DNA of 64,000 bases, taken from Egicoccus sp. AB-alg2 (GTDB taxonomy: Bacteria > Actinomycetota > Nitriliruptoria > Nitriliruptorales > Nitriliruptoraceae). The stretch is taken from contig NZ_JBGUAX010000002.1 of assembly GCF_041821065.1 (NCBI RefSeq), positions 186,001 through 250,000 on the forward strand, read 5' to 3'. Position 1 is the stretch's first letter; each line of letters begins with the position of its first letter. Shown piece after piece: positions 1 to 64,000 of this stretch. Under the pieces are notes generated by a model. It worked only from the letters and a program-made list of their open reading frames with translations, did no database searches and had not been told where the DNA came from. The position numbers and the translations under genes are program-made.

Positions 1-556
1 ACACCGGCTCGTCGGGGATGGGGGTGGGCGCGGTCGGCGGCTCGAGCGCCGCGGGGTCCGGCGTGAACCAGGGCCCGTCGTCCATCGCCGGGAACCGCGG
101 GAAGCCGACCTCGATGACCGCGCCGGCGTCCTCGAGCGCGGCGACGGCGCCGGTGCAGGCCACGCGGAGCTGTTCCACGTCGACGCCGCGGTGCACGTCC
201 GGGTAGGGGTCGAGGCGCTCGGCCGCCCGGCGGAACAGCGAGATCGCACCGGACAGGTTGCCCCGCTGCAGGTGCACCCCGGCGACGGCGACCTGGATGA
301 CCCCCTGCCAGAAGTCGGCATCGGCCTCGGGGGCGGCGTGCCAGACGTGCTCGAGGCATTCGTGGGCCTCGAAGAAGCGCTCGTCGTTCCAGAGCGCCAC
401 CCCGAGCCGCAACGCCTCCTCCACCGAGGAGGGTTCGTGCTCCTCGGCCAGCGGGACGTCCGTCGTGCCGTAGGGCAGGGGGCGTCCCGTCCGGTCGCGC
501 GGCCGGGCCTGCTCCGGTCGGCCGTCCTCGCGCCGGTCGCGCTGGTCGTCGCTCAC
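1..556 (-). CDS. DUF309 domain protein (3' end cut by window edge)
   Basis: The minus-strand frame is open from a GTG at 556 to the window edge, so at least 185 residues are present and the C-terminus is missing. Around residues 45-100 it reads LGVALWNDERFFEAHECLEH..W, then DFWQGVIQVAVAGVHLQRGN and a short helix with SLFRRAAERL. This is the compact helical DUF309 signature (FxEAHExLE...W, FxxGLIQxAxxxxHxxxGN). The family has no settled function. The N-terminal 40 residues are charged and low in complexity. The gene diverges from mutM. Confidence 0.85.
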   Translation of the reverse strand, partial: MSDDQRDRREDGRPEQARPRDRTGRPLPYGTTDVPLAEEHEPSSVEEALRLGVALWNDERFFEAHECLEHVWHAAPEADADFWQGVIQVAVAGVHLQRGNLSGAISLFRRAAERLDPYPDVHRGVDVEQLRVACTGAVAALEDAGAVIEVGFPRFPAMDDGPWFTPDPAALEPPTAPTPIPDEPV

Positions 557-626
557 GTCGGCGTCCCGTCCTCGTTCGGGTGCGTCGCGAGCGTAACCGG
601 CCGCACCTCGACGTCCGTCCCACCGA

Positions 627-632
627 TATCGT
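627..632 (+). promoter_or_regulatory. Candidate -10 element (TATCGT) upstream of the mutM region
   Basis: TATCGT fits the actinobacterial TANNNT pattern and lies 7 nt before the ATG at 640, the spacing seen at leaderless promoters. That ATG opens a 22-codon upstream ORF rather than mutM. No convincing -35 was identified. Confidence 0.4.
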
Positions 633-639
633 CCCCGCC

Positions 640-813
640 ATGCCAGAGCTGCCCGAGGTCGCCTCGTGCTCGGGGCGCGGCAGCTCGGACCCACCCGCCC
701 GCACGTAGGTTCGCCATGCCAGAGCTGCCCGAGGTCGCCTCGTGCTCGGGGCGCGGCAGCTCGGACCCACCCGCCCGCACGTAGGTTCGCCATGCCAGAG
801 CTGCCCGAGGTCG
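640..813 (+). repeat. 76-bp tandem duplication copying the start of mutM (two upstream ORFs)
   Basis: Two perfect 76-bp units (640-715 and 716-791) are followed by a partial third copy (792-813) that is the real beginning of mutM. Each full unit begins ATGCCAGAGCTGCCCGAGGT, the same bases as the mutM start, and encodes a 22-codon ORF beginning MPELPEV and ending with TAG (706-708 and 782-784). Each stop lies 7 nt before the next ATG. Because 76 is not a multiple of three, the three ATGs are in three different frames, and only the one at 792 continues into the enzyme. Confidence 0.9.
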
Positions 814-1625
814 AGTCGGTGCGCCGGCAGCTCGCGCCGGAGCTGACGGGGCGACGGGTCGTGGACGTGTGGTGGGACGCGCACCCCCACGCCCGGCTGT
901 CGGACCTGGACCTGCTGACCGGTCGCCGCATCGAGGCGGTGCGGCGGCGCGGGAAGTTCCTGTTGTGCCCGCTGGACCTCGACGAGGACGGCCACGCCTA
1001 CGAGCTGGTGCTGCACCTGGGGATGACGGGCTCGTTCCGGTTCGTGCCGGCGGCGGCGGGCTTCGGCGACCTCACCCACGTGCGGGTGCGCGCCGAGCTG
1101 GACGACGGGCAGGCGCTGCTGTTCCGCGACCCGCGGCGCTTCGGGCGGGCGTCTGTGGTCCCCGCGGGTGACTATGCGCGCGTGGTGCCGACGCTGGCGC
1201 GGTTCGGGCCCGAGCCGCTGTCCGACGAGTTCGACCCGGACGTGTTCGCGGCGGCGTTGGCACGTAGCCGCGCCCCGGTGAAGGCGCTGCTGCTCGACCA
1301 GCGTGTGGTGGCCGGCGTCGGCAACATCTACGCCGACGAGGCGCTGTGGCTCGCGCGCATCCATCCGGCCAGCCGGCGGGTCGGCCGCGAGCGTGCCCGG
1401 CGGCTGCACGCCGCGATCCGCTCGGTGCTGGCCGCCGCGATCGAGCGCGAGGGGACGACCTTCCGCGACTACCAGATGGTCAACGGCGAGTCGGGCCGCA
1501 ACGCCGACTTCCTCATGGCCTACGGGCAGGGCGAGCTGCCGTGCACGCGGTGCGGCACGCCGATGGTCCGCTCGGTCGTCGCCCAGCGAGGCACCACCCA
1601 CTGCCCCACCTGCCAGCGCCGCTGA
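792..1625 (+). CDS. mutM: Formamidopyrimidine-DNA glycosylase (Fpg/MutM)
   Basis: A 277-residue protein beginning MPELPEVESV; the proline after the initiator Met is the catalytic Schiff-base residue of the family, followed by the essential Glu. The helix-two-turn-helix reads LLLDQRVVAGVGNIYADEAL, and a C-terminal zinc finger (residues about 250-277) has C-x2-C and C-x2-C pairs ending CPTCQRR. It removes oxidised purines such as 8-oxoguanine from DNA and nicks the resulting site. The start at 792 is fixed by the PELPEVE motif; the earlier identical ATGs at 640 and 716 are out of frame. No Shine-Dalgarno sequence is obvious, so expression may depend on the upstream ORFs. Confidence 0.97.
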   Translation: MPELPEVESVRRQLAPELTGRRVVDVWWDAHPHARLSDLDLLTGRRIEAVRRRGKFLLCPLDLDEDGHAYELVLHLGMTGSFRFVPAAAGFGDLTHVRVRAELDDGQALLFRDPRRFGRASVVPAGDYARVVPTLARFGPEPLSDEFDPDVFAAALARSRAPVKALLLDQRVVAGVGNIYADEALWLARIHPASRRVGRERARRLHAAIRSVLAAAIEREGTTFRDYQMVNGESGRNADFLMAYGQGELPCTRCGTPMVRSVVAQRGTTHCPTCQRR

Positions 1626-1655
1626 GCCACCCCCACGGGGCATCCGGGTGCGAGG

Positions 1656-2285
1656 TCAGGCCCGGAAGCCGCCGGCGACCAGCGCGTGCGCGAAGGCCCG
1701 CGCCTCGGCCTCGTCCTCCACCCGGACGTACAGCGGCGGGATGCTGAAGTACGACAGCATCAACCGCATGATGACCTCGGCCGCTGCGGGCGGGTCGACC
1801 GGCCGCAGCTCGCCGCGCTGAACGCCCGTGCGGAGCAGGTCGGTGAACAGCTCCAGCCCGCGGCGTACGAGCGGCCCACCGTTGGCCGTGATCCGCGGCA
1901 ACAGGATGCCCGGCTCCTCGTCGCGGCCGCGGGTCATGACCGGATGGTTGACGAAGAAGCTGACACCGGCCACGAACGCCGCCTCGATCCGCGAGGGAGC
2001 GTCGTCGTGTTCCTCGACGGCCGCGCGCAGGCGCCGGTCGAGGCGGTCGGCCTCGCGCTCGAGCAGCGCGTCGAGCAGGGCGTCCTTGTTCGCGAAGTGC
2101 CGGTAGAGCGTCGCCTTGCCGGCCCGGGCCTCGCGGGCGACGTCCTCCATGGTGGTCTTGCGGATGCCCACGGCCACGAACCGGCGGGCGGCGGCGGCGA
2201 GCAGGTCCTCGCGGCGGTCGCGCCGACGACCGGCCTCGTCGTCCTCGTGTGCGGCACCGCCGCCGTCAGTGTCGGTGCTGCGCAC
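1656..2285 (-). CDS. TetR family transcriptional regulator
   Basis: A 209-residue protein if the GTG at 2285 is used; the frame stays open to 2390, but that longer version would run through an inverted repeat that looks like its operator. The N-terminal helix-turn-helix (residues about 30-75) contains GIRKTTMEDVAREARAGKAT followed by LYRHFANKDALLDALLERE, typical TetR. The C-terminal ligand domain is generic, so the inducer and targets are unknown. It converges with mutM and diverges from whiB, and probably regulates itself. Confidence 0.9.
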   Translation of the reverse strand: MRSTDTDGGGAAHEDDEAGRRRDRREDLLAAAARRFVAVGIRKTTMEDVAREARAGKATLYRHFANKDALLDALLEREADRLDRRLRAAVEEHDDAPSRIEAAFVAGVSFFVNHPVMTRGRDEEPGILLPRITANGGPLVRRGLELFTDLLRTGVQRGELRPVDPPAAAEVIMRLMLSYFSIPPLYVRVEDEAEARAFAHALVAGGFRA

Positions 2286-2297
2286 GCCGTCGTCACC

Positions 2298-2335
2298 TCG
2301 TCCGGACCGTCGGTTGTCCGACCCCGTCCGGACGA
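2298..2335. promoter_or_regulatory. Inverted repeat, candidate TetR operator
   Basis: TCGTCCGGAC (2298-2307) and GTCCGGACGA (2326-2335) are perfect reverse complements. A second small inverted repeat lies between them (GTCGG TTGT CCGAC, 2309-2322). The element starts 13 bp upstream of the proposed TetR GTG and lies in the divergent region shared with whiB. Confidence 0.6.
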
Positions 2336-2483
2336 CGGTGCCGGTAGCGGGCCGGCGACGACCACGCTGCACCTGCCCGCTGAAAGGCACACCGTAGCGG
2401 CACCGGACCCCAGGTCACGGCTGCCGCGTCGGCCCATCCCCGCGGCTCCCCGCGCCGCACCCGAACCCAAAGACGGAGGCACC

Positions 2484-2741
2484 GTGTCCGCGCCGCTCCC
2501 CCTGGTCGTTCCCGGCTCCTGGCACGAGGAGGCCAACTGCAAGGACGTCGAGGTCGACGTCTTCTTCTCCCTGGACGAGGAGGACCAGCGCGAGGCCCTG
2601 GCACGCTGCCACGCCTGCCCGGTCCGCGCCCAGTGCCTCGAGTACGCGGTCGTCAACCGCGAGCAGTACGGCATCTGGGGCGGCACCCGTGAGCAGGAGC
2701 GCCGCCGCCTGATGCGGGACCGGCGCCGCTACGCCGCCTGA
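2484..2741 (+). CDS. WhiB-family iron-sulfur transcription factor
   Basis: An 85-residue protein with the four-cysteine iron-sulfur site: NCKDVEVDVFF, then CHACPVRAQC (C...C-x2-C-x5-C). After it comes the GIWGGT turn and a basic C-terminus (RRRLMRDRRRYAA) that binds DNA. These small [4Fe-4S] regulators are confined to actinobacteria and their phages. The GTG at 2484 follows a GGAGG sequence at 2476-2479 with good spacing. Which paralogue (WhiB1, 2, 4, 7 type) cannot be decided from the sequence alone. Confidence 0.95.
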   Translation: MSAPLPLVVPGSWHEEANCKDVEVDVFFSLDEEDQREALARCHACPVRAQCLEYAVVNREQYGIWGGTREQERRRLMRDRRRYAA

Positions 2742-2745
2742 TCGG

Positions 2746-2778
2746 TCTGCGCCCCGCTCCTTGCCGGCTCGGCGCAGA
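2746..2778. terminator. Possible hairpin after whiB
   Basis: TCTGCGCC (2746-2753) pairs with GGCGCAGA (2771-2778) across a 17-nt loop just after the whiB stop. No T-run follows. Confidence 0.35.
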
Positions 2779-2825
2779 GCGGACCGCGGCGAGCTACGAA
2801 CCGCCACGGGCCGCGATGTCCCGCT

Positions 2826-2871
2826 CGCGCGCAGTCACGTCCGCGCAGCGTCATGTCCGCGCGCAGTCACG
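2826..2871. repeat. Short direct repeats in the whiB/exonuclease intergenic region
   Basis: CGCGCGCAGTCACG occurs at 2826-2839 and again at 2858-2871, with a degenerate version (CGCGCAGCGTCATG, 2843-2856) between them. They lie about 75-120 bp upstream of the LexA boxes. They could be protein-binding iterons or simple GC-rich drift. Confidence 0.45.
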
Positions 2872-2944
2872 CGCGCGCTGACTCGTCGCGGCACTGACGT
2901 CGCCGCGGTGACGATCACCGTGGCGTTGTCGCACGGACCTGGTA

Positions 2945-2972
2945 GAACGCATGTTCGTACGAACACGTGTTC
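2945..2972. promoter_or_regulatory. Two tandem LexA (SOS) boxes
   Basis: GAACGCATGTTC (2945-2956) and GAACACGTGTTC (2961-2972) both fit the Gram-positive/actinobacterial LexA box GAAC-RNRY-GTTC; the second with flanks (CGAACACGTGTTCC) matches the published Bacillus consensus throughout. Their centres are 16 bp apart, and they sit directly upstream of the exonuclease/UvrC-like gene start at 2991. This predicts DNA-damage induction through LexA. Confidence 0.85.
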
Positions 2973-2990
2973 CCTACCGGGAGATACCGG

Positions 2991-4880
2991 GTGGCCGCGA
3001 CGGCGACGCAGTTCGGGTTCGAGGAGCTCGGGACCGCGCTCTTCGACACCACGTTCGTGGTCCTCGACCTGGAGACCACGGGTCTGCAGCCGGGCCACGA
3101 CCGCATCACCGAGGTCGGTGCGGTCAAGGTCCGCGGCGGCGAGGTGCTCGGCGAGTTGCGCACGTTCGTGCACCCGCAGCGGCCGATCCCCCCGGCGATC
3201 ACGGCCGTCACCGGCATCACCGACGCCATGGTCCGCGACGCGCCACCGATCGGCAGCGTGGTGCCGATCCTGCGGGAGTTCCTCGGCTCGGCCGTGTTCG
3301 TCGCCCACAACGCCACGTTCGACCTGTCGTTCCTGCGCGCGGCGTGGGAGGCCACCGGTCACGGCACCTTCGACCCGGTCGTCGTCGACACCGCACGGCT
3401 CGGCCGCCGGCTGCTGCGTGACGAGGTGCGCAACTGCCGGCTGGACACGCTGGCCCGGCACCTGCGCGCGCGCACGCTGCCGGAGCACCGCGCGCTGACC
3501 GATGCGCGCGCGACCGTGGACGTGCTGCACGGGCTGATCGAGCGCGCCGGTGCGCTCGGCGCCACGACGTTGGAGGATCTGCGCGACCTGTGCCGCTCCA
3601 CCTCGGACAAGGCGTTCCGCCGCATCGACCTGGTGCGCGAGGCGCCGGCGACCTGCGGGGTCTACCGGTTCCTCGACGCCCGCAGCGAGGTGCTCTACGT
3701 CGGCAAGGCGACCGACCTCCGCTCGCGGCTGCGCACCTACTTCGGGCAGGACCGGCGCCGGCGGATGGCCGACCTGGTGCGCGAGACGGAGCGGGTCACC
3801 TGGACGCCGACGGCGACGCTGCTGGAGGCCGAGGTCCGCGAACTGCGCGAGATCCACGCCCACCGGCCGCGCTACAACCGTCGCTCGACGCGTCCGGAGG
3901 CCGCCGTCCACGTGGCGCTGACCCGCGAGGCGTTCCCGCGGCTGTCGGTGGTGCGCACGCCGGGCCCGAGCCACTTGCGGACGCTGGGGCCGCTGCCGTC
4001 GCGGGCGGCGGCCCAGCAGCTGGTGGACGCGCTGCACGACGCCTTCCCGCTGCGTACCTGCTCGCCCCGGCTCCGCCGCGCGCAGGACCATCCCGCCTGC
4101 GTGCTGAAGGAGCTCGGTCGGTGTGGCGCGCCCTGCGACGGCACGCAGTCGGCGGACGACTACGCCCGGGTGGTGGCCGCGGTGGAGACCGCCTGGGAGG
4201 ACCCGACGGACCTCCTCGGACGGCTGCGGGCACGGATGCTGCGCTTCGGCCGCGACGGCCGGTTCGAGCGGGCCGGCGAGGTGCGCGCCCGCCTGCACGC
4301 GGCGGCCCGGGCGGTGCACACGGCCCGGGCGCGTGCGGCCCTGGCCACCGTCGACGAACTGGTGGTCGCCCGCGAGGACCGCGACGGCTGCGAGGTGGTG
4401 GTCGTGCGGCGTGGGCGCCTGGCCGGCACGGGGCGCCTGTCACGTCGGAGCAGCGATGCCGAGGTGCTGGCGTGGCACGCGCAGGCGGCGCTGGAGCCCT
4501 GCGCCGGCCCCCCCGGCCGGGACGACGCCGAGGAGATGGCGCTGGTGCTCGCCTGGCTCGACCGCGCCGGCGGGCGCGTCGTCGCCGTGACGGGCGACTG
4601 GGTCCTGCCGACCGCCGGCGGCGCGGCGCTGTCGTCGGCGGTCGAGGAGGCGCGCCGGCTGGGACGCCAACTCCGCCGTGACCGCCAGGTGCTGTCGGGC
4701 GCGAAGGTGGTGCGCCGCGCGGACCATCGGGCCGCACACACCGAGGCGCCCGCGCGTGCCGCCGAGGGGACCTCGCCGGCCGTGCGGCGTCAGGCCAGCG
4801 AGAACCAGCGGCTCCAGGCGTCCGTCGGCTCGGTCGGCACACCGGGCTCGCGACCCAGCCAGCTGACCCGCACGCGGTAG
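2991..4880 (+). CDS. DEDDh exonuclease fused to UvrC-like GIY-YIG nuclease
   Basis: A 629-residue fusion. The N-terminal DnaQ-like exonuclease (about 20-185) shows FVVLDLETTGL (motif I), HNATFDLSFL (motif II) and EHRALTDARA (motif III). A GIY-YIG domain follows at about 215-300 (CGVYRF...VLYVGKATDLRSRL), then the UvrC-type cysteine cluster (CSPRL...HPAC...CGAPC) and a UVR-like helical stretch. The C-terminal UvrC endonuclease and HhH domains are absent. The layout resembles the Rv2191 group of mycobacteria and Cho-like incision proteins, so a repair nuclease acting on damaged or bulky DNA is likely. I prefer the GTG at 2991 (GGGAG at 2979-2983) over the GTG at 2967, which lies inside a LexA box. 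The 3' end overlaps the convergent gene by 91 bp. Confidence 0.9.
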   Translation: MAATATQFGFEELGTALFDTTFVVLDLETTGLQPGHDRITEVGAVKVRGGEVLGELRTFVHPQRPIPPAITAVTGITDAMVRDAPPIGSVVPILREFLGSAVFVAHNATFDLSFLRAAWEATGHGTFDPVVVDTARLGRRLLRDEVRNCRLDTLARHLRARTLPEHRALTDARATVDVLHGLIERAGALGATTLEDLRDLCRSTSDKAFRRIDLVREAPATCGVYRFLDARSEVLYVGKATDLRSRLRTYFGQDRRRRMADLVRETERVTWTPTATLLEAEVRELREIHAHRPRYNRRSTRPEAAVHVALTREAFPRLSVVRTPGPSHLRTLGPLPSRAAAQQLVDALHDAFPLRTCSPRLRRAQDHPACVLKELGRCGAPCDGTQSADDYARVVAAVETAWEDPTDLLGRLRARMLRFGRDGRFERAGEVRARLHAAARAVHTARARAALATVDELVVAREDRDGCEVVVVRRGRLAGTGRLSRRSSDAEVLAWHAQAALEPCAGPPGRDDAEEMALVLAWLDRAGGRVVAVTGDWVLPTAGGAALSSAVEEARRLGRQLRRDRQVLSGAKVVRRADHRAAHTEAPARAAEGTSPAVRRQASENQRLQASVGSVGTPGSRPSQLTRTR

Positions 4881-5260
4881 CGGCCCGGCTCCGCTCGCGG
4901 CCCCGGCGGCTGGTCGCTCCACGCGGGCACGAGCGGTCCAGTCGTCTGGTTCCAGTACGTCGGCATGACCAGCATCTGCCCGGGCAGCCAGCGGTCGACG
5001 GCCGGCGCCTCGGCCGCGCGCGTGACGGCGTCGTCGGCCACGACGCGGTGGTACTCGTCGCGGACGCTGACGACGCAACGCTGCCAGCCCGGGTAGCGGT
5101 GCTCGACGAACCGGTCGCCGGTGTTGGCGGCCGTGACGGTGATGCGGACCGTCTCGCCGGGCGCATAGGCGGCGCGTTCGACCAGCACACCGACCTCGAA
5201 CCCGGCGAACGGTTCGAGGTCGATCCGGAACGGGCGCTCCTGGTCCGTGGGGTCCGTCAT
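4790..5260 (-). CDS. BsuPI-like domain protein
   Basis: A 156-residue soluble protein with a predicted all-beta fold: AYAPGETVRITVTAANTGD near the start, LPGQMLVMPTYWNQTTG in the middle, and PGRYRVRVSWLG near the end. This order (N-tGd, pGq, PG-Y-V) matches the BsuPI family, first described as an intracellular proteinase inhibitor; that role is unproven here. The ATG follows the csaA stop by 4 nt, so it is probably the last gene of a trpD-csaA operon. Its 3' end overlaps the end of the oppositely oriented exonuclease gene. Confidence 0.6.
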   Translation of the reverse strand: MTDPTDQERPFRIDLEPFAGFEVGVLVERAAYAPGETVRITVTAANTGDRFVEHRYPGWQRCVVSVRDEYHRVVADDAVTRAAEAPAVDRWLPGQMLVMPTYWNQTTGPLVPAWSDQPPGPRAEPGRYRVRVSWLGREPGVPTEPTDAWSRWFSLA

Positions 5261-5264
5261 GGGC

Positions 5265-5717
5265 TCAGGCGACCACGGAGCCGGGCGCGAGTTCGCCGTC
5301 GACCTCCAGCAGCCGCACCGTGCCGTCCGCTTCCAGACCACCGAGCACGAGGAACTCGCTGACGAACCCGGCGATGCGCTTGCGACCGAGGTTGACCGCA
5401 CCGACCACCTGGCGGCCGAGCAGGTCGTCCGCGGCGTAGTTGGTGATCTTCGCGCTGGTGCGCAGCGTGCCGAGGTGGGGGCCGAAGTCGACCGAGAGCT
5501 TCCAGGCCGGTTGGCGGGCCTCGGGGAAGGGGTCGACGGCGATCACGCGCCCGACCCGCAGGTCGAGCGCCAGGAAGCCCTCGATGCCCACCTCGCCCTT
5601 GGGCGGTAGCAGCGCCGGGTCGTAGGGGGTGGTCTTCGGGTCGATCCGGTGCTGCCGTGGGTGCGACGCCCCGTCCCGGGGGCCGGTCGCGGTGTTCGTG
5701 TCGGGTCCGTCAGCCAT
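5265..5717 (-). CDS. tRNA-binding domain protein, CsaA-like
   Basis: A 150-residue protein dominated by the EMAPII/CsaA-type OB fold: GFLALDLRVGRVIAVDPFPE, WKLSVDFGPHLGTLRTSAKI, GRQVVGAVNLGRKRIAGFVS and VLGGLEADGTVRLLEVDG. Stand-alone members bind tRNA and have been described as export-related chaperones. The ATG at 5717 overlaps the last 8 bp of trpD, implying translational coupling. The first 35 residues are an unstructured hydrophilic extension. Confidence 0.88.
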   Translation of the reverse strand: MADGPDTNTATGPRDGASHPRQHRIDPKTTPYDPALLPPKGEVGIEGFLALDLRVGRVIAVDPFPEARQPAWKLSVDFGPHLGTLRTSAKITNYAADDLLGRQVVGAVNLGRKRIAGFVSEFLVLGGLEADGTVRLLEVDGELAPGSVVA

Positions 5718-6774
5718 GTCGACGTGGCTCCAGGGCGAGTTCCTTGCTGCGCTGGACCCAGCGGTCGCGCAGGTCGCGCGCGGCGCCGGAGGCCAGCGTC
5801 TCGCGGGCCGTCGCGATGCCGCGCGCCAGGTCGGGGACCGCGTCGGCGGCGTACAGCGCCGCGGCGGCGTTGAGCACGACGATGTCGGTGGGCGCGCCCG
5901 GTTCGCCGGCCAGCACGGCATCGGCGATGGCGACGTTCTCCGCCACCTCGCCGCCCCGCAGGTCGGCCAACTCGGCGCGGTCGATGCCGTGGTCCGCGGG
6001 CTCCAGGACCCACTGCTCGACGTGCCCGTCGCGGACCTCCCACACGTGGCTCGGGCCGGTCGTCGTCAACTCGTCGAGGCCGTCGTCGCCGCGGAAGACC
6101 AGTGCGTGGTGCTTGCCCAGGCGGCCGAGCGCCTCGGCCATGACCGGGGCGAGCCGTGCGTCGCTGACACCGACGACCTGGTGCGGGGCGCCGGCGGGGT
6201 TCGACAGCGGGCCGAGCACGTTGAAGGCGGTGCGGATGCCGAGCTGGGCCCGGACCGGCGCGACGTGCCGCATCGCCGGGTGGAACGAGCGGGCGTACAG
6301 GAAGCCGATGCCGAGCTCACGGACGCAGGCGGCGACGGCGAGCGGCGGCAGGTCGATGGCCACCCCCCATGCCTCGAGCAGGTCGGCGCTGCCGCAGACG
6401 CCGGACGCGGCCCGGTTGCCGTGCTTGGCCACCGGCTGGCCGGCGGCAGCCGTCACGACCGCCGCGACGGTCGAGATGTTGAAGGTGTTGGCGCCGTCGC
6501 CGCCGGTGCCGCACGTGTCGACCAGCTGGTCGACGACGTGCTGGTCCAGATCGATGGGCTCCGCCTCGGCGAGCATGGCACGCACGAAGCCGGCGACCTC
6601 CGAGGGTGCCTCGCCCTTGGCGCGCAGGGCGATGAGCAACGCGGAGACCTGCGCGGGCTCCGCCTCGCCACGCATGAGCGTGCCCATCACCTCGGCGGCC
6701 AGGTCCTCGTCGAGGTCCTCGCCGTGCAGCAGTCGGGTCAACACGACGGACCAGCGGAACGGCTCGTGGGTCAC
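5710..6774 (-). CDS. trpD: Anthranilate phosphoribosyltransferase
   Basis: A 354-residue protein of the usual length. It carries the PRPP and metal loop DTCGTGGDGANTFNIST, then the KHGNRAASGVCGSADLLEA anthranilate-binding stretch and AFNVLGPLSNPAGAPHQVVG. It joins anthranilate to PRPP in tryptophan biosynthesis. No other trp gene is nearby; instead it heads an operon with csaA and a BsuPI-like gene. The GTG at 6774 is preceded by a purine-rich stretch. It diverges from a response regulator gene. Confidence 0.97.
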   Translation of the reverse strand: MTHEPFRWSVVLTRLLHGEDLDEDLAAEVMGTLMRGEAEPAQVSALLIALRAKGEAPSEVAGFVRAMLAEAEPIDLDQHVVDQLVDTCGTGGDGANTFNISTVAAVVTAAAGQPVAKHGNRAASGVCGSADLLEAWGVAIDLPPLAVAACVRELGIGFLYARSFHPAMRHVAPVRAQLGIRTAFNVLGPLSNPAGAPHQVVGVSDARLAPVMAEALGRLGKHHALVFRGDDGLDELTTTGPSHVWEVRDGHVEQWVLEPADHGIDRAELADLRGGEVAENVAIADAVLAGEPGAPTDIVVLNAAAALYAADAVPDLARGIATARETLASGAARDLRDRWVQRSKELALEPRRHG

Positions 6775-6921
6775 GGCGTGCCCGCCTTTCGGGAGACGTC
6801 TTGGTGCGCGACGGTAGCGCTGCCCGCCCGACCCTCGGAACCGGCGCGTCGCGACGCTGCTAGCGTCACGACGTCCTCGGCGCGCCGGGGCGGCCGTGCC
6901 GGGAGAGCCGGGGAGGGCACC

Positions 6922-7650
6922 GTGGACGGGGCGCATCTGCTGGTCGTCGACGACGAGCGCGAACTCCTCGCGCTGGTCCGTGCCAATCTGGAACGTGCCG
7001 GTTTCCGGGTCAGGTCCGCGCACGACGGCGAGGAGGCACTGGCGCTGCTGCAGGAGAGCCGGCCCGACCTGCTGCTCCTCGACGTGATGATGCCGCGCAT
7101 GGACGGCTGGGACGTGCTCGCTGCCCTGCAGCGCCTCGACGGGCTGGCGGACGTGCCCGTGGTCATGCTGACGGCGCTGTCCGGCGAACGTGACGTGATC
7201 CGCGCGCACCTGTCCGGCGCCGTCCACTACCTCACCAAACCCTTCGACCTCGAGGCACTGCTGAGCACGATCCGCGAGGCGCTGCAGCCGGCGACGGCGG
7301 AGCAGCGCCAGGACCGGCGCCGGCAGCTGCGCGGCTTCGTGCAGCGGCTGGCGGAGCTCGACGCCGGGCGTCAGGCAGCCGGCCCGCGCGTCACGCTGTC
7401 TCGGCTCGAGGCGCCGCGACGTCCCACGGACGAGCGTGAGCGGGGCCGGACCCTGCTGGCGAGCCTGACCCCCCGGCAACGGCAGATCGCGACCATGCTG
7501 GCCGACGGCGTCGAGGCCCGCGCCATCGCGGAGCAGTTGGGCACCTCACGCAGCAACGTCTACGCGGCTCGCAAGCGCATCGCGCACCACCTCGGCGTGC
7601 CGCCGGAGGCGGTGGGACGCACGGCCAAGGAACTCGGCCTGCACGGCTGA
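6922..7650 (+). CDS. Response regulator with receiver and HTH output domains
   Basis: A 242-residue protein. The receiver domain (residues about 5-120) has the acidic pair in LLVVDDERE, the phosphoacceptor in LLLLDVMMPRMDG, the TAL switch region and the KPF lysine. The C-terminal third reads LTPRQRQIATMLADGVEARA and AEQLGTSRSNVYAARKRIAH, a helix-turn-helix of sigma-region-4/LuxR type. No histidine kinase is adjacent. GGGAGGG (6911-6917) supports the GTG at 6922. Its targets are unknown. Confidence 0.88.
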   Translation: MDGAHLLVVDDERELLALVRANLERAGFRVRSAHDGEEALALLQESRPDLLLLDVMMPRMDGWDVLAALQRLDGLADVPVVMLTALSGERDVIRAHLSGAVHYLTKPFDLEALLSTIREALQPATAEQRQDRRRQLRGFVQRLAELDAGRQAAGPRVTLSRLEAPRRPTDERERGRTLLASLTPRQRQIATMLADGVEARAIAEQLGTSRSNVYAARKRIAHHLGVPPEAVGRTAKELGLHG

Positions 7651-7672
7651 GACGACGACGTCGGGGTCTCAG
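7647..7672. terminator. Hairpin shared by two convergent response-regulator genes
   Basis: CTGAGAC (7647-7653) pairs with GTCTCAG (7666-7672). It overlaps the stop of the plus-strand gene at 7650 and of the minus-strand gene at 7669, so it could end both transcripts. No T-run is present. Confidence 0.5.
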
Positions 7673-8121
7673 TCGCGGTCGGGGGTCTCGCCCAGCGCCG
7701 CGGCGACCTGCTTGGCGGTGCCGCCCGAGCCACCGTACGGCGGCGCCGGCTGCCCGAGCAGTTCCTTCACCTTCGCGGAGAGCTGGAACGGATCCACCGG
7801 CTTGAGCATGGTGTCGTTGGCGCCGGCCCAGTCGGCCAGCCACGCGTCCTGGGTCCGGCTGATCAGCACCAGCGACGGCAGGGGCGTGAGGTCGTTCAGC
7901 GTCGCGTTCTGGCGCAGGTCGTAGAGGATCGCGAACCCGCCGCGCGGCTGCAGGTCACCGTCGACGACGACGACGTCGTACGCGTCCGGCTCACGCAGCA
8001 GGGCCTGGCGTGCCTGCTCGCCGCTCTCGGCCTCGGTGACCTCCGCATCGGCGTGCAGCTTCAGGGCACTGACGGCCCGCAGCCGCTCCGACAGGTTCTC
8101 CGCAACCACCAGGACGCGCAC
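7669..8121 (-). CDS. Stand-alone response regulator receiver protein
   Basis: A 150-residue single-domain receiver: MRVLVVAENLSERLRAVSAL at the start, YDVVVVDGDLQPRGG with the likely phosphoacceptor, LVLISRTQDAW, and MLKPVDPFQLSAKVKELLG with the conserved lysine. The first acidic pocket is weak (AEN rather than DD), so metal binding may be altered. The C-terminal 25 residues are a flexible tail. No output domain is present. It converges with the preceding response-regulator gene. Confidence 0.8.
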   Translation of the reverse strand: MRVLVVAENLSERLRAVSALKLHADAEVTEAESGEQARQALLREPDAYDVVVVDGDLQPRGGFAILYDLRQNATLNDLTPLPSLVLISRTQDAWLADWAGANDTMLKPVDPFQLSAKVKELLGQPAPPYGGSGGTAKQVAAALGETPDRD

Positions 8122-8211
8122 GCGTGATTCTCTCGACTCGACCGACGGGTTCTCGCGCGAACCGTACCGCGCGCGCCCGGCCCCCGGTTCCCCGCCCCCC
8201 CGACAGCCGCC

Positions 8212-8217
8212 TACGGT
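8212..8217 (+). promoter_or_regulatory. Candidate -10 (TACGGT) of the cysteine desulfurase gene
   Basis: TACGGT lies 7 nt before the ATG at 8225, and no Shine-Dalgarno sequence is present. Together these suggest a leaderless transcript. Confidence 0.45.
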
Positions 8218-8224
8218 TGCCGCG

Positions 8225-9385
8225 ATGGCCGCTCGCGTCTACCTCGACCACGCCTCCGCCTGGCCGTTGCGCCCGGAGGCGCGCCAGGCATGGGCCGACG
8301 CGTCCGCCGTGGCCTGGGCCGACCCGTCGCGCGGGCACCGCGAGGGGCGGGCCGCACGCGACCTGCTCGACCGGGCGACCGCCACCGCTGCGGCGGCCGT
8401 GGGCGTCGACGAGCGCTCGCTCGTGTGGACGTCGGGCGGCACCGAAGCGGTCCACCTGGCGGTCCTCGGAGCCGCCCGCGCCGCTCAGCGGCGGGGCGTG
8501 GTGCGACGCCACCTCGTCTGTTCCGCGGTGGAGCACTCGTCGGTGCTCCGCGCCTGCGAACGGCTGCGCGACGAGCACGGCTACCACCTCGACGTCGTCG
8601 GCGTCGACGGCGCGGGCGTGGTGGACCCCGACGCGGTCGCCGCGCTCGTCGACGACCGGACGCTGGCCGTGCACGTCCAGCACGCCAACCACGAGGTCGG
8701 CGCGATCCAGCCCGTCCATGCGGTCGCAGAGGCGTGCGCGCGACACGGTGCGCTGCTGCACGTCGACGCCTGCCAGACCGTCGGGCAGGTCGGTCTGAGT
8801 CTGGAGGGTCTCGGCGCCGACCTGCTGACGGCGTCGGCGGCCAAGTTCGGCGGTCCGCGCGGCACCGGGTTCCTCGCGCTGGGCCCGCGTGGGCGCGTCC
8901 ACGCGCTGCAGGAGGGCGACGAACGCCAGCGTCGCCGGCGGGCGGGGCTGGAGGACGTGCCCGGGATCGCCGCGACCGCGGTCGCCCTGGAGGTCGCGCG
9001 GGCCAGCCTGCAGACCGAGTTCTCCGCCCGGGAGATCGTGCGACGCCACCTGCGGCGCCGCCTGCCCGAGCTCGTCGAGGACGTGCAGGTGCACGGTCCC
9101 CTCGCCGACGCGCATCCCGGGATCGTGGCGGTCAGCGCCCTGTACGTCGACGGCGAGGCGCTGGTGTCCCGCCTGGACGAGGCGGGGTTCGCCGTGCACT
9201 CGGGCTCGTCGTGCGCCTCCACCTCGGGCGAGCCGTCGCACGTGCTGGTCGCCATGGGCGTGCTCACGCACGGCCACGTGCGCGTCTCGATCGGGCCGGA
9301 GACCTCCCTGACGGATGCCGACGCCTTCCTCGACGCATACGCCGAGGTGGTGCAGCGCCTCCGGCAGTCCTCGGGGGTACGCTGA
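8225..9385 (+). CDS. Cysteine desulfurase (NifS/IscS-like aminotransferase class V)
   Basis: A 386-residue PLP enzyme. YLDHASAWPLRPEA is the usual YxDxxAxxP opening, WTSGGTEAVHLAVLGAA binds cofactor phosphate, AVHVQHANHEVGAIQP and HVDACQTVGQV hold the ring, and TASAAKFGGPRGTGFL carries the Schiff-base lysine. The catalytic cysteine lies in SGSSCASTSGEPSHVL. It would release sulfur from cysteine for iron-sulfur clusters, thio-tRNA or cofactors; a TusA homologue is encoded 1.3 kb downstream and could accept the sulfur. The start motif has DHAS where most relatives have DxxAT. Confidence 0.92.
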   Translation: MAARVYLDHASAWPLRPEARQAWADASAVAWADPSRGHREGRAARDLLDRATATAAAAVGVDERSLVWTSGGTEAVHLAVLGAARAAQRRGVVRRHLVCSAVEHSSVLRACERLRDEHGYHLDVVGVDGAGVVDPDAVAALVDDRTLAVHVQHANHEVGAIQPVHAVAEACARHGALLHVDACQTVGQVGLSLEGLGADLLTASAAKFGGPRGTGFLALGPRGRVHALQEGDERQRRRRAGLEDVPGIAATAVALEVARASLQTEFSAREIVRRHLRRRLPELVEDVQVHGPLADAHPGIVAVSALYVDGEALVSRLDEAGFAVHSGSSCASTSGEPSHVLVAMGVLTHGHVRVSIGPETSLTDADAFLDAYAEVVQRLRQSSGVR

Positions 9386-9510
9386 GCGCGCGCCGAACCC
9401 GGGTCCGCCCGGGACGGGGGAACCGAGTTCGTGGGGCGAGTCCCGACAGCCACGTCGGGTAGGGCTGCTCCGGCCCGAGCCCGTCAGCTAACCCCGTAGG
9501 CAGCGAGGAG
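9386..9510 (+). promoter_or_regulatory. c-di-AMP riboswitch (ydaO/yuaA type)
   Basis: The leader contains GACGGGGGAACCGAG followed by GGGGCGAG, a variable hairpin (CCCGA...TCGGG, about 9442-9459), and CCGAGCCCGTCAGCTAACCC with GTAGGC after it. These are the conserved blocks of the actinobacterial c-di-AMP riboswitch as known from Streptomyces rpfA leaders. A TANNNT-like TACGCT lies at 9378-9383. The element ends at the GAGGAG ribosome-binding site (9505-9510) of the Usp-like gene, so it could control either termination or translation. Confidence 0.85.
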
Positions 9511-9518
9511 TTGCTGAC

Positions 9519-10640
9519 GTGTCCGAACCCGTGGGCGAACGCACGATCCTGGTCCCGATCGCCAACCCGGCATCGGTCCGGCCGCTGTTGGGCCTGGCGG
9601 CGTCGCTGGCCACCGACGCCGACACGCTCGTGCCCCTGACCGTCGTCAAGCCGAACGCGACGGCGGACGAACGTGCCCACGCCTGGAACTCCATCGCGGC
9701 CGCCGAGGAGGCCGGCCAGGAGCTGTCGACGCCGATCCAGGGCCGGGTCGTGGAGGCCGAGGACGTCGCCGAGGGGGTGCTGGCGGCGGTCGCCGGGAAC
9801 CCGACCTCACTGGTGGTCATGGGCTGGCGCGGCCGCAGCTCCACCACCAACGTGTTCGGGCGGCTGCTCGACACGATCGTGGGACGCTCCGTCGCCCCCC
9901 TGGCCGTGGTCCGCCTCGGGACGGTCCCGTTCCGGCGCGTATTGCTGCCGATCAGCGCCGACCACCTGCTGCCCGGCGGCAACCGCGGGCTCGACCTCGC
10001 CGTGAGCCTGGCCCAGCGGCTGGACGCCGCGACGCCGGAGCCGGCGACGGTGCTGCGCACCGGCGAGCGCGAGATGCACCTGCCCCACCACCTCGAGCGC
10101 GTCGGCGACCGTGTCCACCACGACCCGCGCCGCACCGACCAGGCCGTGGGGGCCTTCGCGCGCCCGGAGGACGTGATCGTGGCCGCCGTCGCGCCGACCG
10201 TCAGCGGGCTGCGTGCCGCCACGACCCATCTCGCCTGGGCGGCACCGGACGCGACGCTGCTGGTCGCGATCGACGTCGGACCGACCCGGGAGGAGGGCCT
10301 GGCCGACGCCGTCGACCACGCCGGGCGGCCGGCACCGTCACACGATGGCGCGGGTGCTGAGCGACCGGTCCGGATCGTCGTCACGGCTCGGCTGCCCGAG
10401 GCCGGCGACGTCCGCCCCGACGACCTCGACCGTGTGCTGCAGACCGCCGGGACCACCGATCAGGTCATGGCCTGGTGGCCCGCGAGCGACCCTCACCCGC
10501 ACGTGCGCGCGACGGTCACGGTGGCCGCGCCCAGCGTCAACGCCGCCATCGCCAGCGTCATGGTCGCCGTCCACGAGGCCCCCGCCTTCCTCGGCGCGGA
10601 GATCACCTACGACGTGGACCGCAGCCGCTCGGGCGGCTGA
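9519..10640 (+). CDS. Universal stress protein-like protein
   Basis: A 373-residue soluble protein. Residues about 8-135 form a UspA-like nucleotide-binding domain (TILVPIANPASVRPLLGLAA ... SLVVMGWRGRSSTTNVFGRL, close to the ATP-loop pattern GxxGRG...GS). After PLAVVRLGTVPFRRVLLPIS a second, degenerate half follows, ending in a C-terminal domain that I do not recognise. The GTG at 9519 has GAGGAG upstream. Its expression is probably set by the c-di-AMP riboswitch directly before it, which suggests a role in osmotic, potassium or envelope homeostasis; this is inference. Confidence 0.7.
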   Translation: MSEPVGERTILVPIANPASVRPLLGLAASLATDADTLVPLTVVKPNATADERAHAWNSIAAAEEAGQELSTPIQGRVVEAEDVAEGVLAAVAGNPTSLVVMGWRGRSSTTNVFGRLLDTIVGRSVAPLAVVRLGTVPFRRVLLPISADHLLPGGNRGLDLAVSLAQRLDAATPEPATVLRTGEREMHLPHHLERVGDRVHHDPRRTDQAVGAFARPEDVIVAAVAPTVSGLRAATTHLAWAAPDATLLVAIDVGPTREEGLADAVDHAGRPAPSHDGAGAERPVRIVVTARLPEAGDVRPDDLDRVLQTAGTTDQVMAWWPASDPHPHVRATVTVAAPSVNAAIASVMVAVHEAPAFLGAEITYDVDRSRSGG

Positions 10641-10707
10641 CCGCCCGGCGGCGGTGGTCGGGTCGGGGTCCGTTAGCCTGCCGGTGCCGCCGTCCAGGAG
10701 CCCCGCG

Positions 10708-10968
10708 ATGCCGCAGGCGTCCGACCCCACCGCGTCGACCGCACCGGTCGTCGAGGTCGACGCGACCGGTCTGAGCTGCCCGATGCCGGTGATCGAGCTG
10801 GCCAAGGCGGTCAAGGACGTCGAGGTCGGCCAGGTCGTGCTCCTGCTGGCGACCGACCCCGCCGCCAAGGTCGACGTGCCGGTCTGGTGCCGTATGCAGC
10901 GCCAGCAGCTGGCCGGCCAGGTGGAGGTGGACGGCGTGTGGCGCTTCGAGGTGCGCCGCGTTCACTGA
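10708..10968 (+). CDS. tusA: TusA-family sulfurtransferase
   Basis: An 86-residue protein with the hallmark DATGLSCPMPVIELAKAVKD, where the cysteine of the C-P-x-P motif carries persulfide sulfur, then QVVLLLATDPAAKVDVPVWC. TusA proteins relay sulfur from cysteine desulfurases to tRNA thiolation or other acceptors. The ATG at 10708 has AGGAG at 10696-10700, and a TAGCCT -10-like element lies at about 10674. It overlaps the end of the convergent gene by 7 bp. Confidence 0.93.
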   Translation: MPQASDPTASTAPVVEVDATGLSCPMPVIELAKAVKDVEVGQVVLLLATDPAAKVDVPVWCRMQRQQLAGQVEVDGVWRFEVRRVH

Positions 10969-11531
10969 CGCCGGCGGCACGCGCCGGTGATGAGTCCGAC
11001 GAGGATGCGCAGGTCGTCGTCGCCCCGCGCGGGACCGTCGAGGTGGGCGCGCAGTCCCTCGAGATCCACGAGCAGGCGCCCGCCCAGCCACAGGGGATCG
11101 GGCGGGCACGTGGAGACGTCCGTGCCCGCCGCCTCGGCCGCGGCGACGGGCAGCGACTGCAGCAGGCGGACCACCTCGGGTTCGGCACCCAGGGGCACGC
11201 GGGCGAGCCGGCCACCGCGCGACCAGCGGACCCGCAGCCGCTCCCAGACGTCCTCGTAGCAGGCCCACGCCGCCTGGGAGCCCAGCTCGTCCAGATCGGC
11301 GCCGGTCTCGTCGCGGATCGCGACGACCACCAGGCGGTGCAGGTCCTCGACCCAGGCGTAGCGGGCGGCCTCCAGGTCGCTGAGGGTGCGCACGAGCTGG
11401 CCGTGGCGGCACTGGCTCAGCCGCTCGACGCGCGTGACGACGGCATCACGCACCCCGGCGTGCCACCCCCCGGTCAGCACGTCGTTCCAGCCGGTCTCGT
11501 CGTCCACGCGCGCACCCACCCGGTCCTGCAC
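10962..11531 (-). CDS. Hypothetical protein
   Basis: An acidic, helical, soluble protein of 189 residues from the GTG at 11531, which has a GGGAG ribosome-binding site; an ATG at 11570 would add 13 residues. Landmarks are LVRTLSDLEAARYAWVEDLH, AWACYEDVWERLRVRWSRGG and PDPLWLGGRLLVDLEGLRAH. I see no membrane segment, signal peptide or recognised catalytic motif. It diverges from a small cysteine-rich protein gene, and its 3' end overlaps tusA. Confidence 0.6.
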   Translation of the reverse strand: MQDRVGARVDDETGWNDVLTGGWHAGVRDAVVTRVERLSQCRHGQLVRTLSDLEAARYAWVEDLHRLVVVAIRDETGADLDELGSQAAWACYEDVWERLRVRWSRGGRLARVPLGAEPEVVRLLQSLPVAAAEAAGTDVSTCPPDPLWLGGRLLVDLEGLRAHLDGPARGDDDLRILVGLITGACRRRQ

Positions 11532-11679
11532 GCTGCTCCCGCTCGACACCCTACCGGTCACCGACGGCATCTGGACGTCCGGACGTGGTCTCGTGACCAG
11601 GACGTGCCCTAGGTTGCCGCGCACAGGCGTCAAGACCGCGGGGCCTGACCGGTCGAAGACCAGTCGGAGGCCCACGCAC

Positions 11680-11937
11680 ATGAGCGCCGGGGAGCACGTC
11701 ACCGCCACGAGCGACGCCGCCGTGGACGACCCGGCCCGGTGTGTGGCCTGCGGGGTCGCCCTGCCCGGCTTCGGGTGCTGTTCGTTCGCCTGCGTGCGCG
11801 CGGCCCGACGCGAACTCGAGCGCAACGTGCTGCAGCTGCGGCGCCTGCAGTCGCGCGACGGGCCGGCCGAGACGCGTCACCGACTCGTGGCGCGCAACGG
11901 CCGGCTCACGGCCGCCCTGCTCACCTGGCGTCACTGA
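11680..11937 (+). CDS. Small cysteine-rich protein (zinc-ribbon-like)
   Basis: An 85-residue protein. The segment RCVACGVALPGFGCCSFACV contains a C-x2-C pair and three further cysteines, compatible with a small zinc-binding knuckle. A basic, helical C-terminus follows (ARRELERNVLQLRRLQSRD). GGAGG (11666-11670) precedes the ATG. The mix of zinc knuckle and basic helix would suit nucleic-acid or protein binding, but no family is recognised. Confidence 0.6.
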   Translation: MSAGEHVTATSDAAVDDPARCVACGVALPGFGCCSFACVRAARRELERNVLQLRRLQSRDGPAETRHRLVARNGRLTAALLTWRH

Positions 11938-11967
11938 CGCCGCCCGTAGTGGCCGATGGCGGGCCGC

Positions 11968-12342
11968 TCAGCGGGGTCGTGTGGTCTCGTCGCGGTTGCT
12001 GGTGACGAACGCGTGATGGAGTCCCATCCACGTCGTCTTCGACCACGGGTACAGCGCGACCGGGACGATCGCGTTGAGCGCCAGACCGGTGATCAGGAAC
12101 GCCGTCCACGGCACGTCGGGCCAGGTCAGCAGCATCCCGCCGACGAACACCAGGCCGAAGATCGCCTCGGTGATCCCGATCGCGACGACCATGGCGCCCA
12201 GCCAGTAGCCCTCTTCCCGTTCGAACTCGAGGTCACAGGTCGGGCACCGCGGCGGCAGTGTGAAGTAGCCGGTGAAGAGCTTGCCGGTCCCGCAGATCGG
12301 GCACCGCATCCGCAGCCCGCGCGTGAGGGCCCTGCCGTCCAT
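11968..12342 (-). CDS. DUF983 family membrane protein
   Basis: A 124-residue protein with an N-terminal zinc ribbon (MRCPICGTGKLFTGYF...PRCPTCDLEFE; two C-x2-C pairs) followed by two transmembrane helices (about 48-70 and 76-98). This is the DUF983 layout. The family is often encoded near cytochrome oxidase genes, but its role is unknown. It is 51 bp downstream of a DUF2243 gene in the same orientation. Confidence 0.85.
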   Translation of the reverse strand: MDGRALTRGLRMRCPICGTGKLFTGYFTLPPRCPTCDLEFEREEGYWLGAMVVAIGITEAIFGLVFVGGMLLTWPDVPWTAFLITGLALNAIVPVALYPWSKTTWMGLHHAFVTSNRDETTRPR

Positions 12343-12393
12343 CCCGTGCTCCTCCGCGAGCCATCGGTCGGGCGAACGGTACCGCGCCGCCGC

Positions 12394-12888
12394 TCAGGAC
12401 CGGGCCGCGACGCCGATGCGGCCCCGCGTGCGCACCAGCAACCAGCCGGCCGCGGCCAGCACCAGGCCGATGGCGAAGAACCCCCAGTTGTACACCGAGG
12501 TGTTGGCCACGTCCTGGCGGATGTCGTGCAGGCCGAGGGCCTCGTGGAAGACCAGCTGGTCGACGACGTGGAACGCACCCCAGCCGACGAGCGTGAGGCC
12601 GACGAGGGCGGCGAGGTTGCCCGTCGCGCGGTCGTGACGCTCCCAACCGCGCCAAAGCAGCAGCACCCCGATAACCAGCACGATCGTCGTCGAGAGGTGG
12701 AACACCCCGTCCCAGAACAGGTTCCGCTCCAAGGCGGCCAGGTCGTCGGGCGGGACCCGGGCGCTGACGAGGTTGTGCCACTGCAGGACCTGGTGCAGGA
12801 CGATGCCGTCGGCCAGGCCGCCCAGACCGAACCCGAAGGTCACGGCGCCGGCGACGAAGGTCCGGGGACTGCCGACGGGACTGCCCAC
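12394..12888 (-). CDS. DUF2243 family membrane protein
   Basis: A 164-residue protein with four predicted transmembrane helices and the family signature FGFGLGGLADGIVLHQVLQW followed by HNLVSARVP, plus conserved histidines in VFHLSTTIVLVIG and GAFHVVDQLVFHEALGLHDI. The histidines in membrane helices hint at metal or haem contact, but no function is established. It is probably co-transcribed with the DUF983 gene. Confidence 0.85.
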   Translation of the reverse strand: MGSPVGSPRTFVAGAVTFGFGLGGLADGIVLHQVLQWHNLVSARVPPDDLAALERNLFWDGVFHLSTTIVLVIGVLLLWRGWERHDRATGNLAALVGLTLVGWGAFHVVDQLVFHEALGLHDIRQDVANTSVYNWGFFAIGLVLAAAGWLLVRTRGRIGVAARS

Positions 12889-12999
12889 GAGTGACCTCCG
12901 CTCGCGCCGTGGTCGCGGTCGCGTGCCTCGACCCTAGGCGCGGGCGCGCGGCGCTCCGTGCGGCGAGCGTCCGGACGACCACCGCTGGGAAAACGACGG

Positions 13000-13022
13000 C
13001 ACCCGGCCATGTCGGCCGGGTG
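13000..13022 (-). terminator. Rho-independent terminator of the IscA-type gene
   Basis: CACCCGGCC (13000-13008) and GGCCGGGTG (13014-13022) form a 9-bp stem with a 5-nt loop. Read on the minus strand, it is followed within a few bases by TTTT, as expected for an intrinsic terminator 48 bp after the gene ending at 13070. Confidence 0.75.
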
Positions 13023-13069
13023 GCGTGAAGTCGCGTCGACGCCCGAAGTTCGCACCGGGCGCCGGGAAT

Positions 13070-13420
13070 TCAGAACGTGGCGCTGTCGCCGCAGGCGCAG
13101 GAGCCGGACGCGTTGGGGTTCTCGATGGAGAAGCCCGACGCCTCCAGGGACTCCTTCCAGTCGATGACCGCGCCCGCGAGGTAGGGCGTCGACATCTTGT
13201 CGATCCGGATGCGGATGCCGTGCTGCTGCTCCTCGACGTCCCCGTCGAGCTGGCGGTCGTCGAAGAACAGCGCGTAGCGGAAGCCCGCGCAGCCGCCGGC
13301 CTGGACCGCGACGCGCAGGGCGATGTCGTCGACGTCCGGCTGGTCGGCGAGGAAGCTGCGCACCTTCTCGGCAGCCGTCTCGGTGAGGACGATCGAGCTC
13401 TCGACGGTGTCGGCGCTCAC
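13070..13420 (-). CDS. HesB/IscA/ErpA-type iron-sulfur carrier
   Basis: A 116-residue A-type carrier. IVLTETAAEKVRSFLADQPD opens the domain, VAVQAGGCAGFRYALFFDD carries the first cysteine, and GSCACGDSATF supplies the C-x-C pair. These three cysteines hold a cluster or iron for transfer to apoproteins. AGGAG lies just before the GTG at 13420. It is monocistronic, with a terminator downstream. Likely clients encoded in this window include NadA and LipA. Confidence 0.93.
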   Translation of the reverse strand: MSADTVESSIVLTETAAEKVRSFLADQPDVDDIALRVAVQAGGCAGFRYALFFDDRQLDGDVEEQQHGIRIRIDKMSTPYLAGAVIDWKESLEASGFSIENPNASGSCACGDSATF

Positions 13421-13561
13421 GGCGATGCTCCTGTGCTCGAAGACTGGTGGGACACCGGCCACAGCGATGGGCGGGCGTCCGGAGTCGGCAGTGTATCGAC
13501 GCGCGACGCCGACGGGCCGAGGCCCTGACCGTACCCTGCGCCGTCCCCGAGCCCTCGGAGC

Positions 13562-14263
13562 ATGGATCCGGTGCGTCGAACCTGTCTGCCGCTCGTCGTC
13601 ACCGGTGCGCTGTTGCTTCCGGCGTCCCCCGCCCTGGGTCATGCGGAATTGATCCCCTATCAGCTGCCGCCCGGCACGACCTCCGACATCGCGATCGTGC
13701 TGAGCCACGGATGTGGGGACGACGACGAGTGGCTGTCGTCGGAGCCGCAGGACGACCCACCGACGACGGGCGTGACGCTGCAGGTACCACCCGGGGTCCA
13801 GGCCGCGCCCTACGCGATCGAGGGTTGGCAGGTGACCGTCGATGGCGACGACCAGCGCATCGAGACCATCCGGTGGGAGCTCGAGGACCCGGCCGGCACC
13901 ACCGAGACGGTCGCCCTGCCGTTCTCCGTCACCCTTCCCGACGGTCCCAGCGGCACGCAACTGTGGCTGCCCATCGTGCAGGACTGCGTGGGCGGCGAAC
14001 AGCTGTCGTGGACCGAGGAGGGCGAGATCCGCGGCGGCGACGCCGTCCCCGCCCTGCGGCTGTTCCTGAACGAGAACTCGGCGCCGAGCGACCTGTCGAA
14101 CCTGGTCGAGATCGACCGTGAGCAGGGGTTGGTGACCGACCCGGTCGTGGAGTCGAACGTGCTCGGGCGTAGGCTGCCCGCGTTCGGGCTGGCGCTGGCC
14201 GGCCTCGGTGCACTCGTCGTCGCGGCGGTGCGCCGCCGGCGTCGGCTGCCGGCAGCCGGCTGA
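13562..14263 (+). CDS. YcnI/DUF1775-like secreted, membrane-anchored protein
   Basis: A 233-residue protein with a signal peptide (positively charged start, then LPLVVTGALLLPASPALGHA), a beta-rich exported domain, and a C-terminal anchor (LPAFGLALAGLGALVVAAV followed by RRRRR). The mature protein begins HAELIPYQLPPGTTSDIAI, echoing the conserved N-terminal histidine of YcnI proteins that can bind copper. CGDDDEW and QDCVGGEQ hold two cysteines that could pair. A role in copper handling at the surface is plausible but not shown. Confidence 0.65.
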   Translation: MDPVRRTCLPLVVTGALLLPASPALGHAELIPYQLPPGTTSDIAIVLSHGCGDDDEWLSSEPQDDPPTTGVTLQVPPGVQAAPYAIEGWQVTVDGDDQRIETIRWELEDPAGTTETVALPFSVTLPDGPSGTQLWLPIVQDCVGGEQLSWTEEGEIRGGDAVPALRLFLNENSAPSDLSNLVEIDREQGLVTDPVVESNVLGRRLPAFGLALAGLGALVVAAVRRRRRLPAAG

Positions 14264-14329
14264 GACGCGGACCGGGGGTGGGCCGTCGCGGCCCACCCCC
14301 GGTGCGTGTTCGGGTCGATCCGTCGAGCG

Positions 14330-16522
14330 TCAGGCGACGTCGACGATGCGGCCCTCGACCTCCGTGCTGACCGGCGCGTCGAGGCCCTCGATGCGGTCGA
14401 TCAGGTACGAGTCGAGCACCGGGCCGGCGTTGCCGTCGACCAGGACGTTCAGACCCTGGAACATGGTGAACCCGTCCCCACCGCCGAGGGTGAAGTCGTT
14501 GGTCGCCATGACGTAGGTCCGCGACGGGTCCAGCGGCGCACCGTTGATGGTCACCGTCTGCACCCGAGCGCCGGCAGCGAGGCTCGAGTCGTAGGTGAAC
14601 TCGATGCCGCTGACCTGCAGGAACCGACCGTTGAGTCCAGGCGCTGCGGCGACCGAGTGTTCGAGCGCCTCGAGCAGCGTCGCACCCGAGATCTCGGCCA
14701 CGACCAGGCGGTTGCCGAACGGGAAGATCTCCGCGATGTGGCGGCGCGTGATCTCACCGGCCGGGTAGACCTGGTTGCCCCGGATGCCACCGGAGTTGGT
14801 CACCGCGATGTCGATGTTGCTGACGTTCGGGCCGGTGTAGGCCCGCATCTGGTCGGTGAAGAAGTTCCCGGCCGCGTTCTCCTGGTTGCGCAGGTTCTCG
14901 TTGCGGGTGTCCCAGGCGACCGTCCGCTCGCCGATGACGACGTCGAGTTCGGCGGACAACCGCTCGTCGTAGTCGTCGACCACGTCCTGGATGGCCGGCA
15001 ACGGCGTCAGGCCGCCGACGAGGTCGCGCAGCGCGTGCAGGGTGCGGGACGAGTCGCTCACCTCGCCGTCGGTCACCTCGAGGGTCACCTCGCCGAGGAA
15101 CTCGTACTCGTCGCTCACCAGCGACACGATGGCGCCGCCCGGCTGGTCGGAGACGTAGAACTGCGGGTTGATCGCGCAGTGGTCACCGGCGTACAGGTGC
15201 ACACCGAGGTCCAGGTCGGCGAGGGCCAGCGCGTCGGGTCCGCACAGGTGCGAGCTGACGACGATCAGGTCCGCCCCGGCCGCGCGCATCCGCGGCACGA
15301 CGAACTCCAGCGCCTGCTGCGCCGGGACCTGCTCGGTGTCCGGGCCCATCGTGGTGATGCTGGCCATGCCCTCGGGAGCCAGACCGGTCACACCGACGTT
15401 CAGGCCGTCCACCTCGAAGACCAGGAACTCCTCGACGCCCAGGTCGGCACCGAAGACCTCGCAGGTGTCGACGTCGCGGACGTTGGCGGTGACGTACGGG
15501 AAGTCCGCGGCCTGGATGATCTCGCGCAGGTTGTCCGGGCCGTAGTCGAACTCGTGGTTGCCGAAGGTGTTGACGTCGACCGGCGCCTCGTTGAGGGCGT
15601 CGATCATGTGGATGCCCTTGGGCTCGAAGAGACCCGAGTACACCGACGGGGCGATGTCGTCACCGTTGGCCAGGAACAGCCCGGTGCCGTCGAGGTCATC
15701 GAGCCGCTGCTCGACGAGCGCGAAGTACCGGCCGATGTCGAGGTCGGTGCCGGACACGGTCTGCACGTACTTGCCGTGGAAGTGCGTGTCGTGCAGGAAG
15801 GTGACCTCGTTCACACCCTCGTGCTCGCCGTTCACGAGGTCGAGGAAGCGGATGACGACCGAAGCGGCCTGGTCACGGCGGGTGCTGTCGGCGGGCGCGA
15901 ACCGGCCGTTGCGCTTGCCCTCCATGAGCTCGAGCTCGAAGGCGAGGTCGACGTTCTCCGCGTGGACGCCGGTCCTGACGTCCGGGAAGTGGCCGCGCTC
16001 CTCGGGCTCGAGGTCGTCGTCGACCAGCCACTCGACCGTGCGCACCAGCATCGAGGCGAGCTGGTCACGGCGGACGGGGCGGTTGGTGCGGAACTGGCCG
16101 TCCTCACGACCTTCCACGATGCCGGCCGCAGCCAGCCGGCGGATGTTGTCGGCGTGCACCACACCCTGGTCGGGGAAGGTCGGCGCGCCATCCAGCGACG
16201 GCAGCTCGATGTGTCCTGCCTCGAGCGTGCGGGCCAGCAACGACGCGACCTGTCCGCGGCGGATCGGCGCCGCCGGCGCGAAGGTGTTGGGGGCCGTACC
16301 CCGCACGATGCCGAGCAGCACGCCCAGCTCGATGTTGTCCTTGTGCACGTTGACGTCGGGGACGTCCCCGAACTCGGTGCCGGGCGCGCCCGGACAGGCC
16401 GCTCCCCGTGTGTCGGCGGCGGCGGTCGCCGCCCCGCTTTCCTGTTGCCCCGACGCGGGGACCACGGCCGTGCCCAGCACGAGCCCCGTCACCAACGTCG
16501 AGACGGCCAATCTGCGCATCAT
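14330..16522 (-). CDS. S-layer-anchored 5'-nucleotidase/metallophosphatase
   Basis: About 730 residues: a signal peptide (LAVSTLVTGLVLGTAVVPAS), three SLH repeats for cell-wall attachment (about 50-230), then a UshA-type phosphatase. Phosphatase motifs are FLHDTHFHGKY, FLANGDDI, NTFGNHEFDYG and VVSSHLCG; the substrate domain has TNSGGIRGN, FPFGNRL and TNDFTLGGGDGF. The last metal motif, normally GHxH or GHSQ, reads YAGDHC, so metal binding at that corner differs. It would hydrolyse extracellular nucleotides for phosphate or nucleoside uptake. AGGAGAGG precedes the ATG at 16522; a GTG at 16531 overlaps that site and is less likely. About 280 bp upstream have no gene. Confidence 0.88.
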   Translation of the reverse strand: MMRRLAVSTLVTGLVLGTAVVPASGQQESGAATAAADTRGAACPGAPGTEFGDVPDVNVHKDNIELGVLLGIVRGTAPNTFAPAAPIRRGQVASLLARTLEAGHIELPSLDGAPTFPDQGVVHADNIRRLAAAGIVEGREDGQFRTNRPVRRDQLASMLVRTVEWLVDDDLEPEERGHFPDVRTGVHAENVDLAFELELMEGKRNGRFAPADSTRRDQAASVVIRFLDLVNGEHEGVNEVTFLHDTHFHGKYVQTVSGTDLDIGRYFALVEQRLDDLDGTGLFLANGDDIAPSVYSGLFEPKGIHMIDALNEAPVDVNTFGNHEFDYGPDNLREIIQAADFPYVTANVRDVDTCEVFGADLGVEEFLVFEVDGLNVGVTGLAPEGMASITTMGPDTEQVPAQQALEFVVPRMRAAGADLIVVSSHLCGPDALALADLDLGVHLYAGDHCAINPQFYVSDQPGGAIVSLVSDEYEFLGEVTLEVTDGEVSDSSRTLHALRDLVGGLTPLPAIQDVVDDYDERLSAELDVVIGERTVAWDTRNENLRNQENAAGNFFTDQMRAYTGPNVSNIDIAVTNSGGIRGNQVYPAGEITRRHIAEIFPFGNRLVVAEISGATLLEALEHSVAAAPGLNGRFLQVSGIEFTYDSSLAAGARVQTVTINGAPLDPSRTYVMATNDFTLGGGDGFTMFQGLNVLVDGNAGPVLDSYLIDRIEGLDAPVSTEVEGRIVDVA

Positions 16523-16801
16523 GCGCGCCACCTCTCCTCGTGGACGTTGCGGCCGTCACGGCCGCACCCCACCACGAAGCCAGAGGACGGGCGGGGCAGA
16601 CCGGACCCTATGCCGCGACACCTCGACGGAGGACGTTCGTCCCGGAATCGTCGCCCACACGTAAGCGTTCGGGCGGTCCATGCACGCCCTTCGTGTCATC
16701 CCGGCGCATGCGGGAGACTGGCCGATGCTCACGAGCGAGCTACTCGGTGCAGGACCGACCCGTCGACGCACGGACTGACAGCGGTCGGCGTCAGCGGCGC
16801 G

Positions 16802-17812
16802 TCAGGAGGCGAGTACCGACGCGACCCGCTCGGCCCAGTCCGCCGGCCCGTCACCTTCGCCGACACCGTCGGCCGGCGGCGTCACCGTCCACAGGTGCCG
16901 GTCCGACTCGGACGCGCGGGCGGCGGCGTGACGATGCACCGCCCCACCGGGGTCGGCCACGACGACCATGCCGTCGCAGTCCTGCAGGCGCCCGTCGCCA
17001 CCCTGCAGGTCCCACACGCCGACGGCGGCGGGACGGATCGCCGCTCGGAGGGCGGCGGCCAGACCGAAGGCCAGCCCCCCGCCGGCGCCCGCGCCCGGGC
17101 TCGCGCCCAGTCCGGGGCAGTCGAGGTCCCGTTCCACGACGGTGCGCCACGTCGCCAGCGCCGCGGTCGCCGCCGCTCGTTGCTCGTCGGCGACGACGAC
17201 CTCGGCAGGCAGCGTCGCCGGGGCGCCGGTGAGGTCCGCCTCGGTGTCCGCCAGGACGACCACCTCGACGCCGTCGGGCACCTGGGCCCAGCCGCGCTCG
17301 ACCCGGCGGATCCGGTGCAGATCCCCGCCCCCGATCTTCAGCCCCGAGCCGTCCTCGACGCGCAGGCGGAACCCGAGCCCGGTGAGCGCGCCCGCGCCCC
17401 CGTCGGCGGCCGCCAGGCCGGCCACACCGACCACCAGGCGTCGCGCGCCCGTGTCGAGCGCCGCCTGGACCAGTTCGCCGGCGCCGAACGAGGTCGTCAG
17501 CGTGAGGTCGGCCTGCCCGCCGGGCGCCAGCGAGGGGGCCGCCGCTCGGGCCGCCTCGATGATCGCCGTGCCGTCCGGGCGCAGCAGGAAGGCCGCCTCG
17601 ACGGGATGCCCGTGTGGGCCCGCGACCTCCGTCGTGACCCAGGTGTCGCGGGCATCGCCGACGACGTCGAGGAGCCCCGGCCCACCGTCGGACAGCGGCA
17701 GCGCGGCCAGCGCGTCCTGCGGGCGGTGCTCGTGCCAGGCTCGCGCGACCTCCGCGGCGACTTGCGGCGCCGAGCGACCGTCGGCGCGCTCGGCAACGAC
17801 GAGCACCCGCAC
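16802..17812 (-). CDS. Glycerate kinase, GarK/GlxK family
   Basis: A 336-residue protein. ALPLSDGGPGLLDVV and GASPGAGAGGGLAFGLAAAL are the family's substrate and ATP motifs, and LVVGVAGLAAADGGAGALTG matches the conserved GGSATxDGGxG region, although here the usual GGSAT reads VAGLAA. It phosphorylates D-glycerate in photorespiratory or glyoxylate salvage. AAAGGA precedes the GTG at 17812. The altered motif leaves some doubt about activity. Confidence 0.82.
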   Translation of the reverse strand: MRVLVVAERADGRSAPQVAAEVARAWHEHRPQDALAALPLSDGGPGLLDVVGDARDTWVTTEVAGPHGHPVEAAFLLRPDGTAIIEAARAAAPSLAPGGQADLTLTTSFGAGELVQAALDTGARRLVVGVAGLAAADGGAGALTGLGFRLRVEDGSGLKIGGGDLHRIRRVERGWAQVPDGVEVVVLADTEADLTGAPATLPAEVVVADEQRAAATAALATWRTVVERDLDCPGLGASPGAGAGGGLAFGLAAALRAAIRPAAVGVWDLQGGDGRLQDCDGMVVVADPGGAVHRHAAARASESDRHLWTVTPPADGVGEGDGPADWAERVASVLAS

Positions 17813-17904
17813 GAGGCGTCCTTTCCGCGGTCTCTGGAGACGTCCGTGTCCCAGCGCTGGAGCCTAGGGGACGCGGTTCGCGTGGCCGTCGCGGCATGTT
17901 CCGG

Positions 17905-17910
17905 TACCCT
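17905..17910 (+). promoter_or_regulatory. Candidate -10 (TACCCT) of nadA
   Basis: TACCCT fits TANNNT and lies 8 nt before the ATG at 17919, consistent with a leaderless nadA transcript. Confidence 0.45.
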
Positions 17911-17918
17911 GCCCAGTA

Positions 17919-19238
17919 ATGGTCACCCTGACCACAACTGCCCGGGCCGTGCCGAAGCCCGCCCGAGGACGAGAGGACTCCCCCTTGAGCGCTGCCCGTC
18001 CTTCTGCCGCGCCCGCCCGCAACACGACCGACGTGCCCACCATCCCGCTGGGCTCGCCGCTGCTGCTGCTCGGCCGCGGCACGGACGGCAGCACCGAACG
18101 CGGCGTGGTCTGCCCGGGCGACCTGCCGGCACCCGACGACCCGTCGCTGCGGGACCGCGCCCGGCGCGCCAAGGCCGCGCTGGGTGAGCGCGTCATGATC
18201 CTGGGCCACCACTACCAGCGCGACCAGGTCATCGAGTTCGCCGACGCCCGGGGAGACTCCTTCGAGCTGTCCCGGCAGGCGTCGACGGCCGCCGCGCCCT
18301 ACATCGTCTTCTGCGGCGTGCACTTCATGGCGGAGTCGGCCTCGATCCTGGGCCGCGACGACCAGACCGTGATCCTGCCGGACCTGGCGGCCGGCTGCTC
18401 CATGGCGGACATGGCCGAGCAGCACCAGCTCGTCGACGCCTGGGCGCGGCTGGAGCGCGCCGGCGTCGCCGGCGCGACGGTGCCGCTGACCTACATGAAC
18501 TCGACCGCCGCGATCAAGTCGTTCTGTGGCGAGCACGGCGGCGCGATCTGCACGTCGTCCAACGCCCCCGCCGCGATGCGCTGGGCGTTCGAGCAGGCTC
18601 CGGAGACCGGCGGCAAGGTGCTCTTCCTGCCCGACCAGCACCTCGGACGCAACACCGCGGTGCTGTCGCTCGGGCTGTCGCTGGACGACTGCGTCGTCTA
18701 CGACCCGTGGCAGCCCGACGGCGGGCTCACGGACCAGCAGCTTCGCGACGCGACGGTGATCCTGTGGAAGGGGCACTGCTCCGTCCACGCCCGCTTCCAG
18801 CCGCACATGGTCGATCGCGTCCGGGCCGAACTGCCCGGCGTCGAGGTGCTGGTGCACCCCGAGTGCCGCCACGAGGTGGTCCTGCACGCCGACCGGGTCG
18901 GCTCCACCGGGCAGATCATCCGCTGGGTCGACGAAGCCCCGGCCGGCGCGCGCATCGCCATCGCGACCGAACTCAACCTCGTCAAGCGGCTCGCGCAGGA
19001 GCACCCCGACAAGGAGGTCGTCTTCCTCGACGACACGGTCTGCTTCTGCGCGACGATGAACCGGATCGACCTCCCGCACCTGGTCTGGGTGCTGGAGGCA
19101 CTGGTCGACGGCGAGGTCCTGAACGAGGTGCGCGTCGACCCGACGACCCGGCACTGGGCCCGCGTCGCCCTCGAGCGCATGCTGGCGCTGCCCGGCGACG
19201 GTGCCTCCCTGACCGCGACGGCCGCCGCCCCCGCCTGA
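17919..19238 (+). CDS. nadA: Quinolinate synthase
   Basis: A 439-residue [4Fe-4S] enzyme that condenses iminoaspartate with dihydroxyacetone phosphate in NAD synthesis. GERVMILGHHYQRDQVIEFA, GDSFELSRQAS, VFCGVHFMAESA, LPDLAAGCSMAD, VHPECRHEV and TVCFCATMNRIDLPHL supply the conserved triose-binding residues and cluster cysteines. nadB and nadC are not in the window. Two starts are possible: a leaderless ATG at 17919, or a TTG at 17985 preceded by a good GAGAGGA site; the extra 22 residues are not conserved-looking. It diverges from the glycerate kinase gene. Confidence 0.96.
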   Translation: MVTLTTTARAVPKPARGREDSPLSAARPSAAPARNTTDVPTIPLGSPLLLLGRGTDGSTERGVVCPGDLPAPDDPSLRDRARRAKAALGERVMILGHHYQRDQVIEFADARGDSFELSRQASTAAAPYIVFCGVHFMAESASILGRDDQTVILPDLAAGCSMADMAEQHQLVDAWARLERAGVAGATVPLTYMNSTAAIKSFCGEHGGAICTSSNAPAAMRWAFEQAPETGGKVLFLPDQHLGRNTAVLSLGLSLDDCVVYDPWQPDGGLTDQQLRDATVILWKGHCSVHARFQPHMVDRVRAELPGVEVLVHPECRHEVVLHADRVGSTGQIIRWVDEAPAGARIAIATELNLVKRLAQEHPDKEVVFLDDTVCFCATMNRIDLPHLVWVLEALVDGEVLNEVRVDPTTRHWARVALERMLALPGDGASLTATAAAPA

Positions 19239-19288
19239 CCGGGCCGCGGCCACCAGCGGCGGATCCGCCGCACGGCCGCACCGCCCTC

Positions 19289-19320
19289 GAACGCCCCCCG
19301 CCACGACGCGGGGGGCGTTC
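19289..19320 (+). terminator. Strong hairpin terminator after nadA
   Basis: GAACGCCCCCCGC (19289-19301) and GCGGGGGGCGTTC (19308-19320) form a perfect 13-bp stem with a 6-nt loop 50 bp after the nadA stop. No long T-run follows. Confidence 0.8.
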
Positions 19321-19445
19321 GTCACTGTCGCGACGGCAGCTGCGGTGGTGAGCTTCGCGGTATTCGCCACTGCGGACCGAACCGGGCCGGCGCACGGAGC
19401 GTCCCACGGCCGGCCGGCAGGCCACGCGGCACCCGGAGTGGGGTC

Positions 19446-20051
19446 GTGTCAGACACGGATGCGGGAACGACCTCGCTGGTCGCGTCCTTCCCCGACGGCG
19501 CCGCCGCCCGCCGGGCCATCGAACGGCTGTCCCGCGCCGGTGTCGACGGGGCGGACATCCGCCTGCTCGGCGCCGTCGAGGTGGTGGCGGCCGGCCGCTA
19601 CGGCGATCGCCAGACCGACCTCGGCAGCGCCCTGGCCGTGGGCCGGCGCGCCGTGCGTGGTGTGGTCCTGGGGCTCCCACCCGGCGCCGTGTTCGGCCTC
19701 GTGCTGCTCGCCGTGTACGGCGACCCCACCGGCTGGACGCTGTGCTGTGGCGCTGGCGGCGGCGCGGTGTTCGGCGCGAGTCTCGGACTCACGACCACGC
19801 TGATGGCCACCCCGACCATGGTGGCCGGCTGGGAGCGCACCTTCGCGCCGCTGGTCCCCGGCGGCGTCGCCGTCGGGGTGCAGTGCCGCGGGACGACACG
19901 GCTCGCCCGCGCTCGCTCGGCGCTGTCCCGCAGCGGCGCGCAGCGCGTCACCACGATCGACCACCTCGACGACTACCCGACCGGGCCGCTCGACGTCCAC
20001 GCCCTGGACGTCCCGGCCGTGACCGGCGGTGGAGGAGCAGGCGAACGATGA
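19446..20051 (+). CDS. General-stress (GSP17M/YflT-like) membrane protein
   Basis: A 201-residue protein. The first 40 residues (LVASFPDGAAARRAIERLSR AGVDGADIRLLG) resemble the general-stress 17M/YflT motif found at the start of many stress membrane proteins. Two glycine-rich hydrophobic segments follow (VRGVVLGLPPGAVFGLVLLA and GAGGGAVFGASLGLTTTL). The GTG start at 19446 is weakly supported. Its stop overlaps the ctaD start as ATGA, so it is translationally coupled to the oxidase subunit and may help its assembly or stress control; this is inference. Confidence 0.6.
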   Translation: MSDTDAGTTSLVASFPDGAAARRAIERLSRAGVDGADIRLLGAVEVVAAGRYGDRQTDLGSALAVGRRAVRGVVLGLPPGAVFGLVLLAVYGDPTGWTLCCGAGGGAVFGASLGLTTTLMATPTMVAGWERTFAPLVPGGVAVGVQCRGTTRLARARSALSRSGAQRVTTIDHLDDYPTGPLDVHALDVPAVTGGGGAGER

Positions 20052-21994
20052 CCACCCAGGCACCGGCACCGCGGACCGTCTTCTCGCGCCCGACGAGGCT
20101 GACGGGCTGGAGCAGCTGGCTGACGACGACCGATCACAAGAAGATCGGCATCATGTACTTCGTGACCGTCCTGGTGTTCTTCTTCCTGGGCGGGCTCGAG
20201 GCGACCATCATCCGGCTGCAGCTGGCCCAGGCCGAGCAGACGCTGGTCACCGCCGAGGTCTACAACCAGCTGTTCACCATGCACGGCCTGACGATGGTCT
20301 TCCTGGTCGTGATGCCACTGTCGGCGGCGTTCTTCAACTACCTCATCCCGCTGCAGATCGGTGCCCGCGACGTCGCCTTCCCCCGGCTCAACGCGTTCAG
20401 CTACTGGATGTACGTCGTCGGCGGAGTGGTGTTGTACGCCAGCTTCTTCCTCGGCGGTGCCCCGAACGGAGGCTGGTTCGGGTACGCGCCGCTGTCGATC
20501 GACGACGTGTCGAACATGTCGTTCTACGCGGTCGGGCTGCAACTGCTGGGCGTCAGCTCGCTGGCCGCGGCGGTCAACTTCATCACCACCATCCTGAACA
20601 TGCGCGCGCCGGGCATGACCTTCATGCGGCTGCCGATGTTCATCTGGATGTCGCTGGTCACGAACTTCCTGCTGCTGTTCGCGCTGCCGATCATCGCCGT
20701 GGCGCTGTTCATGCTGTACCTGGAGCTGGCCATCGGCGCGCAGTTCTTCAACCCGGCGACGGGGGGCGACCCGATCCTGTGGCAGCACCTGTTCTGGCTG
20801 TTCGGGCATCCCGAGGTCTACATCATGATCCTGCCCGCGATGGGCATGGTGTCCGAGATCCTGCCGGTGTTCAGCCGCAAGCCGCTGTTCGGCTACGCCG
20901 CCGTGGCCTTCGCCGGCGCCGCCATCGGTTTCATCGGCTTCGGGGTGTGGGCCCACCACATGTTCAGCTCGTCGGTCGGACCGGTCGCCCGTTCGGCGTT
21001 CGCGCTGTCGACGATGTTCATCGCCATCCCCACCGGCATCAAGATCTTCAACTGGGTGTTCACGATGTGGGGCGGCAAGCTGCGCTTCACGACGCCGATG
21101 CTGTTCGGGATCGGGTTCGTGTCGATGTTCACCATCGGCGGGCTGTCCGGCGTCACGCACTCGATCGTGCCCCACAACTGGCAGCAGACCGACACCTACT
21201 ACGTCGTGGCCCACTTCCACTACGTGCTCTTCGGTGGCGCACTGTTCGGGCTGGTCGGTGGGATCTACTACTGGTTCCCGAAGGTCACCGGCCGGCTGAT
21301 GTCCGAACGGCTCGGCAAGGCCCACTTCTGGACCTGGCTGCTGGGCTTCAACCTCACGTTCGGCCCGATGCACATGTCCGGCCTGCTGGGCCAGCCACGA
21401 CGGACCGCCGTCCTGCCCGCGGAGCTCGGCGGCAGCGTGGAGTTCTACAACTTCCTCAGCACGGTCGGCGTCGGCGTGCTGGTCATCTCCTCGCTGATCT
21501 TCCTCTACAACCTCGTGGTGTCCGTGCGCCACGGTGTCGCGTCGGGCCCAGATCCCTGGGACGCGCGCACGCTGGAGTGGCTGTCCGCCGCCCCGCCGAA
21601 GCACCACAACTTCGACGTCATCCCCACGGTCAACCACCGCGACGAGTTCTGGCACCGCAAGTACGCCGAGGACGAGGCGGGCCGGCCGCTCGCGGTGCCC
21701 GCCGGTGCCAGCGTCGACGCCAGCGGCCACACCGAGGACGGCGACGGCCACGACGACCGCGGCGAGCACATCCACATGCCAGACCCGTCGTACTGGCCGT
21801 TGGTGGCCGCACTCGGGTTCCTGCCCCTCGGGTTCGGGCTGCTCGGCCCGACGCCGTGGCTCATCGCACTGGGTGTGGTGTGGGCGGTGATGGGCTTCTA
21901 CGCCTGGGTCATCGAGCCGGTCGCCGAGGGCGACGACGACGACGAGCCCGGCCTGGACGTGGCCGCGCCGCGAGCGGGGGTGACCGCCCGGTGA
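20048..21994 (+). CDS. ctaD: Cytochrome c oxidase subunit I
   Basis: A 648-residue haem-copper oxidase subunit. The low-spin haem ligand is in FTMHGLTMVFLVVMPLSAAF; the CuB and cross-linked tyrosine motif is LFGHPEVYIMILPAMG; the other CuB histidines are in GVWAHHMFSS and the haem a3 ligand in VVAHFHYVLFGG. About 12 helices are followed by a hydrophilic, histidine-rich linker and two more helices near the C-terminus (SYWPLVAALGFLPLGFGLLG and PWLIALGVVWAVMGFYAWVI), resembling a fused CtaF-like small subunit. Subunits II and III are not in the window. Confidence 0.95.
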   Translation: MTTQAPAPRTVFSRPTRLTGWSSWLTTTDHKKIGIMYFVTVLVFFFLGGLEATIIRLQLAQAEQTLVTAEVYNQLFTMHGLTMVFLVVMPLSAAFFNYLIPLQIGARDVAFPRLNAFSYWMYVVGGVVLYASFFLGGAPNGGWFGYAPLSIDDVSNMSFYAVGLQLLGVSSLAAAVNFITTILNMRAPGMTFMRLPMFIWMSLVTNFLLLFALPIIAVALFMLYLELAIGAQFFNPATGGDPILWQHLFWLFGHPEVYIMILPAMGMVSEILPVFSRKPLFGYAAVAFAGAAIGFIGFGVWAHHMFSSSVGPVARSAFALSTMFIAIPTGIKIFNWVFTMWGGKLRFTTPMLFGIGFVSMFTIGGLSGVTHSIVPHNWQQTDTYYVVAHFHYVLFGGALFGLVGGIYYWFPKVTGRLMSERLGKAHFWTWLLGFNLTFGPMHMSGLLGQPRRTAVLPAELGGSVEFYNFLSTVGVGVLVISSLIFLYNLVVSVRHGVASGPDPWDARTLEWLSAAPPKHHNFDVIPTVNHRDEFWHRKYAEDEAGRPLAVPAGASVDASGHTEDGDGHDDRGEHIHMPDPSYWPLVAALGFLPLGFGLLGPTPWLIALGVVWAVMGFYAWVIEPVAEGDDDDEPGLDVAAPRAGVTAR

Positions 21995-22125
21995 GGGGCG
22001 GCGGCAACCGGCCGGTGCCGCCACCGCCTAGCGTCACGAACGCGGCGCCCGACCGTCCGGAGGGCGTCGACCGGGCCGCCGACCGGGGCGACGGCCCGCT
22101 CCCGGGCCGGGCGGCAGGAGGGGCC

Positions 22126-22992
22126 ATGCTCGGCGCGGACGCGTGGGACGGGGCGCGTCGCCGCGTCCGGGACCTGGCCACGACGACCATGGCACGGCTC
22201 CCCCGCCGGGTGCGCGACCTCGCCGTCCGCATCGCCGACCGCGACCTGGTCCAGCAGGCCAGCAGCCTGGCGTTCTTCGGCCTCGTGTCGGCCCTGCCGC
22301 TGCTGCTGCTGGGGCTCGCCCTGGTCGAGGCGGTCGCCGGCGAGCAGGCGTTGACGACGTTCCTGGAGCAGGCCAGCAGTTCCGGACCCGAGGGCAGCCG
22401 CCAGTTCCTCGAGCAGCTCGCCGAGCACGGCGGTTCGTTCACGTTCGTGACGCTCGTGCTCACGCTGTGGCCCGCGACCGCCTACGGCGCCGGCCTCCGT
22501 CGCGCCCTGCTGCGGGCCAGCGGCGAGCAGGAGACGGCACCCGGTCTGCGCGGACGGCTGCGGGCGGTCGGGCTCGTGCTGCTGCTGCCCGTCCTGCTGC
22601 TCGCCGGCCTGCCGCTGGCGTTCGTGCTGACCGGTCTGTCCGGCGACGGCGTCCTGACCACGGTGCTGGGCTGGCTGCTCGCGCTGGCCGCCGCAACCGG
22701 GCTCGGCGGCGTGGCCACGACGGCGCTCTACCGCGCGTTCGCGCCGGGCGACCTCGGCTGGCGCGACACGCTCACCGGCGCGCTGTGGACCGCCGTGAGC
22801 ACGGCGGTGTTCTCGGTGGCGTTCGTGATCTACCTCAACGTCGCAGAGACCGAGGAACGCTTCGGTGGCGGCACGATCGCCCTCGTCGTGCTGCTCGGCG
22901 TGTGGCTCTTCGTCGCGAACATGCTGCTGCTCGCGGGCTACCACGCGGTGCTGGCCCTGGACACCCGACGCGACCCGTCGGCCACGGCGTGA
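22126..22992 (+). CDS. YihY/BrkB family membrane protein
   Basis: A 288-residue protein with six predicted transmembrane helices. VQQASSLAFFGLVSALPLLL, TLWPATAYGAGLRRALLRAS and GDLGWRDTLTGALWTAVST are the YihY/BrkB landmarks. The older name ribonuclease BN is mistaken for this family; its true role is unknown. AGGAGG at 22116 selects the ATG at 22126; the frame is open back to a GTG at 21991 overlapping the ctaD stop, but that region is coding-poor. Confidence 0.85.
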   Translation: MLGADAWDGARRRVRDLATTTMARLPRRVRDLAVRIADRDLVQQASSLAFFGLVSALPLLLLGLALVEAVAGEQALTTFLEQASSSGPEGSRQFLEQLAEHGGSFTFVTLVLTLWPATAYGAGLRRALLRASGEQETAPGLRGRLRAVGLVLLLPVLLLAGLPLAFVLTGLSGDGVLTTVLGWLLALAAATGLGGVATTALYRAFAPGDLGWRDTLTGALWTAVSTAVFSVAFVIYLNVAETEERFGGGTIALVVLLGVWLFVANMLLLAGYHAVLALDTRRDPSATA

Positions 22993-22993
22993 G

Positions 22994-23236
22994 TCACCCG
23001 GTCGGCAGAGGCTCGTGACCCAGATCGCGCAGGAGTTCGCGGGCCCGCTCCAGGTCGGCCTCCGCCACCGCGACGACGTGCCCCTCGACCCAGTCGATGG
23101 AGGGGTAGACCGACGCCGGGGCGGTCATCGCCTCGATGCCGTGCACCCGCAGCGTCGTCACCAGCAACTCGGCGGCCGGCTGCGAGCCGAGCGCCACGAC
23201 CGGCCGGTGTTCCTGCCGCTGGACCTGCTCGTACAC
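22994..23236 (-). CDS. DUF2007-like small protein
   Basis: An 80-residue protein. VALGSQPAAELLVTTLRVHG IEAMTA, then VAVAEADLERARELLRDLG, follows the pattern of DUF2007 signal-transducing-type proteins, where a beta-alpha unit ends in a helix that often begins DxxRAxELL. AAGGGG precedes the GTG at 23236; another GTG lies at 23254. It converges with the YihY gene and diverges from the PLD gene. Confidence 0.6.
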   Translation of the reverse strand: MYEQVQRQEHRPVVALGSQPAAELLVTTLRVHGIEAMTAPASVYPSIDWVEGHVVAVAEADLERARELLRDLGHEPLPTG

Positions 23237-23368
23237 GTGCGTCCCCTTCGACACCGGACAGGGTACGACGGTCGATCCGGTCGGGTGATCGCGCGACGGA
23301 CGAGCGTTTGCGCAGTAGCGTGCGCCGGTCGCCGCCGCCGTCGGGCCGCCGGGCGACAAGGAACGCGG

Positions 23369-24517
23369 GTGGAGTCGATCAGCCGGTACCGGCGAGCGCT
23401 GGAGGGCCTGCTGGGCGTGCCCGCCACCGAGGGCAACGTCGTCGAGGTCCTGCGCGACGGCGTGGAGATCTTCCCCTCCATGCTCGAGGCGATCGACGCC
23501 GCGGAGCGGACCGTCGACCTGCTCACGTTCGTGTACTGGCAGGGCGAGATCGCGGAACGCTTCGCCCGCTCCCTGTGCGACCGGGCCAAGGCCGGCGTGC
23601 GCTGCCGGGTCATCCTCGACTCCCTCGGCGCGAGGCACGTGCAGAACGACCTCGTCGAGGCCATGGAGGAGGCCGGCGTCCTGCTGCACTGGTTCCGGCC
23701 GTTGCTGCCCGGGTCGGACCCCGGTCACCGCACGCACCGCAAGGTGCTGATCTGCGACGAGCAGGTGGCCTTCACCGGCGGCATCGGCATCGCCGACGAA
23801 TGGGACGGGTCCTCCGACGACGGCACCGGCTGGCGCGAGACGCAGATCCGCCTGCGCGGTCCCGTGGTCGACGGCCTGCGCGCCGCGTTCGTCGACGACT
23901 GGCTGGACGCCGATCACCTGCTCTTCGACGACCACGACCGCTTCCCCGACCAGCCGCAGGACGGCACCACCACCGCCATGGTGGTCCGGGGTGAGTCCGA
24001 GCACGGCTGGTCCGACGGTGCGCTGCTGCGGCGCGCGCTCCTGGACCTCGCGGAGCGGCGGGTCCGGATCACGACGGCGTACCTGGCGCCCGACCCGGCC
24101 ATGATCGAGGCACTGACGCGTGCGGCCGGGCGGGGCGTGCAGGTCCAGATCCTCCACCCCGGGCCGCAGACGGACAAGGAGATCGCCCGCCTGGCCGCCG
24201 AGCACGTCTACGACGACCTGCTGGAGGGCGGCGTCGAGCTGCACGAGTTCCAGCCCACCATGCTGCACGCCAAGGTCCTGACCGTGGACGGCCTGCTCTC
24301 GGTCGTCGGCTCGTCGAACCTCAACACCCGTTCGCTGTCCCACGACGAGGAGGTGGACGTGGTCATGTTCGACGAGCAGATCACCGCGCAGCTGGACGCC
24401 CACACCGACCAGGACCTCGAGCGCTGCGAGCCGGTGGACCCGGAGAACTGGAACGACCGCTCCCCGGCGCGGTGGGCGCCGCAGAAGCTGGTCGGCCTCA
24501 TCCAGCACTGGACCTGA
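23369..24517 (+). CDS. Cardiolipin synthase-like phospholipase D protein
   Basis: A 382-residue protein with two HKD catalytic motifs: HRTHRKVLICDEQVAFTGGI and HAKVLTVDGLLSVVGSSNLN. VDLLTFVYWQGEIAERFARS and SDDGTGWRETQIRLRGPVV are typical of cardiolipin synthases. The usual N-terminal pair of transmembrane helices is missing, so it may be peripheral or soluble. It probably joins phosphatidyl groups to make cardiolipin, or hydrolyses phospholipid. The GTG at 23369 is preceded by AAGGAA. Confidence 0.85.
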   Translation: MESISRYRRALEGLLGVPATEGNVVEVLRDGVEIFPSMLEAIDAAERTVDLLTFVYWQGEIAERFARSLCDRAKAGVRCRVILDSLGARHVQNDLVEAMEEAGVLLHWFRPLLPGSDPGHRTHRKVLICDEQVAFTGGIGIADEWDGSSDDGTGWRETQIRLRGPVVDGLRAAFVDDWLDADHLLFDDHDRFPDQPQDGTTTAMVVRGESEHGWSDGALLRRALLDLAERRVRITTAYLAPDPAMIEALTRAAGRGVQVQILHPGPQTDKEIARLAAEHVYDDLLEGGVELHEFQPTMLHAKVLTVDGLLSVVGSSNLNTRSLSHDEEVDVVMFDEQITAQLDAHTDQDLERCEPVDPENWNDRSPARWAPQKLVGLIQHWT

Positions 24518-24523
24518 GCGGCG

Positions 24524-25627
24524 TCACGCCTTCGGGTCGCGGTCCACGAACGGCGGGCGAACCACCTCGAACGGCACGGCGGTGCCGCGCACGTCGACCA
24601 CGACCTCCGCACCGGGCTCCACCTCGGCGTCCAGCAGCGCCAGGCCGATCCCGATGCCCGCAGTCGGCGAGAACGACCCCGAGGTCACCCGACCCACCGC
24701 GCGGTCGCCGTCCAGCACCGTCATCCCGGCGCGCGGCGGTCGCCGCCCGCTGCCGCGGAGCCCCCACAGCCGCCGGGCGGGGCCGGCCGCCTTCGCCGCG
24801 ACCAGCGCGTCCCGGCCGACGAAGTCGTCGCGGTCGAGCTTCACGGCCCAGCCCAGCCGGGCCTCGCCCGGCAGCACGTCGACGGACAGGTCGTTGCCGT
24901 GCAGCGGGTAGCCCATCTCCAGGCGCAGCGTGTCGCGCGCGCCCAGGCCGCAGGGGGTCGCCCCGGCGGTCAGCAGAGCGTCCCAGAGCCCTTCCGCACG
25001 GGCCGCCGGCACCAGCAGCTCGGCGCCGACCTCACCGGTGTAGCCGGTCCGGCAGACCAGCACCGGTGCATCGCCCATGGGCACCTCCAGGATGCCGAGG
25101 TGGGGCACGTCGGCCGGGTCGAGGTCGTTGCCGAGGGACTCGAATGCCACGCGGACGGCGTCCAGTGAGTCGGGTCCCTGCACGGCCAAGATCGCCCAGT
25201 CGGCGCTCTCGTCCGTGATCCGCACGTCCCGGTCCGCGCCGCGTTCGCGCAGGCGCTGCACGACGGCGGCGGTGTTGGCGGCGTTCGGGATCGCGAGCCA
25301 CCGGTCGGCCGCCAAGCGGTAGACGATCAGGTCGTCGACGATGCCGCCGCGCTGGTCGCAGCACAGCGTGTACTGCGATGCGCCGTCGCCGAGCCGGCGG
25401 GGATCGTTGGTGAAGCTCGCCGCGACGGTGGGCTGTGCGTCCGGACCCTCGACCCAGACGGTGCCGAGGTGCGACACGTCGAAGACCCCGACCTCGCGGC
25501 GCACGGCCTCGTGCTCGGCGACGGTGCCCGCGAACTGCAGCGGCATGTCCCAGCCGGCGAACGGCGCCAGCTTCGCGCCGGCGGCGCGGTGGCGGGCGGT
25601 CAGCGGGGTCGGGCGGGGGTCGCTCAT
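24524..25627 (-). CDS. gcvT: Aminomethyltransferase, glycine cleavage T protein
   Basis: A 367-residue folate enzyme. FAGWDMPLQFAGTVAEHEAV, VGVFDVSHLGTVWVEGPDA, DDLIVYRLAADRWLAIPNAA, GYTGEVGAELLVP and GLGARDTLRLEMGYPLHGND are the classical T-protein motifs. It transfers the methylene group from lipoyl-H protein to tetrahydrofolate, releasing ammonia. The H and P proteins are not in the window, but it stands back to back with the lipoate/2-oxoacid dehydrogenase genes, fitting its need for a lipoylated partner. Confidence 0.94.
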   Translation of the reverse strand: MSDPRPTPLTARHRAAGAKLAPFAGWDMPLQFAGTVAEHEAVRREVGVFDVSHLGTVWVEGPDAQPTVAASFTNDPRRLGDGASQYTLCCDQRGGIVDDLIVYRLAADRWLAIPNAANTAAVVQRLRERGADRDVRITDESADWAILAVQGPDSLDAVRVAFESLGNDLDPADVPHLGILEVPMGDAPVLVCRTGYTGEVGAELLVPAARAEGLWDALLTAGATPCGLGARDTLRLEMGYPLHGNDLSVDVLPGEARLGWAVKLDRDDFVGRDALVAAKAAGPARRLWGLRGSGRRPPRAGMTVLDGDRAVGRVTSGSFSPTAGIGIGLALLDAEVEPGAEVVVDVRGTAVPFEVVRPPFVDRDPKA

Positions 25628-25740
25628 CCGGACTCCTGGCGGCGCAACTCGGGCCGGCCACCGTAGTCCGGCGGACGGTCGGTCGGTCGTCTGCAGGTCC
25701 CTGCCGGTGTCCGCTAGGTTCGGGCCCACGCGCGTGCCCG

Positions 25741-25766
25741 CGACGACGTCCCACGACGACGTCCCA
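25741..25766. repeat. 13-bp tandem direct repeat upstream of lpd
   Basis: CGACGACGTCCCA occurs twice in succession (25741-25753 and 25754-25766) in the gcvT/lpd divergent region. Chance slippage or a regulator site are both possible. Confidence 0.5.
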
Positions 25767-25901
25767 CGGGCGCCACCGGTCGCCACGCGACACGTGCTCG
25801 CGAGGTGTTCGAAGCTCCCACCCGGGGGGAGCCCGCCGCTTCTCCCGCCGCCCGTCCCTGCGGCACACCCCCGTCGCCGCGAACACGAGGAGACCCGTCA
25901 C

Positions 25902-27773
25902 GTGGCCACTGAGGTCGAACTGCCCCAGCTGGGCGAGTCCGTGACCGAAGGTGTCATCACCGCCTGGCTCGTCGAGGTCGGTGACGAGATCCAGGTCGAC
26001 CAGCCGATCGTGGAGATCTCCACCGACAAGGTCGACACGGAGATCCCCTCCCCCGTCGCCGGCACCGTCCAGGAACTGCGCGCCGAGGTGGACGACACCA
26101 TCGAGGTCGGCCAGGTCATCGCCGTGATCGGCGAGGGCGCCGCCGCCGGTGGTGACGACGCGGGCGACCAGGACAGCGGTGAGCAGGCGTCGGACGACGA
26201 ACGGGTCGCGCCGACCCCGGAACCCTCCGGCAGCGGGCAGGACGCCGCCGCCCAGGGCGCGCCCGCGTCCGGGGGTGCGGAGTACGTCGGCGGCGCCGAG
26301 GGCTCGCCGTCGGGCCCCACCGGCGGCGAGCAGCCGTCCGGGCAGCGGATCCAGCGTGGCGACGACCACGACTTCGACGTGATCGTGCTCGGTGGCGGCA
26401 CCGGCGGCTACTCGACGGCCCTGCGCGCCGCGCAGCTCGGGCTGTCGGTCGCGCTGGTGGAGAAGGACAAGGTCGGCGGTACCTGCCTGCACTGGGGCTG
26501 CATCCCCACCAAGGCCGTCCTGCAGACCGCCGAGGTCGCGGAGTTCGCCCAGGAGGCGGCCGACTTCGGCGTGACGCTCGACTACCAGGGCATCGAGGTC
26601 AAGGCCCTCAACGAGCACAAGGACGCCGTGGTCGACAAGATGTGGCGTGGCCTGCAGGGCGCGCTGAAGGGCCGCCAGGTCGAGACGCTGCACGGCACCG
26701 GCAAGCTCACCGCCCAGGACACGGTCGAGGTGGCGCTCGACGAGGGCGACACCCGCACCATCAAGGCCCCGGCGATCGTGGTCGCGACCGGCTCGGCGCC
26801 GCGTGAGCTGCCGTTCGCCCCGTTCGACGGCAAGCGGATCATCTCCTCGGACCACGCGCTGCACCTGACGAAGCTGCCGAAGAAGGCCATCGTGCTGGGC
26901 TCGGGCGCCGTCGGCATGGAGTTCGCCACCGCCTGGAACGCCTTCGGCGTCGACGTCACGATCGTGGAACTGGAGAACCGCCTGCTCCCGCTCGAGGACG
27001 CCGACTCCTCCAAGGAGATCGAGCGGGCGTTCCGCAAGCGCGGGATCACCGCGCTGACCGGCGCCAAGCTCTCGGACGTGGAGACCACCTCGCGCACGGT
27101 CAAGTGCAAGGTGGAGACCAAGAAGGGCGTCGAGGAACTCAAGGCCGACCTGCTGCTGGTCGCCGTCGGCCGGCGCACGGTCACGGAGAACGCCGGGCTC
27201 GAGGACGTCGGCGTCAAGCTGGACGACCGCGGGTTCGTGGCCGTCGACGAGTACTGCCGCACCAGCGTGGACGGCATCTGGGCCGTGGGTGACGTCATCC
27301 CGACGCTCGGGCTCGCCCACGCGTCGTTCGCCGAGGGCTTCCTCGTCGCCGACCAGCTCGCGGGGCTCGAGGTGCTGCCGGTCGACTACAAGGGCGTGCC
27401 GCGGGTGACGTACTCGCACCCCGAGGTCGCATCGGTCGGCTACACCCAGCAGCAGGCCGAGGACGCGGGCTTCGAGGTCGTGACGGAGAAGTACCCGTTC
27501 CAGGCCCTCGGCCGGGCCGCCATGGCCAAGGCGACCGGCATGGTGAAGCTGATCGCGGAAAAGGACGACGACGCCGAGGGCGGCGCCGGCCGGGTCCTCG
27601 GCGTGCACATCGTCGGTCCGCGTGCGACCGACCTGATCGGCGAGGGCCAACTGATCTACAACTGGGAGGCGCTGCCCACCGACGTGGCGCACCTCATCCA
27701 CGCACACCCGTCGTTCAGCGAGGCGATCGGCGAGGCGCACCTCGCGCTGGCCGGTCGCGCGCTCCACGGCTGA
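25902..27773 (+). CDS. lpdA: Dihydrolipoyl dehydrogenase with N-terminal lipoyl domain
   Basis: A 623-residue E3. Residues 1-80 form a lipoyl domain with the target lysine in EISTDKVDTEIPSPVAGT. A 65-residue Gly/Ala/Asp/Glu linker follows. The E3 core has VIVLGGGTGGYSTALRAAQL (FAD), GGTCLHWGCIPTKA with the redox cysteine pair, IVLGSGAVGMEFATAW (NAD), GIWAVGDVIPT and HAHPSFSEAIGEAHLA with the C-terminal catalytic His-Glu. It reoxidises dihydrolipoamide in 2-oxoacid dehydrogenase complexes. GAGGAGA lies 8 nt before the GTG. Most E3 proteins lack a lipoyl domain; this one nearly duplicates that of the next gene. Confidence 0.96.
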   Translation: MATEVELPQLGESVTEGVITAWLVEVGDEIQVDQPIVEISTDKVDTEIPSPVAGTVQELRAEVDDTIEVGQVIAVIGEGAAAGGDDAGDQDSGEQASDDERVAPTPEPSGSGQDAAAQGAPASGGAEYVGGAEGSPSGPTGGEQPSGQRIQRGDDHDFDVIVLGGGTGGYSTALRAAQLGLSVALVEKDKVGGTCLHWGCIPTKAVLQTAEVAEFAQEAADFGVTLDYQGIEVKALNEHKDAVVDKMWRGLQGALKGRQVETLHGTGKLTAQDTVEVALDEGDTRTIKAPAIVVATGSAPRELPFAPFDGKRIISSDHALHLTKLPKKAIVLGSGAVGMEFATAWNAFGVDVTIVELENRLLPLEDADSSKEIERAFRKRGITALTGAKLSDVETTSRTVKCKVETKKGVEELKADLLLVAVGRRTVTENAGLEDVGVKLDDRGFVAVDEYCRTSVDGIWAVGDVIPTLGLAHASFAEGFLVADQLAGLEVLPVDYKGVPRVTYSHPEVASVGYTQQQAEDAGFEVVTEKYPFQALGRAAMAKATGMVKLIAEKDDDAEGGAGRVLGVHIVGPRATDLIGEGQLIYNWEALPTDVAHLIHAHPSFSEAIGEAHLALAGRALHG

Positions 27774-27841
27774 CACCGATCGACCAACGTCCGCCGCCCA
27801 CTGCGACGACGGCGGACCCCATACCGCACAGGAGAGCACCC

Positions 27842-29302
27842 GTGGCCGAGGTGGAGCTGCCCCAGCTGGGCGAGTCCGTCACCGAGGGCGTCATCACCGC
27901 CTGGCTGGTCGAGGTCGGCGACGAGGTCGACGTCGACCAGGCGATCGTGGAGATCTCGACCGACAAGGTCGACACGGAGATCCCCACGCCTGTGGCCGGC
28001 ACCGTCCAGGAACTGCGGGCCGAGGTCGACGACACCATCGAGGTCGGGCAGGTCATCGCCGTGATCGGCGAGGGCGCGTCGACCGGTGGTGACGACGCCG
28101 GCGCGGACGACGCCGGCGAGGACACCGCGGAGGCCGAGGCTCCTTCGCCGGCCGAGGAGGCGGACGCCTCGGAGACGTCCGACGAGGACACCGCAGCAGA
28201 CGAGTCGGCGCAGCCGGCCCCGGCGCAGGCCGCGCAGCCGGCCCCGTCCGCGCAGGGGGGCAACGGCGAGGTCCGCGGTGAGAAGGCGCTGACCTCGCCG
28301 CTGGTGCGCAAGCTGCTGCGCGAGGCCGGGCTCTCGACGAAGCAGGTGCGGGGATCCGGACCGGGCGGTCGCATCACCCGCGAAGATGCCGAGCGCGCCA
28401 TCGCCAGCGGCGGTGAGGGGCAGCCCGCCGCCGGCCAGGCCGCGCCGGCCGACGGCCAGGCCGCGCCGCCGGCGGCGGCGCCGCAACCCGCTGCCGCACC
28501 GGTGCCGCCACCACCGCTGCCGGCCGCCGCACCCGGCCGCAAGCGTCCCGAGGCCTCGCCGCTGACGGTCGACTTCGGCGGCCAGCGCGAGGTCACCCAG
28601 GACCTGTCGCGGGTCCGCAAGGCGACCGCGAAGGCCATGATGACGGCGATGCAGACCACCGCGCAGCTGACGGCCGCGGTCGAGGTCGACGTCACCAACA
28701 TCATGAACCTGCGCGCCGCCTACAAGGACGCGTTCAAGGCCAAGGAAGGCGTCAGCCTCTCCCCGCTGCCGATCATCTCGCGGGCGGTCTGCATGGTGCT
28801 GCCGCGCCACCCGGCGCTCAACAGCTCCATCGACACCGACGCCGGGACGGCCACGTTCCGCAACTACATCAACCTCGGCATGGCCGTGGACACCGAGGCC
28901 GGGCTGCTGGTCCCCAACATCAAGGACGCCCAGGACCTCACCGTCCCGGGGCTGGCCCGCCGCATCGGTGACATCGCCAGCCGGGCCCGCTCGAAGAAAC
29001 TGCAGCCCGACGACATCCAGGGCGCGACGTTCACGATCACCAACACCGGCTCGCGCGGCACCCTGTGGGACACGCCGATCTTCACGCCGCCGCAGGTCGC
29101 CATCCTGGCCACCTGCGCGATCGAGAAGCGTGCGGTGGTGATCTCCGACCACTACGGCGACTCCATCGCGATCCGCTGGATGTCCTACCTGTGCCTGTCC
29201 TACGACCACCGGATGGTGGACGGCGCGGACACGGCCCGGTTCCTACAGGACCTCAAGTACACGCTCGAGACCCACGACTTCGCGTCGGAGCTCGGGCTCT
29301 AG
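27842..29302 (+). CDS. sucB: 2-oxoacid dehydrogenase E2 acyltransferase
   Basis: A 486-residue protein: lipoyl domain (1-78; EISTDKVDTEIPTPVAGT), acidic and Ala/Pro-rich linkers, a peripheral subunit-binding domain (LTSPLVRKLLREAGLSTKQV then GSGPGGRITREDAE), and the catalytic core ending in SYDHRMVDGADTARFLQDL with the active-site His. The position before lipB and lipA matches mycobacterial dlaT (Rv2215), which serves pyruvate and other 2-oxoacid complexes; succinyltransferase versus acetyltransferase specificity cannot be read from the sequence. GGAGAG precedes the GTG. The E1 component is not in this window. Confidence 0.93.
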   Translation: MAEVELPQLGESVTEGVITAWLVEVGDEVDVDQAIVEISTDKVDTEIPTPVAGTVQELRAEVDDTIEVGQVIAVIGEGASTGGDDAGADDAGEDTAEAEAPSPAEEADASETSDEDTAADESAQPAPAQAAQPAPSAQGGNGEVRGEKALTSPLVRKLLREAGLSTKQVRGSGPGGRITREDAERAIASGGEGQPAAGQAAPADGQAAPPAAAPQPAAAPVPPPPLPAAAPGRKRPEASPLTVDFGGQREVTQDLSRVRKATAKAMMTAMQTTAQLTAAVEVDVTNIMNLRAAYKDAFKAKEGVSLSPLPIISRAVCMVLPRHPALNSSIDTDAGTATFRNYINLGMAVDTEAGLLVPNIKDAQDLTVPGLARRIGDIASRARSKKLQPDDIQGATFTITNTGSRGTLWDTPIFTPPQVAILATCAIEKRAVVISDHYGDSIAIRWMSYLCLSYDHRMVDGADTARFLQDLKYTLETHDFASELGL

Positions 29303-29310
29303 GAGCCCTC

Positions 29311-30063
29311 GTGGACGACGTTCACGTCTCCCGGCGCCCCGCCCTCGACCCGCACGACCTGCGGGCCGACGGCGGGGCGCCGCTGTCGGTCGTGCGGCCC
29401 GGGACGGTCCCCTACCCGACGGCCTGGGACTGGCAACGCCGGCTCGCGAGCGCGCGGGCGGACGGTTCGCTGGCGCGCGACCTGGTGTTCCTGCTCGAGC
29501 ACCCGCCGGTCTACACGCTGGGGCGGCGGGCGGACCGCTCCAACGTGCTGTTCGACGACGCCACGCTGCGGCAGCGCGGCATCGAGGTCGTGCCCGTCGA
29601 CCGCGGCGGCGACGTGACCTATCACGGGCCCGGCCAGCTGGTCGGCTACCCGATCCTGCGACTGTCCGGCATGCGGGTGGTCGACTACGTCCGGGCCCTG
29701 GAGGAGATCCTCATCCGGGCGCTCGCCGACGTGGGCGTGACCGGCGAACGCTCGACGGGCTACACCGGCGTCTGGGTCGGCGATCAGAAGGTGGCCGCCA
29801 TCGGGGTCCGGGTCTCCTCGGGCCGGGTGACCACCCACGGCTTCGCGCTGAACGTGCACCCCGACCTGGCGGACTTCACCGGCATCGTGCCGTGCGGCAT
29901 CAGCGACCGCGGCGTGTGCTCGCTGGCCAGCCTCGGTGTCGACGTGACCGTCGCCGACATGGCAGACCGGGTCGAGGCGGCGATGGCCGAGGTGCTCGGC
30001 GCTACCCTCGAACCGGCGTCCCTGGACGCCCTTTCTCCCCTCTCGTCGAAGGTCGCCTCGTGA
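29311..30063 (+). CDS. lipB: Octanoyltransferase
   Basis: A 250-residue enzyme that moves octanoate from acyl carrier protein to lipoyl-domain lysines. VFLLEHPPVYTLGRRADRSN, VDRGGDVTYHGPGQLVGYPI, TGVWVGDQKVAAIGVRVS with the catalytic lysine, and IVPCGISDRGVCSLASLG with the catalytic cysteine are all present. The ribosome-binding site AGGAG overlaps the sucB stop at 29300-29302, and its stop overlaps the lipA start, so the four genes are one operon. Confidence 0.96.
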   Translation: MDDVHVSRRPALDPHDLRADGGAPLSVVRPGTVPYPTAWDWQRRLASARADGSLARDLVFLLEHPPVYTLGRRADRSNVLFDDATLRQRGIEVVPVDRGGDVTYHGPGQLVGYPILRLSGMRVVDYVRALEEILIRALADVGVTGERSTGYTGVWVGDQKVAAIGVRVSSGRVTTHGFALNVHPDLADFTGIVPCGISDRGVCSLASLGVDVTVADMADRVEAAMAEVLGATLEPASLDALSPLSSKVAS

Positions 30064-31097
30064 CCGACCGTCCCGTCATCCCACCCGGCGCGAAGACGCT
30101 CGCCGTCCTCGGACGCGAGCAGATCCAGCGGGCCGGCGTGGTGCGCAAGACGATCGACACCTCCCTGCCCGGCGGGCGCAAGCCCGAGTGGCTGAAGGTC
30201 AAGGCCAGCTTCGGTGACAACTTCAAGGACGTCACCAAGCTCATGGAGGGCCTGGAGCTCAACACCGTCTGCGCCCAGGCGCGCTGCCCCAACATCTACG
30301 AGTGCTGGGAGATGCGCGAGGCGACGTTCCTGATCGGTGGTGAGGACTGCACCCGCCGCTGCGGGTTCTGCCAGATCAAGACCGGCAAGCCCAAGGGCTA
30401 CGACGTCGACGAGCCCCGCCGCGTCGCCGAGGCGGTCCAGCACCTCGGCCTGCGGTTCGCGGTCGTCACCATGGTGGCCCGCGACGACCTCGACGACGGC
30501 GGCGCGTGGCTGGTGGCGGAGACCATCCGCCAGATCCGTGCCCGCACCCCCGACGTGGGGGTCGAGGTGCTGCCCAGCGACTTCGGCTACGGCCACGACC
30601 CGATGAAGGGCGCCGCCGCCCTCGAGCAGGTCGTCGACGCGGAGCCGGACGTCTTCGCGTTCAACCTGGAGACGACCCGCCGGCTCTTCCCGGTGATCCG
30701 GCCCGCGTTCGACTACGACCGCGGCCTGGCGTTCCTCGGGCTGGCGCGCGAGCGCTTCCCCGCCACCACCGCGGTCAAGTCGAACATCATCGCCGGCATG
30801 GGCGAGACCGACGACGAGATCCGCGAGTGCATGCGCGACCTGCGGGCCGTCGGCGTCAACACGCTCACCATCGGGCAGTACCTGCAGCCCTCCGCCCAGC
30901 ACCTGCACCTCGACCGTTACGTCACGCCGGCGCAGTTCGCCGGCTTCCGGGAGTACGGCGAGCAGGAGCTCGGCTTCGACCACGTCGAGTCGGGCCCGAT
31001 GGTGCGCTCGAGCTACCACGCCGGTCAGCAGGCGATGGACGCCAACGCCTGGGCGCCCTCCCCCGGCCAGCCCGGCGCGCCCCTCCCCGTCGTCTGA
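30060..31097 (+). CDS. lipA: Lipoyl synthase
   Basis: A 345-residue radical SAM protein that inserts sulfur into octanoyl-lipoyl domains. The auxiliary cluster is held by CAQARCPNIYEC (C-x4-C-x5-C), the SAM cluster by CTRRCGFCQI (C-x3-C-x2-C), and the C-terminal serine lies in GPMVRSSYHAG. The GTG at 30060 overlaps the lipB TGA (GTGA). It is last in the lpdA-sucB-lipB-lipA operon. Confidence 0.97.
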   Translation: MTDRPVIPPGAKTLAVLGREQIQRAGVVRKTIDTSLPGGRKPEWLKVKASFGDNFKDVTKLMEGLELNTVCAQARCPNIYECWEMREATFLIGGEDCTRRCGFCQIKTGKPKGYDVDEPRRVAEAVQHLGLRFAVVTMVARDDLDDGGAWLVAETIRQIRARTPDVGVEVLPSDFGYGHDPMKGAAALEQVVDAEPDVFAFNLETTRRLFPVIRPAFDYDRGLAFLGLARERFPATTAVKSNIIAGMGETDDEIRECMRDLRAVGVNTLTIGQYLQPSAQHLHLDRYVTPAQFAGFREYGEQELGFDHVESGPMVRSSYHAGQQAMDANAWAPSPGQPGAPLPVV

Positions 31098-31113
31098 CGC
31101 GGGCGGACGCAGC

Positions 31114-31764
31114 TCAGAGCCAGCCGCGTTCGCGCGCCAGGTTGGCGGCCTCGACCCGGTTGCGGGCGTGCAGCTTGGCGATGGCGCGGGACAGGTAGTT
31201 GCGCACGGTGCCGTCGGCGAGGTGCAGCGCCGCGGCGATCTCGCTGTTGGGCCGCCCGTCGCCGGCCAGGCGCAGCACGTCACGTTCCCGGTCGGTCAGC
31301 GGGTCCTGGGCGTCCCACACCGCCACGGCCAGTTGCGGATCGATCACCCGCTCCCCCGCCGCCACCTTGCGCAGTGCACCGACCAGGTCGGCGATGGGCG
31401 CGTCCTTGAGCACGTAGCCCATCACCCCTGCCTCCATGGCCCGCCGCAGGTAGCCCGATCGCGCGAACGTGGTGACGATCAGCACCCGGGTCGGGCTCCC
31501 GATCCGGCGCAGTTCGGCGGCGACGTCCAGGCCAGTGCGTCGCGGCATCTCGATGTCGGTCAGCAGCACGTCCGGCGCGTGCTCACGCACGGCGGTCAGC
31601 GCGGCCTCGCCGTCCGCGACCGTCGCCACCACCTCGACGTCGGGTTCGAGGTCCAGCAGCGACGCGAACGCGCCCAGGACCATCGCCTGGTCCTCGGCGA
31701 GAACGACCCGCAGCCGCGCGGCCGGCTCCGGCCGGACGGCGGCCGTCGGCGTCCCGGCCGTCAT
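31114..31764 (-). CDS. NarL/DesR-type response regulator
   Basis: A 216-residue protein with a receiver domain (LRVVLAEDQAMVLGAFASLL; phosphoacceptor in PDVLLTDIEMPRRTG; VLKDAPI lysine) and a LuxR-type helix-turn-helix (LTDRERDVLRLAGDG, SEIAAALHLADGTVRNYLSR). Its start overlaps the histidine kinase stop by 4 bp. The pair resembles DesK-DesR, which senses membrane state, and is co-transcribed with an ABC exporter. Confidence 0.93.
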   Translation of the reverse strand: MTAGTPTAAVRPEPAARLRVVLAEDQAMVLGAFASLLDLEPDVEVVATVADGEAALTAVREHAPDVLLTDIEMPRRTGLDVAAELRRIGSPTRVLIVTTFARSGYLRRAMEAGVMGYVLKDAPIADLVGALRKVAAGERVIDPQLAVAVWDAQDPLTDRERDVLRLAGDGRPNSEIAAALHLADGTVRNYLSRAIAKLHARNRVEAANLARERGWL

Positions 31765-32858
31765 CCGGCGACGTCCTGCGGGACGGTGACGACCAGGCGC
31801 GTCCCGGCGCCCGCCTCACGCTGCACGCGGCCGCCGATCGCGGTCATCCGCTCGCGCATGCCCCGCAACCCGTTGCCGTCCTCGCCCGGCGCGCCGGTGC
31901 CGTCGTCGAGCACTTCGAGGCGCACCTCGCCGTCCTGTTCCGTGAGCCGGATCGCGCACCGGTGGGCCCCTGCGTGCCGCACGACGTTGGTGACGCCTTC
32001 GCGCAGGGCGAGGCCCAGAGCCTGCTCGACCGACGGTGCGAGCCGGACGTCTGGGTCCAGGTCGACGACCAGGTCGACACCGACCCGCTCGAGCGCCTGC
32101 CGTGCGACCTCCGCCTCCTCGTCCAGGACGATCTGTCTCCACCCGGCGAGGGTGTCGCGGATCTCTCCCAGGGCGGCCCGGCCGACCCGCTCGATCTCCG
32201 ACGCCTCGACGGCGGCGCGCTCCGGGTCCGTCGCGGCGAGCCGCTGCACCAACTGGGCGCGCACCACGATGCTGGTCAACGAGTGGCCGGTCAGGTCGTG
32301 CAGGTCACGGGCGATGCGTTCGCGTTCGGTCGCGGTGGCCAGGTGCTCGATGCGGGCGTTCTCCACCCGGAGGCGGGCCGCCTCGACGTCGCGCTCGCGG
32401 TCCTCGATGCAGGCCATCCCGACGATCCACACGAGCACGACCACCGGCAGGAACGTCACCAGGCGGAAGATCACGTCGGCCGGACTGATCAGCGCGAGCA
32501 CGATGCTCAGCAGGCTGAGCCCCGTCAGCCACCGCAGCGCCTGACGCCGTGGCCGCGTGCTGCCGGCCGCGGCGGCGGCGTACACCAGGAACACCGAGGC
32601 GCCCACGTTGATGGTGAGCAGCGTGACGGCGAATCCAGTGGCGATCGTGGGCAGCCACCGTTGCAGGCGGCCCGGTCGGCACGCCGCGCGCACGAACACC
32701 ACGGCGAACGCGACCGCCGCCGTGCCGGCGAGCGCCCAGTGCCACCAGCGTGTCCCAGGATCGAACGCGGGCTGCCACGCCAGCGACAACAGGTACACGA
32801 GGTACCAGTAGTTGGAGGCGCTACGCCGTTGGCGCGGCTGCGGTGGGGGGCTGCTCAT
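31761..32858 (-). CDS. Sensor histidine kinase, DesK/HisKA_3 type
   Basis: A 365-residue protein with about five N-terminal transmembrane helices, then the dimerisation/phosphoacceptor helix ERERIARDLHDLTGHSLTSI (His in DLHD) and an ATPase domain with ALREGVTNVVRHAGAHRCAI (N box), VLDDGTGAPGEDGNGLRGMR (G1/G2) and AGAGTRLVVTVP. It would phosphorylate the adjacent regulator. With no large extracytoplasmic domain, it most likely senses the membrane itself or the transporter. The ATG at 32858 overlaps the permease stop. Confidence 0.92.
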   Translation of the reverse strand: MSSPPPQPRQRRSASNYWYLVYLLSLAWQPAFDPGTRWWHWALAGTAAVAFAVVFVRAACRPGRLQRWLPTIATGFAVTLLTINVGASVFLVYAAAAAGSTRPRRQALRWLTGLSLLSIVLALISPADVIFRLVTFLPVVVLVWIVGMACIEDRERDVEAARLRVENARIEHLATATERERIARDLHDLTGHSLTSIVVRAQLVQRLAATDPERAAVEASEIERVGRAALGEIRDTLAGWRQIVLDEEAEVARQALERVGVDLVVDLDPDVRLAPSVEQALGLALREGVTNVVRHAGAHRCAIRLTEQDGEVRLEVLDDGTGAPGEDGNGLRGMRERMTAIGGRVQREAGAGTRLVVTVPQDVAG

Positions 32859-33646
32859 GGCTTCGCCGAACGATACGCCACCCCCGCCGCCACCGCGCCC
32901 AGCACCGTGAAGGCGACCAGCGGCCAGACGTGGCCCGACGCGGACCCGACATCGATCTGCGCCAGCGCGAGCTGCGACAGGTGGTAGGTCGGCAGGACCG
33001 GCGCCAGGTACTCGCCCACGAACGCCGGCAGCTGCTCCAGCGGGATCCACAGCCCCGAGGCGACCGCCGCCGGGATGTAGATCGCGTTCAGGATCGCGGT
33101 CGTGGCGTTGGGCGTCGCGAGGAAGCCGACCGCCAGCGCCACCAACGCGAACGGCCAGGCCGCGGCGACCAGGACCGCCGACAGCCGCAGCCACGTCCCT
33201 GCCGCCATGTCGAGCGAGCCGAGTGCCGCCGCCACGCCGGTCATCGCCAGCAGCACCCCCAGGGAGTACGGCATGGTGGCCAGCACCTTGGCCAGCAGGG
33301 TCACCGGCAGGGGCGTCGCCGTGACCCGCTTGTGCCGCAGCCATCCCCGCTCACGGTCGTCAGCGACCCCGATGCCGGGGTTGAGCAGCGTGACGCCCAG
33401 CACCCCGAAGGTGCCGAACGTGGCCAGCATGCGCGTACCGACCGTGACGCCGCCGGCCTCCTCGCCGCCGTAGAGGCCGGCGAAGAGGGCGAAGAACCCG
33501 ACCGGCATCGCGATGGAGAAGAACAGGCCGGTCGGCTCGCGCAGGATGCTCAGCAGTTCGTCGCGGACCTCGACGCGCAGCAGCCGGGCGAGCTGACGGA
33601 GCTCGCTGCCCGTCCGCGGGCGGGCGGTGACGTGGGTGGCGGTCAT
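32855..33646 (-). CDS. ABC-2 type transporter permease
   Basis: A 263-residue membrane protein with six predicted helices: LLSILREPTGLFFSIAMPVG FFALFAGLY, then FGTFGVLGVTLLNPGIGVAD, the cytoplasmic ERGWLRHKRVTATPLPVTLL motif typical of ABC-2 permeases, and IYIPAAVASGLWIPLEQLPA. It pairs with the upstream ATPase, overlapping it by 4 bp. Exported substrate is unknown; drugs, lipids or antimicrobial peptides are usual for such systems. Confidence 0.92.
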   Translation of the reverse strand: MTATHVTARPRTGSELRQLARLLRVEVRDELLSILREPTGLFFSIAMPVGFFALFAGLYGGEEAGGVTVGTRMLATFGTFGVLGVTLLNPGIGVADDRERGWLRHKRVTATPLPVTLLAKVLATMPYSLGVLLAMTGVAAALGSLDMAAGTWLRLSAVLVAAAWPFALVALAVGFLATPNATTAILNAIYIPAAVASGLWIPLEQLPAFVGEYLAPVLPTYHLSQLALAQIDVGSASGHVWPLVAFTVLGAVAAGVAYRSAKP

Positions 33647-34566
33647 GCGGGCGTCTCCTCGAGGTCCAGTTCGCGTGGGTTGTCGGTCGTGCCGGTGAGG
33701 TGGAGCAGGGCCTGCTCGAGGCTGGCGCCCTCGACGCGCAGGTCGCGCAGCCCGGGATCGGCCGCGAGGAGGTCCCGGACCAGGTCCTCCATGTCGGTGC
33801 CGGTCAGCCGCACGAGGTCACCGGTGTGTCGGACGTCGGTCACCCCGCGCAGGCTGCGCAGTCGTTCCGCGTCGAGGCTGGTCCGCGCGGTGACGGTGCG
33901 GTCGGGCAACAGGGCGGCCAGTTCGGCAGGCGCCCCCTCGCCGACGACCCGGCCGCCGCCGAGGACGACGACGCGGTCCGCGACCGCGGCGGCCTCCTCG
34001 ACGAGGTGGGTGGTGACGAGGATCCCGGTGCCGCGGTCACGCCGTGACTGCAGGGTGCGCCAGAAGGCGCGACGCGCACACACGTCCAGACCGACGGTCG
34101 GCTCGTCGAGCAGCAGCAGGTCAGGGTCGGCGACCAGGCCCATCGCGAGCTGCAGACGTTGCTGCTGGCCGCCCGACAGCTTGCCGGCGCGCCGTCCGTG
34201 CAACCCGGTCAGCTCAACCTCCTCGAGGACCGCGTCGGCCGCGGACGCCGGCACGGCAGCGCGTACGGCGGCACCACGCACCAACTCGCCGACCGTAAGG
34301 GTCCGGGGGAAGCCGATCGACTGCTGCACCACCCCGAGTCGACGGCGGGTGGCGGCCCGCCGCGGGTCGCCGCCCGCTACGCGGACGCCACCGGCCTGCA
34401 CGGCCAGCAGGCCGGTCGCCAGGCCGATCAGCGTCGTCTTGCCGGCGCCGTTTGGGCCGAGCAGCGCCACGCACTCGCCGGGTTGGACCCGCAGGTCGAC
34501 GCCGTCGACCGCGAGCGTGGTGCCGTAGCGGTGCCGCGCGGCGGTGATGTCCAGGACGGGTTCCAC
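33643..34566 (-). CDS. ABC transporter ATP-binding protein
   Basis: A 307-residue ATPase with Walker A GPNGAGKTTLIGLA, Q-loop VVQQSIGF, signature KLSGGQQQRLQLAMGL, Walker B LLLLDEPTVGLD and the H-loop TTHLVEEA, followed by an 80-residue C-terminal domain as in DrrA/NatA exporters. It begins a four-gene operon (ATPase, permease, kinase, regulator), each overlapping the next by 4 bp. Confidence 0.94.
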   Translation of the reverse strand: MEPVLDITAARHRYGTTLAVDGVDLRVQPGECVALLGPNGAGKTTLIGLATGLLAVQAGGVRVAGGDPRRAATRRRLGVVQQSIGFPRTLTVGELVRGAAVRAAVPASAADAVLEEVELTGLHGRRAGKLSGGQQQRLQLAMGLVADPDLLLLDEPTVGLDVCARRAFWRTLQSRRDRGTGILVTTHLVEEAAAVADRVVVLGGGRVVGEGAPAELAALLPDRTVTARTSLDAERLRSLRGVTDVRHTGDLVRLTGTDMEDLVRDLLAADPGLRDLRVEGASLEQALLHLTGTTDNPRELDLEETPA

Positions 34567-34651
34567 GTCGGTGACTCCATTCGTTCCTCGTCGCTGAGGA
34601 CCATCGCCGCTGGCGCGCGACGGCGGCAGTCGCCGTCGTCAGGTACCGGCC

Positions 34652-34665
34652 GTGACAACTGTCAC
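34652..34665. promoter_or_regulatory. Palindrome, candidate operator for the DesR-like regulator
   Basis: GTGACA-AC-TGTCAC is an almost perfect palindrome lying 86 bp upstream of the ABC ATPase start in the divergent region shared with the ppdK operon. NarL-type regulators bind such sites as dimers. A regulator of the plus-strand genes is an alternative. Confidence 0.5.
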
Positions 34666-34810
34666 ACGGGTCGGCCGGCCGATGTGCTCGGGCCTTCCGC
34701 CCCTGTGTCGACGACGCGCGCGGACGGACCTTGTGAGTGCGCCGCGGGCCGGGCCGCGACACCGGCCGGCACCGGCGACCCGGCACCGGCGGCGCGAGAG
34801 GAGGCCCGCC

Positions 34811-35104
34811 ATGCGATCACTGTGGGAGTCGCACCGCACCACCGTCGCCTTCGGCATCGCCGTCACGACGCTCGTGCTGGGCGTGGGCGCCTTCGCGTTG
34901 CTCGACGCCGCACACCTCCACCCCGCCCGCGCGGTCGTGCTGGCGCTGCTGTTCGTCGTGTTCGCCAGCGCATGCACCGCCATCGTGCTGTTCGAGGAAC
35001 GCCGACCGCGCACCGACGCCGACCGCCGCCGCGGGCGCACCGACGGCGCGGAGCCGGGCCGGCGCACCGCACCGACCGACCCACGCAGGAGGATCGACGT
35101 ATGA
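34811..35104 (+). CDS. Small membrane protein upstream of ppdK
   Basis: A 97-residue protein with two transmembrane helices (VAFGIAVTTLVLGVGAFALL and AVVLALLFVVFASACTAIVL) and a long basic, disordered C-terminus rich in Arg, Asp and Pro. GAGAGGAGG lies 6 nt before the ATG. Its stop overlaps the ppdK start (ATGA), so the two are co-translated. No family is recognised. Confidence 0.7.
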   Translation: MRSLWESHRTTVAFGIAVTTLVLGVGAFALLDAAHLHPARAVVLALLFVVFASACTAIVLFEERRPRTDADRRRGRTDGAEPGRRTAPTDPRRRIDV

Positions 35105-37782
35105 CCACGACCGCTGCCCCACGTCGCTCGGCGCCCCGGTCAGCGGGCCCGCCGCTGCGCTGGATCCGCCGCTTCACCGAGGGCAGCGCGGACCAGCGCT
35201 TCCTGCTCGGTGGCAAGGGTGCCAACCTCGCCGAGATGACCCGCATGGGCCTGCCGGTCCCGCCCGGGTTCACGATCACGACCGAGGCGTGCCTGGCGTA
35301 TCTGAAGACCGGCGGGTTCCCGGACGGGCTCCTCGACGAGCTGCGCGTCGTGGTCGCCGAGCTCGAGGAGGAGATGGAGCTCGCGTTCGGCGCCGTCGGG
35401 GCGCCGCTGCTGTTCTCCGTGCGCTCCGGCGCCGCCTTCTCCATGCCGGGCATGATGGACACCGTGCTCAACCTGGGGTTGAGCCGCGACTCGCTGAAGG
35501 GCCTGGCCGCCAGGACCGGCGACCCCTGGTTCGCCGCCGACGCCTACCGCCGGCTGCTGGAGCTGTACGCCCACATCGTGCTGGACGTCGACGAGGACGT
35601 CCTGCACCGCGCGATGCGCGGCGTGCTGGACCTGTACGGGGCCAAGGACGCCAGCGCACTGGACCTGATCGGCCTGCAGGACCTGGTCGGCGTGCTGGAG
35701 GTCACCATCGCCGACCAGACCGGCGCGTCGTTCCCCGCCGACCCGTGGATCCAGTTGGAGCAGGCCATCGCGGCCGTGTTCCGCTCCTGGAACGGCCGGC
35801 GGGCGCGGGACTACCGCCGCGTCGAGGGGATCTCGGACGATCTCGGCACGGCCGTCAACGTGCAGGTCATGGTGTTCGGCAACGCCGGCATCGACTCCGG
35901 CACGGGTGTCGCGTTCACCCGCGACCCCGCCACCGGCGAGCGGCAGGCCGTCGGCGACTTCCTGCTCAACGCCCAGGGCGAGGACGTCGTCGCGGGCGTG
36001 CGCAACACCGAACCGCTGCACCAGCTCGCGACCCACTTCCCGGACTGCGCCGCGCAGCTGCACGAGGTCATGGAACGCCTCGAACAGCACTACCTCGACA
36101 TGTGCGACGTCGAGTTCACCATCCAGCACGGCCGGCTGTTCATGCTGCAGACCCGCGTCGGCAAGCGCACGGCGCTCGCCTCGCTGCGCATGGCCGTCGA
36201 GATGGCCGACGAGGGCCTGATCGACCGGGCGACGGCCGTGCGCCGCTTCCGTCCGGACGAGCTCGAGCGGCTGCTGCACCCGCGCTTCGACCCGGCGGCC
36301 GACGTGCAGGTGCTCACCAAGGGGCTCCCGGCGTCGCCGGGCGCCGCGTCCGGCCGCGTCGTGTTCGACGCCGACCGGGCCGAGGCGCTGGCCAACGCCG
36401 GTGAGGACGTCCTGCTCGTGCGGACCAACACCTCCCCGGCCGACTTCCACGGCATGGTCGGCGCCAAGGGCATCCTCACCAGCCGCGGCGGCCTCGTCAG
36501 CCACGCCGCGGTGGTGGCCCGCGGCATGGGCAAGCCGGCCGTGTGCGGCGCCGAAGACCTCGTCATCGACTGGCACGGCCGGTACGCGACCATCAACGGC
36601 GTGCACATCGAGCCGGGCGACCTGCTCTCCATCGACGGCACCACCGGCGAAGTCGTGCTCGGCCGGGTCCCGGTGCTGCCACCGGCGGCCCCGCCGGAGC
36701 TCGACCGGCTGCTCGGCTGGGCGGACGAGCTGCGTCGCATGGCCGTGTTCGCCAATGCCGACACCGCGGCCGACGCGGCCACGGCGCGCGCGGCGGGGGC
36801 CGCGGGCGTCGGGCTGTGCCGTACCGAGCACCAGTTCCTCGGCGACCGGCTGCACCTCGTGCAGGCGGTGATCCTCGCCGACGACGAGGCGGCCCGCCGG
36901 CCAGCGCTCGCGGCTCTGGAGGAGGTGCAGGAGCGCGACTTCGTCGAGCTGCTGGCGGCGATGGACGGCCTGCCCGTGACCGTGCGCCTGCTCGACCCGC
37001 CGCTGCACGAGTTCCTCCCGAACGTCGAGGAACTGCTCGTCGCCGACGCCAGGGGCGAGCTGCGCGGCACGGAACGTCGGCTGCTGGAGGCCGCCCTCGA
37101 CTGGCGCGAGGTCGACCCGATGCTCGGCATCCGCGGGGTCCGGCTCGGGCTGCTGCTACCGGGGCTGTACGCGACCCAGGTCCGGGCACTGCTGCGCGCG
37201 GCCGCAGCGCGCCGGCGCGCGGGCGGCGACCCTCGGGTACGCATCATGATCCCGCTGGTGATCGGTACCGGCGAGCTGTCGGCCGCCATCGCGCTGGTCC
37301 GGGAGGCGGCCGCGGCCGTCACCGCGGAGATGGGCGAGGAGATCCCCTTCGAGGTCGGCGCCATGCTGGAGACCCCGCGCGCCGCGCTGCTGGCCGGCGA
37401 GCTCGCCCCGCTGGTCGACTTCTTCTCCTTCGGCACGAACGACCTCACCCAGATGACGCTGGGGTTGTCGCGTGACGACGTCGAGGCGCGCCTCATGCCC
37501 TACTACCTGGAGCACGGCCTGCTGGCCGCCGACCCGTTCCGCACGCTGGACGCCTCGGGGGTCGGCGAGCTGGTGCGGCTGGCGGCCGAGCAGACCAAGC
37601 AGGCCGCTCCGTCCGTGGAGCTGGGGGTCTGCGGCGAGCACGGCGGTGACCCGGACTCCATCGCGCACTTCCACCGGTACGGCCTCGACGAGGTGTCGTG
37701 CTCGCCGGGCCGGGTGCTCGTCGCCCGGCTGGCGGCCGCCCACGCCGCGTTCACGGAGGCCGACGCCGACCGCGACCGGTGA
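35101..37782 (+). CDS. ppdK: Pyruvate, phosphate dikinase
   Basis: An 893-residue enzyme interconverting pyruvate + ATP + Pi and PEP + AMP + PPi. The ATP-grasp region has FLLGGKGANLAEMTRMGLPV and FSVRSGAAFSMPGMMDTVLN; the swivelling domain carries the phospho-histidine in SRGGLVSHAAVVARGMGKPA; the PEP domain has GVGLCRTEHQFL, FFSFGTNDLTQMTLGLSRDD and GVCGEHGGDP with the catalytic cysteine. In most relatives the His region is GGMTSHAAVVAR; the regulatory threonine two residues before the His is valine here. Confidence 0.96.
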   Translation: MTTTAAPRRSAPRSAGPPLRWIRRFTEGSADQRFLLGGKGANLAEMTRMGLPVPPGFTITTEACLAYLKTGGFPDGLLDELRVVVAELEEEMELAFGAVGAPLLFSVRSGAAFSMPGMMDTVLNLGLSRDSLKGLAARTGDPWFAADAYRRLLELYAHIVLDVDEDVLHRAMRGVLDLYGAKDASALDLIGLQDLVGVLEVTIADQTGASFPADPWIQLEQAIAAVFRSWNGRRARDYRRVEGISDDLGTAVNVQVMVFGNAGIDSGTGVAFTRDPATGERQAVGDFLLNAQGEDVVAGVRNTEPLHQLATHFPDCAAQLHEVMERLEQHYLDMCDVEFTIQHGRLFMLQTRVGKRTALASLRMAVEMADEGLIDRATAVRRFRPDELERLLHPRFDPAADVQVLTKGLPASPGAASGRVVFDADRAEALANAGEDVLLVRTNTSPADFHGMVGAKGILTSRGGLVSHAAVVARGMGKPAVCGAEDLVIDWHGRYATINGVHIEPGDLLSIDGTTGEVVLGRVPVLPPAAPPELDRLLGWADELRRMAVFANADTAADAATARAAGAAGVGLCRTEHQFLGDRLHLVQAVILADDEAARRPALAALEEVQERDFVELLAAMDGLPVTVRLLDPPLHEFLPNVEELLVADARGELRGTERRLLEAALDWREVDPMLGIRGVRLGLLLPGLYATQVRALLRAAAARRRAGGDPRVRIMIPLVIGTGELSAAIALVREAAAAVTAEMGEEIPFEVGAMLETPRAALLAGELAPLVDFFSFGTNDLTQMTLGLSRDDVEARLMPYYLEHGLLAADPFRTLDASGVGELVRLAAEQTKQAAPSVELGVCGEHGGDPDSIAHFHRYGLDEVSCSPGRVLVARLAAAHAAFTEADADRDR

Positions 37783-37798
37783 TGCTGTCAGACCGCCC

Positions 37799-37830
37799 GG
37801 AGCGGCCGGCGCCTTGCGCCCGGCCGCTCC
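37799..37830. terminator. Bidirectional hairpin terminator between ppdK and the MscS gene
   Basis: GGAGCGGCCGG (37799-37809) and CCGGCCGCTCC (37820-37830) form a perfect 11-bp stem with a 10-nt loop. It lies 17 bp after the ppdK stop and 34 bp from the end of the convergent MscS gene, so it can serve both. Confidence 0.8.
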
Positions 37831-37863
37831 GCGGCCCATGCCGGCCGCGTGCGGACGTGGCCC

Positions 37864-39093
37864 TCAGGCGCGACCGTCCCCGTCGGCTTCCACCAGCGGA
37901 CGGTCGGCCTCGTCGGTCGGCAGCAGCTCGGCCAGCTCGTTGGGCGCCCCCGTGTCGCCCTGCTTGGAGGCCCGGACCGCCCGCTCGAGCTTGCTCTCCG
38001 GCGGTACCGGCATCCGGTAGGGCGCGGCGTCGGCGGTCCCCACCGCGACCGGCTGCTCGGTGCGGAGCCAGACGGTCCGCTGCGCGAACGGGATCTCCAC
38101 CTCGGCGGCATCGAACGCGTTCTTGATCCGTCGGCGCAACTCGCGGCCGATGGCCCACTGCTCCCCCGGCTTGGTCTTGATCACCAGCCGCAGGTCCACG
38201 CTGTCGGTGCCCAATGCCTGCACGCCCCACACTTCGGGCTCGTCGAGGAAGATCTCCTGGTAGTCCGGCTCGTGCGCCATCTCGCGGGCGACCCGCTGGA
38301 TGAGCTCGCGGGCGACGTCGATGTCGGTGCCGTAGGCGACGCTGACGTCCAGCAGCGCCCGCGCCCACTCCTGGCTCATGTTCCCGACCCGCCGGATCTC
38401 GCCGTTGGGTACGTGCCAGAGCGTGCCCTCGACGTCGCGGATGCGGGTGCTGCGAAGCGTCACGCCCTCGACCACCCCGGTCGCCTCGCCGACGTTCACG
38501 ACGTCGCCGACGCCGTACTGGTCCTCGATGAGCATGAAGACGCCCGACAGGAAGTCCTTCACCAGGTCCTGTGCACCGAAGCCCAACGCGATGCCGATGA
38601 TCCCGGCGCCGGCGATCAGTGGGCCGAGGCTGATACCGAACGTGCCGAGCGCCATGGTGATCGCCACCACCCAGACGACCACGCCGATGACGCTGTTGGC
38701 CAGCGCGCCGAGTGCGTCGGCCCGCTGCGCGCGGCGCAGGGAATAGTGGGCGCGGCCCTCCTGCGGTGCGACCGCTCCACCTCGGCGTCGGCTCCGCGGC
38801 TCGTCCGGCCGCTTCGCGCGGGCGATCGCACGCCGCAGGCCGCGGCGCAGGAACCACAGCAGGGCCCAGGCGAAGACCAGGATGAGCGTGATCTGGATGG
38901 CAGGCTCGACGGCATTCTCGATGACGCCGATTGCCCAGTCCGGCAGGTCGGTGTTCTCGCCGAGCCACTCGGCCATCGGGCGCTCCACCGCGTCCGGGTC
39001 GCGTAGCGGCACCTCGGCAGGCTCGGCGCCGGTGTCACCGCCCGTGACGGCGTCCGTGGCCGGGTCCTGGGCGAGCAGCAGCCGGTCGTCCAT
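37864..39093 (-). CDS. MscS-family mechanosensitive ion channel
   Basis: A 409-residue protein. After an acidic N-terminal extension, two helices are followed by the pore helix region (LIAGAGIIGIALGFGAQDLV KDFLSGVFMLIEDQYGVGD), the classic MscS TM3 and beta-domain entry. VEGVTLRSTRIRDVEGTLWH VPNG and RRRIKNAFDAAEVEIPF complete the vestibule. It opens under membrane tension to release solutes after osmotic downshift. The acidic C-terminal tail is not conserved. AAGGAG precedes the ATG. Confidence 0.95.
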   Translation of the reverse strand: MDDRLLLAQDPATDAVTGGDTGAEPAEVPLRDPDAVERPMAEWLGENTDLPDWAIGVIENAVEPAIQITLILVFAWALLWFLRRGLRRAIARAKRPDEPRSRRRGGAVAPQEGRAHYSLRRAQRADALGALANSVIGVVVWVVAITMALGTFGISLGPLIAGAGIIGIALGFGAQDLVKDFLSGVFMLIEDQYGVGDVVNVGEATGVVEGVTLRSTRIRDVEGTLWHVPNGEIRRVGNMSQEWARALLDVSVAYGTDIDVARELIQRVAREMAHEPDYQEIFLDEPEVWGVQALGTDSVDLRLVIKTKPGEQWAIGRELRRRIKNAFDAAEVEIPFAQRTVWLRTEQPVAVGTADAAPYRMPVPPESKLERAVRASKQGDTGAPNELAELLPTDEADRPLVEADGDGRA

Positions 39094-39308
39094 GTGCGCG
39101 GCTCCTTCGGGGATCGGCCCGGCAGGCTACTGCCGGGCTTCCCACCAACCTCCAGCGACGGAGACAGGCGCGCGGACGGAACCGACGCCCGCGCGGCCGG
39201 AACCGTCGCCTGCGCGACCGTGCCCGCCCCCGACCCGTGCGCCGCCGGCACGTCACTGCGCAGCGGCACCGGACGGCCGACCGGACGAGCGCCGATCGCC
39301 CGCGAGCA

Positions 39309-39325
39309 GTTAACACCCGCGTAAC
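39309..39325. promoter_or_regulatory. Candidate GlnR box upstream of glnA
   Basis: GTTAACACCCGCGTAAC contains two AC pairs separated by exactly 9 nt (39313-39314 and 39324-39325), the AC-n9-AC pattern of actinobacterial GlnR sites. It lies about 33 bp upstream of a possible -10 (TAGCGT, 39358-39363). The rest of 39094-39308 shows no gene or clear motif. Confidence 0.5.
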
Positions 39326-39370
39326 GTCCGGGACACGGCGGTGACGCAGCTACTTCGTAGCGTCTCCATC

Positions 39371-39490
39371 CGGAAGGAAGCGCGGACCGTTCGCGATCCG
39401 CACCGGGCGGGGCGCCCTCGCCGAGCCCAACCGCGGCCGCTGCGCGTCGCGGACCGGCCGTGTCGGTCGGGGGCGCCCCGCCCCCTTCCG
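39371..39490 (+). ncRNA. Highly folded leader upstream of glnA (candidate structured RNA)
   Basis: Nested complementary arms span this segment: CGGAAGG (39371-39377) with CCTTCCG (39484-39490), and GGGCGGGGCGCCC (39405-39417) with GGGCGCCCCGCCC (39471-39483), the right arms being contiguous. A side hairpin GCGGA/TCCGC (39382-39401) sits on the left, and an apical GGCCG/CGGCC stem is possible inside. The result is a three-way-junction-like fold 80 nt upstream of the TTG start. I do not recognise it as a known riboswitch. GC-rich chance pairing must be excluded. Confidence 0.5.
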
Positions 39491-39569
39491 AACGCCGCGA
39501 GCGACGCCGTGTCCGGCCGCTGGCACCGGTGACCGTCCACCGCAGACCGATCAGCCAAGGAGCGAGAAG

Positions 39570-41003
<1,434 letters not shown>

Positions 41004-41078
41004 CCAGCACGTCAGGAGCAGGCTTCGGACCGGGTTCGGGAGCCTCCCGCTGCCTGCTGCTCCGACATCGGTCCGACA

Positions 41079-41123
41079 CGAGGGCCGAGCGCGGCGTCCA
41101 TCGCGGACCGCGCTCGGCCCTCG
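41079..41123 (+). terminator. Strong terminator after glnA
   Basis: CGAGGGCCGAGCGCGG (41079-41094) and CCGCGCTCGGCCCTCG (41108-41123) form a perfect 16-bp stem with a 13-nt loop, 75 bp after the glnA stop. It lies between convergent genes and may act in both directions. Confidence 0.82.
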
Positions 41124-41166
41124 TTCGTGCGTTCGAGGCCGCCCGGAGCGGCCGAGCCGTCAGCCG

Positions 41167-42213
41167 CTAGAAGGCGCGCCAGGCGTCAGGGAGTTGCGGC
41201 CGTCGCCGGCGGGGCGTCGCGTACAACTCCTCGAGCCGTGCGGCCACGACCGGGGGCGCGTGCTCCGCTTCTACGTAGGCTCGCCCGCGCTCAGCCACCC
41301 ATTCCCGCCGCCGTCGGTCCGAGACCAGTTCGGCCAGGACGTCACCGAACGTCTCCGGGTCCGCGGACACGACCGGCAGGTTCGGATGCCGCTCGCGAAC
41401 CTCGTCGCGTATCCGTGCGACGGCGACCTTGCCCATCGCCATCGCCTCGAGCGACAACACGCCAGCGTCGCCGCCCAGCACCTTCTCGACGACGATGTCC
41501 GCGTCCGCCATCGCCTCGAGCAGTTGGCCGTGCGAGGCATTCTCGACCAGGCGGAACTCGAACCGACCCGATCGGCGGGCGACCTCGACGCCCTGTTCGA
41601 TGAAGGCGGTCCCCTTGGTGGCCCGCCGCCGGGTCGCATGGAGGACCACTGGCCGACGTCGCCGCCGCAACCCGACATGCCGGTAGGCGTCCGGATCGAC
41701 CGGCTTCGGCACGTAGATCGCGTCGGGCGCGTAGGGCAGGTCGAGCACGCTGCCGACGGTCATGTGGTCGGCGTAGGCGGACACCAACTCGAGCCGGGCC
41801 TTGATCCGGGCTTCGTCACACGGGATGTCGGCGTGGTTGTAGAACGACCAACGATCATCCGCGGCGTGGTGGCTGGCGAGCCGGATGTCGGAACCGTGGA
41901 ACGTGAAGACGAGCCGTTTCCCGAGGCTGCTGAGCAGCGGCAGGTCCCACATCGCGGGTAGCTGGCGCCGGCCGGCGACCAGCGTCCTCGGACCATGGAA
42001 GTGGAAGATCTCGAAGCCGGCTTCGAGCGCCTCGTTCAGGCAGTCGAGGTAGGGGCCGGGCTCGCGTCCGACGTCGAAGACCCGGTCGAGCGGGAACCCA
42101 TTCGGGCTCGGCCCGTGGTTCCACACCTCGACGTGGTGCCCCCGACCGCGCAGACCTCGAGCCATGGCCCAGGCGATGTTGGCGATGTTGCTCGGGGCCT
42201 GGAGCACCCGCAT
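41167..42213 (-). CDS. Glycosyltransferase (GT4-like)
   Basis: A 348-residue GT-B fold protein. MRVLQAPSNIANIAWAMARG LRGRGHHVEVWNHG forms the first Rossmann unit, LVFTFHGSDIR is typical of GT4 acceptor domains, YVPKPVDPDAYR joins the domains, and ADIVVEKVLGGDAGVLSLEA MAMGKVAV is the donor-binding E-x7-E region. GAGGG precedes the ATG at 42213. No cluster of sugar genes surrounds it, so the acceptor is unknown; a surface or small-molecule glycoside is possible. Confidence 0.85.
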   Translation of the reverse strand: MRVLQAPSNIANIAWAMARGLRGRGHHVEVWNHGPSPNGFPLDRVFDVGREPGPYLDCLNEALEAGFEIFHFHGPRTLVAGRRQLPAMWDLPLLSSLGKRLVFTFHGSDIRLASHHAADDRWSFYNHADIPCDEARIKARLELVSAYADHMTVGSVLDLPYAPDAIYVPKPVDPDAYRHVGLRRRRRPVVLHATRRRATKGTAFIEQGVEVARRSGRFEFRLVENASHGQLLEAMADADIVVEKVLGGDAGVLSLEAMAMGKVAVARIRDEVRERHPNLPVVSADPETFGDVLAELVSDRRRREWVAERGRAYVEAEHAPPVVAARLEELYATPRRRRPQLPDAWRAF

Positions 42214-42237
42214 CGGCTTTCCCTCACGCCTCTCCGC

Positions 42238-42284
42238 CGCCGCAGCGTAGTCGCGCCCAACGCGAGTGCGTGGGCGCTGCGGCG
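42238..42284. repeat. Two-part inverted repeat between glycosyltransferase and DUF222 genes
   Basis: CGCCGCA (42238-42244) pairs with TGCGGCG (42278-42284), and inside it GCGCCCA (42253-42259) pairs with TGGGCGC (42271-42277). It lies 25 bp upstream of the glycosyltransferase ATG and may be an operator or leader hairpin. The remaining bases up to 42506 show no gene. Confidence 0.5.
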
Positions 42285-42506
42285 AACGGTGAGCGCCGCC
42301 AGGGTCGCACCCGACCGCTGCAAGCCCTACCACTCACGACAGCGCTGGAGCCTCGTCGGGCGAAACCGATGGTCTGTCGTCGCGGTCACCGCGTTGCTGA
42401 CGGCCGTCGCCGGGCTGGACCTCGAAGACGGCTTTCGTCGACGTTTCTCCACAGCTCACGAGCAACCCATCCGGGCCATGTCACACGCATCGCCGATACT
42501 GGGCCG

Positions 42507-44213
42507 ATGCTTCGCACCGTCCCCACTCCGTCGCTGTCGGCCGCTCCGGCCGGCCGCTACCGGGCTGCCGGTGGGGCCGCGCGTCGGGGGGCGCGGCCGC
42601 ACACGGTCGGGCGGGTGCTGGCGGCCGATCACGGTGCCGGCTACTCCACCGCGACCGACGGCTCGGCGCCTGCCACCCGCCCCGCACCCGTCGAGCCGGT
42701 GGACGTCGCCGACGGTGCGGATGCGTTTCCGGTGTTGGCGGAGGTGCCGGGGCTGGCCGGGATGCTCGACGAGCTGCGCCTGGTCGATCGGCTGCTCGCG
42801 TCGGTGCTGGACACGATCATCCAGCTCCAGGACAGCTCCGCAGTCGAAACCGTCACCGGGGTGCCGTTGGAGCAGTGGCTGCTGAGCGAGGCCCGCCGCA
42901 CGTCCGCGGATCGGCGGATGCTGCTGACCGCCGCCGACGTCCTGCGCCGGCTGCCCGGCCTCAAGGCCGCATTCGACCAAGCCCGGATCTCGTGGGCACA
43001 GCTGCGCATCATCGCGCTCGAAGTGCAGCGGCTGCCCCGCCGGCTCGACCCCCAGCTGGACGCTGCCGTCGACGAGCTGGTCGACCGGCTGGACCGCACG
43101 GACCCGGATGCCGTATCGGGGCTGGTTCGGTGGCTGGCCGCCGACCTCACCGCCGCCGACACCCCCGACGAGCCTGACGAGGAACCGGCGGAGATGCTGG
43201 TGCTCCAGCCGCGGCTCGACGGCACCGGCGGGAAGTTCTTCGGACAGGCCAACGCGGCCAACTTCGCGCTGCTCGAGGCCGCCACCGACCCGGGAAAGGC
43301 CGGCCCGGCCACCAAACCCGGGATCGGGCATGACCCGGATCCCAAGACGGTCCGACAGGCCGCCAAGGATCGTGGGCAGCGCCGGTTCGCCAAGCTCATC
43401 GACCTGCTCGACACCGCCGCCGGCGGTCAAGACGGGCGGGCGGGGGTCAAGGTGCTGGTCCGCATCCCGTTCGACACGCTGCTGGAGGCGGGCAGGTTGC
43501 CGGCCGAGGTGTTGACCCGGTTGGCTGGCGGCAAGCTGCGGCTCACGTCTGGGGCGGCGCGGCGGCTGCTCGACGAACGCGGCGCCGACCTGCGGACCGT
43601 GATCGTCGACGACGCCGGCCAGGTGCTCGGGGTCGGCCGTGCCCGCCGGTTCCCGCCCGGTTGGCTGTCCGACGCCGTGCTCGCAGTCCACGACACCTGT
43701 AGCGAACCCGGCTGCCACACCGCCGCGCTGGCCTGCGACATCGACCACGCCCGCCCCTGGCGCCCCGTCCGGCCCGGTGACCTACCGGGACGGACGGATA
43801 TCGACCAGCTCGCGCCGCTGTGCCGGCCCACCAACCACACCAAAGATGCTGCCGGCTGGACCGTCACCCAGACCGCCGACGGCATCCGGGTCTGGCACCA
43901 CCCCCGCAGCGGACTGCGGATCCGGACCCTGCCCGGCACCACCCGCATCCCGCTCCCACCCACAACTGTCGACCGCAGCGCGTCCGGCGGCACAGACCCG
44001 CCCACCCCACCTCGCGGCGGGCCAGCCGGCGGTGCCGACCCGCCCGCCGTGCCCGGTGGTACGGACCCGCCGGCCCCATCTGGCAAGCCGCGCATCGGCG
44101 GTGCCGACCCGCCCGCCGTGCCCGGCGACACGCCCAGCGCCGGCTGCGATCCACCCGCCGTTTCCGGGCTCACGCCGGTCGTCGATGACTCTGGCGACAC
44201 CATCCCGTTCTGA
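42507..44213 (+). CDS. DUF222 / HNH endonuclease (13E12-type) protein
   Basis: A 568-residue protein. The N-terminal half is the helical DUF222 domain (LLSEARRTSADRRMLLTAAD VLRRLPGLKAAFDQARISWA). The C-terminal HNH nuclease has EPGCHTAALACDIDHARPW and LCRPTNHTKDAAGW. The last 85 residues are an imperfect repeat of GGADPPAVPG-like units. Such proteins are abundant in actinobacteria and related to the REP13E12 repeats; their role is unclear. GATACT at 42495-42500 lies just upstream of the ATG, so the transcript may be leaderless. Confidence 0.88.
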   Translation: MLRTVPTPSLSAAPAGRYRAAGGAARRGARPHTVGRVLAADHGAGYSTATDGSAPATRPAPVEPVDVADGADAFPVLAEVPGLAGMLDELRLVDRLLASVLDTIIQLQDSSAVETVTGVPLEQWLLSEARRTSADRRMLLTAADVLRRLPGLKAAFDQARISWAQLRIIALEVQRLPRRLDPQLDAAVDELVDRLDRTDPDAVSGLVRWLAADLTAADTPDEPDEEPAEMLVLQPRLDGTGGKFFGQANAANFALLEAATDPGKAGPATKPGIGHDPDPKTVRQAAKDRGQRRFAKLIDLLDTAAGGQDGRAGVKVLVRIPFDTLLEAGRLPAEVLTRLAGGKLRLTSGAARRLLDERGADLRTVIVDDAGQVLGVGRARRFPPGWLSDAVLAVHDTCSEPGCHTAALACDIDHARPWRPVRPGDLPGRTDIDQLAPLCRPTNHTKDAAGWTVTQTADGIRVWHHPRSGLRIRTLPGTTRIPLPPTTVDRSASGGTDPPTPPRGGPAGGADPPAVPGGTDPPAPSGKPRIGGADPPAVPGDTPSAGCDPPAVSGLTPVVDDSGDTIPF

Positions 44214-44260
44214 CGCGTGCCAACCGCAGCGCGGCCAGAACCGCATCTCCTACGTCGACT

Positions 44261-44306
44261 GCCCACCACGCCGAACCCGCCTCCAGCGGGACGTCGCGTG
44301 GTGGGC
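44261..44306. terminator. Branched hairpin between convergent genes
   Basis: GCCCACCACGC (44261-44271) and GCGTGGTGGGC (44296-44306) form an 11-bp stem enclosing a smaller CCCGC-ctcca-GCGGG hairpin. It lies between the DUF222/HNH gene and the P-type ATPase gene, which converge, so it probably terminates both. Confidence 0.65.
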
Positions 44307-44399
44307 TCGACGTGCGCCCACCGGGTCACCACCCCGGGCGTCCTCGCCGGCTGCCACGCGCGCGCCCGCCGGGCTGCGACGGCGGACGAGGCGCCATCG

Positions 44400-47255
44400 T
44401 CAGCTCGTCGTGGCACGGACTAGCCGCCAGCGCTTGTGCGCCTCGCTCACCAGGATCACCAGCACCGCCACCAGCACGATCCGCGGCCACCCGGCGCCCG
44501 GGACGGGGGCGATCTGCAGCAGACGCTGCGTCGGGCCCCAGTACGTCGCGGCGAGATGGACCACCAGCGCGACGGCGGTCGCGACGAGCAGGAACGGGTT
44601 GCCGCGCAGGCCGCTGCGCAGGATCGATCGACGTTCCGACCGCACGTTGTAGACGTGGGCCGCCATCGCGACCACCAGAGCGGTCAAGGCCGCGCCCCGC
44701 GCGGCGTCCGGCTCGGCCGCGATGCCTCGTGCCCACGTGAACACCCAGAGGCTGCCGGCCGCCATCGTGACCCCGGTCAACACGGTGCGTACCCACAGCA
44801 CCCGCGTGACCAGCCCCTCGGCCCGCGGGCGTGGTGGCCGGTCGAGCACGTCCGGCTCCCCGGGCTCGAATGCCAGCGCGACGTCCTGGACGCCGTTGGT
44901 GACGAGGTTCAGCCACAGCAGCGCGGCCGGCGCGTACGGCAGCGGCAGCCCGAGTGCGATGGAGGTGATGATGGCCACGATGGCCGCCACACCGGTCGAC
45001 AGCAAGAAGTAGGTCACCTTGCGCAGGTTGTCGAAGACGACGCGCCCCTCTTCGACGGCATCGGCGATCGACACGAAGTCGTCGTCGGTCAGCACCATGT
45101 CGCTGGCCTCTCGCGCCACGTCCGTGCCGCTACGGCCCATCGCCACCCCGATGTCGGCCGCCTTCAGGGCCGGGCCGTCGTTCACCCCATCACCGGTGAC
45201 GGCGACCACGTGACCGTGCGAACGCAGCGCTCGCACCACCCGCAGCTTGTGCTCCGGCGTGACACGGGCGAACACGTCGACGTCGCCGACACGAGCCGCG
45301 AGCGTGTCGTCGTCCATCACCGCGAGCTCCTGGCCGGTGACCACCTCGACGGCCGGAGTCATCTCGGCTGCGGGCGCGTCGCCGGCCCCGAGCGCGCCAT
45401 CGACCGGCCGCGCCCGGCCGGCCGGGGTCGCGCCGCCGATTCCGACGTCCGCAGCGATGGCACGAGCCGTGGCCGCATGGTCGCCGGTCACCATGACGAC
45501 GCGGACACCGGCCTGCCGGCAACGCGCGACGGCTTCGCGGACACCGTCACGCGGCGGATCCTGCATGCCCACCAGGCCGGTGAGCAGGAGTTCCTCGGCG
45601 GCGGGAGGCGCGTCCGGGTCGATGGCCCCGGCATCGACGTCGAGGCGACGCTCTGCGGTGGCGAGCACCCGTAGCCCGCGGCGCGCCAGCGCGTCCGCAG
45701 CGGCGAGGACCTCCTCCGCCACGAGTGGCGCCACACCTCCGGCGGCCCGTACGCCCGCACACCGCTCCAGTACGCGCTCAGGCGCACCCTTGCAGCGCAG
45801 CACGGGTCCGTGCTCGTCGACCACCACGTAGGCGTACTGGCGATCGGGTTCGAAGGGAACCGTGGCGAGCAGCGGGGCGGTGGCCCGTACGTCCTCGGGC
45901 GGCAGACCGGCTACGAACGCTGCCTCGAGCAAGGCCGACTCGGTGGGGTCCCCGACGTGCTCGACGATCGCCGCGTCGTGGACGACGAGGTCGGCCTCGT
46001 TGCTCAGCACCGCGGTACGCAGCGCGGCGGCGAAGCTGCCGTCGGCCGCCTCGGCGACCACCTCTGCCGCGGTCCGGACCGCTGGGTCGTCACCGGCGTC
46101 CGCCGTTGTACCGGCCACCGTGACGGGATCATGCATGGCGGCGCCGCCGAAGACGACGGTGCCGTCGGCGGTCCAGGCCCGGAGGACCGTCATCCGGTTC
46201 TGTGTGAGCGTGCCGGTCTTGTCCGACCCGATCACGTCCGTGCTGCCCAACGTCTCCACGGCCGGGAGCGACCGGACGATCGCCCGGCGGCGGGCCATGC
46301 GCCGCACGCCGAGGGCCATGGCGACCGTGAAGGCGACGGGCAGCCCCTCGGGGACGACGGCCACGGCCAACGCGACGGCGGTCCGGAACATCGTCGTCGC
46401 TGGCTCACCGAGCGCCACCCCGAGGGCGAAGGCCACCGCCGTCGAGGCGAGGACGACGACGCCGATGAGGTTGGCGAATCGTCGCAGTCGGCGCTGCAAC
46501 GGTGTCTGCGGCTCGGCCTCGTCACGGATGCTCTCCGCGATGGCGCCCAGCTGCGTCCCGCTACCGGTCGCCGTCACGAGTCCGCGGCCCCGCCCACTCG
46601 CGACGACGGTGCCCATGAACGCCATGCAGGTGCGATCGCCGGTCAGCGCCGCCCCGTCGACGACGTCCGGCCGCTTTCGGGCCGGCAGGCTCTCGCCGGT
46701 GAGGAGCGACTCGTCGACCTCCAGGGCTTCGGTCCGGACGAGGCGCAGGTCGGCGGGCACCCGGGTGCCCGAGGTCAACAGCACGACGTCGCCGGGGACG
46801 AGTTCGGCGGCGTCCACCTCGCGTGTCCTGCCGCCACGGACGACGGTGGACCGGGGAGCGGCCAGTTCCATCAGCGAGGTGACGGCGCGGTCGGCGCGGT
46901 ACTCCTGCACGAACCCGATGACGGCGTTGATGATCAGCACCGCCGCGATGACGGCCGCGTCGGCGTACTCCTCGATGATCACGGTGACGATCGCGGCGAC
47001 GACGAGGATCGCGATCAGCGGGCTGCGGAACTGGTCCGCCAGCAGGGCTGCGATGCTGCGCCCCTCGGCGGCGGGAAGTTCCTTGCGGCCGCCGCTGGCA
47101 AGACGTCGCCCGACCTCGTCGTCGTCGAGGCCGGCCGTCATGGACGTGGCCAGTGCGACCTCCACCTCTTCCGGTGACCGCGCGTGCCAGGTCGGTGCGG
47201 CGTCGTCCGGGCTCGTGGATGCGCGCCCGGTGGTCCCGGTGCCGGCGGTCACCAT
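44400..47255 (-). CDS. Type II cation-transporting P-type ATPase
   Basis: A 951-residue pump with about ten transmembrane helices. Motifs: LLTGESLPA (dephosphorylation loop), VVPEGLPVAFTVAMALGVRR (ion-binding TM4), GSDKTGTLTQNRM (phosphorylated Asp), LRCKGAPERVL (nucleotide binding) and TGDGVNDGPALKAADIGVAM (hinge). The N-terminal cation-ATPase domain and TM4 PEGLP place it with Ca2+/Na+-type (PMCA/SERCA-like) pumps; the ion cannot be assigned with confidence. The ATG at 47255 overlaps the end of the upstream ybaK-like gene by 7 bp. Confidence 0.93.
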   Translation of the reverse strand: MVTAGTGTTGRASTSPDDAAPTWHARSPEEVEVALATSMTAGLDDDEVGRRLASGGRKELPAAEGRSIAALLADQFRSPLIAILVVAAIVTVIIEEYADAAVIAAVLIINAVIGFVQEYRADRAVTSLMELAAPRSTVVRGGRTREVDAAELVPGDVVLLTSGTRVPADLRLVRTEALEVDESLLTGESLPARKRPDVVDGAALTGDRTCMAFMGTVVASGRGRGLVTATGSGTQLGAIAESIRDEAEPQTPLQRRLRRFANLIGVVVLASTAVAFALGVALGEPATTMFRTAVALAVAVVPEGLPVAFTVAMALGVRRMARRRAIVRSLPAVETLGSTDVIGSDKTGTLTQNRMTVLRAWTADGTVVFGGAAMHDPVTVAGTTADAGDDPAVRTAAEVVAEAADGSFAAALRTAVLSNEADLVVHDAAIVEHVGDPTESALLEAAFVAGLPPEDVRATAPLLATVPFEPDRQYAYVVVDEHGPVLRCKGAPERVLERCAGVRAAGGVAPLVAEEVLAAADALARRGLRVLATAERRLDVDAGAIDPDAPPAAEELLLTGLVGMQDPPRDGVREAVARCRQAGVRVVMVTGDHAATARAIAADVGIGGATPAGRARPVDGALGAGDAPAAEMTPAVEVVTGQELAVMDDDTLAARVGDVDVFARVTPEHKLRVVRALRSHGHVVAVTGDGVNDGPALKAADIGVAMGRSGTDVAREASDMVLTDDDFVSIADAVEEGRVVFDNLRKVTYFLLSTGVAAIVAIITSIALGLPLPYAPAALLWLNLVTNGVQDVALAFEPGEPDVLDRPPRPRAEGLVTRVLWVRTVLTGVTMAAGSLWVFTWARGIAAEPDAARGAALTALVVAMAAHVYNVRSERRSILRSGLRGNPFLLVATAVALVVHLAATYWGPTQRLLQIAPVPGAGWPRIVLVAVLVILVSEAHKRWRLVRATTS

Positions 47256-47725
47256 GGCTCGCCGACCGGCACCCGGCTGACGGGAGCGACGGTGACGGTG
47301 GCACCGTGCAGCAACGGCTCGGCCTCCGTGCGTACGGACTGCCGTTGGCTGCCGGCCGCGAAGGTGACCCTGGCATGCTCGAACACGGCCGGGTCGACGA
47401 CCACGGGCACGTGCAGAAGCGACGGCAGGGCCGGCAATGCGCCGGGCTCGAACTCCGGGAAGTGTGCCAGGACCTCGTCCTCGCTGGCCAGGCGGGCGTG
47501 CTTCTCGTCCAGCGCGTCACGCACGAGGTCGAGGTCGAGGCGGCGGGTCGCGGGGATCACGGCCAGGGCCGGCCCGGTCTCCAGTTCGAGGACGAGCACC
47601 TTCAGGACCTCGTCGGCGTCCAGGGCGAGCGAGCGCGCCTCGGCGAGCGCGCTCGCGGCCGGCGCATGTGGGAGGAACTCGAACCGCACGCCCAGACGTT
47701 CCAGGTGTTCGGTCACCATCGACAT
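47249..47725 (-). CDS. YbaK/EbsC aminoacyl-tRNA deacylase-like protein
   Basis: A 158-residue single-domain protein. SALAEARSLALDADEVLKVL VLELETGPALAVIPATRRLD contains the conserved KxLV and pocket residues of the YbaK/ProX superfamily, which clears mischarged tRNA. GAGGAGG precedes the ATG at 47725. It is translationally coupled to the downstream P-type ATPase, an unusual pairing; a metal or regulatory link is possible but unsupported. Confidence 0.8.
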   Translation of the reverse strand: MSMVTEHLERLGVRFEFLPHAPAASALAEARSLALDADEVLKVLVLELETGPALAVIPATRRLDLDLVRDALDEKHARLASEDEVLAHFPEFEPGALPALPSLLHVPVVVDPAVFEHARVTFAAGSQRQSVRTEAEPLLHGATVTVAPVSRVPVGEPW

Positions 47726-47792
47726 CGCGGCACCTCCTCGGGGCTCGCCTCCCACGTTCCGGAGCGCACCGGAACCCACCCAGAGGCGAAGG

Positions 47793-48797
47793 TCATGGCC
47801 GCACCTGCAGGACGGCCGCGCCGGCGAACCGGTCGTTGGCGAGGTCGTCCAACGCGACGTCGGCAGCCTCGAAGGGGTACGGGCGCACGGTCGCGTGCAC
47901 CCCGATGCGCTCCGCCAACGCGAGGAACGCCTCGCCATCGGCGCGGGTGTTCGCCGTCACGGAACGAAGCTCGCGTTCCTGGAACAGGTGCCGTTGATAG
48001 TCGAGCGGCGGGATTTCGGTGACGTGGATGCCAGCAAGGGAGAGCACCCCACCACGGTCGAGGCTGGCGAGCGCCTGGGGGACCAGGTCACCGGCCGGCG
48101 CGAAGGAGATCGCGGCGTCGAGCGACACCGGCGGGTGCTCCCCGGCCTCGCCGACCCAGATGGCGCCGAGCTCCGTGGCCAGCTGTCGCGCCGCCGCACC
48201 GCGGGTGACGACGTACAGCTCCGCGCCCATCGCCAGGGCGACCTGGGCGGTCAGGTGCGCGGAGCCGCCGAACCCCCACATCCCGAGGCGGTCACCGGGA
48301 CGGAAGCCCGAACGCCGCAGTGCCCGGTAGCCGATGATGCCCGCACAGAGCAGCGGCGCCGTCTGCTCGTCCGGACGCTCACGCGACAACCGGTAGGCCC
48401 ATCCCTGTGGGGCCAGCACCTGCTCGGCGTACCCGCCGTCATGGGTCCAACCGGTGAACTGCGGGACGACGCACAGGTTCTCCGCGCCGCGGCGGCAGGG
48501 CCGGCACGACCCGCACGTGTGGCGCAGCCACGCGACGCCGACGCGATCGCCGATCGCGAACCGCTCCGCTCCCGGTCCCAGCCGGTCGACGTGTCCGACG
48601 ACCTCGTGCCCGGGCACGACGTGCGGATGCACGGTCGGCAGGTCGCCGTCGACGACGTGCAGGTCCGTGCGGCACACCCCGCACGCGTCGACGCGGACGC
48701 GCACCTGGCCGGGACCCGGCTCGGGGTCCGGCCGCTCGACCAGCCGCAACCCGCGGCGGGTGTCGGCCTCCTCGTGATCGACGATCCAGGCCCGCAC
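47793..48797 (-). CDS. Zinc-dependent alcohol dehydrogenase
   Basis: A 334-residue MDR-family enzyme. Catalytic zinc ligands are in [11 protein letters not shown] and [14 protein letters not shown]; the structural zinc is held by [15 protein letters not shown]. The NAD(P) fold reads [20 protein letters not shown], with GFGGSA at the usual GxGxxG turn. It is closest in style to AdhA-like propanol-preferring dehydrogenases. AAAGGA selects the GTG at 48797; a GTG eight codons earlier is possible. Confidence 0.92.
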
Positions 48798-48881
48798 GTC
48801 GCGTCCTTTCGCCGTGTCCACCGGCTCGACGGCCCCGGGACGCCGCTCCCCCGGGACGCCGGTTTCCCGGATCGGCGGCGA

Positions 48882-49085
48882 TCAGCGACCGGTCGGCGGG
48901 GTGGCGTCGTGCCGGATCTCCGCGTCCGCTCCGGGCGAGATGATGCTCTCGTGTCCGTCGGACCAACGCACCAGGTAGGGCGGCTCGCCGTCGCGGCCAT
49001 GGACCTCGAGGATCTCGGCCTCACGCACGACCCGGTGGGTGTGGTGGCCCTGGATCAGGAGTCGGTCGCCCACGTGCGCCTTCAT
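48882..49085 (-). CDS. DUF1918 protein
   Basis: A 67-residue protein that fits the actinobacterial DUF1918 pattern closely: MKAHVGDRLLIQGHHTHRVV REAEILEVHGRDGEPPYLVR WSDGHESIISPGADAEI. It forms a small SH3-like barrel of unknown function. The ATG at 49085 follows a GAGG stretch; an upstream GTG-led extension of 11 residues is not conserved. Confidence 0.88.
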   Translation of the reverse strand: MKAHVGDRLLIQGHHTHRVVREAEILEVHGRDGEPPYLVRWSDGHESIISPGADAEIRHDATPPTGR

Positions 49086-49275
49086 CGTCCTCGCCTCCGA
49101 CTCGTCGGCCGCAGCCACACATGACGGCGTCGCCGGTCGGCGGCCGCCGCATGGGGGGTCGTCCTCCTGCTGTCAGTACACCGCGGCCAGGGTCGGCCGG
49201 GAAGGGGCGATGGGCCTTCACCGTGGGGCGTTCGCCCCGTGCCCGGGGCGGGCGGCGCGGGTTGACTGCACGCAT

Positions 49276-49296
49276 GTGCCTCGCCCGTCGAGGCAC
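49276..49296. repeat. Perfect inverted repeat upstream of the GerW-like gene
   Basis: GTGCCTCG (49276-49283) and CGAGGCAC (49289-49296) flank 5 nt and end 11 bp before the ATG at 49308. A TTGACT hexamer lies just upstream (49262-49267). It may be an operator or a hairpin that affects ribosome access, since no Shine-Dalgarno sequence is evident. The rest of 49086-49261 shows no gene. Confidence 0.5.
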
Positions 49297-49307
49297 CGTG
49301 ATCGACG

Positions 49308-49703
49308 ATGAGCAACGAGGCCGACATGAAGGTCGACGAGGTACTGCACGCCGCCCAGGACACGCTGACCGTCCGCCGCGTCTACGGCGAGCCGCTCCAA
49401 CAGGACGGGTTGACGGTGATCCCGGCTGCGGCCGTCGCCGGAGGTGGCGGCGGAGGCGGTGGCCACGACAACGAGGGTCAGGAGGGAGAAGGTGGCGGCT
49501 TCGGAATGGCTGCCAAGCCGGTCGGCGCCTTCGTGATCTCGCAGGGTCGGTTGACCTGGCAGCCCGCCGTGGACGTGAACCGACTGCTCGGCACCGTCGC
49601 CACCGTCCTCTGCATCGCGCTGCTCACCTCACGGCGCGGCCGTCGCCGCCGGCGCGAGGCGGGGAGCAGCGAGGCGGCGCGGTGGCGCCGTCGGGCCAGC
49701 TGA
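49308..49703 (+). CDS. GerW/YtfJ family protein
   Basis: A 131-residue protein with the family hallmarks: VRRVYGEPLQQDGLTVIPAA, a glycine-rich stretch, GGGFGMAAKPVGAFVISQGR and WQPAVDVNRL, ending in a single hydrophobic segment (LLGTVATVLCIALLTS) and a basic tail. GerW (YtfJ) is a spore-germination protein in Bacillus; in actinobacteria its role is unknown. It is followed by a strong hairpin. Confidence 0.88.
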   Translation: MSNEADMKVDEVLHAAQDTLTVRRVYGEPLQQDGLTVIPAAAVAGGGGGGGGHDNEGQEGEGGGFGMAAKPVGAFVISQGRLTWQPAVDVNRLLGTVATVLCIALLTSRRGRRRRREAGSSEAARWRRRAS

Positions 49704-49708
49704 GACCC

Positions 49709-49742
49709 GGCCGGTGACGGGTGCGCGTGTCCGTCACCGGCC
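49709..49742. terminator. Bidirectional hairpin after the GerW-like gene
   Basis: GGCCGGTGACGG (49709-49720) and CCGTCACCGGCC (49731-49742) form a perfect 12-bp stem with a 10-nt loop. It separates the plus-strand GerW gene from the minus-strand flavodoxin gene. Confidence 0.8.
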
Positions 49743-49844
49743 GACCAGCTCACCCACGACGTCGACCAGGCCGAGTACCTCCTCCTCGACCAGTTCCTCG
49801 CGGGTGGCGACCGTCCCGACCGCCCCCCGCGGCGGCCTCGCCGG

Positions 49845-50378
49845 TCAGGCGGGACTGGAGGCGGACGCCAGCCCCGACACGTCGGCGACCAGCAGCGCGC
49901 CCCAGGCCCGGGCGCGCTCGAGTTCGCCCTCGACCAGCGGCCCGCCGGTGCCCTCGACCCAGAAGCTCTCCGGCGGCTCCTGCAGCCGGAACTCCAGGGC
50001 CCGCAAGCGGCGCGCGGCCGCCCTGGCCGCCGAGCCGGGCAGACGCGGCCGCGCGATCCGGGTGTCGAACACGGCCACCGGCAGGCCCTTGGGCCCCGAG
50101 ACGTCGGCCAGCCATTCGCGCAGGCCGCGGCGGCGGAGCGACGCACCCGCGGGAGCGCCCTGCTGCTGCGCCGACTCCCGCGTCGAGGGACGGGTCAGCC
50201 CGAACGCATGGGTCGGCCCGCCGACCACGACGAGGTCCCACGTGACCGCCAGGGCAGTGGGGGCCTCGACGACGTCCACCGTCTCCACACTCAGACGTCC
50301 CCGCGGCCCGTCGGCGATCGCGCCCGCCACCTCGCGGGTGTTGCCGAACAACGACTCGTACACCACCAGCGCTCGCAT
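49845..50378 (-). CDS. Flavodoxin-family protein
   Basis: A 177-residue protein with the FMN phosphate loop ESLFGNTREVAGAIADG near the N-terminus (MRALVVYESLFGNTREVA), VTWDLVVVGGPTHAFGLTRP for the ring, and PVAVFDTRI in the core. It probably carries electrons or senses redox state through FMN. GGAGGG precedes the ATG at 50378. The reading frame continues past the TGA at 49845 for 35 codons with strong third-position GC, up to another TGA at 49734-49736. Confidence 0.85.
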   Translation of the reverse strand: MRALVVYESLFGNTREVAGAIADGPRGRLSVETVDVVEAPTALAVTWDLVVVGGPTHAFGLTRPSTRESAQQQGAPAGASLRRRGLREWLADVSGPKGLPVAVFDTRIARPRLPGSAARAAARRLRALEFRLQEPPESFWVEGTGGPLVEGELERARAWGALLVADVSGLASASSPA

Positions 50379-50595
50379 CGTGTCGCCCTCCATGTGAGGA
50401 CCGTGTCGCTGGATCGCGACACTTCAGCGTGCGCCCGCGGGCCTGCAGCCGCCCGGGGCGTTCGGCCCCACCCGGTGGCGTCGTCGGACCCGGATGCGTC
50501 TCGCCCGTGCGCGTGACGGGACGGTGTGCGCGTTCCGGTCTGGTCGCGCGCGAGCCCGTTTGTCATGCTGTGAATCGCACGATGGGAGGTGTGCG

Positions 50596-51084
50596 ATGGA
50601 CAACGTCGCCGACCTGCACGCGCTCGTGCCCGCGGGCAGGCGCGATGCCTGCGAAGCGGCGCTGCGCGTCAGGATCTTCGCCAGGGATCTCGTCGTGCGC
50701 GACGCGCCACCCGGCACGTACCTCGTGCGCGACGACCGCTTCTACGACGACGCGACGGCCGCTCGGCGCGGCGCCGCGCTGGGTGCCCTCGTGGGTCTGG
50801 CGCTGGGTGTGCTCGCGGCCGTACTCGGCGTGTTCGCCGGCGGCGCGACGCTGCTGCTCGTGGCCGGGGCGGCGGTCTTCGCGGCGGGCGTCGGGGCGGT
50901 GATCGGCCTGCAACGCCACGAGGTGTTCGACGCCGACCCGGTCACGACCTTCGAGGTCGAGCCGGGCGCGTACAGCCTGTTCACCGTGCACACGGCCCAC
51001 TGGGACAGCTTCGCCCACCGCACCGTCTGCCGGCACGGCGCCCGCCTCGTCGAGCAGGACCTGCCACTACCGGCCCCCAGCTGA
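50596..51084 (+). CDS. Hypothetical membrane protein with glycine-rich hairpin
   Basis: A 162-residue protein. The first 60 residues are soluble, two glycine/alanine-rich transmembrane segments follow (GAALGALVGLALGVLAAVLG and GGATLLLVAGAAVFAAGVGA), then a soluble C-terminal domain. This is the same general plan as the stress-type protein at 19446. GGGAGG (50584-50589) lies inside a short stem formed by CGCAC and GTGCG, next to the ATG. No function can be assigned. Confidence 0.65.
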   Translation: MDNVADLHALVPAGRRDACEAALRVRIFARDLVVRDAPPGTYLVRDDRFYDDATAARRGAALGALVGLALGVLAAVLGVFAGGATLLLVAGAAVFAAGVGAVIGLQRHEVFDADPVTTFEVEPGAYSLFTVHTAHWDSFAHRTVCRHGARLVEQDLPLPAPS

Positions 51085-51117
51085 CCGCGAGCGGACCACG
51101 ATCAGCCGGTCGCGCGG

Positions 51118-51969
51118 TCAGCGGCGCCGGACGGGCGGCGCGGCGGCGAAGGCGATCGGGTCGGCGCCGACGGCCACGGCGTCGGCCATGCGCTGCAGGG
51201 CGTCGACGGCCACGTGCCGAACGTGCGGTGCCGCCGCTTCACGTCGCCGCACGACCGATGGGTCGACGTGACCCAGCCGCACCACGATGCCACGCGGTGC
51301 CGAGGTGCTCTGGATGCGCAGGAAGCCGTGGGTGAGCGCCCGCTCGGGCTCCTGGCGGGCATCCACGACCGCGATCGCGACGTCGTCGGTCATAAGCAGG
51401 TCACCGTCGACCTGCACCGTGCGACCGCCGGCCTCCAGGATCGCACGCAGGACGTCGGTGACCCGGTCGGGCTCCCGGACGCGGGACCGGATCGCCGGCG
51501 ACAGCTCGAGCCGGTCGGCCAGCGGCAGCGCGCTCACGCTGACGTCCTCACCGCCGTCGCCGACCGGGTGCGGGTGGTGCGGTTCGGGCCGCTGCACCAC
51601 CGAGGGGCCGCGGCTGCGGCGCACGTGGGGCTCGTGCAGCTCCTCGGGGATGGCGACCTCATCCAGGGGTTTGGGCCGCTCCTCACGACCGAGCACGCGG
51701 CCGTCCCGGTCCACCACCTCGACGTGGTCCACGGACGCGTCCGCACGTAGCGCCCGCAGTGCGGCGTCGTGGACGAGACGTTCCACGGCCGGGTCGTCGG
51801 GGTCCACCCCGGTGACGTCCAGGACGACCCGCGCGCCGGTGGCCGTGGGCGTCGCGCTCCACGGCTCTCGGCGTGGGGGCGGGCGGTCCGGGCGCCGCCA
51901 GACGAAGATGCCGATGGCAGCCGCTGCCAGCACCATCAGCACCACGACGAAGATCGTCACCGCATCCAT
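51118..51969 (-). CDS. Hypothetical single-pass membrane protein
   Basis: A 283-residue protein with one N-terminal transmembrane helix (TIFVVVLMVLAAAAIGIFVW) and a cytoplasmic remainder. The segment ARVVLDVTGVDPDDPAVERL VHDAALRALRADASVDHVEV VDRDGRVLG reads like a small alpha/beta fold, and LTHGFLRIQSTSAPRGIVVR LGH like another beta unit. Proline/histidine-rich linkers join them. I recognise no family. Confidence 0.6.
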   Translation of the reverse strand: MDAVTIFVVVLMVLAAAAIGIFVWRRPDRPPPRREPWSATPTATGARVVLDVTGVDPDDPAVERLVHDAALRALRADASVDHVEVVDRDGRVLGREERPKPLDEVAIPEELHEPHVRRSRGPSVVQRPEPHHPHPVGDGGEDVSVSALPLADRLELSPAIRSRVREPDRVTDVLRAILEAGGRTVQVDGDLLMTDDVAIAVVDARQEPERALTHGFLRIQSTSAPRGIVVRLGHVDPSVVRRREAAAPHVRHVAVDALQRMADAVAVGADPIAFAAAPPVRRR

Positions 51970-52033
51970 GCCACGAGGATGGCGACGGCGACGACCGACG
52001 TCCAGGGAACAACGACCCTGGCCTCGGGGCCGC

Positions 52034-52321
52034 TCAGACGCTCAGCACGGCGTCGGGCGCGTCGGCGTAGGCACCCGTGATCTGCTCGGCGTCCGGCTCG
52101 GTCAGCCATTGCCCGCCGTCGGCGAGGTACCGGAAGCGCAGCGACGTGCCCGCGGGGACCTCGACCACGGCAGACCGGGTGCCGTTGCTGCGGCGGCGCA
52201 TCGGCGTCGCGTACGGGTCCCAGTCGTTGAAGTCGCCGACCACCGAGGTGGGCGGGGTGTCGGCGGGCAGGGCGAACGTGACCTTCACGGTGCCGGTCCG
52301 CGTCGGGATGGTCTTGAGCAT
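52034..52321 (-). CDS. CBM48/AMPK-type glycogen-binding domain protein
   Basis: A 95-residue protein. VKVTFALPADTPPTSVVGDF NDWDPYATPMRR, then RFRYLADGGQWLTEPDAEQ, is the isoamylase-N/AMPK-beta carbohydrate-binding motif (GDFNDWD and a Tyr/Trp binding patch). It is free-standing rather than joined to a branching enzyme, so it may bind glycogen or act as a scaffold. Confidence 0.85.
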   Translation of the reverse strand: MLKTIPTRTGTVKVTFALPADTPPTSVVGDFNDWDPYATPMRRRSNGTRSAVVEVPAGTSLRFRYLADGGQWLTEPDAEQITGAYADAPDAVLSV

Positions 52322-52431
52322 GGCGAGGCACTCCGGACATGAAGAGGGCCGCTTCCGCGGCGGCCGCGCGAAGTCTCACACAGTCCGGCGCGGACGTGCC
52401 CTACCCGGCGCCCGAAGTGTCCGGTGTGCGC

Positions 52432-52950
52432 CTACGCGGTGGCCTCGTCGCGGCGTCGCGTGACCCAGCGCAGGGTGCCGAGTCCCGTGCCGACCAGCAG
52501 CGCTCCAAGACCGACCGCGAGGCCGCGCAACTGCAGCCCCAACGCGGCGTCGAGGGACCAGCGGCCCGGCCCGGTCACGGCCAGGCCGAACGCGACGGCC
52601 ATCAGGTAGTAGTTGAGCTCCCAGCCGTTGCGTACCGACCAGAACCCCTTCTCGCGGGCGTTGACGTGTGCCGCGACGGTCATCACCCCGATGACGCCGG
52701 CGGCGGCGAACGGCGTCAACAGGCCGGCGGCGAGCCCGAGGCCGCCGCAGATCTCCGTCGTACCGGCCATCGCGGCGGCGACGCGCCCGTCGCCGAACCC
52801 CAGGGAGCGGAACCAGCCCGCGGTGCCCTCGAACCCGCCACCCCGGAACCAGCCGAACAGCTTCTGGAACCCGTGGGCGGCGAACACCACCCCGACGAGC
52901 ACGCGGAGCAGGAGCAGGCCCGCGTCGACGGCGGCGGCATCGGCTTCCAT
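52432..52950 (-). CDS. DoxX family membrane protein
   Basis: A 172-residue protein with four predicted transmembrane helices. LLLRVLVGVVFAAHGFQKLF GWF is the DoxX signature, followed by EICGGLGLAAGLLTPFAAAG and VNAREKGFWSVRNGWELNYY. DoxX-type proteins are linked to redox and oxidative stress in the membrane. The ATG at 52950 overlaps the TGA of the small upstream gene (TGATG). Confidence 0.9.
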   Translation of the reverse strand: MEADAAAVDAGLLLLRVLVGVVFAAHGFQKLFGWFRGGGFEGTAGWFRSLGFGDGRVAAAMAGTTEICGGLGLAAGLLTPFAAAGVIGVMTVAAHVNAREKGFWSVRNGWELNYYLMAVAFGLAVTGPGRWSLDAALGLQLRGLAVGLGALLVGTGLGTLRWVTRRRDEATA

Positions 52951-53096
52951 CAGCGCAGCAAGCCGATCAGCCACCCGGCGATCAGCAGGGCGACCAGCAC
53001 GATCGCGACGGCCGCGACCGGCCCGCCCTGGGCGATGCGGTTCATGAAGCCGCCGGCGTGGTCGACGTCGCGGTCCTCGGCGTTCGGGTCGGTCAC
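52950..53096 (-). CDS. 48-residue membrane peptide gene
   Basis: The minus-strand frame from the GTG at 53096 to the TGA at 52950-52952 encodes 48 residues with an acidic N-terminus (VTDPNAEDRDVDHAGGFMN) and one transmembrane helix (GPVAAVAIVLVALLIAGWLI) ending GLLR. Its start overlaps the stop of the HAD gene (GTGA) and its stop overlaps the DoxX start (TGATG), so it sits exactly between two genes without wasted bases. This tiling and the hydrophobic design support translation. Confidence 0.75.
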   Translation of the reverse strand: MTDPNAEDRDVDHAGGFMNRIAQGGPVAAVAIVLVALLIAGWLIGLLR

Positions 53097-53770
53097 GAGG
53101 CGAGCTCCTCACGGGTCGGGACCAGCGCCTCCACGGTCACCTCGTGGACGACGCGGTGGGCCTCGCGCAGGCTCGCCGGCTCGACGCCGTGACGCACGAC
53201 GGCGACGGTGAACATGCCGGCCGCCCGACCCGCCGCCACCCCGACACCGGTGTCCTCCACGGCGGTGCAGGCGTCGGCCGGCAGCCCCAGGCCCCGGGCG
53301 GCGGCCACGTACGGGGTCGGATCCGGCTTGTGCAGCGGTACGTCGTCGGCGCCCACGATCACCGGCACCAGGTCGAGCAGGTCGCCGCGGCGCAGCACCT
53401 TCTCCACGTGCTCGTGGCTGGAGGACGAGGCCATCGCCAGCGCGACGCCTGCCGCCGCGAGTGCCCGCATCGTCGTCACCGTGTCGTCGTGGAGGTCGAG
53501 GTCCTCCTCGAACAGACGTTGGAAACGGCCCCGCAGGCGGCCGATGAAGTCGTCGCGGTCGCCGAGGTCGGCGCGCTGCGCGAAGTAGTCCCAGCACCAG
53601 GGGAACGGCCGGCCGATGACCGCGGCGAAGTCCGCACGGGTGGGTTCGTAGTCGTGCTCGCGCAGCGTCAGCTGCCAGGCCCGGTCGGCCAGGCGTTCGG
53701 TGTCGGCGAGGGTGCCGTCGCAGTCGAACACGACGGCGGTGGGCAGGTCGCGGGGCAGCTCGAGGTCCAT
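53093..53770 (-). CDS. HAD-superfamily hydrolase, subfamily IA
   Basis: A 225-residue phosphatase-like protein: AVVFDCDGTLADTERLADRA (nucleophile Asp and general acid), AMASSSSHEHVEKVLRRGDL (motif II Ser), VPLHKPDPTPYVAAARGLGL (motif III Lys) and [19 protein letters not shown] (motif IV). It resembles beta-phosphoglucomutase or phosphoglycolate phosphatase relatives, but its substrate is not evident. Confidence 0.92.
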   Translation of the reverse strand: MDLELPRDLPTAVVFDCDGTLADTERLADRAWQLTLREHDYEPTRADFAAVIGRPFPWCWDYFAQRADLGDRDDFIGRLRGRFQRLFEEDLDLHDDTVTTMRALAAAGVALAMASSSSHEHVEKVLRRGDLLDLVPVIVGADDVPLHKPDPTPYVAAARGLGLPADACTAVEDTGVGVAAGRAAGMFTVAVVRHGVEPASLREAHRVVHEVTVEALVPTREELAS

Positions 53771-53856
53771 GCCGCGAGTCTAGGAGCCGGCGACGTACCG
53801 ACGGCCACCCCGACGGCCCGCCCGGTCGGGCACGACCCGGCGGGTGCGACGGGGGC

Positions 53857-54435
53857 TCAAACCGGCGGTCGCGGGTCGTACTGCATGTTGCGCCGGACCT
53901 CGCGGGCGCGGTCGCCGCCGGCGAAGCGTGCCACCAGGTGCAACGCCACGTCGATGCCGGCGGACACACCGGCGGCCGTGACGACGTCGCCGTCGTCGAC
54001 GAACCGGTCGTCCGGGCGCACCTCGACGTCGCGGCCCAGCTCCGCCAGCAGATCCAGCGAGCGCCAGTGGGTGGTCGCCGGCCGCCCGTCCAGCAGGCCG
54101 GCGTCGGCGTACACCAGCGACCCGGTGCACACGCTGGCCATCGTCGTCCCGCCGGCGTGCAGATCACGGACCCAGCCGCGGACCGCCTCGTCGCCGAGGT
54201 GGTCCCGCGTGCCGCGACCGCCGGGGTAGACGAGCAGGTCGACCGTGCCGAGCTCGCGCCAGTCGGTGGCGGGCACGACCTCGACGCCCTTGGCGCAGCG
54301 CACGACCCCCGGCTCGCGGGCTACGGACACCAGCTCGACCTGCGGGTCGAGCAGGGACCACATGCCGAAGACCTCCCAGGGGCCGACCCAGTCGAGTTCC
54401 TCGACGCCGTCGAAGACGTGGATGCCGATCCTCAT
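53857..54435 (-). CDS. DJ-1/PfpI family protein
   Basis: A 192-residue protein with a flavodoxin-like fold. MRIGIHVFDGVEELDWVGPW, LLVYPGGRGTR and ASVCTGSLVYADAGLLDGRP ATTHW carry the nucleophile-elbow cysteine and its following histidine. It is like isonitrile hydratase and other small DJ-1 members; a stress or detoxifying role is likely. Its start overlaps the stop of the hydrolase gene by 4 bp. Confidence 0.9.
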   Translation of the reverse strand: MRIGIHVFDGVEELDWVGPWEVFGMWSLLDPQVELVSVAREPGVVRCAKGVEVVPATDWRELGTVDLLVYPGGRGTRDHLGDEAVRGWVRDLHAGGTTMASVCTGSLVYADAGLLDGRPATTHWRSLDLLAELGRDVEVRPDDRFVDDGDVVTAAGVSAGIDVALHLVARFAGGDRAREVRRNMQYDPRPPV

Positions 54436-55364
54436 CGTGTCGTGTCCTGTCCCGCGCGGGCGTAGGCGCCGGGGCCGGCGAGGTCGAGGATCGCCTCGGC
54501 CACGGCCAGCGGTGCCTCCTCCTGCACGAAGTGACCGGCGCCCGGGATGCCGACCAGCGGGGCGTCGAGGTCGCGGGCCACGCCCTCGGCCAGGGAGATC
54601 GGGGTGACGGGATCGTCCTCGCCCCAGATCACGCTCGCGGGCACGCGGAGGCGGTTGGGCGGCTGCGGGTCGGGCAGGAATCCGGTGCGCCGCCGCACGC
54701 GCCGCACCGTCGCCTCCAGGACGGCACGCCGGGACAGCTCGCGGTAGTACGGCAGCCAGCCGCGCGGGTGGCCGGCGATCGCGCCCGCGTACTGGTCCAC
54801 CACCTCGGAGGTGAACGCCTCGGGACGTGCCGACGCGTGCCGCAGGCCGGCGGCCACGAGTTGTCTCGGTGCCAGCTTGAAGGCCAGTTCCGGCACGAGC
54901 GGGAGGTTCAGCAAGGGGATGTGCCACGCCCGCCGCAGGTCGATCCGCCGGATCGGCGCCGACGCCACCACCAGCGCACGGACCATGCCCGGATGCCGGA
55001 ACGCGGTGGCGACCGCCACGGGGCCGCCCCAGTCGTGCCCGACCAGCACGGCCTTGCGGGCGTGCAGGTTGCGGATCAGGCGGCTGATCTCGTCGCCGAG
55101 CGTCTCCGGGTCGTAGCGGGTGCCGCGCGGCGCCATCGTGCGTCCGAAGCCCTTGAGGTCCGGGCAGGCGACCCGGTAGCCGGCATCGGCCAGCACCGGC
55201 GCCACGTACCGCCAGCTCGTGCCGTCCTGCGGCCAGCCGTGCAACAGCACGATCAGTTCGTCGTCACGCTCCGCGGACGCCTCCCCGGGCGCCCAGCCGG
55301 GCGTGCCCAGCACACGCACGAAGAACCTGGTGCTGCCTCCGAGGACATAGCCCTCACGCCACAC
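54432..55364 (-). CDS. Alpha/beta hydrolase, epoxide hydrolase-like
   Basis: A 310-residue hydrolase. The oxyanion turn LLHGWPQDGTSWRYVAPVLA, the nucleophile elbow VGHDWGGPVAVATAFRHPGM (Asp in the Sm-x-Nu-x-Sm site, as in epoxide and haloalkane hydrolases), WGEDDPVTP for the acid, and GAGHFVQEEAP for the catalytic histidine are all present. AGGAGG lies 5 nt before the GTG at 55364. It is co-directional with the DJ-1 and HAD genes. Confidence 0.9.
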   Translation of the reverse strand: MWREGYVLGGSTRFFVRVLGTPGWAPGEASAERDDELIVLLHGWPQDGTSWRYVAPVLADAGYRVACPDLKGFGRTMAPRGTRYDPETLGDEISRLIRNLHARKAVLVGHDWGGPVAVATAFRHPGMVRALVVASAPIRRIDLRRAWHIPLLNLPLVPELAFKLAPRQLVAAGLRHASARPEAFTSEVVDQYAGAIAGHPRGWLPYYRELSRRAVLEATVRRVRRRTGFLPDPQPPNRLRVPASVIWGEDDPVTPISLAEGVARDLDAPLVGIPGAGHFVQEEAPLAVAEAILDLAGPGAYARAGQDTTR

Positions 55365-55427
55365 GTCGGCCTCCTGGTCCGGACGCCGAGACTACGGCCT
55401 CGCCGCGTCCGGACCGGCGTCGGCGAC

Positions 55428-56237
55428 TCAGCGTGGCGGCCACCGCTCCGCCGTCGACCGTGCCGCCCGGGGCAGCGTCCCGCCGAGGCGGCCGGTGAGC
55501 GTCGTGGCCCGCGCGACCGCCAGGTCCGCCAGGTCGCGGCGGGAGGCGGCGTCGTGCTTGCGGTCGCGGAACGTCACCGCGAACGCGGCCACCGGCCGGC
55601 CCGCGTGGTCGAACGCGGCCGCCGCGACCGAGGCGAAACCGGCCGTCACCTCGCCGTCCTCCTCGGCCCAGCCGCGGGTGCGGTCGGCCGCCAGCAGGCG
55701 TCGCAGCGCGGTCAGCGAGGTCGGTCCGCGGTCGGTGCGGCGCGACAGCGACGCGGAGGTCGGGAACAGGGCCGTCAACTGCTGCCGCGGCAACCACGAC
55801 AGCAGCGCCCGGCCGGACGCGGTCAGGTGTGCCGGCAGGCGTACGCCGACGTCGGTGACCAGCACGTCACCGACGGGTGAACGGTGCTCGAGCAGGTAGA
55901 GGGTCTCGCGCCCGTCCAGGACGCCGAGGTGCCCGGTCTCCCCCGCCTCGTCGACGAGCGTGGCCAGCAGCGGGCGGGCCAGCCGCTCGAGACCGTCGTG
56001 GCGCAGGTAGGCCGAGCCGATCTCGAACGCCGCCACCCCCAGCGCGTAGCGGCGCTCCTCGGGCAGATGGGTCACGAACCGTTCCCGTTCCAGCGCGGCC
56101 AGCAGGTGGTAGGTGGTCGACCGCGGCAGACCGAGCGCGCGTGTGATCGCCGACGCCGGCACCGGCCGCGGCTGGGAGGCGAGATAGCGCAGGACCGCGA
56201 GGGCGCGCGCGGCACCGGGAACCTGCTCGCCGGCCAC
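55428..56237 (-). CDS. IclR-family regulator, candidate hut repressor
   Basis: A 269-residue protein. The N-terminal winged helix reads AARALAVLRYLASQPRPVPA SAITRALGLPRSTTYHLLAA LERERFV, and the C-terminal effector domain has TGHLGVLDGRETLYLLEHRS, LPAHLTASGRALLSWLP and SVAAAAFDHAGRPVAAFAVT. A 16-bp element just upstream of its GTG (56252-56267) also occurs before hutH, so it probably represses itself and the hut operon with a histidine-pathway inducer. Confidence 0.9.
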   Translation of the reverse strand: MAGEQVPGAARALAVLRYLASQPRPVPASAITRALGLPRSTTYHLLAALERERFVTHLPEERRYALGVAAFEIGSAYLRHDGLERLARPLLATLVDEAGETGHLGVLDGRETLYLLEHRSPVGDVLVTDVGVRLPAHLTASGRALLSWLPRQQLTALFPTSASLSRRTDRGPTSLTALRRLLAADRTRGWAEEDGEVTAGFASVAAAAFDHAGRPVAAFAVTFRDRKHDAASRRDLADLAVARATTLTGRLGGTLPRAARSTAERWPPR

Positions 56238-56251
56238 CGCACCACCTCGAG

Positions 56252-56267
56252 GTCTCGTATGCCAGAC
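56252..56267. promoter_or_regulatory. Candidate IclR operator, copy 1 (iclR upstream)
   Basis: GTCTCGTATGCCAGAC is a pseudo-palindrome (GTCT...AGAC) lying 15 bp upstream of the iclR start. It matches the element before hutH in 14 of 16 positions. Confidence 0.7.
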
Positions 56268-56346
56268 ATCGGAGCGTAGCTCCGGGCCGACGTCGACGGG
56301 TGCGCACCCGACTACCGTCGCCCGCCCCGATCCGTTCGAGGTGCCC

Positions 56347-56877
56347 ATGCCCGCCGACGCCCGTGACGCACACCGTGGCGACCGTCGCCCCGTGGTCCTG
56401 ACCGTCTGCCTCGGCAACATCTGCCGCTCGCCCACGGCCGAGGCCGCCATCCGCGAGGTCGCGGCCGAACGTGGCGTGGACCTCGAGGTGCGTTCCGCCG
56501 GGACCGGCGACTGGCACGTCGGTTCGCCCCCCGACGAGCGGATGCGGACGGCCGCCGCGGCCGTCGACCTGGTCCTCGACGGCGTGGCCGAGCAGGTCAC
56601 CGCTCGCCACCTGGCCGACGCCGACCTGGTGGTCGCGATGGACCGCACGAACCTCGGCGACCTCGAGCGCCTGGCCGCGCGCGCCGGCGCCGACACCCCC
56701 ATCCGCCTGTTCCGGGCGTTCGACGACGACAGCCTGGCGCGCGGCGACCTCGAGGTGCCCGACCCCTACTACGGCGGCGAACAGGGCTTCCACGAGGTGG
56801 TCGGCCTGTGCCGGGCCGCGGCCGCCGGGGTCGTGGCCTACCTCGCGGGCGAGCGCGACGACCCCGGACCCCGCTGA
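56347..56877 (+). CDS. Low-molecular-weight protein tyrosine phosphatase
   Basis: A 176-residue protein with the LMW-PTP loop [20 protein letters not shown] (C-x5-R-S) near the start, [17 protein letters not shown], and the catalytic acid in [15 protein letters not shown]. It dephosphorylates protein tyrosines or, in arsenate-type relatives, reduces arsenate; the full DPYYGG loop favours phosphatase. GAGG precedes the ATG at 56347. It lies between iclR and the hut operon but is not clearly part of it. Confidence 0.93.
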
Positions 56878-56885
56878 CCGCCCTT

Positions 56886-56901
56886 GTCTCGCATCCCAGA
56901 C
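56886..56901. promoter_or_regulatory. Candidate IclR operator, copy 2 (hutH upstream)
   Basis: GTCTCGCATCCCAGAC lies 54 bp upstream of the hutH ATG and matches the iclR-upstream copy in 14 of 16 bases, keeping the GTCT/AGAC ends. Confidence 0.7.
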
Positions 56902-56955
56902 GGACGGTCGTGGGTGAAGGTCCGTGGCCGGCCGCCGCTGTGCTCCGATGTGCCC

Positions 56956-58494
56956 ATGGAGACCTTGGAGCTGGGAGCCCGCCCGCTGCGCCTCGACGAC
57001 GTCGTGGCCGTCGCCCGCGGGATCACCGACGTGCAGCTGCACGCGGACGCGCGCGCACGTCTGAAGGCCGCACGCGCCCACGTCGACCGACTCGCCAGCC
57101 GGGACACGCCCGTCTACGGGGTGTCCACCGGCTTCGGTGCTCTGGCGACGCGCCACATCCCCGTCGACCGGCGCGCACAGCTGCAGCGCTCGCTGGTCCG
57201 CTCGCACGCCGCCGGCAGCGGGCCGGCGGTGGAGCGCGAGGTGGTCCGCGCGATGATGCTGCTGCGGCTGAAGACGCTCGCGTCCGGCCACACCGGCGTG
57301 CGCCCCGAGGTGGCGGAGACGCTGGCCGGGCTGCTGTCGGCCGGGATCACGCCGGTCGTGCACGAGTACGGCTCGCTGGGCTGCTCCGGCGACCTGGCGC
57401 CGCTGGCGGCCGTGGCGCTCGCGCTGATGGGCGAAGGCGAGGTCGACGACGCCGACGGCGCTCGCCGTCCCGCGGGCGAGGCGATGGCCGAGGCGGGCAT
57501 CGCGCCGGTCGAGCTGGCGGAGAAGGAGGGACTGGCCCTCATCAACGGCACCGACGGGATGCTGGGGATGCTGGCGCTGGCGATCGCCGACCTGACCCGG
57601 CTGCTGCGGGTCGCCGACGTGGCCGCCGCCATGAGCGTCGAGGCGCTGCTGGGTACCGACCGGGTGTTCGCCGCCGACCTGCAGGCGCTGCGGCCACATC
57701 CCGGGCAGACCGCCAGCGCCGGGAACCTGCGCCGGCTGCTGGACGGCTCGGCCATCATGGACAGCCACCGCACGCCGGACTGCACCCGGGTGCAGGACGC
57801 CTACTCGCTGCGCTGTGCCCCGCAGGTCGCCGGCGCGGCCCGCGACACGCTCGACCACGCCCGGCTGGTGGCCGAGCGGGAACTGGCCGCCGCCATCGAC
57901 AACCCGGTGCTGACCGACGACGGCCGGGTGGAGTCCAACGGCAACTTCCACGGCGCCCCGGTCGCCTACGTGCTGGACTTCCTCGCCATTCCGGTGGCGG
58001 ACGTCGCGTCGATGTCCGAGCGGCGCACCGACCGCTTCCTCGACGTGGCCCGCAACGGCGGGCTGCCGCCCTTCCTGGCCGACGACCCGGGTGTCGACTC
58101 GGGCCACATGATCGCCCAGTACACCCAGGCCGGCATCGTGTCCGAGCTCAAGCGCCTGGCCGCGCCCGCGTCGGTCGACTCGATCCCGTCCTCGGCGATG
58201 CAGGAGGACCACGTGTCGATGGGCTGGTCGGCGGGCCGCAAGCTGCTGCGCGCCGTCGACGGGCTCGCGCGGGTGCTGGCCGTCGAGGTCCTGACCGCCG
58301 CCCGTGCCATCGACCTGCGCGCGCCGTTGACGCCCTCTCCCGCAACCGGCGCCGTCCGCGACCTGCTGCGCCGGCGGGTCGACGGGCCGGGGCCGGACCG
58401 CCACCTCGCCCCCGAGGTGGCGGCCGCGTACGAGCTGGTGCGCTCCGGCGCGCTGCTCGAGGCCGTACAGGCCGTGACCGGCCCGCTGGACTGA
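56956..58494 (+). CDS. hutH: Histidine ammonia-lyase
   Basis: A 512-residue lyase converting histidine to urocanate, the first step of the hut pathway. Catalytic tyrosine [19 protein letters not shown] region [53 protein letters not shown] and [16 protein letters not shown] are present. The MIO triad, classically Ala-Ser-Gly, is Cys-Ser-Gly here; cyclisation needs the Ser-Gly, so activity is expected. The ATG at 56956 has no clear ribosome-binding site. Confidence 0.96.
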
Positions 58495-58541
58495 ATCCGC
58501 TGCGGGCGCGACGCGCCCGACCCGACCCGCGAGGAAGCGCC

Positions 58542-60233
58542 ATGACCACCACGTCCGGCCCCCGCCCCGTCCGCGCCGCCCGCGGCACCTCGCGGTCGGC
58601 CCGTGCCTGGCCGCAGGAAGCGGCGCTACGGATGCTGCACAACAACCTCGACCCCGAGGTCGCCGAGCATCCCGACGAGCTGGTCGTCTACGGCGGCACC
58701 GGCAAGGCCGCCCGCAACTGGGCCAGCTTCGACGCCATCGTGCGCACGCTGACCGACCTGCGTGACGACGAGACGCTGCTGGTGCAGTCCGGCAAGCCCG
58801 TCGGGGTGCTGCGCACCCACGAATGGGCACCACGCGTGCTGCTGGCCAACAGCAACCTGGTGCCGGACTGGGCGACGTGGGACGAGTTCCGGCGGCTGGA
58901 CGCGCTCGGACTGACGATGTACGGCCAGATGACGGCCGGCTCCTGGATCTACATCGGCACCCAGGGGATCCTGCAAGGCACCTACGAGACGTTCGCGGCC
59001 GTCGCCGACAAGCGCTTCGGCGGGACGCTCGCCGGCACCCTGACCCTCACCGCGGGCCTCGGCGGCATGGGCGGCGCGCAGCCGCTGGCGGTGACGCTCA
59101 ACGGCGGGGTGGCGCTGGTCGTGGAGTGCGACCCGTCGCGGATCCGCCGCCGGCTGGAGACGCGCTACCTCGACGTCGAGGCGAACGACCTCGACGACGC
59201 GCTGCGCCGGGCGGAGGCGGCCGTCGCCGAGCGGCGGGCGCTGTCGATCGGGCTGCTCGGCAACGCGGCCGAGGTGGTGCCCGAGATCCTGCGTCGCGGC
59301 GTGCACGTGGACGTCGTGACGGACCAGACCTCGGCGCACGACCCGCTGGCCTACCTGCCGGTGGACTGCGCGTTCGAGGACTGGCACAGCGAGCGCCAGG
59401 CCGACCCGGTCGGGTTCACCAAGCGCGCCCGCGCGTCGATGGCCCGGCACGTGGAGGGCATGGTCGGCTTCCTCGACGCGGGCGCCGAGGTGTTCGACTA
59501 CGGCAACGCACTGCGGGGCGAGGCCGAGGCCGGCGGCTACGACCGCGCCTTCGCCTATCCCGGTTTCGTGCCCGCCTACATCCGACCGCTGTTCTGCGAG
59601 GGCAAGGGCCCGTTCCGGTGGGTGGCGCTGTCCGGCGACCCCGAGGACATCCGCGCCACCGACGAGGCCGTGCTGGAGCTGTTCCCCGACGACGACAAGC
59701 TGCAGCGCTGGATCCGCGCGGCCCAGGACCAGGTGGCGTTCCAGGGGCTGCCGGCCCGGATCTGCTGGCTCGGCTACGGCGAGCGCCACCTCGCCGGCGA
59801 ACGGTTCAACGAGCTGGTGGCCGGCGGCGACGTCGAGGCACCGATCGTGATCGGCCGCGACCACCTCGACTGCGGTTCGGTCGCCTCGCCGCAGCGCGAG
59901 ACCGAGGGCATGCTCGACGGCTCGGACGCGATCGCGGACTGGCCGCTGCTGAACGCGATGGTCAACGTGGCCTCCGGCGCCGCCTGGGTGTCCATCCACC
60001 ACGGCGGCGGGGTCGGCATGGGCCGCTCGATCCACGCCGGGCAGGTCACGGTCGCGGACGGCAGCGACCTCGCCGCCCAGAAGCTCGAGCGGGTGCTGAC
60101 CAACGACCCCGCGATGGGCGTGATCCGGCACGTCGACGCCGGCTACGACCGCGCCGCCGAGGTGGCCCGGGAACGCGACGTCCGCGTCCCCATGCAGGAG
60201 ACCGGTCCCGCACCCGCCGCCGCGGAGCGCTGA
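58542..60233 (+). CDS. hutU: Urocanate hydratase
   Basis: A 563-residue NAD-dependent enzyme that hydrates urocanate to imidazolonepropionate. [103 protein letters not shown] and [19 protein letters not shown] are hallmark segments. GAGGAAG precedes the ATG. Confidence 0.98.
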
Positions 60234-60237
60234 GCCG

Positions 60238-61434
60238 GTGGCGCGACGCGGGCACACGTTCGAGGCGATGTGGGCCGACCTGGCCGGGATCGGCCGCGCC
60301 CCTGGCGACGCCGGCGGCTACCGCCGGTTCGTGTGGTCCGACGCCGACCTGACCCTGCGCGAGTGGTTCGTCGGCGAGGCCAACGCCCGCGGGCTCGGCG
60401 TCCACGAGGACCGGGCCGGCAACCTGTGGGCGTGGTGGGGCGATCCCACGGCCGGCGACGCCGTCGTGACCGGCAGCCACCTCGACTCCGTGCCCTCGGG
60501 TGGGGCGTTCGACGGTCCCCTGGGCGTGGTGTCGGGCTTGCTCGCCGTCGACCGGCTGCTCGAGACCGGCACCATGCCGGACCGGCCGATCGCGGTGGTG
60601 GCGTTCTCCGACGAGGAGGGCGGCCGCTACGGGATCGCCTGTGGCGGCTCGCGGGTGCTGACCGGGCTGCTGCCGGCGGAGCGCGCGCTCGCGCTGCGCG
60701 ACGACGACGGGGTCACGCAGGCCGAGGCGTTGCGCGCGTCCGGCCGCGCGGAGGCGGCCTTCGGTGCCGATCCGGAGGTGCTGCGGACGGTCGGCACGTT
60801 CGTGGAACTGCACGTCGAGCAGGGCCGCGGCCTGGTCGACCTCGACGCGCCGGTCGGGGTGGCCTCGGCGATCCGCGGCCACGGCCGGTGGCGTTTCGAC
60901 CTCGCCGGGCGGCCCGACCACGCCGGCACCACGCGGTTGGAGGACCGCGACGACCCGATGCTGACGCAGGCCCGGCTGGTGCTGGCGGCGCGCGACGCCG
61001 CCGCCCGCCACGACGCCGTGGCGACCGTCGGCAAGGTGCTGGTCGAACCCAACGCCGTCAACGCGGTCCCGGCGCGGGTGCAGGCGTGGCTGGACGCCCG
61101 CGCCGACGACGACGAGGTCGTGCGTGCCGTCGTGGCGGAGGTCGCCGGTGCGATCGGCGTGGAGGCGGTCGAGGAGTCCTGGACCCCACGCGTCGACTTC
61201 GCTGCCGGGCTGCGCGATCGGCTGGTCGAACGGTTGGGCGGCGTACCGGTCCTGCCCACCGGAGCAGGGCACGACGCGGGAATCCTGGCCAGCGTCGGCG
61301 TACCGTCGGCGATGGTGTTCGTGCGCAACCCGACCGGGGTGTCGCACGCCCCGGACGAGCACGCGGAGACCGCCGACTGCCTGGCCGGCGTGGACGCGCT
61401 GGCCACCGTGCTGGAGGAACTCGCGTGGGAATGA
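60238..61434 (+). CDS. M20 amidohydrolase (allantoate amidohydrolase-like), possible deformylase
   Basis: A 398-residue peptidase-M20 family enzyme of the hydantoinase/carbamoylase group. VVTGSHLDSVPSGGAFDGPL GVV gives two zinc ligands, AFSDEEGGRYGIACGGSRV the catalytic glutamate, VELHVEQGRGLVDLDAPVG and GAGHDAGILASVGVPSAMVF the remaining histidines. Relatives cleave allantoate or N-carbamoyl amino acids. Its place between hutU and hutF suggests it hydrolyses N-formylglutamate, the last hut step, since no hutG is present; this is inference. The GTG at 60238 follows the hutU stop closely. Confidence 0.85.
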   Translation: MARRGHTFEAMWADLAGIGRAPGDAGGYRRFVWSDADLTLREWFVGEANARGLGVHEDRAGNLWAWWGDPTAGDAVVTGSHLDSVPSGGAFDGPLGVVSGLLAVDRLLETGTMPDRPIAVVAFSDEEGGRYGIACGGSRVLTGLLPAERALALRDDDGVTQAEALRASGRAEAAFGADPEVLRTVGTFVELHVEQGRGLVDLDAPVGVASAIRGHGRWRFDLAGRPDHAGTTRLEDRDDPMLTQARLVLAARDAAARHDAVATVGKVLVEPNAVNAVPARVQAWLDARADDDEVVRAVVAEVAGAIGVEAVEESWTPRVDFAAGLRDRLVERLGGVPVLPTGAGHDAGILASVGVPSAMVFVRNPTGVSHAPDEHAETADCLAGVDALATVLEELAWE

Positions 61435-62804
61435 CCGCCTACGTGTGCGACCTGGCGCTGCTCCCGGGCGGCAAGGTCGCGTCCGACGTCGTCGTCGAGG
61501 TGGCCGACGGGCGCTTCACCCGGGTCGCCGTCGGCGGGCACGCCCCCGCGCGGGCGCGTCGCCTGGCGGGCCTGGTCCTGCCCGGCCTGGCGGACGCGCA
61601 CAGCCACGCGTTCCACCGGGCCCTGCGGGGGCGCACCCACACCGGCCGCGGGTCGTTCTGGACCTGGCGCGAGCAGATGTACGCGATCGCGGGCCGGCTC
61701 ACCCCGGACACGTACCTGTCGTTGGCGCGCGCCGCCTTCGCCGAGGGCGTGCTGGCCGGCTTCACCACCGTTGGCGAGTTCCACTACCTGCACCACGCAC
61801 CCGACGGCACGCCGTACGACGACGCGAACGCGATGGGCCACGCCCTGGTGCAGGCCGCCCGGGAGGCGGGCATCCGCCTCACGCTGCTCGACGCCTGCTA
61901 CCTGACCGGCGGGGTGTCCGACGACCTGTCGCGAGGTGGGCTGGTCCAGCCCCTCACCGGCACGCAGGTCCGGTTCGGCGACGGTGACGCCGACGGCTGG
62001 GCGACGCGCGCCGAGGCGCTCGCGTCCGCCCATGCCGCCGCGGACGACGTGGTGGTCGGTGCCGCCGTGCACTCCGTACGGGCGGTCCCTGTCGACGCGC
62101 TGGGCGCCGTCGCGGGGTGGGCCGCGGACCATGGCGCGCCGGTGCACGCCCACGTGTCCGAGCAGCCGGCGGAGAACGAGGCCTGCCACGCCATCCACGC
62201 GACGACACCGAGCCAGCTGTTGTACGACCACGGCCTGCTGGGCGAGCGCTTCACGGCCGTGCACGCCACTCACGTCACGCCCGAGGACCTGACGGTCCTG
62301 GGGCAGACCCGCTCGACGGTGTGCCTGTGCCCCACGACCGAACGCGACCTCGCGGACGGGATCGGCCCGGCCCGCGCGATGCTGGAGGCCGGGATCCGTC
62401 TCGCGTTCGGCTCGGACAGCCGGGCGGTCGTGGACCCGTTCGAGGAGGCTCGCGCCGCAGAGCTGGACACGCGGCTGCTCACCCTGCAACGTGGGGTGCT
62501 GACCGTGGAGGACCTCGCCACCGCCCTGACCGTGGACGGCCACGCCTGCCTGGGGTGGGCGGACGCCGGCCGGATCGCCGAGGGCGCCCGCGCGGACCTG
62601 GTGGCGGTGCGCCTGGACTCGGTGCGCACGGCCGGCGCCGACGCCGCCAGCGCCCTCGACACGGCCCTGTACGCCGCCGCCGCCCCGGACGTCACCGACG
62701 TGGTCGTTGGCGGGCGCGAGGTCGTGCGTGACGGCCAGCACGTGCTGGGCGACGTCGGTCGCCTGCTGGCCGACGCGATCGCGTCGGTCGTCGAGGAGAC
62801 CTGA
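61431..62804 (+). CDS. hutF: Formiminoglutamate deiminase
   Basis: A 457-residue amidohydrolase-superfamily enzyme producing N-formylglutamate and ammonia from formiminoglutamate. [32 protein letters not shown] is the strong hutF signature (metal His pair and FWTWR), with [26 protein letters not shown] and [14 protein letters not shown] giving the other metal ligands. The ATG overlaps the amidohydrolase stop by 4 bp. Confidence 0.96.
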
Positions 62805-63976
62805 TGGGAAGCGTGCTGTACGACCGGATCGGTGAGCTGGTCACCAACGACCCGTCGCAGGGCGACGGGTCGCTTCTCGGACGGCTGCACGACGCCGCCG
62901 TCGTGGTCGAGCACGGCCGCGTGGCCTGGCTGGGTGCCAGCGCAGCGGCGCCCGCCACCGATCAGCGCGTCGACCTGGACGGACGGTGCGTACTGCCCGC
63001 GTTCGTCGACTGCCACACGCACCTGGTCTTCGCGGGCGACCGTTCCGAGGAGTTCGCCGCCAGGATGGCGGGTCGGCCGTACGCGGCGGGCGGGATCCGC
63101 ACCACCGTGGCCGCGACGCGGGACGCCTCCGCCGACGCGCTGCTGAGCCGGGCCCGCCGGCGCCTGCACGAGGCGCGCCGGCAGGGCACCGGGCTGGTCG
63201 AGATCAAGTCCGGCTACGGCCTCGACGTCGCGGCCGAGGCCCGGATGCTGCAGGTCGCGCGGCAGCTCACGGACGAAACGACGTTCCTCGGCGCCCACGT
63301 CGTCCCCACGGAGTGGCAGCACGACCCGGACGGCTACGTCGACCTCGTGTGCGGTCATATGCTGGACGCCTGCGCCCCCCACGCCAGGTGGGTCGACGTG
63401 TTCGTCGAGGACGGCGCGTTCGGTGCCGAGGCGGCCCGCGAGATCCTGCTCGCCGGGCGGAAGAAGGGCCTGGGGTTGCGGGTCCACGCCAACCAGCTGC
63501 AGAACGGTCCGGGCGTGCAACTGGCCTGCGAGCTCGGCGCCGCCAGCGCCGACCATTGCACGCACCTGACCGACGACGACGTCACGGCGCTGGCGGACAG
63601 CGGCACCGTGGCGGCCCTGGTGCCGGGCGCGGACTTCTCGACCCGCTCCCCCGTCTACCCCGACGGTCGTCGCCTGTGGGACGCCGGCGCGACGGTCGCG
63701 CTGGCGACGGACTGCAACCCGGGCACCTCGTTCACGACCTCCATGCCGTTCTGCGTCGCGCTGGCCGTGCGCGAGTGCGGCCTGACCCCGGCCGAGGCGG
63801 TGTGGGCCGCCACCGCCGGGTCCGCCCGGGCACTGCAGCGCGACGACGCCGGTCACCTCGTCGTCGGGTCGCCGGCGGCCATGACGCTGCTCGACGCGCC
63901 CAGCCACGTCCACCTCGCGTACCGCCCCGGCGTGCCGCTGGCGGGCCCGCTCGTCGCACCGGACGCGGCGCCGTAG
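62804..63976 (+). CDS. hutI: Imidazolonepropionase
   Basis: A 390-residue metal amidohydrolase opening the imidazolone ring to formiminoglutamate. [72 protein letters not shown] and [18 protein letters not shown] carry the metal and substrate residues. The ATG overlaps the hutF TGA (TGATG). It ends 24 bp before the window edge, so further hut genes could follow. Confidence 0.97.
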
Positions 63977-64000
63977 GCACGGCCGTCCGGCGCCCTCGCA

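Follow-up and report, generated by a model that had tools for sequence, protein, structure and literature searches.

The question raised by this locus is what becomes of a DNA-repair gene when copies of its own start come to lie in front of it. Two exact tandem units, each opening with the first bases of mutM, precede the gene in the window (the whole 64-kb stretch of DNA that was analysed). They could be a passive accident, an obstacle to translation, a regulatory device or a switch that tunes the mutation rate, and these possibilities are weighed below.

The repeat array and the mutM gene

Positions 636-711 and 712-787 are 76-bp units that are identical letter for letter. The initial annotation had described two exact 76-bp tandem units before mutM, each with a 22-residue ORF, and this content was found as described, with the first unit starting at 636 rather than at 640. 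A third, partial copy of 26 bp (CGCC plus mutM nucleotides 1-22) follows at 788-813, and the identity stops at 814. Tandem Repeats Finder gave the array a score of 356, compared with 81 or less elsewhere in the window. An exact duplication of 76 bp cannot be chance, and the array (two identical 76-bp copies plus 26 bp) contains exact tandem units that are able to slip. The features are as follows.

627-632, + strand: TATCGT, TANNNT-type -10 element of the probable ancestral leaderless mutM promoter, preceded by CGA (a CGN extension); 7 nt before ATG 640 and kept in relatives
636-711, + strand: repeat unit 1, 76 bp, 100% identical to 712-787
640-708, + strand: uORF1, from ORF translation, encoding MPELPEVASCSGRGSSDPPART, with stop TAG at 706-708
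662-711, + strand: 50 bp of non-mutM sequence in the unit, repeated at 738-787; neither the genome nor its relatives gave a convincing source
706-711, + strand: TAGGTT, comprising the uORF1 stop, an SD-like AGGT core 5 nt before ATG 716 (the anti-SD of the genome is standard) and a TANNNT match with a 4-nt spacer
712-787, + strand: repeat unit 2, 76 bp, identical to unit 1
716-784, + strand: uORF2, from ORF translation, encoding the uORF1 peptide in the next reading frame
782-787, + strand: TAGGTT before mutM, comprising the uORF2 stop, an SD-like AGGT core and a TANNNT match 4 nt before ATG 792, a spacer found in no relative
788-813, + strand: third copy, incomplete (26 bp), made up of CGCC and mutM nucleotides 1-22
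792-1625, + strand: mutM (fpg), 277 aa, intact, with complete Fpg domains (NF002211, PF01149, PF06831, PF06827, 1ee8)

Both upstream ORFs (22 aa plus TAG) encode the same peptide, and a Pfam search with that of uORF1 returned no match. In both units 7 nt separate the TAG from the next ATG, and the ATGs at 640, 716 and 792 lie in three successive, different reading frames. The first ORF therefore has the form of a uORF, being a short ORF of 22 codons at the predicted transcription start site with its stop near the next start. Overlooked initially was the TAGGTT that stands 4 nt before each internal ATG. It resembles TANNNT, and its AGGT is the complement of the anti-SD of this genome, in which the 16S end (GGATCACCTCCTTTCT) is standard.

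As the genome is a draft of 29 contigs and assemblers miscount exact tandem units, the true copy number could differ from two, being perhaps one or more than two. We consider an assembly or sequencing artefact of this kind decidedly improbable: the 178-bp array is within the reach of normal read pairs, and since the 50-bp insert is found in full nowhere else in the genome, local reads must account for at least one unit.

The protein encoded downstream scored 277 bits against NF002211 (cut-off 212), matched Pfam PF01149, PF06831 and PF06827, and aligned with Thermus MutM (1ee8) at an E value of 9e-59. It has the N-terminal, H2TH and zinc-finger domains and the Pro2-Glu3 start of an Fpg enzyme. 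Fpg enzymes have the N-terminal proline, next to the start methionine, as their catalytic residue, and translation of an active enzyme therefore has to start at 792; a longer in-frame ORF from GTG 666 exists and would bury this proline. Compared with a same-genus genome (G003), mutM had a dN of 0.11 and a dS of 0.51. These rates show purifying selection on the gene in the lineage and are silent on the time since the duplication.

Besides the mutM in the window, four further Fpg/Nei relatives are encoded in the genome. The rnc-smc neighbourhood is the usual place of actinobacterial mutM, and the homologue located there (L098 7837-8673, minus strand; G000:C6:352840-353670) begins (GTG)LELPEVE, therefore without the catalytic proline, and scored 171.7 against the Fpg cut-off of 212. 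The same start was found in G003 and in a further same-genus genome (G002), and the activity of this homologue may have been lost or changed in the genus. The second paralogue (P0004) scored 118 against the same cut-off, and the other two begin MPEGDTI and MPEGHTI and are Nei-like by eye. Judged by these starts and sub-cut-off scores, the mutM in the window is the strongest candidate for the principal 8-oxoguanine enzyme, and its expression therefore deserves testing.

The displaced promoter and the route to mutM

The main -10 element in Mycobacterium tuberculosis, where 22-26% of genes are leaderless, is TANNNT (PMC3898074), and a CGN extension of this -10 was described by Cortes et al. In 24 of 28 close relatives (the family, the order and near uncultured members), a TANNNT ends exactly 6 nt (9 cases) or 7 nt (15 cases) before the mutM start. 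TANNNT is rare, its frequency being just 3.2e-4 per position over the 800 kb sampled from the genome of the window. The four exceptions among the relatives were G002 (36 nt), both members of genus g3 (L023 and L024) and G010 (23 nt), while in the more distant families of the class the spacing was absent. Taking together the spacing in relatives, the rarity of the motif and its use in M. tuberculosis, the ancestral mutM of the family was very probably leaderless.

In the window, TATCGT at 627-632 sits 7 nt before ATG 640, a placement that is unlikely to be by chance given the rarity of TANNNT and that confirms the earlier observation that a leaderless-type -10 points at the first mini-ORF. The 6-7-nt spacing is thus found at ATG 640 and not at ATG 792, which has moved 152 bp from the conserved TATCGT. 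Since the relatives identify this element as the probable ancestral mutM promoter, the displacement of the gene from its promoter is well founded. A scan for sigma-70 promoters and terminators found nothing, and a genome-wide leaderless signal computed from crude ORF starts was too weak and was dropped.

Two of the exceptional genomes show other arrangements. In G002 (L006; G002:C5), of the same genus, the TANNNT 36 nt before the mutM ATG is accompanied by no obvious Shine-Dalgarno sequence, a departure from the leaderless layout. In G010, from another genus of the family, the TANNNT at 23 nt is followed by a strong GGGAGGTG Shine-Dalgarno, and mutM is Shine-Dalgarno-led, not leaderless. The mutM coding sequence of G010 also carries 3.1 copies of a 57-bp unit (L027 1297-1471; G010:C1), in-frame between the positions of residues 65 and 68 of the window protein, by which the protein is lengthened.

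An alternative is that the unit brought its own promoter, in which case TAGGTT (706-711 and 782-787) would drive leaderless or near-leaderless starts at 716 and 792, mutM would be expressed normally and the uORFs would be irrelevant. TAGGTT does fit TANNNT, which is rare in this genome, and A792 lies 7.5 bp from its centre, at the edge of the M. tuberculosis range in which the centre of the -10 lies 7-12 bp upstream of the start site (PMC3898074). However, its spacer is 4 nt, compared with 6 or 7 nt in all 24 leaderless relatives, and with a spacer of usual length the start would lie within the ATG or beyond it. Both parts of the hexamer also have another explanation, since TAG ends the uORF and AGGT forms an SD-like core. 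We therefore regard a promoter within the unit as unlikely, although it is the strongest competitor to what follows.

With the displaced promoter as the preferred reading, two extra mutM starts of 26 bp, each joined to a further 50 bp, would have been put between the leaderless promoter and the gene, and transcripts would begin at or beside A640. In mycobacteria, an RTG at +1 is necessary and sufficient for leaderless initiation (PMC4633059), so uORF1 should capture the ribosomes that formerly made MutM. These would initiate leaderlessly on uORF1 and terminate at 706-708, and mutM would be reached only via two successive termination-reinitiation steps. Restart could be aided by the AGGT core, which shares bases with each stop codon and, at a distance of 5 nt from the ATG, is predicted to pair with the anti-SD (ACCT). 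Translational coupling peaks at spacings of -4 to +3 nt and drops 3- to 10-fold towards +40 (PMC12548453), a range that makes partial reinitiation plausible at +7. As two such steps would be needed, a lower MutM output is predicted, probably below that of the relatives. The initial proposal that ribosomes must terminate and restart twice can therefore be retained as a deduction from the displaced promoter only.

Short upstream ORFs can also act as sensors, and translation of the 22-residue peptide could respond to a signal and so control mutM. Leaderless short ORFs do attenuate in mycobacteria (Canestrari 2020, cited in PMC13236596). However, the peptide has no run of regulatory codons and only one Cys, RNA folding (640-870 and single units) was no better than that of shuffled sequence, the terminator scan was empty and the unit is without conservation in relatives. 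A sensing attenuator is thus extremely improbable.

Recency and origin of the duplication

The initial annotation had pointed to the mutM upstream regions of related genomes as a place to look for variation. A DNA search found the repeat absent in 60 of 60 relatives, a pattern search for two MPELPEV starts 61-91 nt apart gave 0 hits in 395 other genomes of the phylum, and the upstream regions that were read for mutM genes of relatives had no repeat, so that this comparison did not reveal the repeat in any copy number. Within the genome itself, a survey of 40 stretches of 20 kb (~0.8 Mb) found approximately 10 further tandem repeats whose units measure 54-167 bp, mostly intergenic, three of which have exact registers of 60-91 bp.

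As the copies are identical, present in one genome only and accompanied by many tandem repeats of similar size, the array is probably a recent, private duplication that was not selected, with 'recent' being drawn from copy identity and absence in other species. A neutral recent duplication had been offered initially as an alternative, and it fits the evidence best. The whole explanation that we prefer, and hold to be reasonably likely, is a recent duplication that displaced a leaderless promoter and imposed serial reinitiation, lowering MutM, probably without selection.

The survey also returned repeats of other kinds. A tRNA-Val (TAC) has its 3' half in about three tandem copies with a 58-bp period (L090 7007-7200; G000:C2). 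The GGAAACC motif is common to intergenic repeats of 62-63 bp (L081 18535-18741, L103 18015-18174, L105 13825-13958 and L115 9228-9386), which may be one dispersed family.

The unit has two parts. While 26 bp correspond to the mutM start (CGCC plus 22 nt), no convincing source for the other 50 bp was found in the genome or in relatives, and the event was therefore not a simple tandem duplication. Three candidate sources were considered. Positions 657-679 are an exact 23-bp match to the start of sufD (G000:C1:499010-499032), but 23 bp was reached by 0.5% of random 55-mers (0.84 Mb), approximately 3% when scaled to the whole genome, and similar chance matches were present in many relatives. The sufD match was therefore not used, being at about chance level in a GC-rich genome. 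A possible descent from mutM codons 9-14 (TCGGGGCG-CGGCAGCTCG compared with TCGGTGCGCCGGCAGCTCG) was equalled by 4.5% of random genomic 50-mers, and descent from the upstream leader gave no signal. As a conjecture, a complex insertion at codon 8 could have re-copied the start, after which slippage between the 26-bp repeats made the second unit.

Copy number and comparison with known systems

Identical tandem copies are prone to slippage, and slippage between the copies could delete units. In silico, arrays of 1, 2, 3 and 4 units all had the same layout, with terminated 22-codon ORFs followed by an intact mutM, while removal of both units gave TATCGT, 7 nt, ATG and mutM, exactly the ancestral layout. 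As copy numbers 1-4 share one arrangement, the layout would change in kind only if every copy were lost. The effect could therefore be graded, and an array that lost both copies would revert cleanly, with leaderless mutM restored exactly.

The array could also be a selected contingency locus, in which slippage alters the copy number and so tunes MutM and the mutation rate. The two identical copies are slippage-prone, and the MutM in the window was the only scanned homologue above the Fpg cut-offs. There are also precedents in the repeats before fpg1 in M. tuberculosis, which vary among isolates with a modest link to fpg1 mRNA (PMC2734929), and in mutL repeat switching in Salmonella (PMC2955026). 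However, the repeat is in one genome only, with no variation seen in its copy number, the other species searched are without it, repeats of similar size are common here and mostly away from gene starts, and copies 1 to 4 give the same layout. A contingency locus is very unlikely on these grounds, and the initial suggestion of a tuning switch for mutation rate is unsupported, with the repeat in none of the related genomes searched. Equally little credence can be given to a more specific form, in which serial decoys from mutM's own leaderless start act as a reversible dial, independent of the M. tuberculosis case, with zero copies restoring full expression.

The closest precedent is VNTR3239 (ETR-F), a locus of the M. 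tuberculosis complex that lies between rnc and fpg1 (Rv2924c) and was described by Olsen et al. 2009 (PMC2734929). It consists of exact 55- and 79-bp tandem repeats that end at the fpg1 start codon and are absent from other mycobacteria; its length varied among isolates and was linked to modest differences in fpg1 mRNA (PMC2734929). Tuning of fpg/mutM expression by repeat number is therefore already in print. Both cases are actinobacterial and confined to one lineage, with exact repeats running up to the start codon of the main fpg gene and relatives without them. In contrast to the rnc-fpg1 location, the array here lies between a divergent gene and mutM, elsewhere in the genome, and no duplication of the fpg start has been reported at VNTR3239. 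Variation and expression were measured there, whereas the present array is known from one genome sequence. The difference in the present case is that the repeat copies the gene's own start and would make serial decoy ORFs on a leaderless message.

As in the leaderless uORFs of mycobacteria (Shell et al. 2015, PMC4633059), the first ORF is short and ends just before the annotated gene, but here it is copied from the start of the downstream gene and is present twice. The Salmonella mutL switch (Chen et al. 2010, PMC2955026) is similar in that the repeat number at a repair gene could alter mutability. However, the mutL repeats lie within the coding region, where they switch the protein on and off, whereas here the protein is never changed.

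The locus offers a clean natural case in which copies of a leaderless gene's own start codon have come between the gene and its promoter. It could serve as a direct test of how efficiently leaderlessly entering ribosomes terminate and restart in an actinobacterium. If the repeat number proves variable, this would be a second actinobacterial lineage, unrelated to that of VNTR3239, with repeats at the start of its main 8-oxoguanine repair gene.
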